From Chaetoceros tenuissimus (taxonomy: Eukaryota > Bacillariophyta > Thalassiosirophyceae > Chaetocerotales > Chaetocerotaceae): a DNA stretch of 64,000 nucleotides. Positions 1 to 64,000 of the stretch are shown here, in pieces. The notes below the pieces were generated by a model. That model had not been told where the DNA came from. It saw only the letters and a program-made list of their open reading frames with translations, and did no database searches. The translations under genes and the position numbers were made by a program. Numbering within the stretch: the stretch's first letter is position 1; each line of letters begins with the position of its first letter. The stretch is from contig BLLK01000038.1 of the NCBI GenBank assembly GCA_021927905.1, positions 744,001-808,000 on the forward strand, written 5' to 3'.

Positions 1-1
1 T

Positions 2-877
2 GGTAGTCTCCACAAGCGCGGATATCGTGTTTCCACTGTACATAAGGCTGCAATGAAGGAGTCTCTTGCTGCAGGACTATTGATGGAAGCTGGGTATAAC
101 AAGCTTATTGAAGCTGCAAAGAAAGATGGACTTCCAGCAGTTTTGGTAGATCCTATGGCTGGTAGTGGTACATTCCTCTGTGAAGCTGCGATGATTGCAT
201 CTGATTATGCACCAGGTTTAGCTCGTATGAAATATTATGATGGCGAAGGTAGAAATATTCACCAATTGCCACCTGTTGTTCGGTGGAAAGGAACTGACAA
301 AAGCCAATGGAAAGAACTTGTGCTTGAAGCTAGAGATCGCGCTGAAAAGGGACTCAAGTGGATGAAGGAAGAAAATCAGAAAATGCCTGGCAGAAAAAAT
401 TGCGTCATTGTAGGAAATGAGTTCAACCCCAATGCAGCTGCTTTAGCGCGATCAAATGTACAAAAAGCTGGCTTTCGTGATATAATCTCTTTGAATGAAG
501 GTGACTGCCGTGACTGGGATTTAGGTGGTTTTGAAGACGAAGAGTCACCATTGAAAGTAGTTGTTCCAGGGAGGAGTATCATCGCTTGTAATCCGCCATG
601 GGGAGTAAGATTGGACGAGAATATAGAAGAGAGTTGGTTGTCTTTGAAAACATTCCTGAGAGATCAGTGTAATGAATCAGAAGCTTGGATTCTTTCAGGC
701 AACAAGGCGACTACAAAATTTTTGAGAATGAAAAAGAGTCGCAGTGTTGTCATTCGTACAGGAGATGAAGATTTGCGATGGATACAGTACCATGTTTTCA
801 AAAAGAAAGGTAGTAATCCTTCCCAAGTACAAAGGTATGACCAAGTAATGGCAAGTGGAGAAGATGGATTCTATTAA
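2..877 (+). CDS. RlmL-like RNA methyltransferase (THUMP/UPF0020 family), 5' end outside window
   Basis: Partial gene. The frame is open from base 2, upstream of the first internal Met at 53, so the true start lies left of the window. The visible part is the catalytic half of a UPF0020/RlmL-type SAM-dependent N2-guanine RNA methyltransferase. The family signature SLHKRGYR lies at the left edge and is followed by HKAAMKESLAAGLL. The SAM-binding motif I, DPMAGSGTFLCEAA, is near base 155, and the motif IV NPPWG, a form of the N2-guanine (N/D)PPY signature, is near base 590. In the family this enzyme methylates guanine in large-subunit rRNA or in tRNA. The N-terminal THUMP domain expected upstream cannot be seen. 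Cytosolic, nuclear or organellar location cannot be judged without the N-terminus. The family call is firm; the exact substrate is not. Confidence 0.88.
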   Translation, partial: GSLHKRGYRVSTVHKAAMKESLAAGLLMEAGYNKLIEAAKKDGLPAVLVDPMAGSGTFLCEAAMIASDYAPGLARMKYYDGEGRNIHQLPPVVRWKGTDKSQWKELVLEARDRAEKGLKWMKEENQKMPGRKNCVIVGNEFNPNAAALARSNVQKAGFRDIISLNEGDCRDWDLGGFEDEESPLKVVVPGRSIIACNPPWGVRLDENIEESWLSLKTFLRDQCNESEAWILSGNKATTKFLRMKKSRSVVIRTGDEDLRWIQYHVFKKKGSNPSQVQRYDQVMASGEDGFY

Positions 878-972
878 AAGTAAATATTATTTTCCTTCAG
901 TTCTTACTATGATGTTATCATCATTATAACATCAATACTGTTTTCTTTTTTCCAAGTAATTTTTCTTTCTAT

Positions 973-1611
973 TTAGCTACTACTGGCTCTTTCATCATTT
1001 ATTAAATCTTGTTTCGAATTGTATATGAAAAAGTAGACTCCAGCTGCAATGATACTTGAATATAATAGAGATGTTGCGACAGCAGAAGAGAATGTACTAT
1101 AGACAGCGTTCCAATCAACATCATATTGGGATTCGTCAGTGATTGCAGCAGCAGGAGTTTGAAATATTGTCGGTGGTAAAAATCTATCCTTTGGATTGCC
1201 TATAGCTGGCCAAAGTAGAAATGTATCAATATCATGAGCGATGGGGCAGTCTGGCATTCTCGAAACATGTGATTCTGCTACTATTCTGCTTGCAGGAGTC
1301 AGTCCAGAAAAAAAAGATAATAAAGGAAGAAACCATAGCTCTTTCAATACACCGACTGCCAACTCTGCATCATATTTTGATATCTCATCATCGTTGTTGC
1401 TTTTGGTAGACATGCAAAGATTACATAAATCGCATCTATGAAGTCTCGAGAAAGGATAGGTCCGAGTAGTGGATGATTTGAAATTTACATCATTTAAACA
1501 TCCAGTGAATGAACGATGGATTGATCTATTTTGTCGATGAACCAATAATGAAGAAACGTGTTCCGTATATGTGCAGAGAGCTGTGATAGCCACGAGAATT
1601 ATATTTTTCAT
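973..1611 (-). CDS. Hypothetical protein with signal peptide and C-terminal membrane segment
   Basis: 212-aa ORF, not recognised. The first about 21 residues (MKNIILVAITALCTYTEHVSS) look like a signal peptide or the first part of a bipartite plastid presequence. A hydrophobic stretch in the last quarter (around residues 175-197, including LLYSSIIAAGVYFFIY) is a probable membrane helix, followed by a short polar tail. A second hydrophobic patch lies around residues 92-103. It is convergent with the methyltransferase, with about 95 bp between stops, and has its own upstream region. The length, targeting-like N-terminus and conserved-looking middle (residues 105-160, rich in Pro and Asp) make it a likely real gene, perhaps a thylakoid or envelope protein. 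That location is inference only. Confidence 0.6.
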   Translation of the reverse strand: MKNIILVAITALCTYTEHVSSLLVHRQNRSIHRSFTGCLNDVNFKSSTTRTYPFSRLHRCDLCNLCMSTKSNNDDEISKYDAELAVGVLKELWFLPLLSFFSGLTPASRIVAESHVSRMPDCPIAHDIDTFLLWPAIGNPKDRFLPPTIFQTPAAAITDESQYDVDWNAVYSTFSSAVATSLLYSSIIAAGVYFFIYNSKQDLINDERASSS

Positions 1612-2599
1612 TTCAATATGTGGTATTGCTGGTTTGGGGAGGAAAAGTCAAAATACAAGATACTAGTATTTGTGGTTGATAGTAGAGGGGTAAGTAGGTG
1701 GTTGGTGGGTGAATGATAGTTATATTACTTTCACTTCACGTGCTAAGTACCACGCTATTTTACTATCTCTATCTTGTTACCACACCACCACCCTATGTAC
1801 ATCATTGTGGAATTTTAATAGTTTAGTAAGTTTCAAAAGAAAACACTGTGGGAGTGCCATCTTAATTTTGCTTCTTATTGGGGCGGAAGGTTGGTTATCT
1901 AAAGCGAGAACTGCATTACGTACGGTAAGTGCTCTCTCCAAGAGTTTATCTTTTCTCAAGAAGAGAAGTTCATATAATTGTGATATAAACTGCCTTCCTC
2001 TAACCCTTTCAATTCATCATTTTTCAGTACTGAAATGATAATTTGGAAAGTCATAGCAATAGAGCCTTCGCAGCGAAGGGTAAGTTTACGGCAGTAAATA
2101 TTTCAATATTGAAAATTTTTCTAGGATTTATTGTAATAATTCATTAGAGATGGAATAACTGTTTACCTTTTTCACTGACTAAGCTACTAGGAATTGAAAT
2201 TGTAAAAGCAATGGCTGGTGGAAGATCGAGTGTGAAAGTCATCTCTAAAATTCCGAAATGGAAATGTCTATGCAAAGGTCTGTGCAGACGAAAGGTCATT
2301 TCTATCCAGGTTTGTGAAATGCACATGATCGATTTCTATAAATTTAGACCTAATCGGATATTTACAACTCAGCATTAGTGAATGACTGAGGACAGAGCAT
2401 AAATAAATGGATGTTCTTGCTTTCTTGACACTGGAAATACGACTGTATTATTGATTGTTATTTTATCAATTTTCTGTATACATTTTGAGCAAGCGAGTGA
2501 GCTGGATAATTCTCCGTTTGTGATTCTGCAGCCTTATTTACATCCATTCCTTTATCCATCATTATCATAAACTAGACTAAACATTTTTTCAAATAAACT
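1612..2599. other. Intergenic region, divergent promoters
   Basis: About 990 bp between two divergent genes. Several short ORFs exist on both strands (for example 1709-2038), but none shows recognisable composition or domains. AT-rich tracts fit promoter and 5' UTR sequence for both neighbours. No repeat or RNA gene was recognised. Confidence 0.5.
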
Positions 2600-4147
2600 A
2601 TGGACGGACCAGGCGAGACGAGCATACCGCTGGAAGAAGAGAAGACAAAGAGGTCGGCTCTCAACGTTAGTTTTGTAGATGAAGATGAGCTTGAGAATGC
2701 TTCTGTTGGTGTCAGCAGGAGAGACGCATCACTTTTAAGAAGGCACTCGGAAGGAAACATTGATCCAAAAGTAGAAAGATCTGGTAGCTTTGCACTCTCA
2801 AAATCAATATCAGAGAAAATACTGCAGCTAGGTGTGTCAAATAGTCAGAAACAGGTGGATATGTCAAGCCCGAACTACTGTATACGGTCAGATCTTGACT
2901 CAACCGCTAAAACCGCTATAGTTGACTCTCATACTTCCTATAGACAAGATATCGATGAAGAAATTACACAGTTAAAATTTCAATTGGTGAAGTTTCAGGC
3001 TTTGGCAGATAGCTTAGAACATCAATTGAAACAGAAGGATTCACAGAATGATTGTCTAGGGCAACAGCTATTTTTAGTCACAGATCAACGAAATGACCAC
3101 TCGAAAAGGCTGACAGAGTTGGAAACAGTTATCTCACATCTACAAGACAATGTTCGAGAAAGTGCTTTAGAACGGGTAGAACTACAAGCAAAACTTCATT
3201 CTTTTACTGAAGAGAATTTAAAGCTTAGACATGCAACAAAGAGATACAAGGGTGAATGTAGAAAGTTGAAGAAGGACCTAGAGTATGCAAATGATGATTT
3301 AGAGGGTAAATCAATGACAATACAGGGACTCAAAAGTGAAAACGACTGGCTGAAAAATCAGCTGTGGACTGGGAAAGAGAATGGTGACGTAGATTCGGAT
3401 GATAGTGAAAAGGGTGTCGCTATCACTGGTATGAAGGAATTTCTGACAACGTCATCTAGTTACAGAAGTAGGAGAAGAAGAAAATCTACAAGATACAAGG
3501 AACTTGATGATGGTATTATTCCTGATAAACGAGAAGAGATTGATCAAATAACTATAGATGCCGAAGATTTAGTGACTTTGCCTCAAACTGATGGTGAAGA
3601 TAGAACGGCCGGTTACACTTCTTTGACAGACTTTCAACTTCGCTCTGCAACTGAAAGTGGTGTTGACAGGAAGAAGAATCGGAAGAATGACAATAAAAGC
3701 GAATTCATCAGTAGATTAGCAGAGCGTCATGGTGTCAGCCAGACGGACGACTCCTCAACTCAAGGTGCAAATCTGGTACCACGGAGAAACAAGTCATTCA
3801 AGTCGCAACATTCGTCGTCCTTCAAGACTTTACCTCTTGACTCGTCTGATAAGAAACCAAGCTTTCGATCTACCTTGTCTAGCATGAGTCTTCGAGAAAC
3901 TGAAGAAGAGCAAGATCCAAAGGATGCTGCAAATAATACATGGAGTATATGGGGAATATTTGGGGGTACCGGTGGTACCTCCAAAGTAGGAGACCAGGGA
4001 GAGGACAAGACCAAGGAGCTCAGTGATTCATCTCATTCTTCTGAAGAATTCATACAAAATCGAAAACAAAATGATTTGAGTACACCAGGAAAATTTAAAG
4101 AACCCAAGTCAGGTGTGCTCATGCCGAAACGTTTTGGTGCTGCATAA
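2600..4147 (+). CDS. Coiled-coil protein, function unknown
   Basis: 515 aa, single exon. Residues about 112-260 form a long coiled coil of Leu-rich heptads with many Glu, Lys and Gln residues. Flanking segments are low-complexity and rich in Ser, Asp and basic residues, with many possible phosphorylation sites such as RRHSEGN and RSGSF. A basic patch of RSRRRRK type lies near residue 295. No enzymatic motif, signal peptide or membrane segment is visible. The C-terminus is short and basic (MPKRFGAA). The shape suggests a cytoskeletal or trafficking scaffold, but that is inference from architecture alone. The ATG at 2600 is the first in the frame and follows an A-rich leader. Confidence 0.7.
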   Translation: MDGPGETSIPLEEEKTKRSALNVSFVDEDELENASVGVSRRDASLLRRHSEGNIDPKVERSGSFALSKSISEKILQLGVSNSQKQVDMSSPNYCIRSDLDSTAKTAIVDSHTSYRQDIDEEITQLKFQLVKFQALADSLEHQLKQKDSQNDCLGQQLFLVTDQRNDHSKRLTELETVISHLQDNVRESALERVELQAKLHSFTEENLKLRHATKRYKGECRKLKKDLEYANDDLEGKSMTIQGLKSENDWLKNQLWTGKENGDVDSDDSEKGVAITGMKEFLTTSSSYRSRRRRKSTRYKELDDGIIPDKREEIDQITIDAEDLVTLPQTDGEDRTAGYTSLTDFQLRSATESGVDRKKNRKNDNKSEFISRLAERHGVSQTDDSSTQGANLVPRRNKSFKSQHSSSFKTLPLDSSDKKPSFRSTLSSMSLRETEEEQDPKDAANNTWSIWGIFGGTGGTSKVGDQGEDKTKELSDSSHSSEEFIQNRKQNDLSTPGKFKEPKSGVLMPKRFGAA

Positions 4148-4309
4148 TTTCAACACATTACTACATATTTATATGACATTCATACTAATACTATGTTGTA
4201 AGAAGAAAAGTATATCGTGAAGAACATCACTTATTAAGAAACATAATTCATACATAATAAATATATTTTATAGAGAAGACATTTATTTGGTAACATAAGC
4301 GATGTTGGC

Positions 4310-6255
4310 CTATGAAAATTCACCAATAATAGCAAGTATAATTGACCCAATGGATGCTGCTAGTAGAATCCATAAAAAGATTTCCTGTTTAACTTTGGTT
4401 GGAACGTAACTGCCATATACAGGAACACTCCCCTGTGTATCATTCGTGTATACAACATAAAGAGAAAGACCCAATGGAGCAATAAAGACTATGATGCTGG
4501 TGAAGATGATACCTGTAAAGTAAGTTCTATTAGCACACAACAATTACAAAATGAAATGACAGTCACATCATTCTCGAAGTAGTAGCTTACCACCCCAACC
4601 CAAAAGCCACGTTGTCCCTACACCACCATATAAGAGCCATGCAGTTCCCCTATCCAAAGTTAAAATGATCTTTTTGATTAGAATGAATCTCAACGTTGTA
4701 CATTAGGCGACAATAATGTTACTCACCATGGTAAGTAGACTGCGAAAATGTTTGCAACAAACTCAGAGCATAAGCCGCTTCCGGTGAGATTGAGCCTTGT
4801 CAAGACACTAAACAAAGGAATTCCAAGACCGATGATGAACAAACAGAAGATCATGGAAAACACTTCCGTTGCTGTACCGTAGGCACCCGACATCATGGAT
4901 GCCAACATATTGTCTGAAATATTAGGCATGGTCAACGCCCCTAAACCACCAACAAGCAAGTAGAGGACAAATCCAATAATTGAAGAGTTTGTAACAGCAG
5001 TATGAACACATACTTCTGGTTTCCTTTCATAAAGCCAAGCAGGAATCGCAATTACCACAGCAAAGTTGAACAAAATAATGCCAAACATGTCTCCCCAATC
5101 GTCGCCCCACCAACTGACGTTTGAAAAGTCTAGACCTTCCATATAGAATGTTAACGCGAATTGGAAACTAATCACGATGAGAACGATGAATCCTGCAATT
5201 TGAAAGATGGAGTTTTCTTTCAAATCTTTCAACGACATTGGTAAAAAGATAAGGGCGCAAATGAGGTATCCCATAGTCAATAACTGTGAATCATTGTATA
5301 CTCCGGTTTCAAATGGAATACACTTCCCATTTTGAACTTTTTCACCACTGCAATTATGAGCGGCCCATCTAATCTTTTCCCATCCTCCCTGTTTCCACTC
5401 GAATGCAACTGCACCACCCTTCATTCGTGATAGTACTTGATCTATAATATGTTGTATATCGCGCAAAAAGAATGAGCAAAAGGTGAATTCTCATCATATA
5501 ACATTACATATTTTAAGTTCATATCGTATATCTCACCTATGACTTGAGCTGTATCAACTATATATCGTGAAAGAAGAATGAGAAAGATTTCTCTTCATAT
5601 TATAAATAATTGAAATTCCAAACAAATAAAAAAAAATTTAAAAGTTCACATCATATATCTCACCTATACTTGCAAGATTGAGGCAGGTGATGCACCCAAA
5701 GAAACAAATATGTGTAAAAATGTAAGCCTTTCGACCAACAAAATAGCGAAAGGCTTCACTATATTCAATCTATATAAATAAAGAAGTCGACATCAGAACG
5801 GATTCATTTTCATAGAAAAAGAACATGAAATAAATCAATGATACTTACTTCATGATGGAAATGGGCATTGCCCCTCACTTTGCTAATTGTGTTGGCCATA
5901 TGTAAGGAACACCATGTAGAAAGAATACAAAGAAATATAATTGTCAATATGGTCGGGATAACTCCAGATCTCTGAAAGACTGAAGGAAGATTAAGCATTG
6001 CAGGACCAGTTAATGAGTTGACAGCAATGGCAATGGATCCCAGCATTCCAATAGTCCCTGTAAAACAACATTAGTATTCATTTCAGCATTATATTCTATA
6101 AGAGACCTCGAATATCTCTTACCTTTGTGATCGGATAGACTCGCATGCGAACCAGATCTTTCTCGACCTTCTCCCTTTTCCTCATCATTAGATATTGGAT
6201 TCCCTATGATCAAGGGAGTCTTTTCATTCACCGGCGCCGACATATTTTCAAGCAA
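4310..6255 (-). CDS. AAAP-family amino acid transporter, seven exons
   Basis: Multi-pass permease of the amino acid/auxin permease (SLC36/38-like) family. Exons deduced from GT-AG sites and phase: 6255-6123, 6057-5849, 5769-5664, 5557-5537, 5441-4727, 4649-4591, 4512-4310. They join to 482 codons (481 aa). After a polar acidic N-terminus, the first helix has the family-typical pattern AVNSLTGPAMLNLPSVFQRS. About ten further hydrophobic segments follow, ending in EFS-stop. Exon 4 is a 21-nt micro-exon encoding VDTAQVI, flanked by two introns that resemble each other over their ends (see findings). In the family these carriers move neutral amino acids with H+ or Na+ across the plasma or vacuolar membrane. 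Substrate and membrane are not determinable here. Confidence 0.85.
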
Positions 6256-6574
6256 GGCAAAAATTCTTTCTTTAGAAGTAATAGAAGATTCAGTTAGTTA
6301 TGAAGAAGTGCTTTTCCTATACCACAAAAGTTTTGAATTTTCGGAGTACCACAAATTGAAAATTGTTTGGAGGTGATGCGTATCACATATAGGTATCACA
6401 GAACCTGATTGAGAGGGCTTCATCTCTTCATCATTCATCCGAGTCTTTTCCAACGGCTTTTCTAACCGTCACAGTTTAATTTGATGAAATTGGCATACGC
6501 CTTGTCAACTTATGAAACTTCTAATGCAGTACTTACATGAATATAACTATTATGGAAAAGTAAATCTTAATTTT

Positions 6575-8467
6575 TTATGAAATCGATGTATAATCGTGAA
6601 AGTTTCCAAATGCCTGCACGGTAGATGAAGCAGCACCAAACAATTCGTCTACGCTTTCACCTGTAAGTTCAGCTTTTTGGCGAATAAGAGTAGCGAGCTG
6701 CTGACGATATTCATCGGCTCCAGTTACTACATATTTTTTTCTGACATCTACGAGGTTTCCATCGTTATCGATAATTTCTTGGTCAACTTCTTCCCATCTC
6801 TCGTTCTCTCTAATTTGCTCCTCGCATGATGCAATATTATTCTCAATTTGTCTAAGTAGGCCTGCGAGCATATTAGCATTTGTCTTGACTGTATTGTAAA
6901 TACCACGACATGTTTGACCGAATTTCATTGCAGCTATAGTCTCAGGTCCATGACTAGCTTCTTGTGCACCACATAAAATAACAGATGTTTTCGAATCTCC
7001 ACCAAGACCTGTGCTAAGCATCATTGTCAACTTCGAATCCTTGTAAGGCACATGCTTTCCGTTTCGAAGAGCTTCAACGCATTGCTTCAATGCGAGAAGG
7101 CCGAGATTGATATTAACTGCTTCATTGACTCTCAACTTTTCCTCGTCTTCATTCATAGCTTGATCTCCATCATGATTTGAAGGTTGACTCTTCTTGATTT
7201 GTTCAGATCCTCCAAGATCGACAAGAAATAGTCGACTAGTTGAAGCGATACCAGTGTCCAAGCATTCTTGACTCAGTGTCACAATGAAGAGAGTGTGTGC
7301 TCGAGATGACCGAGTATTCATGGCTGTCGCAGCTTTACGCTTCTGTTTCTCCCCTTTGTCGAGTAACGTCAATGTTTCCTTGAGCGAAGAAACAGATTTT
7401 TCTGAAGAACCATCCAAGACATATCTTTGTGCAGCAACGCGACTCTGACCACAGGACTTTCCTTTCTGTAAAAGATCACTGATTTCGTCTCCGTAAATCT
7501 CAATGTATGACACCGAGACTTGGATGTCAAATTTTAAGCTCAGATTTTTCCTTCTATATTCAATCGCACCAAAGACTTCTTTGATAGCTCTTGGGACGAT
7601 TCCAAAGGATTCTGGGAATGCACCACTATTGTCAGTGATTATATCATTATAACTTTCTTCGTGAACATTTGGACCGAACATTGTATGTGTTTTCCCTGAG
7701 CCCGTTTGCCCATAAACTATCGCTGTAGCATTGAAACCATTGATAAATTCAGTTATTAGCGGCATTGTTTGTTCTTCATAAAGTTTCTCCTGAGATGAAA
7801 ATTCATTGAACACTTTATCAAATTCGAAACGCCTCAATCCAAGTGTTTTATCAGCAATCACTACTGCGTTTTGAAGAGCGTCGATTAAGTGTACCCCACC
7901 AGAGATTGAAGGTCCATGCTTGTCTATCTGAGATGCAGCATTGGGATCTTGATTTTCGTCCTCTCCACTAAACCATCCACCTTGCTCCATCAAAATTTTG
8001 AATGCCTGCTTCTGTGATTTGATATTTTTATTTGTTCGAATCAGAGCCAGTCTCTGATGGAGAGGAAGAGTAATCTTCTTCTCATATCTATTTTCAGTCC
8101 CAAGTTCCAATCCCTTTGGCTTGAACCTTGCACTAACATTTAATTGAAATGTGTCATTGTGACGTGATGGTGCATCCTGAGGAACATCTCTCTGCTCATC
8201 TGTCCATAAATCTTTCTTTTTATAGTTTGCCAAAAACAACTGTCTCCAATTTATATTCTTCGAATACAAGGGATAATATACACCATACTCGATATGCAAG
8301 CGATCATTTCTCCACTTAAAAGATAGATCTGAAGTTAATATTTTACTGTGAATTTTACTGACGGCTATAAAGCTTACTCTAGTCTCCTCGGGCAGAAAAT
8401 TGAGGATTGAAAACAATAATTGCTTTGGAACGTTGAGAATAAGGAGTGAGATCAATGAGGAATTCAT
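6575..8467 (-). CDS. Kinesin motor protein with F-box-like N-terminus
   Basis: 630 aa, single exon. The first about 90 residues resemble an F-box: a Leu-rich start (NVPKQLLFSILNFLPEETR) followed by a W-containing segment. The kinesin motor follows. The P-loop GQTGSGKTHTMFG is near residue 255, switch I NTRSSRAH near 385 (family NxxSSRSH) and switch II DLGGSE near 417 (family DLAGSE). The microtubule-binding segment VPYKDSKLTMMLSTGLGG follows. Motor identity is certain. The small switch changes (S to A, A to G) keep the Mg/ATP-contacting residues, so activity is plausible. After the motor only about 100 residues remain, with a short coiled-coil-like stretch, so the protein lacks a long stalk. 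The family walks on microtubules using ATP. The N-terminal motor placement and DSKLT region resemble several unconventional kinesins; the subfamily is unassigned. Confidence 0.9.
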   Translation of the reverse strand: MNSSLISLLILNVPKQLLFSILNFLPEETRVSFIAVSKIHSKILTSDLSFKWRNDRLHIEYGVYYPLYSKNINWRQLFLANYKKKDLWTDEQRDVPQDAPSRHNDTFQLNVSARFKPKGLELGTENRYEKKITLPLHQRLALIRTNKNIKSQKQAFKILMEQGGWFSGEDENQDPNAASQIDKHGPSISGGVHLIDALQNAVVIADKTLGLRRFEFDKVFNEFSSQEKLYEEQTMPLITEFINGFNATAIVYGQTGSGKTHTMFGPNVHEESYNDIITDNSGAFPESFGIVPRAIKEVFGAIEYRRKNLSLKFDIQVSVSYIEIYGDEISDLLQKGKSCGQSRVAAQRYVLDGSSEKSVSSLKETLTLLDKGEKQKRKAATAMNTRSSRAHTLFIVTLSQECLDTGIASTSRLFLVDLGGSEQIKKSQPSNHDGDQAMNEDEEKLRVNEAVNINLGLLALKQCVEALRNGKHVPYKDSKLTMMLSTGLGGDSKTSVILCGAQEASHGPETIAAMKFGQTCRGIYNTVKTNANMLAGLLRQIENNIASCEEQIRENERWEEVDQEIIDNDGNLVDVRKKYVVTGADEYRQQLATLIRQKAELTGESVDELFGAASSTVQAFGNFHDYTSIS

Positions 8468-9009
8468 TTTGTGTTTGTATAATAATATGCAATCAGAATT
8501 ACCTCGTTGTACAATACTTCCTTATGTTTACATCCACTAGCTAACATTGTCATGTTGACTATTGGAATACCAGTAATGGAGAGATGTTTCTTTTAGAGAG
8601 CAATGTATACTTGGACTGGTAACTAATTTAAGTAGAGTAGTGAGATAGTTAATGAAAGTCAAAGTACTCGTAGGATGTGTTTCGATGTTTACAACAATGA
8701 CGCATACCCATACATAGAAGTACGTACGTAAATATCTTCGAAGAAGTTCCTTCCAAAAACACGACTGGAGATGATAATTTTCATTTCGAAATTCTACACT
8801 TTTGCAAGTTGACACCAAACTCTAAACGGTAAATTTAGCAAGGAAATGTGCTATTTTGGATGGCAATGACCCGTCTTTTTATTTGCAAATAAAGCGTAAA
8901 AAGCTCTTCTACTTTCTAGGTACCTTTGTTGTGATTGATACGATTGTTCACATCACACTATCAATCTCTTTCATCATATATCTATATGGAGCAATTCATA
9001 TTGCAAAAA
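8468..9009. promoter_or_regulatory. Divergent promoter region, kinesin and DUF1800-DUF1501 copy 1
   Basis: About 540 bp between divergent start codons. A TGACGC element, resembling the diatom CO2/cAMP-responsive element core, lies at 8698-8703. From 8940 the sequence is similar to 16195 onward, upstream of the second DUF1800-DUF1501 gene (shared ACGATTGTTCACA start), so the proximal promoter was duplicated with the gene. No coding feature was recognised. Confidence 0.45.
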
Positions 9010-12000
9010 ATGAAATCATTCTTCTGTCTACTTCTGGCTTTGCCATTGGCATGGGGTCAGGTCACATATAATTGTGGCAGCAGTACTTCAAATCCAGTGG
9101 ACATTCAAGGTACGATCTAGTGCCATGTACATAAGTCAACTTGCGTCTATGTGGATACATTATTTATAGCTTTGCTACTCTATTCTTGAAATTTTGCTTT
9201 TCTAACACTGCCTGTATCTTCTACTTACACTTCAACAGCTCCGACAGGTTCGGCAGCTTTTACAACGAGGATTAGCAAATCAAGTCAACTATGTGTCCTT
9301 GTCCGAGTAACTGCAATGGCAGGATCTGGAGCAAATGTCAATAATGTCTCAAGATATGCAGATCTTTCGGATTACAATGTTGTACCTGTGGCTCGCTCTT
9401 ACTCCAATAACAACTGGGAAAGGGTTGCAGGCCCATATTCTCAGAGTCTTTCTGTTTCTTGTCCTGGATCAAATTGTGATTTGAATGTGCCAAGTATCAG
9501 TGGTCTCGATAATGGTAAATTCTATCTCATGGCATTTTCTCACAGTTTGACCACTCGTCAGAGGAATGCTCGTTTCTTAGAACAAGTCACTTTTGGTGCT
9601 ACCAAATCAAAGTTAAATGGTTTTTCTGGAAGTTATGCAAACTACATCAAAAATCAAATGAATATTAGTCCCACTCTACACAGAGCATACTTTCGTGAGC
9701 GTGTGGAAGGGACAGGTTTGGAAGCAAACGATGAAAATCGTCTTGATATTGGACCATCGAGTAGAATCACTGGGCCATGTGAGAGTGGTTCCAAATGGAC
9801 CCGATTTGCTTTTACAAGTGAGGATTGGGGTGGGAGTTTTAGCGCATCAATTAGCAATGGACAATGGCTTCTATCAGTAAATGATGTACCTAGGACTATT
9901 GTCGATAATTGGGTTGACATGGATGGTAATGCGCTTGGTAGTGGCGCTTGGACCTTTTGTTGGTGGGGCAGTGACACGTTGGGAGGGGAAGTGGGAATCT
10001 ACGATATCTCTACTGATGAATGCTTTTGGATTGCAAATCCACCGATAAATTTGCCTTTCACAGACAGTCGAGTGAAAAAGATAAATTTGTCTGCGTTGAG
10101 TGGACCAACTACACCAATTTGGGATCAAAGTGCATGGTTAAAGTTTGGTGAAGTTTATACAACTAATTCTGGTATTTCAGGATGCAATGGATTCACTCAA
10201 GGTGACTACTTGAATGTTATTGGCACACGAAATAACGTTCAGTACCGCTTTGCTGGATATGTTGAGTTGAGTGAAAATACACTTGATAATCCAAATCCGA
10301 ACGGCTTGGGCTTTTTTCAAGATTATTGGATGGAAGAAGATGGTGTTGATGCCTGTGCAAACCCTGTAATGGATGAGTGGAACAAGGATACATGCATCTA
10401 TACTACAGCTTCGAATGCATGTAGTCTAAGCTATTCTTGGGGTGAAAAGAAAAATACAAATGATGCTGTGGTTGTTTGTGGTTCAAATGGAGAGGTGGCG
10501 AACAAAAATGAAGGAAAGCATACATTTCAATATGTTTATGGTACCAAAAGACGCTCTAATGGAGGAATACAAAAGAAGAGTGTTTGGTCCATGATCGCGT
10601 TGGAAATGGATGGGGGTGGATCTGATCAGCTGAGGCAACGCGTAGCACATGCCTTGTCTCAAATCTTAGTCGTGACCGAAAACCAAGTTGCTGACCCTGA
10701 GCTGTCGGAGGTATTTTTGAATTATTATGATATCTTTGTCAGGCATGCCTTTGGAAACTATTTTGATATTTTGAAGGAAGTTGCCTTCTCACCCATCATG
10801 GGAGAGATGTTGAGTTATGTCAATTCCGTTTCTGCGCCATATTCAGAAAAACTGGATGGGTTTAGAGCATACCCAGATGAGAACTTTGCAAGAGAGATAA
10901 TGCAGTTGTTTACCATCGGCATCTTTAAACTATCAATGGATGGCACTCCTATTTTGGAGAATGGTGATACTGTTGCGACCTACGACAATACTCACATTCG
11001 TAAGTAGCTCATTGTATTTATTTACTGTAAGCCTCAAGTGGAAAAGAAAAAAATTAAATATCTTTCTCCTCGTCATTGATAGAAAATTTTGCCAGAGCTT
11101 GGACTGGCTTTCAGCCTCAGCCAAATCGTGCGAACTGGGAGAATTGGGGTAATTCGATTAATAGAATGGATCCTATGCGTATCGTTGGACCAAAGAGAGA
11201 TCCATTCCCCAAAATTGACCTTGATGGAAACTACATTGGTGATATAATCCCTCTATGTGTAGATCTCCCAAAGAAACAGTTTCTGAAAATAGGGGCAAAG
11301 TATAGACTCTTGGGTTCTTTAGTTACTCCACGTCTCCATCATCAAACTTCGTGGTGGATAGAAGATGGCTTAGATATCAAGGGAATTCAGTTGTCAACGA
11401 GTTCGAATTTGTTCTCAAATTTATGTAACGGCTCCGCAAACAATTGCAACTATAGTCCTGAAATCATTCTTGACAAAAATTTACAATGTGTTGGAGAAGA
11501 GTGTGATGTTGACGAAATGAGAATTGTTCAAGTCCAATCAAATCCACCAGTCTACTACGAGTATATCAGACCCAAATGTGTTGAGCTTGCATTTTATGAA
11601 AATGCAAAGACTGTAACTCATAGAAATGTCCAAGATTCAATGTGTGCGAACCCCTTGCTGCCTGTCGCAATGAGCTCTTGTTGTGCAAATTGGGGAGGTG
11701 CTACTGAGCAATGTAAATTTACAAATGAGAGAACTACGTTTGCTACAGCTTCTTCTAGATGCAATACTGGAATGTGCCAATGGGACTGGATTGATGATGA
11801 TGCCAGTCCATCCGAGTGTGCTCACTGGGGCAATTCCAATGAAGGTGATGACTTACATTACTGGACAGGTGATGAGGAGTGTACAATGCAGGTGAAAGGT
11901 AAGTCTTTTGTTTTTTTACAATATTTTTAAAATGATTCATGTTCTTCTCATTTATTTTTTATCTTCCATCTGTAAACCTTTAGTGAACAGCAATGGTCAT

Positions 12001-15000
12001 GTATCGATCGTGCATAACCCATACATATCCAATAATCGAGTCACTGAAACCAGTGTAAGGAACTCGAATAGCAATTTTTTCCCCGTTTCTTGGGATGGTA
12101 GTTTTCCTACACCTTCAAACAATTCTTGTGGACCATCATGTAATGTTGTAGCTGGCACATGCTTTTGCAGTATCTCTATTCAAGAATCTCAAGTATTCAG
12201 CGGGATTCCAAGTGTAAATGATATTAAGAGTCAATTGTTTGTAGGGGCACCTGATCCGGATAGTTTTGACCCTAAACCTTACTCTCAAGGTGGTTCTAAT
12301 GGAGGCGTTACAGTTTTTCATAAAGACGGAAATGGATTCACCAAAGAATCAATCTTTCGTATAATTGATGGAGGCGAGGAAGTTTACTTTAAGAATGTTC
12401 TCGCGACTGTTCAAGTAGGAGACTATAGTTTCAGAAATCCTCCACAGTTTCTTAACCTTGCAGCACGCGAGCCTCGTGATGCCATATATGAGACCGAGGA
12501 GGTGCTAAAGCATTTCTTTTACCATGACAATGTAGCCCCATTCCTTGCAACAAGGCTAATTCAAAGATTTGGTATCTCTAACCCATCACCTAGATATGTT
12601 GAAGTAGTTGCAAATGCATTCAGAAATGGATCATATAGCAGTGGTGGTGTGAGCTTTGGACAGTCAAAATATGGAGACATGGCAAGTACAATTGCTGCAA
12701 TAATTTTAGACAGAGAGGCAAGAAGTGAAATACTTGATGCTGACCCATCAAGTGGTTCTTTACGAGAAGTAAGTATTTTTATGTTGATTACACATGATGC
12801 TTTGAATCAACATGCTCACTTCTGCCTTGTTGAAAATTAGCCACTATTGAAGGTGATCAATTTTATGAAATCTATGGACTTTGTGCAAAGTAGTGATGGA
12901 CCAGAGCTACGTCTATGGAATATGCAAAATAAGATTGGTCAAGGAGCTCACGAAATTCCGAATGTTTTTTCATTTTTTCGGCCTGAATATGCGACAAGAC
13001 GCCATCAATATGCTTCATTGACAAGTCCGGAGGCGATAGTGATTACAGCACCGAGGATTACTCGCTTGCTGAACGGTCTCTTCTCTTTGGTTGATTATGG
13101 CCTAAGTGAATGTTATGATGGGTTTGGAGAGTACACAATGTGGTGCGATGGCCTTGAGTGGAGTGATGATGTAGTGAACAGAGGTTATTTGAGATATCCA
13201 ACAAGTACTAGTCTCTCAGGATCTGCATTAGTCGATGAATTGTCAACACTGCTCACAGGTGGTAGACTTAATCAAAATGCGAAGGACTACATCACATCTT
13301 CTTTCAATGCTGCAGGAGGCGGAGCCAAAGGAAAAAAAGTTGCCATGAAGCTCATTGCGACCACTCCAGAGTTTCATACAACGCAGGTCGTTCATGCGAA
13401 GACAGCTAACCGTCCAGACTATGAAGCCCCAAGTGGTAGCGGCAGACCCTACAAGGCGGTCGTTTTCTTGATGCTTGATGGAGGTGCAGACTCTTATAGT
13501 AAGTCCCCTGTTCTCATGTGAATATGAAAATGAACCACATATTTATTCTAACCAAATGTTTCCCCAGACATGCTTGTTCCAAACAGTAATAGTTGTAGAG
13601 GTGCTAACCCAAGTATGTATAATCATTATAGTGCTGTTAGAAGCGGCTTGGCTATTCCGAGAGGCAACCTCCTAAACCTCAACGCGGCGTCTTCGAACCA
13701 AATATGTGATACATTTGGGCTACATCCAAACCTAACAGCGCTTCGAGATATGTATCAGGCCAAGGATCTTTTGTTCGCTAGTAATGTAGGAGTTCTTCAG
13801 CGCACCAACACCAACAAAGATAATTGGTGGTTGCGTACTGACAAAACTGAGTTATTTGCACACAATGGTAAGCTTCGATCGTTTCTTCCTCAAATGATAT
13901 CATTTACATCTTCATCTAACACAATTATTTCGTAGTACAAGCTGATGAAGCCCAAGCAATGGATATTTACCACGACCAAGCTGGAACAGGTGTTGGAGGA
14001 AGAATGGTAGATGTCCTGAATAGAAATGGATTTGCAGCAAACACTGTGTCTGCTGGTGGTATTACAAAAAGCCTCACATCTGCAGTCAGTGATACAATTA
14101 CTGTAGATTCCGAAGGTCTGTCAAAGGTAGCATCCAACCCATATACAGAGCTTGCGAACGACTTCACTCAAAGAATAAGCAACTTGAACAAAGCTTTCAA
14201 TATTGGCAGCGGTACATTTGCCGAAACCTGGAGTAGTACTTTGACTAAGGGCATGGGCGAAATTGATGTGTTAGCTACTACACTGCAGGCAACGACCTTG
14301 ACACAGACATTTAACGGAGAGAATGAGCTTTCTCGTCAATTTGAGACAGTTGCAAAGATGATCAAAGCTAAAAGTAGTAGAGGTTCTGACCGCGACGTGT
14401 TCTACGTTGAGCATGGAGGATATGACACTCATTCGGACTTAGCAACATTCTTCAACGTGCTAACAACTGAGTTGAATGAAGGTGTGGATCAATTCAAGAA
14501 AGAAATGGACTATCAAGGGAGATGGAATGATGTCACTATTGTCATGGTTTCAGAATTCTCACGAACTTTGACAGAAAATAGTGGGCAAGGCAGTGACCAC
14601 GCTTGGTAAGTTTTTCCTTTCATCATCCAAACCTAAAATTCAAGAAATTCGCTCTGACAAATCACTTTGCCATGTAAGGGCCGGAAATTATTTTGTTGCT
14701 GGTGGTTCTGTAGAAGGAGAAAGGATCATAGGACAATATCCCGAAATGCTGCAAGGTGGGAACATGGCATTTGAGCCTGGAATCCTCATTGTAAGTAACA
14801 CATCGTTACGAAGATGGATTATTCATCAGATTCCAGTACACTCACATCTTTTCTCATCATATTTTTTTTATAGCCTACAACTTCATGGGAAGCTATCTGG
14901 AATGGTGTAGCCCAGTGGTTCGGAATCACAAGTGATGCTGACCTAAATGAAGTACTACCAAATAGGAATACTTTCTCCAATAATCTATTCACTGAGTCTA

Positions 15001-15344
15001 TTCTTTATGGGGGAGCTTCACCTCCTACTCCAACTCCTCCGACTCCTGATTCATGTGAAGATTCTCCTCTGCGAATGAGGGTCTACATTCCAGCACAAGG
15101 TAGATTTAGAATGAAGGGATGCAATTGGGCAGCAAAACAAACTGCGAGATGCAACCTCGACGGAGTCAGTAGCCATTGTCCAGCGTCTTGTAATGCTAGT
15201 TGTATGGACACTCAGTTGAGATTCAAATTAATCAAACCAGATGGGACAAAGAAGACTAGAAACTGCAATTTTGTATCAAGAAATAGTTCTGAGCGCTGTA
15301 AATGGGAAGGTATTAGTGATACGTGTAGAGAGGTTTGCTCGTAA
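9010..15344 (+). CDS. Secreted DUF1800-DUF1501 fusion protein, copy 1
   Basis: Nine exons by splice sites and phase: 9010-9109, 9239-10999, 11083-11898, 11984-12768, 12841-13498, 13568-13867, 13936-14605, 14679-14790, 14874-15344; 1,890 aa, all frames open. The signal peptide is MKSFFCLLLALPLAWGQ. The DUF1800 region starts at RQRNARFLEQVTFGAT and continues with LRQRVAHALSQILVVTENQ, DENFAREIMQLFTIG and NFARAWTGFQ. It carries a Cys-rich insertion of several hundred residues. The DUF1501 region starts at AVVFLMLDGGADSYN and ends with VEHGGYDTHSD, SEFSRT and GSDHAWAGNYF. A Pro/Thr linker leads to two Cys-rich repeats. Bacteria usually encode DUF1800 and DUF1501 as adjacent separate genes; here they are one chain. 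Biochemical role is unknown; DUF1501 is related to the sulfatase/phosphatase fold. The SEFGRT motif of bacterial proteins reads SEFSRT here. Intron 7 ends in AAG rather than TAG. An extracellular or cell-wall location is inferred. Confidence 0.85.
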
Positions 15345-15483
15345 ATTATGCAAGATAATGAAAATGAACGTGCTTCTGTCACTTTCTGTTTGGAAGAAAG
15401 TCTAATTCTGCATATATGTATAATGTAAAGGTGAAAGTTATCATTGATTTTCGTATCTGTAGCTATTTTTTTCTTGAGTATGT

Positions 15484-15585
15484 AACATCTTTCTTGTTGA
15501 AGTGGAGATATCATTTTAAAAATTATTTGAATGAGGTCGTTCCAAACATTAGTTTTCTTTTCTGGAGTAAATTTTGTTTGTGGTA
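15484..15585 (-). pseudogene. Duplicated 3' fragment of the galactosyltransferase-like gene, copy A
   Basis: About 100 bp matching the last coding bases and 3' end of the minus-strand gene at 22789-24084. The minus-strand frame reads KKTNVWNDLIQ and MISPLQQE, as in that gene's C-terminus (KKTNVWNDLIQVIKMISPLQ). It has no upstream coding sequence and cannot be a working gene. It is a leftover of the tandem duplication that made the two DUF1800-DUF1501 genes. Confidence 0.85.
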
Positions 15586-15608
15586 ACTTGTACATGAATT
15601 ATGTTGTC

Positions 15609-15707
15609 AACATCCTTCTTGTTGAAGTGGAGATATCATTTTGATTATTTGAATGAGGTCGTTCCAAACATTAGTTTTCTTATCTTAAGGTAAATTTTGT
15701 TTGTGGT
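15609..15707 (-). pseudogene. Duplicated 3' fragment of the galactosyltransferase-like gene, copy B
   Basis: A second copy of the same fragment about 125 bp downstream of copy A. It is preceded by TTGTACATGAATTATGTT, which also precedes the intact gene's end near 22775. A and B are more like each other (both read ATTTGAATGAGGTCGTTCC) than like the intact end (ACTTGGATAAGGTCGTTCC). They therefore arose by a later local duplication after the large one. Confidence 0.8.
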
Positions 15708-16194
15708 ACTAAGGTCTTGGGTCTTTACTTGAATTCGAATGTCATTGGATTGTGGGGATCGATCCCCCCACCATTTTTACTTAAAAAAGTCCCTAGCTAA
15801 AAGAGGAATTGGCGGACCGGGCCAGGGACGACCTTTTTTGGCCGCTTTTCGGCGGTGTATGCTTTAACTAATTTAGCTATATATAAACATATTTTCCGAA
15901 AAGAATCCACTAAAAATAGGATACTGAGATCATTTGTCGGACAAATTTTAATCGTGAATCGTGGGTGATGTAGTCTAGATTTGTCCTCATTTGAACTTTG
16001 GTCATGATATGGGAACTGGGAAGAACTCTTATCAGGGAATAGTTCCAATTATGCGCACCTACTAGCTATGACATCGTGCATCTCAAGTCCTTTTCAATTG
16101 CGACCTCACAAAGATGATGCATAGTATCTTCTCACATCAAGAAATACAAAAATATAGAATATATTCTTATACATTTCTCCTGTATCTTTTCTAA
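15708..16194. other. Unrelated spacer between duplicated units, with a GC-rich patch
   Basis: About 490 bp with no counterpart beside the other unit. It includes a palindrome GGGGATCGATCCCC (15754-15767) and a G+C-rich patch (about 15790-15860) containing GTCCCTAG and CCAGGGAC as imperfect inverted arms. An ORF at 15797-16048 on the minus strand has no recognisable domain. It could be an inserted element or the joint left by the duplication. No terminal repeats or target-site duplication could be assigned by eye. Confidence 0.5.
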
Positions 16195-16275
16195 ACGATT
16201 GTTCACACAGTTATCCATCTATTCCATCACATACATAGAGAAATTCATGTTATATGAACAGTTCAATTTCAAGAA

Positions 16276-19200
16276 ATGAAATCATTCTTTTATCTACTTC
16301 TGGCTTTGCCATTGGCATGGGGTCAGGTCACATATAATTGTGGCAGCAGTACTTCAAATCCAGTGGACATTCAAGGTACGATCTAGTGCCATGTTCAAAA
16401 GTCTACTTGCGTCTATGTGGATACATTATTTATAGCTTTGCTATTCTATTCTTGAAATTTTGCTTTTCTAACACTGCCTGTATCTTATACTTGCACTTCA
16501 GCTCCGACAGGTTCGGCAGCTTTTACAACAAGGCTTAGCAAATCAAGTCAACTATGTGTCCTTGTCCGGGTAACAGCAATGGCAGGATCTGGAGCAAACG
16601 TTAATAATCTCTCAAGATTTGCAGATCTTTCGTATTACAATGTTGTACCTGTGGCTCGCTCTTACTCTAATAACAACTGGGAAAGGGTTGCAGGCCCATA
16701 TTCTCAGAGTCTTTCTGTTTCTTGTTCTGGCTCAAATTGTGACTTGAATGTGCCAAGTATCAGTGGTCTCGATAATGGTAAATTCTATCTCATGGCATTT
16801 TCTCACAGTTTGACCACTCGTCAGAGGAATGCTCGTTTCTTAGAACAAGTCACTTTTGGTGCTACCAAATCAAAGTTGAATGGTTTTTCTGGGAGTTATG
16901 CAAACTACATCAAAAATCAAATGAATATTAGTCCCACTCTACACAGAGCATACTTTCGTGAGCGTGTGGAAGGGACAGGTTTGGAAGCAAACGATGAGAA
17001 TCGTCTTGAAATTGGACCATCAACTAGAATTACTGGGCCATGTGAGAGTGGTTCCAAATGGACCCGATTTGCTTTTACAAGTGAGGATTGGGGTGGGAGT
17101 ATTAGCGCGTCAATTAGAAATGGACAATGGCTTCTGTCAGTAAATGATGTACCTAGGACTATTGTCGATAATTGGGTTGACATGAATGGTAATGCGCTTG
17201 GTAGTGGCTCTTGGCACTTTTCCTACCCCAATAGGTTTTGCTCTTGGGGTAGCGATACACTTGGAGGAGAAGTGGGACTTTGGAATAGATTGAAAGGGTG
17301 CGTTTCGATTGCAAATCCACCGATGAATTTGCCTTTCACAGACAGTCGAGTGAAAAAGATAAATTTGTCTGCATTGAGTGGACCTACAACACCAATTTGG
17401 GATCAAACTGCATGGTTAAAGTTTGGTGAAGTTTATACAACTAATTCGGGTACTTCGGGATGTAGTGGATTCACTCAAGGTGACTACTTGAATGTTATTG
17501 GCACACGAAATAACGTTCAGTACCGCTTTGCTGGATATGTTGAGTTGAGTGAAAATACACTTGATAATCCAAATCCGAACGGCTTGGGCTTTTTTCAAGA
17601 TTATTGGATGGAAGAAGATGGTGTTGATGCCTGCGCAAACCCTGTAATGGGTGAATGGAACAAGGATACATGCATCTATACAACAGCTTCGAATGCATGC
17701 AATCTAAGCTATTCTTGGGGTGAAAAGAAAAACACAAATGACGCTGTGGTTGTTTGTGGTTCAAATGGAGAGGTGGCGAACAAAAATGAAGGAAAGCATA
17801 CATTCCAATATGTTTATGGTACCAAAAGACGCTCTAATGGAGGAATACAAAAGAAGAGTGTTTGGTCCATGATCGCGTTGGAAATGGATGGGGGTGGATC
17901 TGATCAGCTGAGGCAACGCGTAGCACATGCCTTGTCTCAAATCTTAGTCGTGACCGAAAACCAAGTTGCTGACCCTGAGCTGTCGGAGGTATTTTTGAAT
18001 TATTATGATATCTTTGTCAGGCATGCCTTTGGAAACTATTTTGATATTTTGAAGGAAGTTGCCTTCTCACCCATCATGGGAGAGATGTTGAGTTATGTCA
18101 ATTCCGTTTCTGCGCCATATTCAGAAAAACTGGATGGGTTTAGAGCATACCCAGATGAGAACTTTGCAAGAGAGATAATGCAGTTGTTTACCATCGGCAT
18201 CTTTAAACTATCAATGGATGGCACTCCTATTTTGGAGAATGGTGATACTGTTGCGACCTACGACAATACTCACATTCGTAAGTAGCTCATTGTATTTATT
18301 TACTGTAAGCCTCAAGTGGAAAAGAAAAAAATTAAATATCTTTCTCCTCGTCATTGATAGAAAATTTTGCCAGAGCTTGGACTGGCTTTCAGCCTCAGCC
18401 AAATCGTGCGAACTGGGAGAATTGGGGTAATTCGATTAATAGAATGGATCCTATGCGTATCGTTGGACCAAAGAGAGATCCATTCCCCAAAATTGACCTC
18501 GATGGAAACTACATTGGTGATATAATCCCTCAATGTGTAGATCTCCCAAAGAAACAGTTTTTGAAAATAGGGGCAAAGTTTAGACTCTTGGGTTCTTTAC
18601 TTACTCCTCGTCTCCATCATCAAACTTCGTGGTGGATAGAAGATGGCTTAGATATCAAGGGAATTCAGTTGTCAACGAGTTCAAATTTGTTCTCAAAGTT
18701 ATGCAACGGCCCCGCCAACAATTGCAACTATAGTCCTGAAATCATTCTTGATGAAAATTTACAATGTGTTGGAGAAGAGTGTGATGTTGACGAAATGAGA
18801 CTTGTTCAAGTCCAATCAAATCCACCAGTCTACTACGAGTATATCAGACCAAAATGCGTTGAGCTTGCATTTTATGAAAATGCAAAGACTGTAACTCATA
18901 GAAATGGCCAAGATTCAATGTGTGCGAACCCCTTGCTGCCTGTCGCAATGAGCTCTTGTTGTGACGGCTCTAGTAATGGAGGTGGTGCTACTGAGCAATG
19001 TAAATTTACAAATGAGAGAACTACGTTTGCTACAGCTTCTTCTAGATGTAATACTGGAATGTGCCAATGGGACTGGATTGATGATGATGCTAGTCCATCC
19101 GAGTGTGCTCACTGGGGAAATTCCAATGAAGGTGATGACTTATATTACTGGACAGGTAATGAGGAGTGTACAATGCAGGTGAAAGGTAAGTCTTTTGTTT

Positions 19201-22200
19201 TTAAGACAAAATTTTTAATGATTCATGTTCTTCTCATTTATTTTTTATCTTCTATCTATAAACCTTTAGTGAACAGCAATGGTCATGTATCGATCGTGCA
19301 TAACCCATACATATCCAATAATCGAGTCACTGAAACCAGTGTGAGGAACTCGAATAGCAACTTTTTCCCCGTTTCTTGGAATGGCAGTTTTCCCACACCT
19401 TCAAACAATTCTTGTGGACCATCATGTAATGTTGTAGCTGGCACATGCTTTTGCAGTATCTCTATTCAAGAATCTCAAGTATTCAGCAGGATTCCAAGTG
19501 TAAATGATATTAAGAGTCAATTGTTTGTAGGGGCACCTGATCCGGATAGTTTTGACCCTAAGCCTTACTCTCCAGGTGGTTCTAATGGAGGCGTGACAGT
19601 TTTTCATAAAGACGGAAATGGATTCACCAAAGAATCAATCTTTCGTATAATTGATGGAGGCGAGGAAGTTTACTTTAAGAATGTTCTCGCGACTGTTCAA
19701 GTAGGAGACTATAGTTTCAGAAATCCTCCACAGTTTCTTAACCTTGCAGCACGCGAGCCTCGTGATGCCATATATGAGACCGAGGAGGTGCTAAAGCATT
19801 TCTTCTACCACGACAATGTAGCCCCATTCCTTGCAACAAGGCTAATTCAAAGATTTGGTATCTCTAACCCATCACCTAGATATGTTGAAGTAGTTGCAAA
19901 TGCATTCAGAAATGGATCATATAGCAGTGGTGGTGTGAGCTTTGGGCAGTCGAAATATGGAGACATGGCAAGTACAATTGCTGCAATAATTTTAGACAGA
20001 GAGGCAAGAAGTGAAATACTTGATGCTGACCCATCAAGTGGTTCTTTAAGAGAAGTAAGTATTTTTATGTTGATTACACATGATGCTTTGAATCAACATG
20101 CTAACTTCTGTCGTGTTGAAAATTAGCCACTATTGAAGGTGATCAATTTTATGAAATCTATGGACTTTGTGCAAAGTAGTGATGGACCAGAGCTACGTCT
20201 ATGGAATATGCAAAACAAGATTGGTCAAGGAGCACACGAAATTCCAAATGTCTTTTCATTTTTCCGACCTGAATATGCGACAAGACGCCATCAATACGCT
20301 TCATTGACAAGTCCGGAGGCGATAGCAATTACAGCACCAAGGATTACTCGATTGCTGAACGGTCTCTTCTCTTTGGTTGACTATGGCCTAAGTGAATGTT
20401 ATGATGGGTTTGGAGAGTACACGATGGAGTGCGATGGCCTAGAGTGGAGTGATGATGTAGTGAACAGAGGTTATTTGAGATATCCAACAAGTACTAGTCT
20501 CTCAGGATCTGCATTAGTCGATGAATTGTCAACACTGCTCACAGGTGGTAGACTTAATCAAAATGCGAAGGACTACATCACATCTTCTTTCAATGCTGCA
20601 GGAGGTGGAACCAAAGGAAAAAAGGTTGCCATGAAGCTCATTGCGACTACTCCAGAGTTTCATACAACGCAAGTTGTTCGTGCGAAGAAAGCTAACCGTC
20701 CAGACTATGAAGCCCCAAGTGGTAGCGGCAGACCCTACAAGGCGGTCGTTTTCTTGATGCTTGATGGAGGTACAGACTCTTATAGTAAGTCCACTTTTCT
20801 CATGTGAATATCAAAATGAACCCATGTTTATTCTAACCAAATGTTTCCCCAGACATGCTTGTTCCAAACAGTAATAGTTGTAGAGGTGCAAATCCTAGTA
20901 TGTACAATCATTACAGTAATGTTCGAAATAGCGTAGCTATTCCTAGAGGCAACCTCCTCAATCTCAACGCGGCGTCTTCGAACCAAATTTGTGATACATT
21001 TGGGCTTCATCCAAACCTAACAGCGCTTCGTGATATGTATCAGGCCAAGGATCTTTTGTTCGCTAGTAATGTAGGAGTTCTTCAGCGCACCAACACCAAC
21101 AAAGATAATTGGTGGTTACAAACCGACAAAACTGAGTTATTTGCACACAATGGTAAGCTTCGATCGTTTCTTCCTCAAATGATATCATTTGCATCTTCGT
21201 CTAACACTCTTGTCTTCGTAGTTCAAGTTGATGTAACTCAGGCAATGGATATTTACCACGACCAAGCTGGAACAGGTGTTGGAGGAAGAATGGTAGATGT
21301 CCTGAATAGAAATGGATTTGCAGCAAACACTGTGTCTGCTGGTGGTGTTACAAAAAGCCTAACATCTGCAGTCAGTGATACAATTACTGTTGATTCCGGA
21401 GGTACGGTGGATTCCGAAGGTCAGTCAAAGGTAGCATCCAACCCATATACGGACCTTGCGAACGACTTCACTCAAAGAATAAGCAACTTGAACAAAGCTT
21501 TCAATATTGGCAGCGGTACATTTGCCGAAACCTGGAGTGACTCCTTGACTAAAGGGGTCCTAAATGATATTTTAGCGACCATAATGCAGTCAACGACTTT
21601 AACACAGACATTTAACAGACGGAATGAGCTTTCTCGTCAATTTGAGACAGTTGCAAAGATGATCAAAGCTAAAAGTAGTAGAGGTTCTGATCGCGATGTG
21701 TTTTTTGTGAAGCATGAAGGGTACGACACTCATGACAAAGAGGCATACCTTTTCGACATGCTAACAAGGGAGTTGAATGAAGGTGTGGATCAATTCAAGA
21801 AAGAAATGGACTATCAAGGGAGATGGAATGATATTACTATTGTCATGGTTTCAGAGTTCGGACGAACTTTGACGGCAAATAGTCAACAAGGCACCGACCA
21901 CGCATGGTAAGTTCCCCCGTTTCGTTTATACAAACCTAGGATTCGAAGTTCGCTTCTGACAAATCACTTTGCCATTAGGGCCGGAAATTATTTTGTTGCT
22001 GGTGGTTCCGTAGAAGGAGAAAGGATCATAGGACAATATCCCGAAATGCTGCAAGGTGGGAACATGGCATTTGAGCCTGGAATCCTCATTGTAAGTAACA
22101 CATCGTTACGAAGATGGATTATTCATCAGATTCCAGTACACTCACATCTTTTCTCATCATATTTTTTTAATAGCCTACAACTTCATGGGAAGCTATATGG

Positions 22201-22632
22201 AATGGAGTAGCCCAGTGGTTCGGAATCACAAGTAGTGCTGACCTAAATGAAGTACTACCAAATAGGAATACTTTCTCCAATAATCTATTCACCGAATCTG
22301 TTCTTTATGGAGGAGCTTCACCTCCTACTCCGACTCCTGATTCATGTGAAGATTCTCCTCTGCGAATGAGGGTCTACATTCCAGCACAAGGTAGATTTAG
22401 AATGAAGAGCTGTAATTGGGCAGCAAAACAATCTTCGAGATGCAACCTCGACGGAGTCAGTAGCCATTGTCCAGCGTCTTGTAATGCTAGTTGCATGGAC
22501 TCTCAGTCGAGATTCAAATTAATCAAACCAGATGGGACAAAGAAGACTAGAAACTGCAAGTATATATCACGAGATACTACTCGTTGTAAATGGGAAGGTA
22601 TTAGTGATACATGTAGAGAGGTTTGCTCGTAA
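16276..22632 (+). CDS. Secreted DUF1800-DUF1501 fusion protein, copy 2
   Basis: Nine exons matching copy 1: 16276-16375, 16502-18277, 18361-19185, 19270-20054, 20127-20784, 20853-21152, 21222-21906, 21979-22090, 22174-22632; 1,899 aa, all frames open. The signal peptide is MKSFFYLLLALPLAWGQ. Domain order is as in copy 1: DUF1800 with Cys-rich insertion, DUF1501, a shorter Pro/Thr linker and two Cys-rich repeats. Differences are clustered. Around 17205-17310 the text reads SYPNRFCSWGSDT where copy 1 has CWWGSDT. Near 18960 it has DGSSNGG against ANWG. In exon 7 there is a 15-nt gain that repeats VDS. Copy 2 keeps the bacterial-type SEFGRT and GTDHAW but reads KHEGYDTH where copy 1 has EHGGYDTH. 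Both copies look functional and selected. Coordinated expression is plausible because the proximal promoter is shared. Confidence 0.85.
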
Positions 22633-22788
22633 ATTATGCAAGTTCATGAAAATGAACGTGCTTCTGTCACTTTCTGTTTGGAAGAAAATCTAATTCTGCA
22701 TATATGTATAAATATAAAGTTGAAAGTTATCATTGATTTCGTATTTTTAGCCTAATTATACTTGGGTATATACTGTACATGAATTATG

Positions 22789-24084
22789 TTAGCAAAATCC
22801 TTCTTGTTGAAGTGGAGATATCATTTTAATTACTTGGATAAGGTCGTTCCAAACATTTGTTTTCTTTTCTATAGGTAAATTATGTGCATAACCTCCCACA
22901 TCTTTCTTTTCTATCGGCCATTGTTCATTTATGAGCGTCTTTATTTCATCGTCGCTCATGGCAATGTTATTATAAGAATCCCTACTGTTGGTAACATGAT
23001 TTAATATATTCCAAAGTGCAAGGGTTTCTTTCCACTCGACATAATGGAAACTTGCAGTCATGGGAGAACAACAATTCACACCACTTTGAAGCTCATGATG
23101 AAATACATTATCTTCTCCCAGTATTTCTGCTAAATCCTCGTGTTTGGTCTTATACCATGCATCCATTTCATTTTTCACAACTCTTACAATTCCAAACGCA
23201 TGGAAGACATGTCTCTTGGCTTCATCTCTAGTATCAATTACATCAACACCCATTCCATGTTTCAAACATTCAGCAGTCAACAAGCCCGGATTTCCCTGAA
23301 GCCATTTCCTTGTACTTTCACAATGTTCATCATGTCTCTCCCAAGCGTCTATCAATTCTTTCATTGTTTTTCGGCTGAGGAAATATCCACTAGCACCACT
23401 GTTGAAAGCATATTTTCCTTTCTTTTGATTTTTGGGCCTTAAAGCATGCCCAGCATACAAATGTTCCTCTGGATCAAAATTATGAGACTCCAAAAACGAA
23501 CACAAATGCTGAGGAATGATGAATGTATGATCATTTGCAAAGAATGCAAAATCTGGGTTGTATTGTTGGTATACTTGTGAGATTACATATTTCAATCTCG
23601 CTACTCCATCTTCTTCTGTCGCAATGTGCGGCTCTATTAGCATAAGTTTTGGAAAAGAATTACTGTCTGTATTCTGCAAAGTGTAGTCACTATCTGTTCC
23701 AGGATGTGTGACATAGATAGCATGTGCAAACGGTCCCCATGTTTTAGAAATAGAGTCTAATCTTTTTGATCTTCCTTTTGGATTCACTACACTTGGTAAT
23801 AAGACAGTGACATATTTTGGATTGGCACTTATATGTTGCAATGTATGCTTCGCATTAGTATCAGAAAAAGCCGACATGGCAGAATCTTTGCCTAATATTT
23901 GTTTATGATTTGTCTGTATTCCAATGTTGGTACTGTCTCCATTTTCTAATGCTGTAAATAATACATTGTACAGAAAACCAAACAACAGGAAAAGTGATGA
24001 AATGGCAACATAAAATACGATTTTTCTACTACTGCCTCGTTCACTTTTAGTTTTCTTTGTCATTGCAAAACTATGTTCATTCAT
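22789..24084 (-). CDS. Core-1 beta-1,3-galactosyltransferase-like protein (GT31, C1GALT1 type)
   Basis: 431 aa, single exon. Type II membrane topology: a short basic cytosolic tail, then one helix around residues 22-47 (IVFYVAISSLFLLFGFLYNV), typical of Golgi glycosyltransferases. Family features are the FNSGASGYFLSRKTMKEL block, the late CCSPMTASFHYVEW block (C1GALT1: CCS..AVSFHYV) and the segment HLYAGHALRPKN. In C1GALT1 the metal-binding motif is DDD; the matching site here, near residue 183, reads AFFANDHTF, keeping only the middle Asp. The enzyme may use an altered metal site, or may be a COSMC-like non-catalytic relative; both are inference. Its 3' end was copied twice upstream (15484-15707). 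Divergent from the RSH gene. Confidence 0.8.
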   Translation of the reverse strand: MNEHSFAMTKKTKSERGSSRKIVFYVAISSLFLLFGFLYNVLFTALENGDSTNIGIQTNHKQILGKDSAMSAFSDTNAKHTLQHISANPKYVTVLLPSVVNPKGRSKRLDSISKTWGPFAHAIYVTHPGTDSDYTLQNTDSNSFPKLMLIEPHIATEEDGVARLKYVISQVYQQYNPDFAFFANDHTFIIPQHLCSFLESHNFDPEEHLYAGHALRPKNQKKGKYAFNSGASGYFLSRKTMKELIDAWERHDEHCESTRKWLQGNPGLLTAECLKHGMGVDVIDTRDEAKRHVFHAFGIVRVVKNEMDAWYKTKHEDLAEILGEDNVFHHELQSGVNCCSPMTASFHYVEWKETLALWNILNHVTNSRDSYNNIAMSDDEIKTLINEQWPIEKKDVGGYAHNLPIEKKTNVWNDLIQVIKMISPLQQEGFC

Positions 24085-24709
24085 ATAATGGAGGAAACTT
24101 GTTATGTGGTGGAGAAGTCAACTATGGTACGTAGTACGAGGAGGTAAACTGTCAACCACTACAAAACAGTCAGTTTAAAAGGTGATCAAACGACCAACGG
24201 TTATTTCGCCCTTCAGTAAACAGCTAGAGCATAGCTATATATATATATATATATATATATCCGTTAGTAGTGGTGACAAGCAAGAATTTTAGGCGTTTTA
24301 CAGAAAGTTCTAGACCAATCAGATTTGCTTTCTAACCTTTGTGCGTCTGTAGGAATCATCTGCTCACCTTACTTACTTTATCATGTGTTGGATCTTATCT
24401 TGATGGATACCAAGTAAGTAGGAGTTGTACAGTGTAATTGCATTTTTCTTCAACCTAGAAGAGAAGAACAAAATTGTCGTGAGAAATCAGTTCTTGATTC
24501 GCGATACTTTTAGGCACCGCTTTCCATCAAAGTGTTTTCGACTTGTACAAAATAAGAACGCATTTCGGAAGAACATCATTAGTACTAAGGCTGCAGTACA
24601 CACACATTACTGAAAGACATATTTGCTTCACATATCTTGAAAAGGTAGCAATTATCACATAATTTTTTTATCGAATTTTTCCTCGAATCCAATTCATATA
24701 TAAAACACA
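24085..24709. other. Divergent intergenic region with TA microsatellite
   Basis: About 625 bp between the galactosyltransferase-like and RSH start codons. It contains the dinucleotide repeat described separately and an AT-rich leader just before the RSH ATG. The small ORF at 24425-24613 has no supporting feature. No other structure was recognised. Confidence 0.5.
24236..24260. repeat. (TA)n microsatellite
   Basis: About 12.5 perfect TA units in the promoter region between two divergent genes. Likely length-variable between individuals. Confidence 0.95.
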
Positions 24710-27700
24710 ATGGATACTCATACACGGAAGAGGCGACTGATGTTCACCATTACTTCCCTGTCTCTGGTAACATACTCGCATCAATTTAATGGTTTAGGTT
24801 CACCTCATCAGAGGGTTCGTATCGACGGAGTCGACACCACGATTCCTCGCCATAAGCATTACCAACAAAGACATATCTCTAGATCATCATTGCCATTCAC
24901 TGCATTGAAAGTAGCATCAGCAGCAAATGGCTGGAATCCGAATAACTCAACGAATAGTCTCATTGATAGTAGTAGCTCACAGGGAGAAGCGCCTACAGCT
25001 CCCGAGGTGAACAAATGGACAGATATTATGACCAACCCTGATCCATTTTCAACTCCTATAGATGAAGAATCTAACGATAATGATATCAATATTTCCATGG
25101 AAAAATTGACGACTGCCGATTTGGATCAGATCGAAGTCTACTGGGATACACTAATGCCTCCCGTTTCATATCTAGGAACTGAGAATGCGCATAAAGTCAA
25201 ACAAGCCTTGAAAGTAGCGTATACTGCACATAATGGTCAAATGAGAAAATCAGGAGAACCATTTATCATTCATCCTGTGGAAGTTTCCATTCTGCTTGCT
25301 GGTCTCAAAATGGACGCAGAGACTGTAATGGCGGGATTATTACATGATACCGTTGAAGATACTGACTTGACCTTTGATGAAATTGAAGTCATGTTTGGAC
25401 CTATAGTCAAATCTATTGTAGAAGGTGAAACCAAGGTGTCAAAACTTCCTAAATTGGAATTTACAGATTATGCTGATGAACAAGCGGAAAATCTAAGACA
25501 AATGTTTGTGGCCATGACTGATGATTACAGAATTATCATTGTGAAATTGGCGGATAGGCTACATAATATGCGTACTTTGAGGCATATGAAACCAGAGAAG
25601 CAGCTCAAAATTAGTAGAGAAACTCTAGACATATTCGCGCCCTTGGCACATCGCATGGGTATCTGGCAATTCAAGTCGGAACTAGAGGATACTAGTTTCA
25701 TGTACCTTTATCCAAGGGAATATAAGAAACTGAATAGGAGGTTGAGAAGGCATCAAACAAAATTTAGAGACACTCTAGACCGCTCACAGGAAATATTGAA
25801 AAAGACATTGGATAGCAACCCTACTTTAAAAGAAGAGGCAGTCGAAGTCAGAGTGTCTGGAAGAACGAAGGAGCTCTACAGTCTGTGGCAAAAAATGAAT
25901 AATAAAGGAGAACAGAATTTAGATCATATTACCGATGTAGTAGCTCTTAGAGTTATTATCGAGCCGAAACGGGAGAAGTACGATGATAGCTTGGATGATA
26001 CTGAAGTAGGAGTTTGGCTTTGTTATCATGTTCTAGGTTTGGTACAGCACTTACCAGGATTTCAACCAGTGCCGACAAAGGTTAAGGACTATATTTCCTT
26101 CCCGAAACCGAATGGCTACCAAAGTTTACACACCGCACTAATGTTGAATGGGCAGACCATTGAAGTACAGATTAGGACATCCGCAATGCATCAAATTGCA
26201 GAATATGGAATGGCTTCACATTGGGCTTACAAAGATGGGAAAAAGAGAGCAGACTCACCTGGGGAACTCTACAACACACCATGGCTGTCAAGTATCAAAG
26301 AGTGGCAAGATGAGGTTTTGTGCTCTCGCGATTTCGTAGACTGTGTTCGTAGGGAGCTACTTGGAAAGCGAGTCTTTGTCTTCCTTCGAAATGGTAAGAT
26401 TTTGAACTTGGCAAAGGGTGCAACAGTCATTGATGCAGCTTTTCAGATCCATACCGAGGTTGGTCTAACCATGCATGGAGTGGAAATCAACGGTAAACCA
26501 GTTCCTTTTTCATATGAACTGAAGAATGGCGATGTAGTTTCTGTATTGACTGGAAAAGGTAGACCTTCTTTAGATTGGATGAGGTTTGCGAAGATAAGAT
26601 CTACCCGTTCAAAACTCCGTTCTTACTTTAGAAGAAAGCAAAAAGAAAGTTTAAGAGATGCAGGCGCTATTCTTATGAATGACTTTCTCGATATGTATGG
26701 CGACCTCATCAAGAATGAGTCTTACTTGGAAGAATCATTTGAAGTGCCAAGAATGGTAGAAGATGTCGAAAGGTTCCTACCAGGAAAATCTCAGTATACA
26801 GATATTGACGAATTGCTAACAGATATAGGAAGCAATCACGACCGTGAGTTCTTAAGAACTGCAGTTGCAAAGATATTTTTGGTTCCACAAAGAGCTTTAG
26901 CTGAAGCCGAGGATGAAAGGCACAAGCAGATTTCTCAAAAGATTCTGGAGGAAGTCAACCGAATCAGACAAAATGCTGTAGATGCGGACCTTGCCCTTGC
27001 TTCAGATGGCGATGACTATGATCAAGACGACGTCATTTTAAGTGATTCTCTTGTCAAGCCAATGAGACAAAGCGCGCCTACGGTGCCTGAGAAGGTATCA
27101 CCAAGCACCCCAGCATCATCAATGGGGGCTCAGATCACATCTGTGAATGGCGACATTGAGATTGCAGATCCCGATCAATTATGTGAAGAATGTCTGCCAG
27201 TTTTTGGTGACGAAATTATAGGAACAAGATCGAAAGACGATTCATATGAGTCTATCACAACTGTACATCGCTGTGGTTGTAAGATATTACAAGCCGCGAT
27301 AAACCAAGAGAAGTCGTTAGGAATACCCGCTAACGATTCTATTCAAAAGAGTAGATTCTCAATACCATCTCGTCTCAAGTCGAAGGTAGGGAAGAGAAAT
27401 AGAGCTCGTTTTGACGAAGACTCTCATACTAGTGGAAATCTCGAAACGGTGCCTTTGAAGTGGGACAAGTCTTACACCCAAGATGAAGAAGTTTTATACT
27501 TCACTGAAATAACAGTAGTTGCCCAAGATAGGAAGTATCTCCTAGCTGATTGCTCTGAAGTAGTATCCGAAATGTCGGAAATTGTCGGGACAGGAAGTCT
27601 GTCAACTAAAGAAGATGCCATCTTTGAATTTTTAGTCAAGGTAGAAAGTATTGACCACTTACAGAAGCTAATGGATGCACTTATGAATATTGAATCTGTA

Positions 27701-27733
27701 ATGTCAGTGGAGAGAAAGTTTGGATCTTCGTAA
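24710..27733 (+). CDS. RSH: RelA/SpoT homologue (bifunctional-type (p)ppGpp synthetase/hydrolase), probably plastid-targeted
   Basis: 1,007 aa, single exon, full long-RSH architecture. The HD hydrolase domain (about residues 170-300) keeps the family HDxxED motif as LLHDTVEDTDL. The synthetase domain (about 380-505) keeps RVSGRTKELYSLWQKM, ITDVVALRVI, PKPNGYQSLHT and the EVQIRT segment. The TGS domain is at about 550-615 (KRVFVFLRNGKILNLAKGAT). The Cys-rich ZFD segment (LCEECLP..GDEI.G, TVHRCGC) is at about 825-870, and a C-terminal ACT domain at about 935-1005. Both catalytic centres look intact, so the protein could make and destroy ppGpp. The first about 30 residues are basic then hydrophobic, followed by a long Ser/Thr-rich stretch, consistent with plastid import; algal and plant RSH proteins act in the chloroplast. 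It ends about 65 bp before the convergent serine acetyltransferase stop. Confidence 0.95.
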   Translation: MDTHTRKRRLMFTITSLSLVTYSHQFNGLGSPHQRVRIDGVDTTIPRHKHYQQRHISRSSLPFTALKVASAANGWNPNNSTNSLIDSSSSQGEAPTAPEVNKWTDIMTNPDPFSTPIDEESNDNDINISMEKLTTADLDQIEVYWDTLMPPVSYLGTENAHKVKQALKVAYTAHNGQMRKSGEPFIIHPVEVSILLAGLKMDAETVMAGLLHDTVEDTDLTFDEIEVMFGPIVKSIVEGETKVSKLPKLEFTDYADEQAENLRQMFVAMTDDYRIIIVKLADRLHNMRTLRHMKPEKQLKISRETLDIFAPLAHRMGIWQFKSELEDTSFMYLYPREYKKLNRRLRRHQTKFRDTLDRSQEILKKTLDSNPTLKEEAVEVRVSGRTKELYSLWQKMNNKGEQNLDHITDVVALRVIIEPKREKYDDSLDDTEVGVWLCYHVLGLVQHLPGFQPVPTKVKDYISFPKPNGYQSLHTALMLNGQTIEVQIRTSAMHQIAEYGMASHWAYKDGKKRADSPGELYNTPWLSSIKEWQDEVLCSRDFVDCVRRELLGKRVFVFLRNGKILNLAKGATVIDAAFQIHTEVGLTMHGVEINGKPVPFSYELKNGDVVSVLTGKGRPSLDWMRFAKIRSTRSKLRSYFRRKQKESLRDAGAILMNDFLDMYGDLIKNESYLEESFEVPRMVEDVERFLPGKSQYTDIDELLTDIGSNHDREFLRTAVAKIFLVPQRALAEAEDERHKQISQKILEEVNRIRQNAVDADLALASDGDDYDQDDVILSDSLVKPMRQSAPTVPEKVSPSTPASSMGAQITSVNGDIEIADPDQLCEECLPVFGDEIIGTRSKDDSYESITTVHRCGCKILQAAINQEKSLGIPANDSIQKSRFSIPSRLKSKVGKRNRARFDEDSHTSGNLETVPLKWDKSYTQDEEVLYFTEITVVAQDRKYLLADCSEVVSEMSEIVGTGSLSTKEDAIFEFLVKVESIDHLQKLMDALMNIESVMSVERKFGSS

Positions 27734-27797
27734 AATTAAATTTTGTGAATTATTTTACATCTTTTTGGTTAAAAAAAAGCAATTTGCTTCAAACTGC

Positions 27798-29281
27798 CTA
27801 TTTCTTCGTATTTGTCGAAAGATGAAGTGCTGTTGATACGATATCTTGACATTGATGTGTGTTTAACTTGGTGTGTTTTGCTGCAACTTCAGCAAAATGT
27901 TGAGTAAAAGTTGAACCTTTGACATAGCCAAGACAAGGCTTGCTATCAAGATATTGTATCTTCAACAGTGATATGTAGATTTCACCAATCTCATCTTCAG
28001 AGCAGTGATTTGAAAGTAATTTATTAAGACACTTGATAGAAATGGCACCAGTAGGAAGATCTTTACAAGGAAAGCATCGAAAAGAATCTTTATTCCATGT
28101 CTTTCCAGAATGCATTTGCTCCATTCTTGACAGAGGTTTCATCTTTTGCTGAGGTAGCTCAGTGATTGTGTCGATACTACTATCACTTGTCGAACGGGCC
28201 GTTGTCTCCGTTCCAGTTTCGCCTTGAACATCATCTTCATAATCTTGAGTCAAATTTTGAATTGGAACTATTTCAGATAATGCCGAGTCCACAGATTTCC
28301 CTGGTTTTCGTTCTGCAAATCCAATGATACGAGCAGGTGATCCAACTGCTGTACAACCACTAGGAATAGACTTTAAAACTACTGAGGCGGCTCCAATCTT
28401 GGAACTATCGCCAATACGTATGTTTCCCAAGACGCTTGCGCCTGCTCCAATCAACACATTATGGCCAACTTTTGGGTGTCTGTCTCCATGAGCTTTTCCA
28501 GTACCTCCTGCGCATTATTTTTTAGTTAGATATGTTATTCCCTTTACTCAGCCAACAGGTATCTTTTATACTCACCTAGGGTAACACCGTGAAGAAAAGT
28601 ACAATTGTTACCAACAGTGGCAGTTTCTCCGACTACAAGTCCAGTTGCGTGATCTATAACTACGCCAGCTCCTATTTCGGCTGCAGGGTGGATATCAACA
28701 CCAAAGGCTGCGGAAGTCAAAGACTGTAACCAAAGACTCACATGTTTTGAAAGAGAAGTACCTTGACTTGCGAGTATTCTCTCTGAAAGACCACTTCCAC
28801 CTTTGGGAGAAATTTCTTTCAACCAATTTCTCCTTGCAGCACGATGAACGACGAGACTTGCAAATCCCTTGTAGTAAAGTAGCACCTCAAGGGCACTTTC
28901 ACAAGCTGGGTCTCTGTTTACACATGCAATCAAATCATGTCTGACAGCCTCCAACATGGTATTTCCAAGTTCTAAATCATTGGATTCCATAGAATTAATA
29001 AACATTTCTACTAGCCTCTCATACTGAGAATATGCGCCTCCGGCACATGATTGAAACAAGCGATAGACAACAGTCCTCGCAACCATTGATGCCAAACATA
29101 CACTTTGTGGATGAAGGATAGTGCTTCTTAGAAGAGGCTCCAATAGCTCTTCCATTTTCTCAACTTCCAAGGCTGTATTTCTTATTTCATGAAACAATTC
29201 ATCATTACACATATCATCTTCACTAGATGAGTCGGACAAATCGCTGGGACTATGTTCATATCCCATTTCAGTTCCTTTCAT
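27798..29281 (-). CDS. SAT: Serine O-acetyltransferase with C-terminal extension, two exons
   Basis: Exons 29281-28576 and 28507-27798, 471 aa. It makes O-acetylserine from serine and acetyl-CoA, the committed step toward cysteine. The N-terminal helical domain (about residues 35-185, with DPACESALEVLLYYKGF) is followed by the left-handed beta-helix of hexapeptide repeats. This includes DIHPAAEIGAGVVIDHATG, VVGETATVGNNCTFLHGVTLG and, across the intron, GGTGKAHGDRHPKVG. The catalytic His/Asp-bearing motifs are present. After the canonical C-terminus (GSPARIIGF), about 165 more residues follow. They are first Ser/Thr-rich, then a helical block (FRCFPCKDLPTGAISIKCLN), not part of ordinary SAT. 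That tail replaces the short C-terminal peptide used to bind O-acetylserine lyase, so regulation may differ. No presequence is evident; probably cytosolic. Confidence 0.92.
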
Positions 29282-30354
29282 TGTAATTGTAATTGTAATT
29301 GTCGAAATTGTTCAAGTACTAGTGCAGTAGTCTGTATTAGATTTTTATGGTACCCTGATGCGCAAGTTATTGGAATAATAAGAACAACTAAGAAGAATAC
29401 GAGCAATGACCCTAACAACAACCGATGTACTCTCTCGTACCATGTATTACCATGTAACAGTAAGGTACGTAATATACAATATAGGTACTCGATACTCGTA
29501 TATTTCTATTTGGTGTTCGTAAAAAGAATTTCAAATGAAAATGTTCTGTTTTTGGGGCAGCGCCCCGATATTCCTTAGCCGCGTCATATACGTTAAAAAG
29601 CCAGTATTGCCCTATTGGAGACCTATATTATTTTTTTGAATTTTGTCGCAGAAACGAAACTTCCAAACCTAATATCAACTCCATTTCAGAATATGCTGTA
29701 TTGATAGTAGCAACTAGAAATCTTCATATCTATATTAACTAGGGACAATATAGGGTTTTGGAATTGTGCTCTTGTGTGTGGAGATATAAGAGCACAAACA
29801 CATTTATCGTTTTTTGCAGACTGTCGCAGAAATTAATTCAAAACATATTCAAGCGAAATTATGCATATTGACAAGTCAATTCCTCGCTTTTTGTCACATT
29901 AAGGTTTGAATCAATGGGATTGAAAATACATACTATCTTACGTTACAGTAGTTGCCCTTCATTGCGACGGTGTGAGCGCTTCAGCGCGGGGGACACGACC
30001 GGCTTCTTGGAAGCTTGTGTTGCACAAATCAAACAGGTTTTTGGCTTGCCAATCAAAGGGGTGAAAGAAGGCGCGGCCCCACTTTGCACCGCAACCTGAT
30101 TATTTGATGTCCAATGTTGTCTTGAACTAAAATTCTGAGTGTAAAAACGAAGGAAAGGAGAGGAGGAGGGGAAGTGCAAGCGACTCGTAAGTACTTGCTA
30201 AACTATTCTAACAAAAGTGCGGAATACGAAATACGAGATACGAGTATGAACCTTTTGATGATGTTGCTATTTTGCTATTGTTATTCTGAACGAAAATAGA
30301 CATAAAGATTGCTCTCAAGTTGTAGTTTCTTTTTCTGGAGTCATTGAGTAGAAA
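29282..30354. other. Intergenic region with a GC-rich patch
   Basis: About 1,070 bp between divergent serine acetyltransferase and Kish genes. Most is AT-rich. A hairpin-like GGGGCAGCGCCCC lies near 29553. A G+C-rich patch at about 29955-30105 stands out from its surroundings. Its minus strand has an open frame (30179-29943) with a CLICATQ segment, while the plus strand has a shorter ORF. Neither resembles a family I recognise. It may be a relic of a coding or mobile sequence. Confidence 0.4.
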
Positions 30355-30678
30355 ATGAGCGCGATTTTCAATTTTGCCAGTCTCATCACAGTCCTCCTAC
30401 TTCTCATTTGTACAACGGCCTATCTTCGTGAAATGAGACCTACAATATTTGATGGAGGATTGGTAAGTGACATTGATACCCTGATACTCGGTCCATATAT
30501 ATTTGACTGAATTTATCCTTTTCCATTCTGTTCATAGGTCCAAGAACCTGGAAAACCTTTGGTAAAGCGAAAAGGAATGACGGGATTCTGTTGGAAGCTC
30601 TCAAGAATAGGAGAAAGATTGAGTCCATTTGTTTCGGTGGGGTGCATCATGATGGCAATACATGTTTTATTCTTTTAG
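30355..30678 (+). CDS. TMEM167: Kish / TMEM167 family membrane protein, two exons
   Basis: Small gene of 82 aa. Exon 1 is 30355-30462 and exon 2 is 30538-30678, with a 75-nt GT-AG intron. The protein starts [20 protein letters not shown], nearly the eukaryotic Kish start (MSALFNFQSLLTVILLLICT). It continues with [12 protein letters not shown], then [18 protein letters not shown] and a second helix ending HVLFF. Length, both membrane helices and the central WK.xRIGER motif match the family. Kish is a conserved Golgi/secretory-pathway protein needed for constitutive secretion in animals. Identification is confident despite the short length. Confidence 0.93.
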
Positions 30679-30926
30679 GATCATGGGAAGAGTACTTGAA
30701 TTTATGCATTTAGCACTGAATTAAACAAAAGCAGCTACGATCACTCCATAGACATTACAAAAAATCAGACCTCACAGGAGAGAAACAATGCCAGAATGAT
30801 ATTTCATAATATGGCGAGAAGTATTCTAGTGTATATGAATCAGCGTGGAGATGTACGAGTATAACTAAAAATAGAAATAAATAAGTAAAAACCTTCCCAT
30901 TTTAAACATCTACAGCTAGCTAGGAA

Positions 30927-31829
30927 TTAAAAATCAACTCTACCACGACTCTTTTTCACTTCACTTCGTTTTCGCTTATTTTCCTTGTTGATTGCTTTTG
31001 CTTTCTTTGAAATGCCTTTTCTCATCTTTCGTACTTTTGGACGAGGGTAGTTTTTTAGTATCAACTCTTGCAGTTTATCAAATGCATCTTTGCGATTCTG
31101 AGATTGAGTTCTATACTCTTGTGATGTGATTATCAACTGTCCCTCTTTATTGATTTTATTTGCTTCATTCTGCTTTATTCTTTGTCGAACTTCATGTGGA
31201 ATCCAATTTGCGCCCATGACATCTAGTTTGAGGATTACTTGTGTATTGACTTTGTTGACATTTTGTCCACCAGCACCTATGAACGAGAAGAATAGTCAAT
31301 GTAAGTGTTTTTTAGAGACGATTCTTGCACTCATCATTTCAAGTGTAAATGTAACGTAAAGAAGCTTACCTGAAGAGCGAGCAAATGAAATTTCCAACTT
31401 ATCTTCAGGTATAGTGATTTTATTTGGAACTACCCAATCGTCATTCTTTTTGTAATATCGCCTTTGTTGTCCGCCCATTGGTTTCTTTGGAGGTGGTTTA
31501 TACGGCGTATAAGTCCAGGTAGGCTCAAAGTCATTACTACTATCTTTCTCTTCGTCCTCTTTACTGCTGTATAATATTGTTTGTGAATATTTACTCAATA
31601 GGGAAGATGCAAATGGTCTTATTCTCATATCGTTTATTCCAAAGGTCACATGTTTTGCATTATGATTCAGAAAAATGGGCGTCGAAAAGCCTCGACAGAC
31701 GGATTGCCGTGACAACAAAAGGATCTGAAATGCAGCAGCAGATTTGAATGCTCTACTCGAACTCATGATAAATATGACTGTAGAGAAGATTGATATGAAA
31801 ATTGGTAGAGATTTACCAAATGAAACCAT
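30927..31829 (-). CDS. ICT1/ArfB-type peptidyl-tRNA hydrolase (class I release factor domain)
   Basis: Exons 31829-31370 and 31276-30927, 269 aa. The RF-1 domain has the catalytic GGQ loop (SSGAGGQNVNKVNTQV), split by the intron just before it. ILKLDVMG, WIPHEVRQRI and SQEYRTQSQNRKDAF follow, then a strongly basic C-terminal tail (RKMRKGISKKAKAINKENKR). This is the layout of ICT1/ArfB proteins, which lack codon-recognition domains and free ribosomes stalled without a stop codon, using the basic tail in the mRNA channel. The first about 100 residues, with a hydrophobic start and basic/Ser-rich stretch, look like an organellar presequence; mitochondrial or plastid location is inferred. Divergent from glycerol kinase. 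Confidence 0.93.
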
Positions 31830-32252
31830 TCACTGGGATTTTTTTCAATTGCACAAGAGGAAAGAAGAGAGCCCGTATTTATGCCACAGAATGATTTGAT
31901 CAATCCAATATCCTATGGTAAACCTCACTAGATTCCTGGTATTTATGCGTCCCGTTCACCCTCTTAATGAATGAACTTCCTGGAATGTGCTTTCTATACA
32001 CGATAGTGGCATAGTGGCATAGGTAACTCAGCAACTCAACTTATCTTTCCTCTTCATTCTTGAAAAACGCCACATGCTCTGCTGCGGGATCCAAACCTTA
32101 TTGACTTGGGGTATTTGACATCTTCAGAACGCATATGATGAAAATCTTTTCTTTCAACGCATCCTTTTTACATCTTCATCTTCTTCTTCATTATTTGACT
32201 GCTGTTATCTTCATCTCTTCACTTCCATTACTAGGTACACATAACAGTGAAA
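31830..32252. other. Divergent intergenic region
   Basis: About 420 bp between ICT1-like and glycerol kinase start codons. The stretch just before the glycerol kinase ATG is rich in TCTTCATC-type pyrimidine runs, as in a 5' leader. No specific element was recognised. Confidence 0.4.
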
Positions 32253-34068
32253 ATGTCAAAGTTTGAATGCAAGACTGAGGTCTTGAAGGCAGTCATAGAC
32301 GAGGCAAGCAAGGCCAACAAAGATGCATCGACTCCTGTCCCACTCGTTGGATCCATCGACCAAGGAACATCCTCGACTCGTTTCCTCCTCTTTACTGCTC
32401 AAGGAAGAATTGCAGCTTCTGCTCAGATGGAACATACACAAATATTTCCACCTGAACATGTTGGTCGTCATGAACATGATCCTATTGAGATATGGCAAAA
32501 TACTCTTACATGTATGAAGAATGTGATTCATGCGATTCAAAGTGATGCGTCCTATAAGCTTTTGTCAGCTTCAGAAGAATCTAATAGAATTGAAGGTGTC
32601 ATTGGTCTCTCCATCAAGGCTATTGGAATTACAAATCAGAGAGAAACTACAGTTGCTTGGAATGAAGTCACTGGGAAACCATATTATAATGCTGTTGTAT
32701 GGGATGATTTGAGAACTACAGAGATTGCTGTAGACATTGCAAAAGCGGCTGGAGATGGAGATAAAGATTGTCTAAGAGCAAAAACAGGATTGCCATTGGC
32801 AAGTTATTTTGCAGGGACAAAAGTGAACTGGTTAATCAATAACGTTGCAGAATTACAAGAAGATTTGAAGAATCCAGATAAGTGCTCACAAGTAAGATTT
32901 GGTACTATTGATTGTTGGCTCGTTCATCAATTGACAGGATCATCATCTACAGCTGATGGTGCAAATGTTGGTGGTCTCTTTGTGACCGATGTAACGAATG
33001 CAAGTCGATGGCTATTGATGGATCTAGAAACTATGCAGTGGGACGAAAGCTTGATCAAAACAGTTTGTTCTGGTTCTTCAAACATTACTCCTCCACTCTC
33101 TTCATTTCCAACCATCATGAGTAGTAGTGAAGTATATGGTGAATGTGCCGTAGATTTTGGAGAGCCTGCTTTGGAGGGAATCCCTATCAGTGGTATTCTC
33201 GGCGATCAACAAGCTGCACTTTTCGGACAAGGAGCTTTTCAAGCTGGTGAAGCAAAGAATACATATGGTACTGGACTTTTCCTCATGATGAATACTGGTA
33301 CAACTGCAACTCCTAGTACACATGGATTGTTAACAACAGTGGGATATCGTCTTGGAAATGATGATCCAGTGTATGCTTTGGAAGGTAGTGTAAGTCACTC
33401 TGGAAGCACAATACAGTGGCTCAGAGACCAACTTCAAATCATCGACAGTGCTCCCGAATCAGAGACATTTGCAAGAAAAGTTGCGTCAAATGATGGGCTA
33501 TATTTTGTCCCTGCTTTTGCAGGTTTATTTGCTCCATATTGGAGATCTGATGCACGTGCATGTATTGTTGGTATGACTGCGTCCCATAACAAAAATCATA
33601 TCTGTAGAGCAGCATTAGAATCAGCTGCTTACCAAACCAAGGATGTTTTCGATGCTATCGATAAGGATTCTAATGTTGCACTGAAGGAGCTTCGAGTTGA
33701 TGGAGGGGGCACTGCAAACTCTCTTCTCATGCAGTTTCAAGCAGACATGATTTCGGTTCCTGTAGTCAAGCCAGTCATCAAGGAAACAACAGGTGAGCAT
33801 ATATTTGAAACATTTATTTATATATATTAATGTATGGTTTGTAATTTCAGATGAATGTACTGACGGCATACTCCATTTCTATCATGCAGCTCTTGGAGCC
33901 GCGTTTGCCGCAGGTCTTGCCACCTCCGTATGGTCAAGTAAGGATGAAATTAAAGCTTTATGGGCTGAAGAAGAACGATTCATGCCGACCATGGACAACG
34001 CAGTGAAGGAGAAAAATCTAAAGGGATGGAAAAAGGCGATTCAAAAGTCAATTGGTTGGGAGGAATAA
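32253..34068 (+). CDS. GK: Glycerol kinase, two exons
   Basis: Exons 32253-33792 and 33890-34068, 572 aa. It phosphorylates glycerol to glycerol 3-phosphate with ATP. FGGY-family motifs are the N-terminal phosphate loop GSIDQGTSSTRFLLF, the glycerol-binding GITNQRETTVAWN, the GDQQAALFGQGAF block, YGTGLFLMMNTG and VDGGGTANSLLMQFQAD. The second exon was set at the acceptor after CATGCAG because it restores the family junction TT-ALGAAFAAGLA. An earlier AG at 33849-33850 keeps the frame but would insert 13 unconserved residues. The ATG at 32253 was chosen over the in-frame GTG at 32247. No clear presequence, so probably cytosolic. It supplies glycerol 3-phosphate for lipids, the same pathway as the CDP-diacylglycerol synthase at 40684. 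Confidence 0.95.
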
Positions 34069-34495
34069 AAATTTGGACCATGTGATACATGAGATCATGC
34101 CTTAAAAGCAATGACTCATTCTCATATATAAATAATAATATTAGAGCTGCATATTTTTTAATGAAGCAATGGTATCTTTTTCAAAGATACTAGTTGATAC
34201 AAAGAAAGGAACTTTCCTTTTTTCTAGGGGATAGAGGCCATTTATCTTCAATTTTTGACAGCTACTCGTAGCTACTAATCACAGTATCATCAAGTAGTAG
34301 TAGTGTCATTTTTTGAACATGAGAAGCCTTCTGCAAAAAGGATGCTTGAAATATTTCTGATAGGAGTTTCGAGGTGCAGAACACAGTAATTGTATCAGTA
34401 TGATTTCAAAGTATAAATACAGAATAGTTCATTTCTCTTCGTCCAAGTAGATCACACTGTTTGGTATATTGATTAGGGTGAAAATACACGTAGAG
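34069..34495. other. Intergenic region
   Basis: About 425 bp between two same-strand genes: 3' UTR of glycerol kinase and promoter of the membrane protein. A run of TAG/AGT trinucleotides lies near 34290-34305. Nothing else was recognised. Confidence 0.4.
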
Positions 34496-35740
34496 ATGCC
34501 TAGTGAGGAAGACATTGAAAATCCTCGTCCATTCGATGAGATTGAAGAAATTAACGAAGAGGACAACGAAGCTCTATTGGAGACTGCGTTGTCTCAAAAG
34601 AAAGAAGGTTCTTCGTCTGCTGAGCAAGCAGTAGAAAAGACCACAAATGAGGCTCCATGTAAAGAAGACACTGACAATCCTCAGGGGATCGACAAAGATG
34701 AAGATGATAATGAGAAGCTGATTGTGAAAGAAGAAGAAGAATCCTCTATGAGCAAAACATCATCTTCCGAGAAGGCAGAAGAAGTACATCAACAAAAACA
34801 GACAAGTGTGCCTGGCTGGATGGAACTTTTCATTGGAGCAACTTTCTTATGCGGATCTATATTTCTCTACTTGAAAGCCTACTCTGCACAAAGCCAAAAG
34901 ATTCATTTAAGTCTATTTTTCCAAGATATTACAAACAACGATAGAGAAGGAACTCTTGATCTTTATGCGAAATATGTCGAAGAGTATGAAGTGCAGCAGG
35001 TCCAAGATAAAATTCGACATGATTCCATGAGAGGAGGCTATGGTTTTCCTTTATCATTTCTCTTTGGGTGTATCTTTTTCTTTGTCTCAATTATGTTTGA
35101 TGCGATGAGTGCCTACAAGATAAGTATCAATCATACCATTAGTCATATCATAGCTGGATGTGGAGTATTTCTCTGGTTTGTAGCAAGTGTTTTCTCGATC
35201 CCAGATGTGAACGAATCGATCCACCAAAATGATGACAATACAATTATGATTGTAGGCTGTGTATTCCTAATGGTTGCATTGTTCGGATCATTTTTTTCCC
35301 TGATCAAGAGAGATCAGATCCCACCCAAAATCATTTTCATATTAAATGGTTTCAAACTTTGTGGAGTGATTCTTTTCTTAACAGGGTCTATCTTGATGAT
35401 GGACAAACATTTGTACACAGAACCAAGCATAGAAAATATTGAAAGATGCTTGACACCGTTCCAAACTCTTTCTGGTTTCGATTCTACTATGAATAAAGAA
35501 TGCGCAGATTTAGCTGGTGTACATTTTGTGCAAGGGCAAGATAGCAGCACCGATCTAAACAAACAGTATGAAAAGTTTACTAGAATCTCCTACGGGATAA
35601 TTGGAAAGTGGAATGCCTCTTTGATTGACTACGTACTACCATGGAGCAATATGCTACATCACAGGGTCGATTTTCTTTCTTGTGGAAGGGATTCTCTATT
35701 TTGCTCTTTCTCTGAAGGAAAATCGTGCATGAATAAATAG
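34496..35740 (+). CDS. Five-helix membrane protein, function unknown
   Basis: 414 aa from the ATG at 34496; an upstream in-frame TTG is not a credible start. The first about 110 residues are very acidic and polar (many Glu, Asp and Ser). Five hydrophobic segments follow: WMELFIGATFLCGSIFLYL, FPLSFLFGCIFFFVSIMF, ISHIIAGCGVFLWFVASVF, TIMIVGCVFLMVALFGSFF and the segment around GFKLCGVILFLTGSILMM. The C-terminal about 110 residues are soluble with several Cys (SLFCSFSEGKSC). No signal peptide and no recognised family. Helices two to five resemble the spacing of small stramenopile YrhK-like or tetra-spanning proteins, but this is not a firm match. Confidence 0.65.
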   Translation: MPSEEDIENPRPFDEIEEINEEDNEALLETALSQKKEGSSSAEQAVEKTTNEAPCKEDTDNPQGIDKDEDDNEKLIVKEEEESSMSKTSSSEKAEEVHQQKQTSVPGWMELFIGATFLCGSIFLYLKAYSAQSQKIHLSLFFQDITNNDREGTLDLYAKYVEEYEVQQVQDKIRHDSMRGGYGFPLSFLFGCIFFFVSIMFDAMSAYKISINHTISHIIAGCGVFLWFVASVFSIPDVNESIHQNDDNTIMIVGCVFLMVALFGSFFSLIKRDQIPPKIIFILNGFKLCGVILFLTGSILMMDKHLYTEPSIENIERCLTPFQTLSGFDSTMNKECADLAGVHFVQGQDSSTDLNKQYEKFTRISYGIIGKWNASLIDYVLPWSNMLHHRVDFLSCGRDSLFCSFSEGKSCMNK

Positions 35741-35797
35741 GAACTGATTTTGTTTCTTCACGAACCACCAGGAACTTTTTTATTTAGATACTTGTAT

Positions 35798-37579
35798 TTA
35801 TATTATTGTGTTTTCTTCCAATTTCAAATCATTATTTCTCATTACAGTATCGGCAGCTCCATAAGAAGAAATAACTTCAATATTATCTTCATTGCCAACC
35901 TTTTTGAAGTTCCCCTTTGATCTACTACATGGTAAACGTCTAGTGAGAGAGACGTAAGTTGCAAATGCTCCCAACCCACCTGAAAATATAGTAAAGATAA
36001 GGATCAAGCCAAGACCTTTTTTCGAAGAAAGCACATCGCCAACAGTCCAAGTCTCAATTTCTGCTAAGAATGACTGCGAAGAACCACAATCTCTCTGTTT
36101 CACTGCAAAATCAGAAACGCGATTGAATAGATGAATGACATCACACAGCTCATCGTCACATCCCTTCATTTTATCTGTCAACACCTTTCCGTTGTATATG
36201 AGACGAAATAATCTCTGATTACTGGCTTCTACAGCATGAATTTCGATTGATAACAATGACGCATATGGAGCCCATTGAGCTCCATCCCACACATTTTCTC
36301 CCAAAGTTGCAAGAATTGGCAAAATTGTTGTGTCATGACCAGAGAAAAGGGCAAGTTGAGGAGCCGGACTTCGTAATTCGCTCACCATTTGTGGTAAGAT
36401 CGACGACCATGTACTTTTTGGTACGAAGCCAAGCATATTGGATAACATTTCAACCCATAGTGGACCAAAAGCTAGCTTGGAATGTGCTGCATCATTGTGT
36501 TTCATGGCATAAGTCCATGGTCTGAATGAATACTGGTCCAATCTATCAAAGTAATTATTTTCCTCGTCTCTGCCATAATCATCAAGAACATCTGGAAGAT
36601 CCCTATCGTTACAAATAGTTGTCATTAGACAATCCTCAGCTTGATCTCGAAAGTCTCCACCCAATGTATCCATAAGTTTATTCAAATCTTTGCTCTCTTT
36701 ACTCTTTACGAATCTTTTGATGTATTCTGGACTTTTCTTGGCTTCTTCGAAAAGATCATTCAGACGTGGACAGACATCTTCATTTGCCGCTAGAATATCT
36801 TGAACACGATCAGCAGTATGAACTGAAATAGTTGGATCAACTTGAGTTCCAAGTTCCTGTGAATGCTGCAATAGCAAATCTCCGAATAAACCACGTAAAA
36901 GAACTTGTCCGGACATGATTGTCCGTTGGTCATCATCAGCTCTATAATACAATCTCGGTTCTTCATATGGCCTCACATCATTATCTTCATTCAAATCAAT
37001 AAGTACTAAATCATGATTATCCTTATTTTCACCTCTTTCCTTGACATATGTCGACCTTAGCATCTTTCCATTGGACAATTCTTGCACATATCCACGCAGT
37101 AGCAATTGACCCTTTTGACAAGTACCATTTAGCAAATTCATCAACTGCGGTGCATCCATTAATGCATCATAGTTTTTCTCAAAAAGAAAGAAGGCACCTT
37201 CACCATCTAATTTCATATCTTCCGTGGCATTCTTTTCCAATTGTAATATTTCAGGCTGTGCTGGTGGTGCTGTAAGTGTTTTCAATTCACAATCCCAATG
37301 ATTTTGCCAATTTTCCCAACATGTATGATTATTCCATGGCGTCCTTGCTCCATGTCGAATGATTGCAGTGACGTGTACTAGAGACGTTTGGATATTGTTT
37401 GATTTTTTGAGTGTAGGAATCTTTCTATTTGCAAGCTGTTGAGGTGTGCTGCAATATTCAGGATAGCTCGGGTACTTTTTGTACCAATCGCTCATCTTCT
37501 CAAATTCACTAGCATTGCCAGTGCTGCATGCTGTGAGTAGAAGCACTGAAAGAGATGAAAATGTTGGTGTTGGTCTCAT
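35798..37579 (-). CDS. Histidine acid phosphatase, membrane-anchored
   Basis: 593 aa, single exon. The N-terminal signal peptide is MRPTPTFSSLSVLLLTACS. The catalytic RHGARTPW, whose His forms the phospho-enzyme, is near residue 76, and the proton-donor motif ALFSGHDTTILPIL is near residue 416. These are the two hallmarks of branch 2 histidine phosphatases. Many Cys in the lumenal part suggest disulfides. A membrane helix (about residues 516-538, GLGLILIFTIFSGGLGAF) precedes a short cytosolic tail, so the enzyme is type I anchored with its catalytic domain outside or in a lysosome-like lumen. The closest described relatives are lysosomal/prostatic acid phosphatases and the 2-phosphoxylose phosphatase. 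Substrate not determinable. The divergent neighbour shares a promoter with CRE-like sites. Confidence 0.9.
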   Translation of the reverse strand: MRPTPTFSSLSVLLLTACSTGNASEFEKMSDWYKKYPSYPEYCSTPQQLANRKIPTLKKSNNIQTSLVHVTAIIRHGARTPWNNHTCWENWQNHWDCELKTLTAPPAQPEILQLEKNATEDMKLDGEGAFFLFEKNYDALMDAPQLMNLLNGTCQKGQLLLRGYVQELSNGKMLRSTYVKERGENKDNHDLVLIDLNEDNDVRPYEEPRLYYRADDDQRTIMSGQVLLRGLFGDLLLQHSQELGTQVDPTISVHTADRVQDILAANEDVCPRLNDLFEEAKKSPEYIKRFVKSKESKDLNKLMDTLGGDFRDQAEDCLMTTICNDRDLPDVLDDYGRDEENNYFDRLDQYSFRPWTYAMKHNDAAHSKLAFGPLWVEMLSNMLGFVPKSTWSSILPQMVSELRSPAPQLALFSGHDTTILPILATLGENVWDGAQWAPYASLLSIEIHAVEASNQRLFRLIYNGKVLTDKMKGCDDELCDVIHLFNRVSDFAVKQRDCGSSQSFLAEIETWTVGDVLSSKKGLGLILIFTIFSGGLGAFATYVSLTRRLPCSRSKGNFKKVGNEDNIEVISSYGAADTVMRNNDLKLEENTII

Positions 37580-37680
37580 GACTCAGATATGGAATGAAGA
37601 ATATGATTACTTTATATAGAATGAGAAGCAACCATAATACGAGTACACAGAAGATTTGTCTTCTGTCTACTCTTTTCCAA

Positions 37681-37740
37681 TGACGCACTGACAATTTGAC
37701 GTCAGCTACTTTAGTCATGACATATATGAAACAATGACGC
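37681..37740. promoter_or_regulatory. Cluster of three CRE-like elements in a divergent promoter
   Basis: TGACGC at 37681-37686, the full palindrome TGACGTCA at 37697-37704 and TGACGC at 37735-37740, inside the 276-bp gap between the acid phosphatase and oxygenase start codons. In diatoms such cores (TGACGT, ACGTCA, TGACGC) are known CO2/cAMP-responsive elements bound by bZIP proteins. Function here is inferred from the motif cluster only. Confidence 0.55.
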
Positions 37741-37855
37741 ACATTGGACATGTGTTTTTCGATCTCTCGATGTTGCGATGTTGCTTTGTTTTCATTATTG
37801 AAGCAAATGTGTAGAAGTAGTAGTTAGTAAAGCACTAGTAGCTCTAATTTGTACG

Positions 37856-39120
37856 ATGCCCAAGCATCATCATCTATTGAAAAGTTTTATATCATTACTA
37901 TTACTCTTTCTTTCCAGCCTATCTACAACAAGCGCACTTTCATCTTCAAAAGATCTTTCCTCCAAGCTGACCGGAAGTGAGACGCACAACATGGCAACTT
38001 CAGTCATTCGATTATCCTACAAAGACCTAGTCAACAAAACACCATTTGCAATATCATGTGCAAAACGAGCATTTTGTGAAAGAGGTTGCTTTGGTGCTTT
38101 ATCTATATATGATATCCCTGAATGGAAAGATGCATGTAAACAAGTATTGAATGTCGGGAAGAAACTTGCATTAGATCCATGTGAAGAAGCTGTAAAAGCG
38201 AGAAAAGAATGTCAAGCAGATGTTCGTGTAGGACCAGGTTGGCTTGGTTCTCCTGGAAAAGAAACTCATTCTCTTCAAAGTGGGTACTATGCCAACTTGA
38301 AAAATGAAGAGGAAATGTTTTCAAATGTGAATAATGATTCGGAACAAGTTTGGTCTGTGAATCGCTGGCCGAGTGAATTGGCACATGATGGTAAAAGCTT
38401 TCAGCAATCTGTAAAATCTGCTGGTAAAATCATGTATGATGTATCTTTATTGACTCTTGACTTGGCACAAACAGCTGCGGTTGAAATTATGTCTGAGAAA
38501 TATTCACAGCCATGCGCTGATGTAGTACCAAATTTAAGAAATTTGGCAGAGAACTCTAATTTTCTTCCATCTAGGCTAGTATATTATGATGCAAAGTATG
38601 AAAGAGATGACCATGTTATGCAAGAAGCTGATGATTCTAAATGTCGAAAATACTGGCTACCATGGCATCTTGATTTTAACTTGGCAACTGCATTTGCTCC
38701 TGATGAAGCTTTGAGTGGAAAAAGTGACTCGTCAATGATTTGGAATGATGATAAAAATCCTGAAATGGAAGCTGGGTTAATGTTAAGAAATCCTGATGGT
38801 TCAATTGTTCCTGCTGCAATTGGTCGCGATAGTATTTTGATTCAGCTCGGTGCACACGCCCAACTTGTATCTGGTTCTGTCTTGAAAGCCCACATGCAGT
38901 TGCTAAAAAGAGTAGTGAAGAAAATCTAGGAAGATTATTATTTGGACTCTTTGTGTATGGAGCATGGGAGTCTCGAATGAAACCAAGTACGGAACTTCTC
39001 AAAATCGTTGGAGAAAAAAGTATACTTGAAGATGATTTCGCTTGTCTAATGGAGAAAGCTTACACCGGAGACACTGTTTTGAATGGTTATAAAGCTTTTG
39101 AAACTTATATGAATAGTTGA
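37856..39120 (+). CDS. 2-oxoglutarate/Fe(II) oxygenase-like protein (isopenicillin N synthase type), frame disrupted near the 3' end
   Basis: The first frame runs to 38929 (357 aa). It starts with a signal peptide (MPKHHHLLKSFISLLLLFLS) and contains the metal-binding HxD motif WHLDFNLATAF (His271, Asp273). Near 38890 the family's next conserved piece, with the distal iron-binding His, appears one frame over: HAVAKKSSEENLGRLLFG is readable from 38893, and that frame stays open to the stop at 39118-39120. So the coding sequence continues for about 75 residues beyond the apparent stop, after a shift equivalent to one missing base between about 38885 and 38893. No believable intron (GT-AG over 40 nt) explains it. 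It may be a young pseudogene or a sequencing error. The in-frame product would lack the distal His and be inactive. Confidence 0.72.
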
Positions 39121-39668
39121 CCAAGCTTTTAGAGTGTTGAATTTTTCACAATCAATAATAAATTAGATTATTAATTCTCAATGGATCACAGCTTCATTTT
39201 GAATTCTACCATCGAATTTTATCGAGATCCGGCGAAACCTTGTTAAGCTATTTTTGCCGACATAAAACGGGAATGGAGTCTTTGGCGACTGCTTTGTCGG
39301 ATGAGACGACTTTGGCCTCGCTCGTGCCCCTTTCAACTTGGCGATTTCGCGATTGTTGGAGCGCTTGGTTGGAGCATGGAGCAGCTCTTTCACGATCTCT
39401 CAATCACGCATTTAACCAAGTGGAAGCACCATACTTTCTTGAGAATACCTCACACCATTACATCATACATAAAAGTATTGCTTACAGCTTCTCCTGTTGT
39501 ATCAGAAGAAGCAATTCACAGATCATAAAGAAAGTGAGCCGTCCCGCTATCACACATACTAAAAGTTGGAAGTTGCGGAACAAAACACATCATACCACAA
39601 TCTCAACTTTACCTCTTTTGAGAAATACACAGCAAATAAGTAAAGGGCAAGATTCCATCTAGTAGAAT
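39121..39668. other. Intergenic region with a GC-rich patch
   Basis: About 550 bp. A patch at about 39225-39420 is clearly richer in G+C than its flanks and is open in three frames (39240-39662 and 39301-39528 on plus, 39393-39178 on minus). None gives a recognisable protein. The rest is AT-rich promoter or leader of the small secreted protein. It could be a relic of an inserted or duplicated coding sequence. Confidence 0.4.
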
Positions 39669-40025
39669 ATGTCAAATTCCATAATACTGAAATCCTTTGC
39701 AGTGGGCATACTAATGTTACCATCTACAGCAGGGGCAGGATTACGAGCAACAGCTACTACAATAAAAAGAGAAAAGGAACAGACTGAACAGACACCCAAA
39801 TTGCGACATGCAGTAAATTCAAATGGTTCAAAAGCTAGAAAATTAAAGCTGACAGATGACGATGATATAGAATTTTATAGATACGAAGTTGAGCATGGAT
39901 ACCTCACCTATGAAAACTTTGAATCTGCTCTGACTGAAACTCAGAACGACGACCAGGATGATGATTATGTTTTTCAAAATGCTCATACAATCACTGAGGA
40001 TTTGATGGATACTGAAGATTTATAG
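39669..40025 (+). CDS. Small secreted acidic protein, hypothetical
   Basis: 118 aa. The signal peptide is strong (ILKSFAVGILMLPSTAGAG, cleavage likely after residue 23). The mature part is about 95 aa with a Lys/Thr-rich start and a very acidic end (TDDDDIEF, NDDQDDDYVF, EDLMDTEDL). No Cys and no recognised domain. The acidic mature region could bind cations or silica/calcium surfaces; this is speculation. The gene stands alone with about 650 bp of noncoding DNA downstream. Confidence 0.55.
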   Translation: MSNSIILKSFAVGILMLPSTAGAGLRATATTIKREKEQTEQTPKLRHAVNSNGSKARKLKLTDDDDIEFYRYEVEHGYLTYENFESALTETQNDDQDDDYVFQNAHTITEDLMDTEDL

Positions 40026-40683
40026 TTTCCATCAAAAAGGGAAGGTATTTTTGGAATATATGAGTTCCAATTGTAATCGCAAGAGCAATTGCTTTGAGAA
40101 GACACGAAAAGGCTACGAAGATGATGATCTTCTAGCTAGAGTATGGCAGTAGGTTGTAATAGTATGTTATAAATTTTATAGAAAAGAATTATGGAAATTC
40201 ACATCGAAAGAATTTTCATGTTTGATCATTAATGTGTCTTGAATTTTGTTTGAGACTCGTAAATATTCATCTAGTGATGTAGTAGACCTCAGTGGCATTT
40301 TGTGTTTGTCTATCTTGTGCCTACTGAAACTGCTGAGAATAGATTTATATTCTTCGGTCTATTGTAACACTTATTGCATGAAATGCATTTTATGTTATAA
40401 AACAGGAATAGGTGGTACAGTAAAATGCGTTTCAACTGTTTCAACATACCATCCCAAAAACTTTAAACGTCATTGGACATATAACAGGTTTCTAGCCCGT
40501 TTCCCATCTTTTTAACCGTCATTTTTTATCACACAAAAGATGAAGGAGTACCTCATAGTTCCAACGAAATGCAAGAATTACTACACGAGCAAATAATAGC
40601 AAACTCATTCACGCTGGCAGAAAGCTGGCCTATCTAAACTTCCAAGATATACATAGTTCACATAATAGTCGAAAGTAGTAAAA
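40026..40683. other. Intergenic region
   Basis: About 660 bp of AT-rich sequence between two plus-strand genes. One ACGTCA core lies at 40468-40473, about 210 bp before the CDP-diacylglycerol synthase start. The ORF at 40246-40515 has no supporting feature. Confidence 0.4.
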
Positions 40684-42330
40684 ATGAGCAAGAAACTTGG
40701 GCTTCGCCTCCGAAAGAATAAACAGTCTAGTAGCACTGTTACATCTCCTCCATCCAATAACAATCAGAACACAGAATCAAACCTAGAAGAAGAGTATAAT
40801 CTCCACAAACGAAAAAATAAAAGTGGTTCGTCTCCATTTCAACGTTGGAACAAAAAGAAAAGTCAATCCTCTATTCCTGACAATATATCGACGAATGCTG
40901 ATGAAGATATACACACAGTTTTGACCGAAGATACTCATTCCAAGATATCAAAGAAAAGAAATGCTACACTTGAAGGAATTATGAAGAGTGAAATGAAGGA
41001 AGAAATGAGTATATCTTCAAACAATAATGACTCTATATCTGAGCCAAGAAAAGCCATGGCGACATCTGAAATAAAAAAAGATGAATCGAAACTCAAGAAG
41101 ATCTTCATTCGTCTTTTCTTTGGGTTCTTGATGGTTTTTATTTTTCTATTTCACATGTTTAGTGGTCATATCTACCTCTGTGGGTTGATTTTCTTCACGG
41201 AAGTTATGCTATTCCGTGAACTGGTAGCTGTGCGTTACAATACATTCTTTCACATCATTGAGGAGACTATACCATGGTTCCGAACTACACAATGGCTCTG
41301 GTTCTGGACTTCCATCTTTTATACCTATAGTGATTTTGTGGTTGAAGTGATCAAAGGAAATACATCACTACATTATCTACTTGAATATGCCAGATTTCAA
41401 GCAGGGTTCTCGTTTTTGTTATATTCTGGTACATTTGTTCTTACCATTGCAAGTATTCAGCCTGGATACATTAAATTCCAGTTGAATCAGCTTTGTTGGA
41501 CTATCCTTGTGTTGTGTCTCACAGTTGGACAGCTCAAGTACATTATGCACAATGTATACAATGGATTCTTTTGGTTTGCTCTACCAATTATGCTTGTTGT
41601 GTCCAACGACAGCTTTGCGTGGTTGGCTGGAATCACTTGTGGTAGAAAATTCATCCATAGACCCTTCATCTCCATCAGTCCGAATAAAACTTGGGAAGGT
41701 TTCATAGGAGGGTGGATTGGAACCATGATTTTTGGCTATTACCTAGCAAGATTCATGTCTCACTATACTTGGATGACATGCCCAGAAACTACCTTTGAGC
41801 TATTCCCTCAGCCTTTGGAGTGTGATCCACATCCCGTCTTCAAGCCAGCAACATTCATATTTCCCAGCCAAATTTTTGAACTTATTCCCAGCGGTCTAGC
41901 TCAAATGATTCCAAATGTAGTAGATATGTGTATGATAGATGGAGACGCAAGTAATTTGACTGCATGTGTGAGCGGCGCCGAAAATCACACGCATCATCAC
42001 TTTGAGCTTCAGATCAAGGATTTGTATCCTGTCCAAATTCACACCCTAGGTTTGAGTCTATTCGCGTCATTTGTAGCACCATTTGGGGGATTTTTGGCAA
42101 GTGCAATCAAGAGAGCATATGAATTGAAAGATTTTGGTGTGCTGATCCCAGGTCACGGAGGTATGATGGATCGATTTGATTGTCAGTTGTTGATGGCACT
42201 GTGTACTTGGGTTCACTACAATACGTTTGTAAAGCTGTCTGCTGTCAGTGTGCCGAAGATGATTTATATGTACCAAATGATGAAAGAGAGTGAACAAGAA
42301 GAATTCTTGAAACTGGTTCGCGAACTCTAA
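40684..42330 (+). CDS. CDS1: Phosphatidate cytidylyltransferase (CDP-diacylglycerol synthase)
   Basis: 548 aa, single exon. It makes CDP-diacylglycerol from phosphatidic acid and CTP, the branch point to phosphatidylinositol, phosphatidylglycerol and cardiolipin. The N-terminal about 140 residues are polar and basic (cytosolic). About eight membrane helices follow. The family signature is complete near residues 472-498: S-IKRAYELKDFG, LIPGHGGMMDRFD. The segment ISPNKTWEGFIGGWIGT is the second conserved block. This matches the eukaryotic ER-type enzyme (animal CDS1/2, plant CDS1) rather than the mitochondrial TAM41 type. A Cys/His-rich lumenal loop (about residues 360-440) is longer than usual. 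Confidence 0.95.
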   Translation: MSKKLGLRLRKNKQSSSTVTSPPSNNNQNTESNLEEEYNLHKRKNKSGSSPFQRWNKKKSQSSIPDNISTNADEDIHTVLTEDTHSKISKKRNATLEGIMKSEMKEEMSISSNNNDSISEPRKAMATSEIKKDESKLKKIFIRLFFGFLMVFIFLFHMFSGHIYLCGLIFFTEVMLFRELVAVRYNTFFHIIEETIPWFRTTQWLWFWTSIFYTYSDFVVEVIKGNTSLHYLLEYARFQAGFSFLLYSGTFVLTIASIQPGYIKFQLNQLCWTILVLCLTVGQLKYIMHNVYNGFFWFALPIMLVVSNDSFAWLAGITCGRKFIHRPFISISPNKTWEGFIGGWIGTMIFGYYLARFMSHYTWMTCPETTFELFPQPLECDPHPVFKPATFIFPSQIFELIPSGLAQMIPNVVDMCMIDGDASNLTACVSGAENHTHHHFELQIKDLYPVQIHTLGLSLFASFVAPFGGFLASAIKRAYELKDFGVLIPGHGGMMDRFDCQLLMALCTWVHYNTFVKLSAVSVPKMIYMYQMMKESEQEEFLKLVREL

Positions 42331-42401
42331 GCAACACAAATATATATATATCAAAGGATTGTACATAATATATAACTTTATTCTTTCTATTTTTTTTTAG
42401 C

Positions 42402-43538
42402 TTATATAAAATAAAGTTTGGATACATTGAATTCCGATGAAAGAGCATCAGTAGCATGTCCAAGAGAAACATTATCTTCCAAGTATTCTTTGAGACAATT
42501 TCTTCGAGACACTCCCCCCAACAGCGGAAATCGAAATGTAGTCGAGTCCCCGTAATCACGTTTTGGCATTGATGTGATACTCTGTGCTTCCCAGGATACT
42601 AACGGATTGCAAGCTACGTTTACCCCTCGATCCATATATCCCATGTATTCATAATATGATTCCTCCTCATTTGATAATGGTTCATTTATTGGTGGATAAA
42701 GAGGAGGTTCATCATTCCAAGTATTGAAAAGTAATACAGCTCTTTCCTTCTTCTTCGAACCTTCATTCAGATATTCCTCTTTGATCATACTTTCAATCTC
42801 CTCGCTTCCTAATATAGGGCGCAAATGAGGATAACAAACAGCATGCATAGCCTTTCCATCAAAACGAAGTAAACGATTGGAGACTGCAGGAACAGACCAA
42901 ACCCCTTTCATTTTTTGTGGTGCACCAAATCTTTTCGCATCGTCTTGCGTTTCTTCATCCCAAACAAGAGTTGGAGCAAGAATATTATCTACATTCAAGT
43001 ACAATACATGGCCAAATGTTGGGCAAACTTGTTTTCCTATCTTGATATCAGATCCCAACTCAATTGGATATTGCACTTTGGAACATAGCGTCTCATCAAT
43101 ATCACGATGAGCTTCGAGCATACGTACTTTCTTTGTACTTCGAAACCAATATTCAATATATCTTCCAGATTCTGTGTTGGTACATGAATCCAACTCATCC
43201 AAAATGGATACAATTGCTTCCTCGATGAAAGATCTGGGTTCTAAAGTTTGTCTATCAAATATAGATGTGAACGAATGAGACCGTATCTTTCCAGCTGAAT
43301 TGATAGTTTCCAGAGCTTTGGTAGGAAAAACTTTATCCCATGCATATAGAATCTCCTGGTCACTTTCATCATCAAGTATATAATTTCGATATTCTATTGG
43401 ATCACTGCTTGAGTATAGGTCAGTTCTGCATCTTTTTGACATCATATCACCCAATGTTGTACAAAATTCAAATCGAGTAGAACTTTGATACACATGTACG
43501 AAATTGAATAGAAGAATCCAAGGTGGTATCAGTCCCAT
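42402..43538 (-). CDS. Putative 2OG-Fe(II) oxygenase-like protein
   Basis: 378 aa, single exon, convergent with CDP-diacylglycerol synthase (about 70 bp between stops). The hydrophobic start (GLIPPWILLFNFVHVY) may be a signal anchor. The middle has the arrangement of a double-stranded beta-helix dioxygenase. HRD in LEAHRDIDETL could supply the HxD iron ligands. The strand GHVLYLNVDNILAPTLVWDE follows, then the distal His in RLLRFDGKAMHAV, then ERAVLLFNTWNDEPP with a possible 2-oxoglutarate-binding Arg. These spacings fit the family, but sequence identity to a named subfamily is not recognised. The substrate is unknown. Confidence 0.5.
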   Translation of the reverse strand: MGLIPPWILLFNFVHVYQSSTRFEFCTTLGDMMSKRCRTDLYSSSDPIEYRNYILDDESDQEILYAWDKVFPTKALETINSAGKIRSHSFTSIFDRQTLEPRSFIEEAIVSILDELDSCTNTESGRYIEYWFRSTKKVRMLEAHRDIDETLCSKVQYPIELGSDIKIGKQVCPTFGHVLYLNVDNILAPTLVWDEETQDDAKRFGAPQKMKGVWSVPAVSNRLLRFDGKAMHAVCYPHLRPILGSEEIESMIKEEYLNEGSKKKERAVLLFNTWNDEPPLYPPINEPLSNEEESYYEYMGYMDRGVNVACNPLVSWEAQSITSMPKRDYGDSTTFRFPLLGGVSRRNCLKEYLEDNVSLGHATDALSSEFNVSKLYFI

Positions 43539-43873
43539 AGCTATTCCCTAGGCGTATCTTGACTCTTAAGTTTGTACTTTTCTATTATCTGTGAGTATTG
43601 TATTTCTTCACGATGAGTAAGTAATGAGTATCTTACCTTCGTAACTTCGTACCCCTTATCTAGAAGTAATGGAACGTCATTGAAGTGTCAACATCAGTTC
43701 AAAAAGCATCTTGAGGACGAATCCTGCAAATAACCGCTTTTAACCATAAAGAAAAGAGAAAAGCAAGAAAGCAAGTGCGTGGTGTTCCAGCCATTCGTCT
43801 TGACGACATCTTTCGACAAACAATTTTTACACAGCATCATCACACAAATAAAATTGATGAAAATAAATTGACA
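43539..43873. promoter_or_regulatory. Divergent promoter region with one CRE half-site
   Basis: About 335 bp between an oxygenase-like gene and a plastid protein gene. An ACGTCA core (TGACGT on the other strand) lies at 43674-43679, about 195 bp before the plastid protein start. No other element was recognised. Confidence 0.35.
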
Positions 43874-44437
43874 ATGTTCTGGAGAAATCTAGCAATCCTA
43901 TCATTGGCTGTAGGCAGTGCTTCCGCGTTTGCACCAGCTCCTCCTAGATCCTCTTCGACAGCGCTTCATTTGAAGACTAGTCAAGGACAGCAACTTGTAG
44001 CAGCAGCTGCAGCTATTGAACACAAGGATACCAATGGAGTGAAAAAGGATGTCACGCCTACTGGTGCAGCTCGAGAGGCAGTCACTAGAATCTTCAATTT
44101 ACCAAGCGAAATCCTCAAGATTCAAAAGGAAACTCTGGACATTGATCTCCCCTTCTTGGCAAATGGAGAGCAAGAAGACTTTGTATACTATCCACTTGTT
44201 GGATTTCAATTTGTCAAGGTTGAAGAGAGAGTAGTAGCTCTTCCTTCCTCAACCGTAGGCGCCATCAATATCAAGAATCGCGCACAGGCCCAGAAGCAAG
44301 AAGTGTTTGGCTGGTACTCTCCAACCTGTCAACTTGGAAATCCTTATTCTGATGATGATGAAGCTTACTGTGGCGCATCTCTTGCAACCACACGTGATCA
44401 AAATATTATTGATGAAGTTCCTGTTTCTGAAATGTAA
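43874..44437 (+). CDS. Plastid-targeted protein with ASAFAP presequence, function unknown
   Basis: 187 aa from the ATG at 43874; the open frame extends upstream without a credible presequence, so this Met was chosen. The N-terminus (FWRNLAILSLAVGSASAFAP) is a textbook diatom bipartite plastid signal: a signal peptide followed by the ASAFAP motif with Phe at +1, then a Ser/Thr-rich transit stretch. The mature part, about 165 residues, has alternating charged and hydrophobic stretches (EILKIQKETLDIDLPFL, YYPLVGFQFVKVEE) and a Cys pair (SPTCQLGNPYSDDDEAYCG). No known family recognised. Import into the secondary plastid is strongly supported; the role there is unknown. Confidence 0.75.
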   Translation: MFWRNLAILSLAVGSASAFAPAPPRSSSTALHLKTSQGQQLVAAAAAIEHKDTNGVKKDVTPTGAAREAVTRIFNLPSEILKIQKETLDIDLPFLANGEQEDFVYYPLVGFQFVKVEERVVALPSSTVGAINIKNRAQAQKQEVFGWYSPTCQLGNPYSDDDEAYCGASLATTRDQNIIDEVPVSEM

Positions 44438-46335
<1,898 letters not shown>

Positions 46336-46423
46336 AGGTAACTAATATACCGGTATGCTACTTTCATCTGAAATTATGTATATTATGTAAATATGTGTAA
46401 TTCAACTCTTTCGTAAAACATCC

Positions 46424-48526
46424 CTATTCTGCTGGAATGTTGTTTGCGCGTAGACGTTCACTTCTTTCAATGTTATCAACTCCATGCGGCTCTAGCCATT
46501 CGTCATCGTCTTCAGGACGAAGATTGTGTTCTGTATCATCGAATTTGACATCATGTTCACTGTCAGAAGCATCCTCTGGTCCAGTCACTAGGGTAGTCTG
46601 TCTACCAACATCTTTAGCAAGTGTTCTATGGATAATACCATGTTCATCCCTTGTGTAAATATAATTTTCATGTAGGGATTTGTTACCGGTAGGGGTATAT
46701 TCTGATGGTAATTTCTTCTGTTTGTTCTCCTCTGGTTTGAACATCTCGAAATGTGTTGACTTGTGATCATGATATTCAGGTTCATCAGTATGTGCATTTT
46801 CATGCCCAACAGAGTTGTGTTGCTGCGGTTTTGTTTCATCTTTTTCGCCGATAGTTTCTGGTGAGTGGTCAACTTCTGAAGATTTCGGTTGTGTTGTGAC
46901 ATTTGGTCCACCCATTTGGTTGTATTCAGATTTCAGAACGTCTCCTTTTGGATGCAGTTTTCCGTCGGGGCCTTTTACCATTTCATAAGGAGATGGACTG
47001 TCATCGTGATATTCAGGTACAAGTTTTGATGCAATGTCATAATGCACTTCTTTATCCTTCACAAAAACTTCATGAGGCTCTTCCATTGCATCATTTTCGG
47101 ATGATCTTTGAACAGATTTAGCTTCTCTCTTCTTACGTTGCTGATTCATGTAATCATGTTTTCGTAGTTCCTTTTCCATAAGTTTTTGATGATATAAGCT
47201 TTCATTCGCAGCATTGCATGCCGGTTCATCGAGAATTACTCTATGTACATGGCCTTCAGGATCAAGCTCTACGCGATATCGATGTGTATCTTCTGGGTAA
47301 ATTACATTGTGGTGATTTTGAGGCTTTTTTGCTGCAGCATCTGGCTTCAGAGGTGTTCTATCTTGAGTTTTCCGATTATCTCTCTTGACTGTGGATTCGT
47401 CTTGGGATTGGCTTCTTTCTTTCGCATTGCATGTCGGTTCATCGAGGATTACTCTATGCACATGACCTTCAGGATCAAGCTCTACGCGATACCGATGTGT
47501 GTCTTCTGGATGAATAACATTGCGGTCAATTTGAGGCTTTTTTGTAGCACTAAATTTTGGAGGTACGTGATTAGGTGTCCTATTATCTCTCTTGACTGTG
47601 GATGCGTCTTGAGGATTTTTATCCATATGTAGTTCCCGATGGAGAGGATCGTCAAGTCGGATTCTTCTTACATGACCGTCTTTGTCAATTACGATCCGGT
47701 AAGGATGTGTATCTTCTGGGTGAAGAAAGCGTTCTTCCTTTTTTGGCTTAATATCTGCTGAAGTTTGCTTTTGTTCAGTTTCTTCTATCTCCTCGTCTCC
47801 AATTCTAGTAAAGTGTAGACGACCATCTGGGCCTTTCTTTAGTTGAAAAATATTAGTTGGTCTAGATTTCCTGGATTTTGTATCAGTTGTTTCAGTGGGG
47901 TTCGCTTTTCCATCGCGTGGATCATGATTACTAGAGCTGAACACTGTACCCTTCAAGTCACCAAAGCCACCAAATCCAGGATCCGGTACAAATTTGTAAG
48001 CACTAGCAGGAGGCACTCCATGTAGGGCCGGTCCAGTTTTAGTCTTTGGTTTCTCATGAGGGTACTCGTCTCCCCATCCTGCATTACCATCAACTGGCCT
48101 TTGAAACATATTTGTATGATGGTTTGGACGCATTGAACTAGTTCTTGATGTGTAAGGTCTTCTCATGTCACTTAAGATAGGGGAGGAGTCATCCATGATG
48201 TCTTCTTCTTCATCCTCCTGCTCCTCCTCTTTAAAGCCAACGTAGCCATCGTGAGCAGCTCTGTTCATAGCATGAGGATAAATGTCGTATAACCTTCCAT
48301 CTGATCCTCGAACAGTCCTTGGCATTTGTGAAAGCTTGAGTCTATTCTGTCTTTCTCGGAATGCCTTCTCCTGTATGTCCATGAGTTGTCTTCTTCTTCT
48401 TTCTTGCTCGACAAGAGCAGCTGCCACTGCTCTCATTCTTCTGTTCTCTCTCGAGTCGAAGAATTGATTGTATCCATAGCCACTGCTATGTCTACCTCGA
48501 GGAAAGTAATACGCTGAATTATCCAT
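46424..48526 (-). CDS. Large acidic/basic repeat protein, function unknown
   Basis: 700 aa, single exon, mostly disordered and charged. It begins with an Arg/Gln-rich helical segment (residues 30-65, ERRRRQLMDIQEKAFRERQ). Short DGRLY/DGRLH/DGKLH motifs recur (GSDGRLYDIYP, GPDGRLHFTRI, GPDGKLHPKGD). The central third has three units of about 70 residues, each opening with (H/Y)PEDTHxYR and GHVxR and ending LDxP. No signal peptide or membrane helix. His is very frequent. The repeats suggest a binding or scaffold function, but no family is recognised. Convergent with alcohol dehydrogenase, about 90 bp apart. Confidence 0.65.
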   Translation of the reverse strand: MDNSAYYFPRGRHSSGYGYNQFFDSRENRRMRAVAAALVEQERRRRQLMDIQEKAFRERQNRLKLSQMPRTVRGSDGRLYDIYPHAMNRAAHDGYVGFKEEEQEDEEEDIMDDSSPILSDMRRPYTSRTSSMRPNHHTNMFQRPVDGNAGWGDEYPHEKPKTKTGPALHGVPPASAYKFVPDPGFGGFGDLKGTVFSSSNHDPRDGKANPTETTDTKSRKSRPTNIFQLKKGPDGRLHFTRIGDEEIEETEQKQTSADIKPKKEERFLHPEDTHPYRIVIDKDGHVRRIRLDDPLHRELHMDKNPQDASTVKRDNRTPNHVPPKFSATKKPQIDRNVIHPEDTHRYRVELDPEGHVHRVILDEPTCNAKERSQSQDESTVKRDNRKTQDRTPLKPDAAAKKPQNHHNVIYPEDTHRYRVELDPEGHVHRVILDEPACNAANESLYHQKLMEKELRKHDYMNQQRKKREAKSVQRSSENDAMEEPHEVFVKDKEVHYDIASKLVPEYHDDSPSPYEMVKGPDGKLHPKGDVLKSEYNQMGGPNVTTQPKSSEVDHSPETIGEKDETKPQQHNSVGHENAHTDEPEYHDHKSTHFEMFKPEENKQKKLPSEYTPTGNKSLHENYIYTRDEHGIIHRTLAKDVGRQTTLVTGPEDASDSEHDVKFDDTEHNLRPEDDDEWLEPHGVDNIERSERLRANNIPAE
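47220..47730 (-). repeat. Internal tandem repeats coding about 70-aa units
   Basis: Two and a half units with a period of 210-213 bp. The motif GATGTGT-ATCTTCTGG recurs at about 47281, 47494 and 47704. The two downstream units (toward the protein C-terminus) are almost identical in their core (THRYRVELDPEGHVHRVILD), while the first has diverged (THPYRIVIDKDGHVRRIRLD). This implies one old and one recent duplication. Confidence 0.85.
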
Positions 48527-48924
48527 GCTTGATTTTCAGTAGTCTTTAGATTTATTTGATTAGTTTTTCTTTCTTACTCTTTTTATGAGAGTAACAAGCT
48601 TCGGGTTGCTTACACTACATGCATCATCGAAAGCCTCTTGGAAATTCCACATCAAGATATCAAGTTTTTGGCATTTCACTCATTAGGGTTCGCATTCATG
48701 ACACGATGAGAACAACTAAATGTCTACAACTAAATTAGATATCATAACGGTTTGCTGTTTTTTCTCGGGCTTTCTGTACGTACCACGTTGAGAGCGACTT
48801 GGTTTTTCTTCGTCGTCCGTCGTCTTTTCAAGAAGCTCGGGTCTCGGGTTGTAAAATACTGAACAATCTTACGAGTTTCTCTTTCCTATTACCTTCCAGC
48901 TTTTTGATCAAATAGGAAACAATC
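48527..48924. other. Divergent intergenic region
   Basis: About 400 bp between the repeat protein and the SLC35B-like transporter start codons. A cytosine/thymine-rich stretch precedes the transporter start. No specific element recognised. Confidence 0.4.
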
Positions 48925-50373
48925 ATGTCGGTCACTACCGTCACAAGATCTGGTCCCATGATGAGACAAAGATCGAATCAGCAACGGCACTATTTTCTCA
49001 AGTCTGATGAAGCCGACGTGGCCGCAACTGGAGCTGGGGTCACCTCACCGAATGTGCCAATATCAATACCTGTGGAAAATGAACCACTTTTGAAAAATAA
49101 TGATGGGTACAATGGTGTAATATATGCAAATATAGGGCCTGAAGAAGAAATTAGAAAGAAAGTGCAGGTATTTGGCTATGACATATCTCACCTAGATCGA
49201 AAGTGGCAATTCATTACATGTGCAAGTGGCGTGTTCGGCTTCAGCCTTTTATATGGGTATCTGCAAGAGCTGCTGTCTGTGACACTATGTGGTCGACAGC
49301 TTGGTCTCTTCTTGGGTATGATTCAATTTATGGGATATGCTATCTTGAGTAGATTCTTCAATTCATATGTGAAAGGGAAGAATGCGAAAGAACAAGAATT
49401 TAACATTTCGAAAGGAAAACAACCTGTGGACATGACACCAGTTCCAATGCACTTTTATATATTATTATCTATACTTAGAGCTATAGACTCTTCCATGACA
49501 AACATGGCGATGCAGTACATAAATTATCCGGCGAAAACTTTGATGAAGTCCAGTAGGGTTGTATTCACAATGATTTTTGGAACCATTGTTACTCGAAAAC
49601 GTTATCAGCTATTAGATTACATTATTGTGCTTCTTATGGTTTCCGGTCTCGCAATATTTATGCACGCAGATTCTCAAAGCAGTGCAGTATTTCAACCTAT
49701 TGGAATCATGATGTTGACTACTTCTCTTTGCTGCGATGCAATCATCAACAACTTTAGTGAAAAGATTATGAACCAATATCATGTTGGCCAAGACGAATTT
49801 ATTTACAAGCTATATTCAATCGCCCTTGTTGGAATTGTTGGTGCTGCTGCCTTCCATGGAGACTTGGTGGAGGGAACACAATTCCTGCTCACTCCTGGAA
49901 CCTACAATGAAATTAAAGAAGGTATAGAACCTACATGGAGTGTTCATGGAAAAATCGCTGTCTTTGTCTTGTTTTCAAGTACTGGATTCCTTGGAAGCAG
50001 TTGTTCTGCTTTGATAACAAAGGAGTTTGGAGCTCTCACCATGTCAATAACATCCACAGCAAGAAAGGCAACCACATTATTTCTTTCATTTGCCTTATTC
50101 AATAATGTCTGTACAATGGAACATTTGAGTGGAATAGCGCTTTTTGTGTCAGCATTAATTACCAAAAGTTTCCGCGCATCCAAAAAGGGACATGGTGGTA
50201 GTAGTTCTTCGAAAAATGACAAACAAGAAAAGATAACCAGTGCACCGAACTCCAATCATTACTTGGAACTCGAAAAGAGTCCTGGCCCAATTCAACCATC
50301 GTCGAGTTATTATGGTAATGATGGCATGAAGAGACGCAGCAATGCCCAAAGGCATACTGGCGATATTGTATAA
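48925..50373 (+). CDS. Nucleotide-sugar/PAPS transporter, SLC35B2/B3 type (UAA family)
   Basis: 482 aa, about ten membrane helices. Family features: LDRKWQFITCASGVFGFSLL and YGYLQELL (SLC35B: GVFVFYLIYGYLQEL), the block around NYPAKTLMKSSRVVFTMIFG (family NYPTQVIFKCCKLIPVM), KRYQLLDYI, the SLCCDAIINNFSEK segment and, near the end, FGALTMSITSTARKATT. The N-terminal about 85 residues and C-terminal about 70 are cytosolic and polar. SLC35B2/B3 carry the sulfate donor PAPS into the Golgi lumen; other members move UDP-sugars. PAPS is favoured by the motif set but not proven. It would supply sulfation of secreted glycans, fitting a cell-wall-building alga. Confidence 0.9.
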   Translation: MSVTTVTRSGPMMRQRSNQQRHYFLKSDEADVAATGAGVTSPNVPISIPVENEPLLKNNDGYNGVIYANIGPEEEIRKKVQVFGYDISHLDRKWQFITCASGVFGFSLLYGYLQELLSVTLCGRQLGLFLGMIQFMGYAILSRFFNSYVKGKNAKEQEFNISKGKQPVDMTPVPMHFYILLSILRAIDSSMTNMAMQYINYPAKTLMKSSRVVFTMIFGTIVTRKRYQLLDYIIVLLMVSGLAIFMHADSQSSAVFQPIGIMMLTTSLCCDAIINNFSEKIMNQYHVGQDEFIYKLYSIALVGIVGAAAFHGDLVEGTQFLLTPGTYNEIKEGIEPTWSVHGKIAVFVLFSSTGFLGSSCSALITKEFGALTMSITSTARKATTLFLSFALFNNVCTMEHLSGIALFVSALITKSFRASKKGHGGSSSSKNDKQEKITSAPNSNHYLELEKSPGPIQPSSSYYGNDGMKRRSNAQRHTGDIV

Positions 50374-50434
50374 ATCTTAACTTTTTATGAAGTAATCATC
50401 CTTTTGTTTTTCTATTTTAAAATATGACATTAGT

Positions 50435-51538
50435 CTACTTCATCATCTCTTCTTCGATAATTGAGACTGTTTCTTTGATAAGGTCGAACCATGAAGTCCA
50501 ACCGTCCATGTCTGTTTCGAGATCTGGTTCTCTAGAGAATAAGCACTTCACACCTTCAACCTCAGCAAATCGAAACCCGGCTGCTATCAGAACCTCTGTT
50601 CCTCCATCATGTCGCCCAATGTCTTGGTTAAATTTTGGATGATCTCTTCTCACTCTACGAAACTTTTCTTCCTCTGGTCTGGAAGCAATTTGAGTGAAGA
50701 GAGTATACAATGCATCAATAGCAACATCAAAATCAGATTTTTCTGGACAACCTTTTCGTAGTCGTTCAAGCATGGCTCTGACTCCATCTCCGCCCTTTGG
50801 TACGGAATCAATGTATGCTCTTTCTCTCTCGTATTCTTCACGTGCGGCTCTGTCTTCTGCTTCTATCCTTTGACGCCTTGCAACCTCTGCTCGAGCAGCT
50901 AATTCTTCCCTCTCACGTTGTAACCTCAACTCTTCTTGTAGTTTCTCTCGCTTCAGCCTTTCTTCTTCTTCACGTTGCAGCTTTTCAGTCATTTCTTTCT
51001 GTTCCATTGCATTTCGTTCCTCTTCCTCCTTCTGAGCTATTTTCATTGCTTCACTTGAATTCACTTCATGTGTCAAAGAAGCAACTAATGAAGATGATGC
51101 TGTTGAATTAGCTTTTCTTTCATTTTCATTACCATGTATTTCATCTAGAGCTAACTTTAATGTATCATAGGATCGTAGCAAAGCCTTTACCCTGGTCATT
51201 GTTTTTTCCCCATATCTTGGCTTATTCGTAACTGGATCTTTCATGGCCATCCTTTGACGAAATTTGGTAGTCACATCTTCAAGACCTACAATTTTCTCTT
51301 CCAAGTCTTTGAGTTTGTCCAGCATTTCCTTTGCAGACAAGTTTTCTCCACAAGTAGTGCTTTCTTCATCCATTACTGATGTATCCCCCTCATCTTTCGC
51401 ACCAGTCAAAGCAAACAAATCTTTCCAAGGTCGTAGCGTCTTGGTGACTGCTGTCCCCTCCGCTATTGTCCAGTTTGCCAAAGACTTGTAGGTCTGAGTC
51501 AGTTCATCTATCTTTGCCTCTGAATTTCTCAGTTCCAT
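50435..51538 (-). CDS. Coiled-coil protein with C-terminal PUB domain
   Basis: 367 aa. Residues about 160-245 are a highly charged single-helix or coiled coil (EERLKREKLQEELRLQRERE). The last about 95 residues match a PUB (PUG) domain: AIDALYTLFTQIASRPEEEKFRRVR, then HPKFNQDIGRHDGGTEVL and IAAGF. PUB domains bind the C-terminal tail of p97/Cdc48, as in PNGase and UBXD1, linking to ERAD and ubiquitin turnover. An N-terminal helical segment with FRQRMAMKDPVTNKPRYGEK resembles the BAG-like or UBX-linker region of such proteins. No catalytic transglutaminase domain is present, so it is not PNGase. Role as a p97 adaptor is inferred. Confidence 0.75.
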   Translation of the reverse strand: MELRNSEAKIDELTQTYKSLANWTIAEGTAVTKTLRPWKDLFALTGAKDEGDTSVMDEESTTCGENLSAKEMLDKLKDLEEKIVGLEDVTTKFRQRMAMKDPVTNKPRYGEKTMTRVKALLRSYDTLKLALDEIHGNENERKANSTASSSLVASLTHEVNSSEAMKIAQKEEEERNAMEQKEMTEKLQREEEERLKREKLQEELRLQREREELAARAEVARRQRIEAEDRAAREEYERERAYIDSVPKGGDGVRAMLERLRKGCPEKSDFDVAIDALYTLFTQIASRPEEEKFRRVRRDHPKFNQDIGRHDGGTEVLIAAGFRFAEVEGVKCLFSREPDLETDMDGWTSWFDLIKETVSIIEEEMMK

Positions 51539-51853
51539 CGTTGTAAATATGATGTTTGGTAGAAACTTCTCTCACCTACTGAATGTTTTTTTGTAGTTGG
51601 AGGTTGAAGGTTGGAGGTTGCATTTGGAATATTGGAGAGTGATGGAGGATCTTCTTCTAATGGTCCTACAGATCCGACCAGTCAATTCAGAAATAGGCCT
51701 TTTCAATGCCGCTTATGTTAGTCTGAAGAGTTGTTGTCCTCACTTTTTCATTCCCTTCTCTCTTCTCATTCGAACTTCCACGATGCTCCCATGTGTTCTT
51801 TTTCGTGGTAATCATGAAAGTCTATGAATCGCCAACACATAATATAGAAATGA
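51539..51853. other. Divergent intergenic region
   Basis: About 315 bp between the PUB-domain and ankyrin-like genes. A short GGAGGTTGAAGGTTGGAGGTT repeat lies at 51600-51618. No other feature recognised. Confidence 0.4.
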
Positions 51854-53005
51854 ATGAGCCTTTATTCTACATCTATCACTATGAATTCGTTATTAAAGCT
51901 ATTGAAGAACTCAAAGAGCTATGCCCAGGAAGCTAGTGATTCGTTTTCCATCCTTGCGAATGGAGAAAGAACAATCGTGTTTGACATGAATTCCAAATGG
52001 AAACGATTGGATGAGGAGCTCAAGCAAGCACATATTGATTATTCGGGTCAGCGCCCAAGGAGGGGTTATCCACAAATCCCGAAAGAAAAAATCATTAGCT
52101 TTGACAAAATCTTTGCCTTGGATTTGCCCAAGAAAGTTCCACTTCAAGTTCTATCGACTCTACTGGATATATGTCAAACCACTAGCTCCATAGATAGATT
52201 AATGATGCTTATTGACAAGTATCCAACCATCCTAATGTGCAAAACATCGAGTGGTCTGTTACCAATCCAGTTAGTGTTTGAGAGACATGCTTGGGACATT
52301 GATGTCTTTAGAGAAATAGTATACAAAGGAATGGATTTATGTATTGGTGGAATGAATGGTTATGGTGGTTTATTGAAAAAAACATCAAAATGTAAAGCAT
52401 GTGCTCTAAACATCTTAAATTCTAGAATCATTACACATTCGGTATCGGTTGAAGCAGAAAGAAAGAGAAAATCTGATTTCTTTTCTCTTATTCAAGACGC
52501 TGTTTTGAAATCACTCTTGGACAATCAAAAAGTATTTGTTGATTCGACAAAAGTTCCTTTGTTGCATGCAGTTTTGATGATGAATTGCCCAGAAAATATT
52601 ATCATGTCTGCCATGAGAAAATGTCAACATGATCGGTCACTTTTTACTTCCAAATTCTTGGGTGACATGCCCATTGACCTTGCAGTCCGCAATTTATTAC
52701 ACAAAGGCGGTAAAGATGTACTACTTCATCTGGTGCGATGGTATCCAGAGACTGTGAGAGATTATGATGAAACGCATGGAGCAGATCAGCTTCTTCATAA
52801 AGTATTGCAACTTCCAAATACTGGAAATGATACCATACATAAAGACATTTCAATCATTGGTGCAATCGTTGAGGAATTACCGGAGGCATTGCTTATACAA
52901 AACTCCAAAGATAATATGTATCCATTTCAACTGGCTGCTTGTCATGGATGGTCACTTGATATCATATATGGTCTCATGAGGACTAATCTTTCTGTATCCT
53001 TCTAA
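51854..53005 (+). CDS. Ankyrin-like repeat protein of stramenopile type
   Basis: 383 aa. The first Met at 51854 was used; an alternative is 51881. After an N-terminal helical region it has ankyrin-like helix pairs of irregular spacing: VLSTLLDICQTTSSIDRLMML, GLLPIQLVFERHAWDIDVFRE, VPLLHAVLMMNCPENIIMSAM, DMPIDLAVRNLLHKGGKDVL and MYPFQLAACHGWSLDIIYGL. The last repeat reaches the C-terminus. Such divergent ankyrin proteins are numerous in diatoms and have no assigned function. Only 19 bp separate its stop from the stop of the convergent SART3-like gene, so the 3' UTRs must overlap. Confidence 0.7.
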   Translation: MSLYSTSITMNSLLKLLKNSKSYAQEASDSFSILANGERTIVFDMNSKWKRLDEELKQAHIDYSGQRPRRGYPQIPKEKIISFDKIFALDLPKKVPLQVLSTLLDICQTTSSIDRLMMLIDKYPTILMCKTSSGLLPIQLVFERHAWDIDVFREIVYKGMDLCIGGMNGYGGLLKKTSKCKACALNILNSRIITHSVSVEAERKRKSDFFSLIQDAVLKSLLDNQKVFVDSTKVPLLHAVLMMNCPENIIMSAMRKCQHDRSLFTSKFLGDMPIDLAVRNLLHKGGKDVLLHLVRWYPETVRDYDETHGADQLLHKVLQLPNTGNDTIHKDISIIGAIVEELPEALLIQNSKDNMYPFQLAACHGWSLDIIYGLMRTNLSVSF

Positions 53006-53024
53006 ATTGAAGATGGAGTTACTT

Positions 53025-55910
53025 TTACTTTAGACCTACCTTCTTCTTCCGTCCCACATTACGAGGACGAAATGCGAGTACATTTGATGCTGCTGATTTC
53101 TCCTTTTGGGCACTGACAGTGGCACTAGACTTTTCCTCAATTTGTTCGGTGCTAGATTCCTTTCTTTTATCCTCTATACGTCCACTGCCCCCATCCTCCT
53201 GTTCCGACTTTTCTTTTTTCTTGATGCTACGTTTGGAGTGTTTCCCCTCTCCCTTTGGTTTGACACGATGAGTTCCCGGTGGAATTTTTCCAACAGCTGG
53301 CTGATGGGATCTTTCGACTATTACAAGTTTTTCGTGGAGTCCAATTTCGCCACTCAAGGCAATAGCCTTTTCAACAGATTCTCTTTCCTCAAATTGTATC
53401 AAACCAGCACATTTCGACTTGGCCAATTTACCATGACTTCGACCCTTCTCACGGAAGATGCGCGCATGTACAATAGCCCCACATCTTGCATGAAAGAGAT
53501 CATACAAATCACCGTCAATAGTCTCACTACTAAGGTTTGATATATGCACTGTGTACGGATGTGCAGGATAATCTATCTTTCCAATTTTTACGAAGTGCTC
53601 AGGTTTTGGTTTTATTGGCCAGATATGAACAACTTTCTTCGCGTCTTCCATTTTCGTGTCTTTTTCTTTATGCTGAAAGTCTTCCATTTTCTCAGAAGTA
53701 ATGGCTTCAGAGTCTGGTTTCTGAGTTTCTTCTAATTTTGCTCTTTTCGAAGCCTGTTCCTCAACATGCTCAACCTTATCATAGAGATCATCACACCCTT
53801 CCGCATCCCTCTTTCGTTTTCCATGTGAATCTTCTTGTCCGTGCTCCTCAATGACTTCATTTGGTAATTCCACGAAAGTGCTACTGTCATGGCCATTATC
53901 TATAAGTAGTGATAACTTCCTTTTCACCAACTTCGACGCTGTCGTGTAACTTGCATCAGACCCAAAAGATTTTTCAAAAGCCAAGAATTCTGTGCAAAGC
54001 TGCTTCAAAGCATGCTCGTAATCTAAGAATAGTGGAGTTTTTGGATCTTTATTATCCTTTTTTGTTGTGTTCAATGCTCTACAATACAAACTTCTAATGA
54101 ATCGAAACTTTGCAGAAACCATTCCTGGTGCCTCAACAAGTTTCTCATTGCTATCGTCTTCGTCGTCTTCATTTTTCATAACATATGATTTATTGGATAG
54201 ATAATGAATATAGTCTCTCCAAGCATTAGGATGAGGTGGATGGTGTATTCTGACTAACTTCTCGAAAGCTTGTACTGGTTCATCGTCATTGACTTCTTTC
54301 AGGAGAGGTGTCAAGATATGAGCTACAAAACTTGCTCGTTCTCTTTGAAGCATATATCTCCCTTCTGTCCACTCGGGAAACTTTTTCCTAAAGAAAGAAT
54401 CTGCAGCATCAAACATTTCTTTCAAGTCTTCTATCAGATCTTGGACGTCTTGCTCAATTTCTTCTTCCAGTGGTGATAAATACTTCTTCATTTCGATAGT
54501 CTCTCCCCTCCTTCGTCTTTTCTTTCCACCTACGCCTATTTCTTTTTCAATTCTTTCCTCTTCGTCGTATGCCATGGAAGATGTCCCTTTCGATACCAAC
54601 TCTAAAATCCTTTGCTTTACAATTTTGCATGCAGCAAGATAGATTTCAAGTTGCTGTTCTTTGGTAGCTAAAAATCCACCATCTAAAGCTTCTTGCACAA
54701 CTTGCATGACATCATCTGGATTAAAAACTTTGATTCCTGCTTTTGCAATTTCAACCGTGCTTTCCATTTTGACAGTAAATAAATATACAGAATATGGACA
54801 ATTTTTTACTGCACGCGATGAAACATCTTGATACTGCGTTAGAAATTGAGCTCGCTGTTGGACACTTGACGTTCCATTCGTACTATCTTGCTTGTTTTCA
54901 TGTAAAATGTACGATAAGTGCTTCAAATATTTTGACCATAGCACTTCGACAGTTGGACATTCTGATATAGCTCGCTCACATGTCGGAACTATCAAATCTG
55001 TAAATAATTGTATTAGATCCTGGATCGTATTCAATTCAGCTACGTCCTCCTCGGTCCTATCGGCTTGCGCAACCTTTTCCATCTTTTGAACTTGTTTCCG
55101 TAGATATTTCACGTGTTGAATCAATCCCTGCACATATTTCAAAAAAGCATTCGCTGAAGTTACCATACCACATCCCATAAGAACTGTACCTTGAATACCT
55201 CCTAACGCATTGACTACAGCACTCCAATCATATACTGTTTTTGCGTCATCAGTTCGATAATTCTCAAGTAAAAAATTAGATGAGGCAATGATTCCCTCTT
55301 GTCCCATTGCAATGGTGACATCTTCTTCAAAGCGAGTCAAAATTCCCATATGTTGACTCACAAATTTTCGACCATCTTCTATACTCGGATAAACATCTGA
55401 AGATACAGTCACCCCATTCTCCATACAAGTTTGTACTTCATTCATGATACTTTCATTTCCTAATAACAAAGAATTCGCCCGTTGTAGAAATATCTCTGTT
55501 GCTTTATGCGGAAAACACATGATACCGAGTTGATACAAGTAAAGCATCATATTCGGTTGAGAAGCGGAACAGGTTTGAATTCCCTTGGTAGCTTTCATTG
55601 CATTTGACCATATTTCCCAGAGAGTCTCATCATTTTCATCTTCAGCTTTGTAATGAACAGCAATGTCTAGATAATATATCCATAGTAGTACACAGCCTGG
55701 GAATTCATCGGTAGCATGTTGCATAACTTCTTTTGCGAGTGTGTGAGAAGGGTCTATTGTTGTGGAATCAATGGCATACTGTATCCAAAGCAAGGGAGTC
55801 ATGCTGCAGTGTTCTGAAAGGGTTGCATAATGTTCCAGAGCTGCTGTTGGCGATTCTTGAGCATGAGCACTGATGATAGAGTTCAGGATATCTGTATAGG
55901 AGTAAGACAT
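53025..55910 (-). CDS. SART3/Prp24-like splicing factor (HAT repeats plus RRM)
   Basis: 961 aa, single exon. The N-terminal about 620 residues are helical repeats with HAT-type spacing, such as ILNSIISAHAQESPTAALEH, CVLLWIYYLDIAVHY and NAWRDYIHYLSNKSY. A basic, acidic-patch linker (KKRRRRGET and later HGKRKRDAEG) follows. One RRM is at about residues 783-875 (YTVHISNLSSETIDGDLYDL, GLIQFEERESVEKAI). The C-terminus is Lys-rich, ending RPRNVGRKKKVGLK. SART3 and yeast Prp24 anneal U4 and U6 snRNAs and recycle the tri-snRNP. HAT repeats plus C-terminal RRM plus basic tail fits, though human SART3 has two RRMs. A basic tail might bind Lsm proteins as in Prp24. Nuclear. Confidence 0.8.
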   Translation of the reverse strand: MSYSYTDILNSIISAHAQESPTAALEHYATLSEHCSMTPLLWIQYAIDSTTIDPSHTLAKEVMQHATDEFPGCVLLWIYYLDIAVHYKAEDENDETLWEIWSNAMKATKGIQTCSASQPNMMLYLYQLGIMCFPHKATEIFLQRANSLLLGNESIMNEVQTCMENGVTVSSDVYPSIEDGRKFVSQHMGILTRFEEDVTIAMGQEGIIASSNFLLENYRTDDAKTVYDWSAVVNALGGIQGTVLMGCGMVTSANAFLKYVQGLIQHVKYLRKQVQKMEKVAQADRTEEDVAELNTIQDLIQLFTDLIVPTCERAISECPTVEVLWSKYLKHLSYILHENKQDSTNGTSSVQQRAQFLTQYQDVSSRAVKNCPYSVYLFTVKMESTVEIAKAGIKVFNPDDVMQVVQEALDGGFLATKEQQLEIYLAACKIVKQRILELVSKGTSSMAYDEEERIEKEIGVGGKKRRRRGETIEMKKYLSPLEEEIEQDVQDLIEDLKEMFDAADSFFRKKFPEWTEGRYMLQRERASFVAHILTPLLKEVNDDEPVQAFEKLVRIHHPPHPNAWRDYIHYLSNKSYVMKNEDDEDDSNEKLVEAPGMVSAKFRFIRSLYCRALNTTKKDNKDPKTPLFLDYEHALKQLCTEFLAFEKSFGSDASYTTASKLVKRKLSLLIDNGHDSSTFVELPNEVIEEHGQEDSHGKRKRDAEGCDDLYDKVEHVEEQASKRAKLEETQKPDSEAITSEKMEDFQHKEKDTKMEDAKKVVHIWPIKPKPEHFVKIGKIDYPAHPYTVHISNLSSETIDGDLYDLFHARCGAIVHARIFREKGRSHGKLAKSKCAGLIQFEERESVEKAIALSGEIGLHEKLVIVERSHQPAVGKIPPGTHRVKPKGEGKHSKRSIKKKEKSEQEDGGSGRIEDKRKESSTEQIEEKSSATVSAQKEKSAASNVLAFRPRNVGRKKKVGLK

Positions 55911-56462
55911 GTTGCTGAAATTTCAACTACTTCTTTCTAAGTAGTTATTATTGTACCTTACGTTGTTATGAAGTTTGATGTTTGAATATCTGATCTTCTG
56001 TCTTCTATTTTTAGGTGTTGGATTGATAGGATGCGATTTAGATCCTTCTGAACACTCCTCCGACCTTTCGCTTCTCTTTTGTTTTTGGCTTTGAGAAACC
56101 TCCCCCCTTTCGCAAGTAGGCTTTGAGAAACCTCCCCCCTTTCGCAAGTAGGCTTTGAGAAACCTCCCCCCTTTCGCAAGTAGGCTTTGAGAAACCTCCC
56201 CCCTTTCGCTTCTCTTTTGTTTTTGGCTTTTGTTTGGCTTTTCTTGCTTTTTGCCTTTTGCCTTCATTCTTTACTCTTTACTCTTTACAGCAACACCTCT
56301 TTACCATTCCTTCATTTCATTACGAAGATTCTTGAATCATCATTCATTAGGTAGTCCTTATAAGATTCCGAGCACCTAATGTGACCAGATAAGCCGATAG
56401 GAAACGATTGTATGATCCCCAGGAAACGCTACGGAAAATAAGAAGAGGCTTGCGACTTGCTC
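55911..56462. other. Divergent intergenic region with minisatellite
   Basis: About 550 bp between the SART3-like and coiled-coil gene start codons. It includes a 32-bp minisatellite (56066-56228) and CT-rich runs (TTTGCCTTTTGCC, CTTTACTCTTTAC). A minus-strand ORF across the repeat is an accident of its composition. Confidence 0.6.
56066..56228. repeat. 32-bp minisatellite, about four units
   Basis: The unit is GGCTTTGAGAAACCTCCCCC followed by CTTTCGCAAGTA. It starts at 56087, 56119, 56151 and 56183; the first three are perfect and the fourth ends differently. The array is bordered on both sides by the same sequence, CTTTCGCTTCTCTTTTG (56066 and 56203), which suggests the array grew inside a duplicated segment. 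The C-run on one strand is unusual for this AT-rich region. Confidence 0.95.
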
Positions 56463-56804
56463 ATGTCTTCCAAATCTGATCCCAACGAAGAAAATAATTC
56501 GACATACAAAGGACCAATTTCAATTACTAATCCAAAGGAAGAAAATATTGTCGATGTCATTCAAAACATGCTAACGGAAAGAAATGATCTCATTCGCAAT
56601 CAGTTACTTGTAGTAGATGATATGATACGAAATCCGACAACTGAAAATGTTGGACCTGAAGATGAGGGCATTGTGAAAAGGATATTGAAACGTGATGGAA
56701 ATATTCAAGAACTGTTGAAGATGTCAAAGGATATGGATGAACTGAGGCGTGATTTAAAAAGACAACGGAAACAAATGGAACAAGAATTGAAAGAATTGCG
56801 ATAG
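56463..56804 (+). CDS. Small helical protein, hypothetical
   Basis: 113 aa from the ATG at 56463; an upstream TTG in frame is not a credible start. Mostly polar and strongly helical, with a C-terminal coiled coil (DMDELRRDLKRQRKQMEQEL). A middle segment (VIQNMLTERNDLIRNQLLVV) is also helical. No domain, signal or membrane part. The coiled-coil end suggests an oligomerising or adaptor protein. Real coding status is plausible but not certain, given its short length. Confidence 0.55.
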   Translation: MSSKSDPNEENNSTYKGPISITNPKEENIVDVIQNMLTERNDLIRNQLLVVDDMIRNPTTENVGPEDEGIVKRILKRDGNIQELLKMSKDMDELRRDLKRQRKQMEQELKELR

Positions 56805-57100
56805 CCATTTTGGAAGATTCTTACATGATATGAACGTACAGCAACACTATTGTTCTGTACCTTGTTTCGATGCTAGAAATAGTATTGCTCGATGTATAGA
56901 GTTCTTGATATATTGACGCATGAGCGTACATTTTTATTGCCTTGATTGCTGAGGTGCAGATGATTGCTTCTAACATATCTCATGAAGTAGCATCGGATTC
57001 AGCGTACATAATATATCAAGCAAGTGGGAGCATCTTGAAGCATAGAAGAAAACATGATGGAAGAAGAAACGCATCATTATTTCAGGTATATAAACTAATT

Positions 57101-58615
57101 TTAGGCCTTTAATTTTTTGCTAGGAGGTTCTTCGTCCTCGTCGTCATTCTCATTTGATACAATAGCTCCAAACTCTTGAACTTGTTCCACTTCTTTTACC
57201 CCTTCTGGAAGACGGAAACTGACACAATACATGTTTTTCTTAGGTGATACATTTCTTACTTCGTGAACATAAACCTCGTCCTTGTCCATGTCTAGTTCAC
57301 ATCCTAAATTACGACCGCACCTTTTCACAGCCTCTTCTTCTCCTCCTACTTTTGCAGCGAAGCAATGTACGTGGACCATGGGTCTATGGTTGTAGTCTCC
57401 TTTCCATCCTCGAAACACATTCAAAAATTCTGGTGCAATAGCTGGTAAATTCATAAGGACATGATCGTACTTAATGCCATCTTCGTCGAGCTTTCGTAGA
57501 AAATATCTGCCATCCATGTTGTATGTATGAAGTGCTACCTTCTTTCCATGGTTGCACTTGTTCAATTTGGAATTGATCTCAAGGTACTTGTATGACTCTG
57601 GGTTCAAGTCATTTGCATATACTTCGACATGATCAAACTGACTTGTCAAAGGAACAGCAAACGGACCAATCCCCGCACAAGCATCGGCAACAATAATTTT
57701 CTCTTGTGATGAAGAAGATGACTCCTTCATATCTTGGTCAGAATCTTTATCCTTTGCTGCTTTCTTCAATTCTCGTTTCTTCATATTTGTCGGCCTTTCC
57801 TTTCCTGCAATCGTGTGAACTATTCTACGATGTTCGAATTGCAATCTACTATTCCAATATACCTTTTCGAAATCTAATTGAAATTTACACCCATCCTCTT
57901 TTACTTCCACGAGCAGATTCAAATCAATACCATCTTTCTTCTTTTCAGATGTTTCCTTCCTTGGTTTACGATCGTCAGCCAAAATCTCCATGGGAAAGGT
58001 ACGAAATTCATTCTGTATTGTCCCTGTCTTATTCACAACAACCTGGATTCCCTTATTTTTATCCAAAATTGCTCTTCCTATAATATATTTGTAAGGGTTG
58101 TACTCTTCTCGTAAAGTGATGTGGGCCAAATGTCCAATCACTTCAAAGGACGAAGGAATCTCGGTAAAATGTTCTTTTGGCAATAATTTTGATAAAACTT
58201 CTTCCACGGTAAAGTGATCATATCCAATCACTACATCATGCGAGGATTTACGGACAGTTGCAAGATCTTGATTTGTGTCATTGAATAATTTTTCAATCGC
58301 TGGATGTTGAAATATCTTTTCTCCTGGGTATTCTGAATTGGAATTCGTAAGGACTACTTTTCGTTCTGTTTTTGGATCGATGGAAGCGTCACTGTGTGCA
58401 ACTTCTGGTGAAAGTGCGTAAATGTCTCTCATTTTTGGTCTATTCATGAGTATCTTTTTTAAATCGGCACGGATAGACGATGTGAGTTTCGCTGGTATGA
58501 TGATTGCAGGATGTGTAATGGTTGTAGATATGAGTGGCTTGCACAAGTCTAAATGAGATACTGGATAGACATAGTCCTCATCTTTTGGGATTGGTATTGG
58601 AATAGAAATTGTCAT
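57101..58615 (-). CDS. TRM5: tRNA (guanine37-N1)-methyltransferase (TRM5)
   Basis: 504 aa, single exon. It methylates N1 of G37 next to the anticodon, preventing frameshifting. SAM-binding motif I is DACAGIGPFAVPL (near residue 310). YANDLNPESYKYLEINSKLN follows, then the NLPAIAPEF catalytic-site motif near 390 (family NLPA). FFLRKL-like MDGRYFLRKLDEDG and the C-terminal YCVSFRLPE complete the Trm5 Rossmann domain. The N-terminal half, with VIGHLAHITLREEYNPYKY, is the D1/D2 region that recognises tRNA. An acidic insertion (KDSDQDMKESSSSSQE) is a low-complexity linker. No clear presequence, so cytosolic or nuclear. Confidence 0.95.
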   Translation of the reverse strand: MTISIPIPIPKDEDYVYPVSHLDLCKPLISTTITHPAIIIPAKLTSSIRADLKKILMNRPKMRDIYALSPEVAHSDASIDPKTERKVVLTNSNSEYPGEKIFQHPAIEKLFNDTNQDLATVRKSSHDVVIGYDHFTVEEVLSKLLPKEHFTEIPSSFEVIGHLAHITLREEYNPYKYIIGRAILDKNKGIQVVVNKTGTIQNEFRTFPMEILADDRKPRKETSEKKKDGIDLNLLVEVKEDGCKFQLDFEKVYWNSRLQFEHRRIVHTIAGKERPTNMKKRELKKAAKDKDSDQDMKESSSSSQEKIIVADACAGIGPFAVPLTSQFDHVEVYANDLNPESYKYLEINSKLNKCNHGKKVALHTYNMDGRYFLRKLDEDGIKYDHVLMNLPAIAPEFLNVFRGWKGDYNHRPMVHVHCFAAKVGGEEEAVKRCGRNLGCELDMDKDEVYVHEVRNVSPKKNMYCVSFRLPEGVKEVEQVQEFGAIVSNENDDEDEEPPSKKLKA

Positions 58616-58919
58616 GGTGAAGTGAACAAGTGCTTTTTACGACAAGCTTTTAGCAACTTCAGTGCATCAAGAAAAAAGCAAATTTGGATGTTGGATGTAG
58701 GATACACATGAACATTCAACATGGGCCTAAAAATCAATGGTGAGGGAGATTACAGTTATATCAACGTTATTCTGGAGCCTGGTGCGTAGGCCTTTTTTGC
58801 CTTTTTCCAATCGCGTCACGGCCAGCAGCCAGCAAGAAAGAATAATAAATGGAATTAGTCAATTACATTCATTCATGTACTGCATACTTTTGTGATCTAG
58901 TTAGTCTATTTACTTTGAA
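58616..58919. other. Divergent intergenic region
   Basis: About 300 bp between TRM5 and the MerC-like gene. It contains a G+C-rich stretch GCGTCACGGCCAGCAGCC near 58814. Nothing else recognised. Confidence 0.4.
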
Positions 58920-59792
58920 ATGAGGTTTTGCAGAATCAATACTTTTCTAGTGTCCTGCATTGTTCTCATCATGACAAGCCACATGTGCTCAGCTTTTACT
59001 TCTCAAGTCTCGTCTAGGAAAGTGACTCATTTGCACATGAACATACCGTCACCATTTAGAAATTCTCTTTTGAAAAGAAGATCGGTGCACAAACCAGCAG
59101 GTTCAAAGAAGAGTTTATTTCAATCATCTTTATTTTCATCCAAAACAGACGTGTTTTCACTAGAAGAAGAAAACAAGACAAAGAATGTAGCATTTGAACG
59201 TCTACTCAAAATATCCAACATTGCTTCACTCCTATGTGTCATTGACTGCACAGTTCTTCCATTAGTCACGATATTACTGCCGCTACTAGGTCTATCAGCA
59301 TCGGCATCTACAGCTGCGTGGTTACATGAGTTGGGACACCAAGTTGCATTGTATTTTGTGCTTCCGGTAGGGGGCTTAGCTACAACTACTAATTTCATCA
59401 ACCACAAGAAGAAATCATTGTTGGCGCTCTCTTTAGTTGGGTTATCATGTGTCTACATGGCGAATGCGCATGGAGGTCCTATTCTATCAATGCTGCCTCA
59501 TAAACTTGCTCATGATTTACATTGTGGAACAATTTTGCATCGAACAACCAATATCTTGGGATGTGCTTGTTTGTTATCGAGTAATTATCTAGGAAAGAGA
59601 GTTGAAGGTGGAGGATGCAAAGATAAAAACTGCAATATCGATCATGGTAGCAGCAATAGAATATCTGCCAACATGTTTCAAAATACTGAATCATTCAAGG
59701 ATATAGAACAAGGATGCGGCTGTGATCCTGACCGAGTTGTAGTTTGGGAAAGATCCAATAGTGCTGATGGCAAAATTAGAGTTACAAGATAG
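58920..59792 (+). CDS. MerC-like membrane protein with plastid-type presequence
   Basis: 290 aa. The N-terminus has a signal peptide (TFLVSCIVLIMTSHMCSAFT) ending in CSAF, like the ASAF plastid motif, then a Ser/Lys-rich transit-like stretch. The MerC-type domain follows at about residues 98-230. ASLLCVIDCTVLPLVTILLP matches MerC's LCxxHC...LP pattern but with Asp in place of His. WLHELGHQVALYFVLPVGG is next, then further helices and CLLSSNYLG. A Cys-rich end (GGGCKDKNCNIDHGS, GCGCDPD) could bind metal. Bacterial MerC moves Hg(II) across the inner membrane; in algae MerC-like proteins are poorly studied and may carry other metals. Plastid envelope location is inferred. Confidence 0.75.
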   Translation: MRFCRINTFLVSCIVLIMTSHMCSAFTSQVSSRKVTHLHMNIPSPFRNSLLKRRSVHKPAGSKKSLFQSSLFSSKTDVFSLEEENKTKNVAFERLLKISNIASLLCVIDCTVLPLVTILLPLLGLSASASTAAWLHELGHQVALYFVLPVGGLATTTNFINHKKKSLLALSLVGLSCVYMANAHGGPILSMLPHKLAHDLHCGTILHRTTNILGCACLLSSNYLGKRVEGGGCKDKNCNIDHGSSNRISANMFQNTESFKDIEQGCGCDPDRVVVWERSNSADGKIRVTR

Positions 59793-59952
59793 TGTAAATC
59801 TATAGAATATTTCATTTATGTTACTTGCTTAGGGGCATCATATGCCATACATACTTTTGGAGAAGAAAGAAGAAGTGTAAAACTTAAAATTGTATTATGT
59901 TCATGTTCGTCATTGTTTTATTTTCATGATAATAGGTTCTGAGGTTTTATCG

Positions 59953-59960
59953 TGACGTCA
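59953..59960. promoter_or_regulatory. CRE palindrome TGACGTCA upstream of glycine cleavage T protein
   Basis: Perfect TGACGTCA, 148 bp before the T-protein start codon, in the 315-bp gap after the MerC-like gene. Nearby GATGTTCTGATGTTTGATGTTC is a short repeat. In diatoms this core is a known CO2/cAMP-responsive bZIP target. Role here is inferred. Confidence 0.5.
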
Positions 59961-60107
59961 CCCTCACTTTTTGATGTTCTGATGTTTGATGTTCGCATAG
60001 GTTCACATCCACAATAATGATGGGTAATGAATGAAATAAGATATCTTTCTTTATCATACTTTTGCCTATTTACAGAACGAAGAGTACAATAATCACATAT
60101 ACACAAC

Positions 60108-61418
60108 ATGATTAGCCTTCAGTCAAGGAACTTATTGCAGAGACTTGCAAAGAATGTAGGAAAGCGCTCCATGGCGACATCAAGTGAGCCACTTGTGAAG
60201 ACTGCATTGTATGACATGCATGTCGAACTAGGAGGTGATATGGTACCATTTGCGGGCTATGAACTACCAGTACTATACAAAGGAGAAAACGGAGGAGTAA
60301 TGAAGGAGCATCTTTGGTGCCGTGAAGAAGGAAAAGCTTCTCTCTTTGATGTTTCTCACATGGGACAAGTAAGTTTGTTTCTGTCTAGTCTTTATGTTTC
60401 ATTTCGTCGTTCTCTTTCTCATTGTAAATAATTACTTTCGTAGATTCGTTGGTATGGAAAAGACCGTGCTGAATTTCTTGAAAAGATCGTTGTAGGAGAT
60501 ATCAAAGGACTTGCATCTGGATCAGGGTGTCTTTCTCTCATTACAAATGCAAATGGAGGAATTATTGATGATACAGTGATTACAAACGCTGGAGATTTTA
60601 TTTACATGGTTGTCAATGGAGCTACCAAATTCGGAGATATGGCTCATTTTAAAGAGCAGATGGAATTGTTTGATGGTGATGTATCGATGGAATATCTTGA
60701 AGATTCTATGCAGCTTCTTGCACTTCAAGGTCCTGGAGCAGCAGAGGCTGTTGCAAAAATTTTACCAGACGGATTTGATCTTGTAAATATGGCATTCATG
60801 ACTGGTGTTGATACAACCATTGATGGAGTTGAAGGTTGCCGTATTACAAGATGTGGATATACTGGTGAAGATGGCTTTGAGTTGGCAATGCCTGCAGAAT
60901 ATGCTGTCTCCATTGCATCGAAATTATTGGAAGATCCAATTGTAAACCCTACTGGACTTGGTGCGCGTGACTCTCTTCGTCTTGAGGCTGGACTTTGTTT
61001 GTACGGAAATGATATCGATGGAACAACTACTCCTATTGATGGAGCACTTGGCTGGACAATAGGGCCTCCAAAGTCTCGCCGTCGTTTGGAAGGAGGATTC
61101 GTTGGTGCGGAACATATTCTTACCCCAGAAGGCAAATTCAAAAAGTCAGCAAAGAAGAGAGTAGGAATTATGGGAATGAAGGCTCCAGCTAGAAGTCACA
61201 CTGAAATTTACGATGCTAGTGGTGAAAAGCTAATTGGAGAAGTCACATCAGGTACTTACAGTCCATGCCTAAAGAGACCTATTGCAATGGGATATGTCGA
61301 GACAGGAATGCACAAACCAGGAACTGAAATTGTTTTAAAGATTCGTAACAAGATGGTAAATGCTGAAGTTACAAAGATGCCATTTGTAGAATGTCGTTAC
61401 TACAGAGTACCAGAGTAA
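60108..61418 (+). CDS. gcvT: Aminomethyltransferase, glycine cleavage system T protein, two exons
   Basis: Exons 60108-60368 and 60444-61418; 411 aa. In mitochondria it transfers the methylene group from the aminomethyl-lipoyl H protein to tetrahydrofolate, releasing ammonia; central to photorespiration in algae. N-terminal presequence of basic/Ser/Leu type (SLQSRNLLQRLAKNVGKRS). Conserved blocks: HVELGGDMVPFAGYELPV, SLFDVSHMGQ (exon junction follows), LALQGPGA, TRCGYTGEDGFEL, GLGARDSLRLEAGLCLYGND, TTPIDGALGWTIG, VTSGTYSPCLKRPIAMGYV. The folate-binding Asp lies in the conserved region around DDTV. Both halves are typical; function confident. A CRE palindrome lies upstream. Confidence 0.96.
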
Positions 61419-61800
61419 GATGTTGAATTATGAACACAATATTTACTCATAGTCCTTGTGACTTGAAAGGAATGAAATCTGAAATTGCTCAAGCATGCGC
61501 CATTTTTATTATTTTAAAAAATTCTGTTTCTAATTAAAGTATCTATATTAGTACTCATGATATTACACATGCATCCTTTTCAACATTTTATTGTAATATT
61601 TTTTTAAATATGCAAAAAGAGAGAAATAATGATGATGGTAGCTAGTACGTACAGGGTGATGCACGACCAAAAAGTATCTTTTTTTACGATCTAGACTACT
61701 CGTAAACGATCTAACTTTTCCCACTGCTTCCCAAACCGACAGACCCACAAAACAGACAACAGAAATTGAATAGCAGTGAAAAGAATATATGTCACACCTC
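61419..61800. other. Intergenic region
   Basis: About 380 bp between two plus-strand genes. AT-rich with poly-T runs near 61600 and 61680. The minus-strand ORF 61802-61563 has no support. Confidence 0.4.
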
Positions 61801-63580
61801 ATGTTTGACCGAGAGACTACTGAGATCTATAATGATTCATACCATGTAGTAGGATTACGTGGGCTGAAAGGAGGCGGTGGTGGAGGAGGAGGAGGAACAG
61901 GTGAGTTTATCAATTTCAACTAGATCTAGAAAAGATAAGGTCCAGAAGTCCATCGACTGCACTACAAACAATAGTTGAATATAATCAAACTGACTATTTT
62001 ATCCTTTCATCAAGGTGGAGGTGGAGGTGGCAGTAGCGGTGTAGGTAATGCAAGTATTGGTACAATAATTGGGATCATTGTATTGTTGGTACTATTACTT
62101 ATTTGCGTGTATGGCTACATTTTATATATACAGAGAAAGATTGCAGAATTTCAAACTCGCATCGATCAAGCGAGGGAGAAATTTCTGTCCAATGAGCGAA
62201 TTATCGACCCATCTATCAAAACTTATAAACCTATGAACGGTTCATATGCAGTTAAATATACTGAAGGAGGTTATACTAATTCTCAAAACGGGACGACAAC
62301 TCTTTATTTTACAGACTTGAATGATGGAAGTGGATATTCAATCTCTGGATCATCGATGGACGCAGATGGCAAAGCTACAATTGAAGAAGGCTTTGTACGA
62401 TATGACGGAAGCGATGCTTATTGGACAGATCAAGTGTATGAGGGAGAACATATCGGGTTGAGAGTATTGAATACAGGTTTTTTTGATTTCAAGTCCTTAA
62501 GATTTACTGGACGTTTTCTATCTAGTAATGGGTTAGACGGAAGTTTTCTCCAATTTAAGCTTGTAGGTGCTGGAGGGGATCCTATTTCTGATCAAAGCAG
62601 TCAATTTACTGCAATTATATTCAAAGAGACAGCTGATACAAAAACCGGAATTAAACTTGCTGACGATGAGAATCGAAAGATCATAGTAACGCAGGTGTCT
62701 AGACTGTTTGCGCAAACAGGTAGGTGAACTTGCTTTAAAGCAAACATATATTATTTAATAAATTCTAACTCATGTGTGTCCGATAATTTCAAGACTTGAA
62801 GATAGGCGATGAAATACTCAAGGTAAACGGAACTTCCGTTGTTGGAAAGGACTCTTCTTTTGCCATAGAATTGATCAGAAGCCTCAGAGAATCAATTACT
62901 ATAACTGCAAAACGACCAATAAGTGAATTCAATGCAATTATATTCAAAGAGACAGCTGATACAAAAACCGGAATTAAACTTGCTGACGATGAGAATCGAA
63001 AGATCGTAGTAACGCAGGTGTCTGAACTGTTTGCGCAAACAGGTAGGTGAACTTGCTTTAAAGCAAACATATATCATTCAAACATTTCTAACTCATGTGT
63101 GTCCGATAATTTCAAGACTTGAAGATAGGCGATGAAATACTCAAGGTAAACGGAACTTCCGTTGTTGGAAAGGACTCTTCTTTTGCCATAGAATTGATCG
63201 GAAGCCCAAGACAATTAATTACTATAACTGCAAAACGACCTTCTAATCCAGGAGCTTCTCCTGACTCAGAAACAGTTGTGGCGAATGTTTATAAATCTTC
63301 AACAGGCACCAAAGTTGGAATCACACTTAATTTAGACGAACAGGGGAAGATTGTTGTAGACGATTTGACTGGTCTATTCGCTGCGACAGAACTGCAAGTT
63401 GGTGATGAGATCGTTATGGTGAATGGAAAACCTGTCAGAGGAAACGACAGTTTCTATGCAACTGGAATTATCAAAGATTCAACCGGATCAGTAACGGTAA
63501 TTGCTTGTAGAAAATTTGTTGATGAGATTGCACTGCCTGTAGCTTACAAGGTTTACGAGGAATCATTTCTGGAATCGTAA
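61801..63580 (+). CDS. Single-pass membrane protein with tandem PDZ-like domains, four exons
   Basis: Exons 61801-61900, 62015-62719, 62794-63042 and 63117-63580; 505 aa, phases consistent. A short N-terminus leads into poly-Gly split by intron 1, then a membrane helix (TIIGIIVLLVLLLICVYGYI). Next is a beta-rich domain (about residues 95-215, including TLYFTDLNDGSGYSISGSS), then PDZ-like units with the core LKIGDEILKVNGTSVVGKDS and a partial or variant one (LQVGDEIVMVNGKPVRGND). Two of the units are nearly identical and come from a recent exon-plus-intron duplication. Membrane-anchored scaffold or sorting protein is inferred; orientation not known. Start codon choice at 61801 is the weakest point, as the exon is short. 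Confidence 0.7.
62610..63240 (+). repeat. Tandem duplication of PDZ exon plus intron, period 323 bp
   Basis: Unit 1 is 62610-62932 and unit 2 starts at 62933 and runs to about 63240. Both contain the same exon end, the same intron (with palindrome TTTGCTTTAAAGCAAA-like core, TTGCTTTAAAGCAAAC) and the same following exon start. The introns differ only around TATTATTTAATAAATTC versus TATCATTCAAACATTTC. Reading frame is preserved because the unit is phase-symmetric (one extra exon of 249 nt). Confidence 0.93.
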
Positions 63581-63672
63581 ACATGATTGTGTAGAGAAGG
63601 GAATCAGCGTCGTTTCTACGGAATTTGAATTTTAATGGTATAATTTTTATATATTTCTGCTGAATTCTCTCA

Positions 63673-63807
63673 TTACATAGTAAGTTCTTTCTTTCGTTCT
63701 GGAAAAACTTCTACCAATCTTCCAACAATCACAGCAGCGAGATCAACAAAGAGAATTGATTTCGTCGTAATGTCTGCAAAGCCAATTTGGTAAATTGGAT
63801 CAGACAT
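63673..63807 (-). CDS. Possible small ORF or last exon of a minus-strand gene
   Basis: Open frame of 44 codons reading SDPIYQIGFADITTKSILFV and FPERKKELTM-stop. It has protein-like composition, and an upstream stop (TGA) immediately precedes the ATG. It could be a short gene or the 3' exon of a gene continuing beyond the right edge. The rest of 63581-64000 is AT-rich with no recognised feature. Confidence 0.3.
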   Translation of the reverse strand: MSDPIYQIGFADITTKSILFVDLAAVIVGRLVEVFPERKKELTM

Positions 63808-64000
63808 ATGATATCAGGTTTCTCTTGATCGGATTCTTCTTAACCCCCCTTGTATTTCTCTTTAGAATTGAATTCCCCATAAGGTATTTATTCTTCTCAT
63901 TCCTAAAGCAACAAATAGATTTACAAATCTGTAAATTATGCAATGATTCAGTAATTTTTAATCATTATAATTATTATCCCTTAGTTGGCATGGGATTCCA

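Follow-up and report, generated by a model that had tools for sequence, protein, structure and literature searches.

Gene models from the genome of the diatom Chaetoceros tenuissimus confirmed that two protein families, DUF1800 and DUF1501, are joined there in one predicted gene, in the same order as in the bacterial gene pair. The two families are neighbours in bacteria, and we know of no function for either. Two copies of the fused gene lie in the window, the whole 64,000-nucleotide stretch analysed here. With a probability of roughly 0.5, we read them as belonging to a family of large diatom proteins, probably secreted, that arose when a bacterial two-gene unit became a single gene, with DUF1501 as a phospho-ester enzyme and DUF1800 as its partner. 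Within the open-licence PMC literature (preprints and most subscription papers fall outside it), including the accessible parts of PMC5122149, PMC7563939, PMC3597751 and PMC6653060, we found no description of a diatom DUF1800-DUF1501 fusion.

Gene models of the tandem pair and its family

The initial annotation had described two nine-exon genes with frame-consistent chains of about 1,890-1,900 aa, and our models agreed with it in coordinates, exon number and frame (Table 1). All 16 introns of the two copies are bounded by GT...AG and measure 68-129 nt, and neither chain contains an internal stop. Inspection and a hydropathy window suggest the signal-like start claimed for both copies, and the claimed Cys-rich end was found in the tail. 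The proposed succession of DUF1800 and DUF1501 also held, but two large inserted domains had not been set apart in that chain.

Table 1. Predicted features of the two fusion genes, in positions of the window
Feature	Position	Strand	Basis or remark
Copy 1, nine-exon fusion gene, 1,890 aa	9010..15344	+	predicted gene model
Copy 1 exons 1-5	9010-9109, 9239-10999, 11083-11898, 11984-12768, 12841-13498	+	gene model
Copy 1 exons 6-9	13568-13867, 13936-14605, 14679-14790, 14874-15344	+	gene model
Copy 1 exon 1, hydrophobic, signal-peptide-like N-terminus	9010..9109	+	inspection and hydropathy
Copy 1 DUF1800 block 1, aa 99-189, weak	9433..9705	+	14.9 bits
Copy 1 insert A within DUF1800, about 300 aa	9706..10617	+	profile/insert searches
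Copy 1 DUF1800 block 2, aa 494-661, with LRQRVA and DENFARE, split by intron 2	10618..11204	+	profile match
Copy 1 insert B within DUF1800, about 396 aa, Cys-rich, split by intron 3	11205..12477	+	profile/insert searches
Copy 1 DUF1800 block 3, aa 1058-1336, split by intron 4	12478..13386	+	profile match
Copy 1 exon 5, DUF1800 end and DUF1501 start (to Asp1371), single open frame	12841..13498	+	
Copy 1 DUF1501, aa 1356-1770, with D1371, H1472, D1637, H1639, E1680, R1683, D1694, H1695	13444..14981	+	
Copy 1 C-terminal tail, Cys-rich, without Pfam match	14982..15341	+	
Copy 2, nine-exon fusion gene, 1,899 aa	16276..22632	+	predicted gene model
Copy 2 exons 1-5	16276-16375, 16502-18277, 18361-19185, 19270-20054, 20127-20784	+	gene model
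Copy 2 exons 6-9	20853-21152, 21222-21906, 21979-22090, 22174-22632	+	gene model
Copy 2 DUF1800 block 1, weak	16714..16968	+	14.5 bits
Copy 2 DUF1800 block 2	17896..18494	+	profile match
Copy 2 DUF1800 block 3	19764..20672	+	profile match
Copy 2 exon 5, domain junction, single open frame	20127..20784	+	
Copy 2 DUF1501, ligand-like residues as in copy 1	20730..22281	+	profile match, alignment
Copy 2 Cys-rich tail	22282..22629	+	
Tandem unit 1, piecewise homologous to about 16266-22885	9000..15700	.	5' similarity ends ~10 nt before ATG

Significant matches to both families were recovered, with Pfam on exon frames and with bacterial profiles on the spliced proteins. Pfam searches with eight frames of copy 1, each within a single exon, matched DUF1800 at 5.9e-21, 1.3e-9 and 8e-5 (the last below cut-off) and DUF1501 at 9.9e-19, in a frame that also gave a sub-threshold chance match; the other four frames matched no Pfam family. 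The exon 2 frame scored 75.6 bits to DUF1800 (PF08811; cut-off 26.1), and copy 1 scored 68.2 bits to DUF1501 (PF07394; cut-off 27). Using profiles built from five plasmid-borne bacterial pairs, we matched the spliced copies to DUF1800 at 1e-82 and 9e-83 and to DUF1501 at 6e-78 and 2e-78. NCBIfam gave no match for two window frames and one bacterial DUF1501, and for a bacterial DUF1800 protein it gave only two metallopeptidase models, far below cut-off, in a Pfam Ig/PKD-like region. A 442-aa ORF adjoining the pair matched no Pfam family. A scan of the inter-copy stretch for bacterial promoters and terminators was uninformative, the host being a eukaryote.

The genes form a tandem as proposed, but not a lone pair, as they are two of 18 modelled loci in the 41-Mb diatom genome. 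Both bacterial profiles matched all 18 models. Exon-level Pfam searches gave 42 DUF1800 matches across the genome and DUF1501 matches at 16 of the 18 loci, with none listed for C17 and C34a. The domain junction falls within one exon in 16 of 18 models, including both window copies, so the fusion there is independent of splicing; in paralog C33b a single open frame of 1,057 aa matches both DUF1800 (3.4e-15) and DUF1501 (3.3e-15). The core crosses gaps of 3.9-9.2 kb in three models (C33cd, C34a and C34b), and C42 is a broken copy with frameshifts and stops.

The window copies share 94.6% of amino acids and 95.2% of nucleotides over 1,884 aligned codons (66, 48 and 157 differences at codon positions 1, 2 and 3), with dN 0.029, dS 0.128 and dN/dS about 0.23, and their introns diverge by 7.6%. 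The pair could be an assembly artefact in which two haplotypes were set one after the other, or neighbouring genes could have been joined in the models; the probable source genome is indeed heterozygous (1.56% in the part of PMC8613185 consulted). We give this almost no credence, since a coding difference of 4.8%, this dS and 5' flanks between which no similarity was found argue against it, as does the single-exon junction.

All 18 models have a DUF1800 domain parted by inserts into two or three blocks, whereas most sampled bacterial DUF1800 domains are uninterrupted; more than 120 extra residues also occur in ten bacterial or viral-contig DUF1800 ORFs. One of the two inserts holds 11 invariant cysteines. 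Insert alignments comprised 11 members for A (window copies included) and 10 for B (window copies not included). Neither insert matched a PDB chain by sequence at E<=10, and Pfam gave both only single-member, chance-level matches. L046 matched positions 2-34 of insert A at 14.5 bits, which was not taken for homology. The C-terminal tails vary among paralogs. Only the C14a tail exceeded a carbohydrate-binding cut-off in Pfam (CBM_35_2, 1.9e-6, 28.4 bits against 23), with further matches to CBM_6 and CBM_35 below cut-off; the tail of the window copies had no carbohydrate-binding Pfam match.

Bacterial gene pairs and the origin of the fusion

The two families had been said to be usually separate neighbours in bacteria, and we found them adjoining in the same order at 86 of 94 bacterial or viral-contig loci and fused at none, where the bacterial genome loci are the best 80 of 573 confirmed candidates (two motif patterns), not a random sample, and viral contigs supplied 14 in which the DUF1800 family occurs. 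When viral contigs were searched with the diatom junction region, 18 pattern matches came up, but no relative among them. Bacterial pairs (PF08811, PF07394) and diatom genes have both families and their order in common, the profile matches cover most of each domain, and the conserved DUF1501 residues are shared. They differ in that the bacterial unit, taken as two co-oriented genes with DUF1800 first, is unfused, that most bacterial DUF1501 proteins begin with an Arg pair (seen in 49 of 60 bacterial-type rows, against RR in 0 of 18 diatom interdomain linkers), and that insert B is absent from the 3,022 ORFs of the bacterial and viral-contig loci at E<=10.

Trees of each domain with bacterial homologues, as suggested in the initial annotation, placed the 18 diatom rows in one clade. 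For DUF1501, with 60 bacterial-type rows (10 from viral contigs; 60 of 84 near-full rows kept after 60% dereplication), its support was 100/100; for DUF1800, with 30 of 59 bacterial-type rows and a quick method, its SH-aLRT was 100. We also rooted a DUF1501 tree of every second genome row with seven DUF1501 rows, taken from a single genome (L101, Pelagicoccus mobilis) and of the kind with the best Pfam-model scores. In this tree 36 bacterial-type rows form the sister group of the diatom clade, the long-branch row L178 lies outside both, and long branches meet there. L177 and L178 had been grouped with the pairs without a check for an adjoining DUF1800 gene.

Because the bacterial genes adjoin in the same order without being fused, and because the diatom rows form one clade in both trees, the fusion plausibly derives from a bacterial gene pair on the sequences compared. 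The acquisition and fusion of such a pair, as earlier proposed, may stand. The DUF1501 tree does not point to Planctomycetes as its source, the sole Planctomycetota row in the DUF1501 tree (L114) falling among Pseudomonadota rows and not beside the diatom clade. On our best reading, a single ancient event turned a bacterial operon into a fused gene, from which a family of secreted surface enzymes resembling phosphoesterases would descend. The relative timing of transfer, fusion, insertion and intron gain is inferred.

The accessible part of PMC5122149 describes bacterial chitin synthase genes with adjoining DUF1800 and DUF1501 genes, predicted to form one operon. The diatom family might share the link to chitin synthesis suggested for these operons, as it has the same pair of domains, but we see only a slight chance of this. 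The chitin synthase link was not found for the diatom: Chitin_synth_2 (PF03142) had no match in the genome, a weak test because the control matched in 4 of 14 named genomes and one chitin synthase family was tried. Nor do the six annotated plasmid neighbourhoods of the pair, out of seven, list a chitin synthase, and they have no third partner in common. A PA14/GLEYA/F5-8C protein adjoins one bacterial pair. Among marine algae, Emiliania huxleyi also has several DUF1800 genes, 2 of 10 being among upregulated genes in the part of PMC7563939 consulted, a comparison that concerns DUF1800 only.

Putative fold and active site of DUF1501

The protein had been described as of unknown activity, which may now be narrowed to an alkaline-phosphatase/sulfatase-superfamily fold from a bacterial-model match and the ligand-like residues kept in the diatom. 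A model of a bacterial DUF1501 from Pseudoalteromonas, not of a diatom one, gave 86 PDB matches at E<=0.001 in Foldseek; the 50 listed were all sulfatases (including sulfamidase), alkaline phosphatase, LtaS/LtaP or MCR-type enzymes, with TM-scores by query length of 0.20-0.37 among the matches listed. The structure alignments had 45 and 43 rows, from 47 and 48 full-length ORFs. A structure search with DUF1800 gave no PDB match at E<=0.001. By this model DUF1501 would resemble the alkaline phosphatase/sulfatase/LtaS/MCR superfamily remotely, and it differs from it in a very low identity and in having no formylglycine signature.

Residues D1371, H1472, D1637, H1639 and R1683, as well as an acidic residue at 1680, are present in 60 of 60 bacterial-type and 18 of 18 diatom rows; D1694 and H1695 are present in 59 of 60 (one gap) and 18 of 18. 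The Asp/His motifs presumably follow an order similar to that of the alkaline phosphatase superfamily, and we take the His/Asp set to be nearer the two-metal phosphatase branch than the formylglycine sulfatases. Next to the invariant His, 57 of 60 bacterial-type rows have Ser, but 17 of 18 diatom rows have Ala. With Ala in place of this putative nucleophile, hydrolysis by the diatom copies may be altered or absent. The copies might then be catalytically dead structural or adhesive surface proteins, with DUF1501 as a scaffold lacking its nucleophile and the inserts and tails as binding parts, which the Cys-rich inserts and varied tails would also suit. We consider this doubtful, though well worth weighing, as the Ser is only a putative nucleophile and the other ligand-like residues, acidic 1680 included, are kept in all 18 diatom rows, even in the broken C42. 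Placing the nucleophile by a profile comparison of DUF1501 with 20 sulfatases was rejected, as only 41 columns aligned (E 0.013, probability 3.4%).

That sole sulfatase-aligned block holds an SDxG strand, the top fold matches are sulfatases, and 80 exon-level sulfatase matches in the genome make sulfated substrates plausible. On these grounds DUF1501 could hydrolyse sulfate esters in the sulfated polysaccharides of the diatom itself. Type I (formylglycine) sulfatases, however, carry the signature [CS]xPxR and an Asp/Asn metal site. Counted without regard to position, the signature turns up in none of the 18 diatom DUF1501 rows and in 2 of the 60 bacterial-type ones, and the His-rich ligand-like set is unlike that metal site; a sulfatase is therefore rather unlikely.

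Proposed role of the fused protein

If the genes encode secreted phospho-ester enzymes, as we favour, the protein would enter the secretory route through its N-terminal signal, a proposal made together with the absence from the diatom linkers of the Arg pair of most bacterial DUF1501 proteins. DUF1501 would act as a metal-dependent phospho-ester hydrolase or transferase, and DUF1800 would be its obligate partner, needed for folding, for presenting the substrate or for anchoring. Such a dependence would account for the genes staying together in bacteria and for their fusion in the diatom. Through their Cys-rich inserts and varied tails, different paralogs may be directed to different sites in the cell wall or mucilage, where the target would probably be a phosphorylated or otherwise charged extracellular glycan.

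A fuller account, which we advance tentatively, has one fusion in a diatom ancestor, two new inserted domains and an expansion to modular metallo-enzymes at the cell surface, each paralog directed by a tail of its own to a particular wall or mucilage polymer, with DUF1800 as a dedicated partner of DUF1501. If this is true, the fusion would directly show the two domains to work as one enzyme. That such a fusion occurs naturally and is kept in 18 modelled loci speaks well for the two acting together, and the putative alkaline-phosphatase-like fold with its kept ligand-like residues may guide a first assay. For diatom biology, this expanded, apparently secreted gene family offers a circumscribed group of paralogs to knock out and localise.

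Domain fusion in the tandem pair and its paralogs

The initial annotation proposed that this stretch carries a tandem pair of genes (see table), each encoding a DUF1800-DUF1501 fusion. Our analysis bore this out, as profiles of both domains match and exon 5 spans the domain junction in both copies, with the end of DUF1800 running on in frame into the beginning of DUF1501; the Pfam matches to the two domains in copy 1 fall in separate exons. The tandem pair is real, but the picture was incomplete: it belongs to a larger family, fused in each modelled member and with two orphan inserted domains.

A search of the diatom assembly (41,027,912 bases, 68 contigs; the window is C27:744001-808000) returned 42 exon-level Pfam matches to DUF1800 and 16 to DUF1501, and regions around hits (19 + 3 regions) yielded 16 models in addition to the window's two. 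When profiles were derived from five bacterial pairs carried on plasmids, both domains were matched in all 18 models: the DUF1800 match is broken into two or three blocks (6e-81 to 1e-92), and the DUF1501 match covers most of the domain (2e-54 to 2e-79). With this profile DUF1800 block 1 was weak, and none was seen in the paralogs C54a, C17 and C34a. C17 and C34a are without a listed Pfam DUF1501 match, yet the bacterial DUF1501 profile matched them. The domain junction lies within a single exon in 16 of the 18 models (the exceptions are C14b and C18), and a 1,057-aa open frame within C33b matches both domains.

Because C42 is broken (three frameshifts and two stops; probably a pseudogene), some models span gaps (up to 8.7 kb in C33cd, 3.9 kb in C34a and 9.2 kb in C34b, which are insertions or partial tandem copies) and the ends of several are open, 18 is a count of modelled loci and not of proven intact genes. 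C14a has one frameshift in one model and none in another. Two regions hold partly duplicated or interrupted members (see table), with identically scored matches spaced about 9.5 kb apart in C34 and about 8 kb apart in C33.

Elsewhere in this genome, the ordinary sulfatase family (PF00884) has 80 exon-level matches and the chlorophyll-binding family has 63. Of two chlorophyll-binding proteins compared with the PDB, one was closest to fucoxanthin chlorophyll a/c protein 8iwh_6 (6e-98), which belongs to a diatom complex; the other best matched LHCI chain 9vfj_11, more weakly (5e-37), a fucoxanthin protein ranking fourth. The G+C content of the window is 36-42%, and the published C. tenuissimus NIES-3715 genome is reported as 41.0 Mbp with 38.9% G+C in 85 scaffolds (PMC8613185).

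Coordinates of the tandem pair, neighbouring features and paralog regions
Feature	Position	Strand	Description
Kinesin motor protein	6575-8521	-	upstream of copy 1; PF00225, 5.9e-77
Copy 1	9010-15344	+	1,890 aa
112-nt repeat, first	15589-15700		
Copy 2	16276-22632	+	1,899 aa
112-nt repeat, second	22774-22885		
442-aa ORF	22789-24117	-	convergent with copy 2
Family region	C34:46000-66000		partly duplicated or interrupted
Family region	C33:893500-911900		partly duplicated or interrupted

Divergence of the two copies

Nine exons were found in copy 1 by reading the sequence and nine in copy 2 by spliced protein-to-DNA alignment, the latter with no frameshifts or stops. The copies are 94.6% identical over 1,884 codons compared (dN 0.029, dS 0.128), with 66, 48 and 157 differences at the three codon positions, and their introns have diverged by 7.6%. 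Since dS varies from 0.01 to 0.29 among 150-codon windows, gene conversion is possible. When C38b and C18 were used as outgroups, copy 2 had 22 and 24 private changes and copy 1 had 8 and 5; with C34b the numbers were equal (19 and 19).

On the 5' side the similarity between the copies reaches to about 10 nt upstream of the ATG, and none was found beyond this edge. Past the 3' ends of both copies there is a shared repeat of 112 nt, which follows copy 1 in its first occurrence, overlaps the 3' end of the 442-aa ORF in its second, and marks the duplication breakpoint. That ORF had no Pfam match; by eye it has the look of a membrane-anchored glycosyltransferase.

Bacterial counterparts

Two diatom queries against a plasmid collection each retrieved 14 records at 25-34% identity (Vibrio 9, Sphingomonas 2, Agarilytica 1, Photobacterium 1, Acidisarcina 1). 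One Vibrio maritimus plasmid (NZ_CP090440.1) carries two DUF1800/DUF1501 pairs with a GH19 gene between them, and the source of its host strain is the diatom Skeletonema costatum. We then considered 94 loci, namely the best 80 of 573 confirmed genome candidates and 14 viral-contig loci. Within this set a DUF1800 ORF is present in 94/94 and a DUF1501 ORF in 88/94; in 86 the DUF1501 ORF directly follows the DUF1800 ORF on the same strand (spacing -38 to 268 nt), and in none of the 94 do they share one ORF. Five of the six loci without DUF1501 have the match near a contig end; L092 does not.

Flanks were available for 76 of these best 80 genome loci, and flanking ORFs were grouped by single linkage. 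One group occurs at 17/80, directly 3' of DUF1501 at 14 (13 titled as Bacteroidota groups, one Chlorobiota), and the one member tested matches PA14, GLEYA, F5/8 type C and a secretion-tail domain. A separate protein family lies a few kb past the pair at L051, L057, L059, L071 and L099; the member tested, from L051, matches T2SS protein K.

In the DUF1501 tree a single branch (support 100/100) separates the 18 diatom rows from all others, and a quick DUF1800 tree shows the same split. When the DUF1501 tree was rooted, the diatom clade was sister to 36 bacterial-type rows, and because the branches are long, this tree dates no fusion and points to no donor.

Fold, inserted domains and tails

A model of bacterial DUF1501 (a Pseudoalteromonas protein, 45 sequences, mean pLDDT 84.4) gave 86 PDB matches at E<=0.001, and the 50 listed are all sulfatases, E. 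coli alkaline phosphatase, LtaS/LtaP and MCR-type enzymes at TM 0.20-0.37. The bacterial DUF1800 model (mean pLDDT 83.7) had no PDB match at E<=0.001, and profiles of the two bacterial domains found no PDB chain at E<=1. Asp1371, His1472, Asp1637, His1639, Asp/Glu1680, Arg1683, Asp1694 and His1695 (copy 1 numbering) are conserved in 18/18 diatom and 59-60/60 bacterial-type rows, and alignment with 20 sulfatases gave a 41-column block that includes the SDxG strand with position 1680. The formylglycine signature was found in 0/18 diatom DUF1501 domains. The Ser adjoining His1472 in 57/60 bacterial-type rows is Ala in 17/18 diatom rows, which speaks against simple hydrolysis by the diatom domain. 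We hypothesize that the fusion is an enzyme.

Insert B (365-451 aa) separates DUF1800 blocks 2 and 3 in all 18 models; its alignment has 25 invariant columns, of which 11 are Cys. Insert A, about 300 aa long and placed ahead of block 2, has six invariant columns. Searches with either insert brought up no meaningful Pfam family and, at E<=10, no PDB chain. With C38a insert B as query, the 32 exon-level genome matches among the best candidates scored were all at family loci.

The tails C-terminal of DUF1501 vary. That of C14a has a CBM35 match over the Pfam cut-off, while matches below cut-off were to TSP3 (C33cd, ending at the edge of the stretch examined), a plastocyanin-type domain (C18) and PT repeats (C54a and C33b); the C38b tail resembles that of C18 but has no match. 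By eye, C54b has a stretch resembling a membrane helix, and C14b, C34c and C33a end shortly past DUF1501. DUF1800 (2/10) and plastocyanin/azurin (2/9) domains are both reported as enriched among upregulated genes of Emiliania huxleyi (PMC7563939), possibly the same architecture as the cupredoxin-like tails of C18 and C38b. The finding in this diatom is real: a family, fused in each modelled member, with two orphan inserted domains and an enzyme hypothesis that is open to testing.
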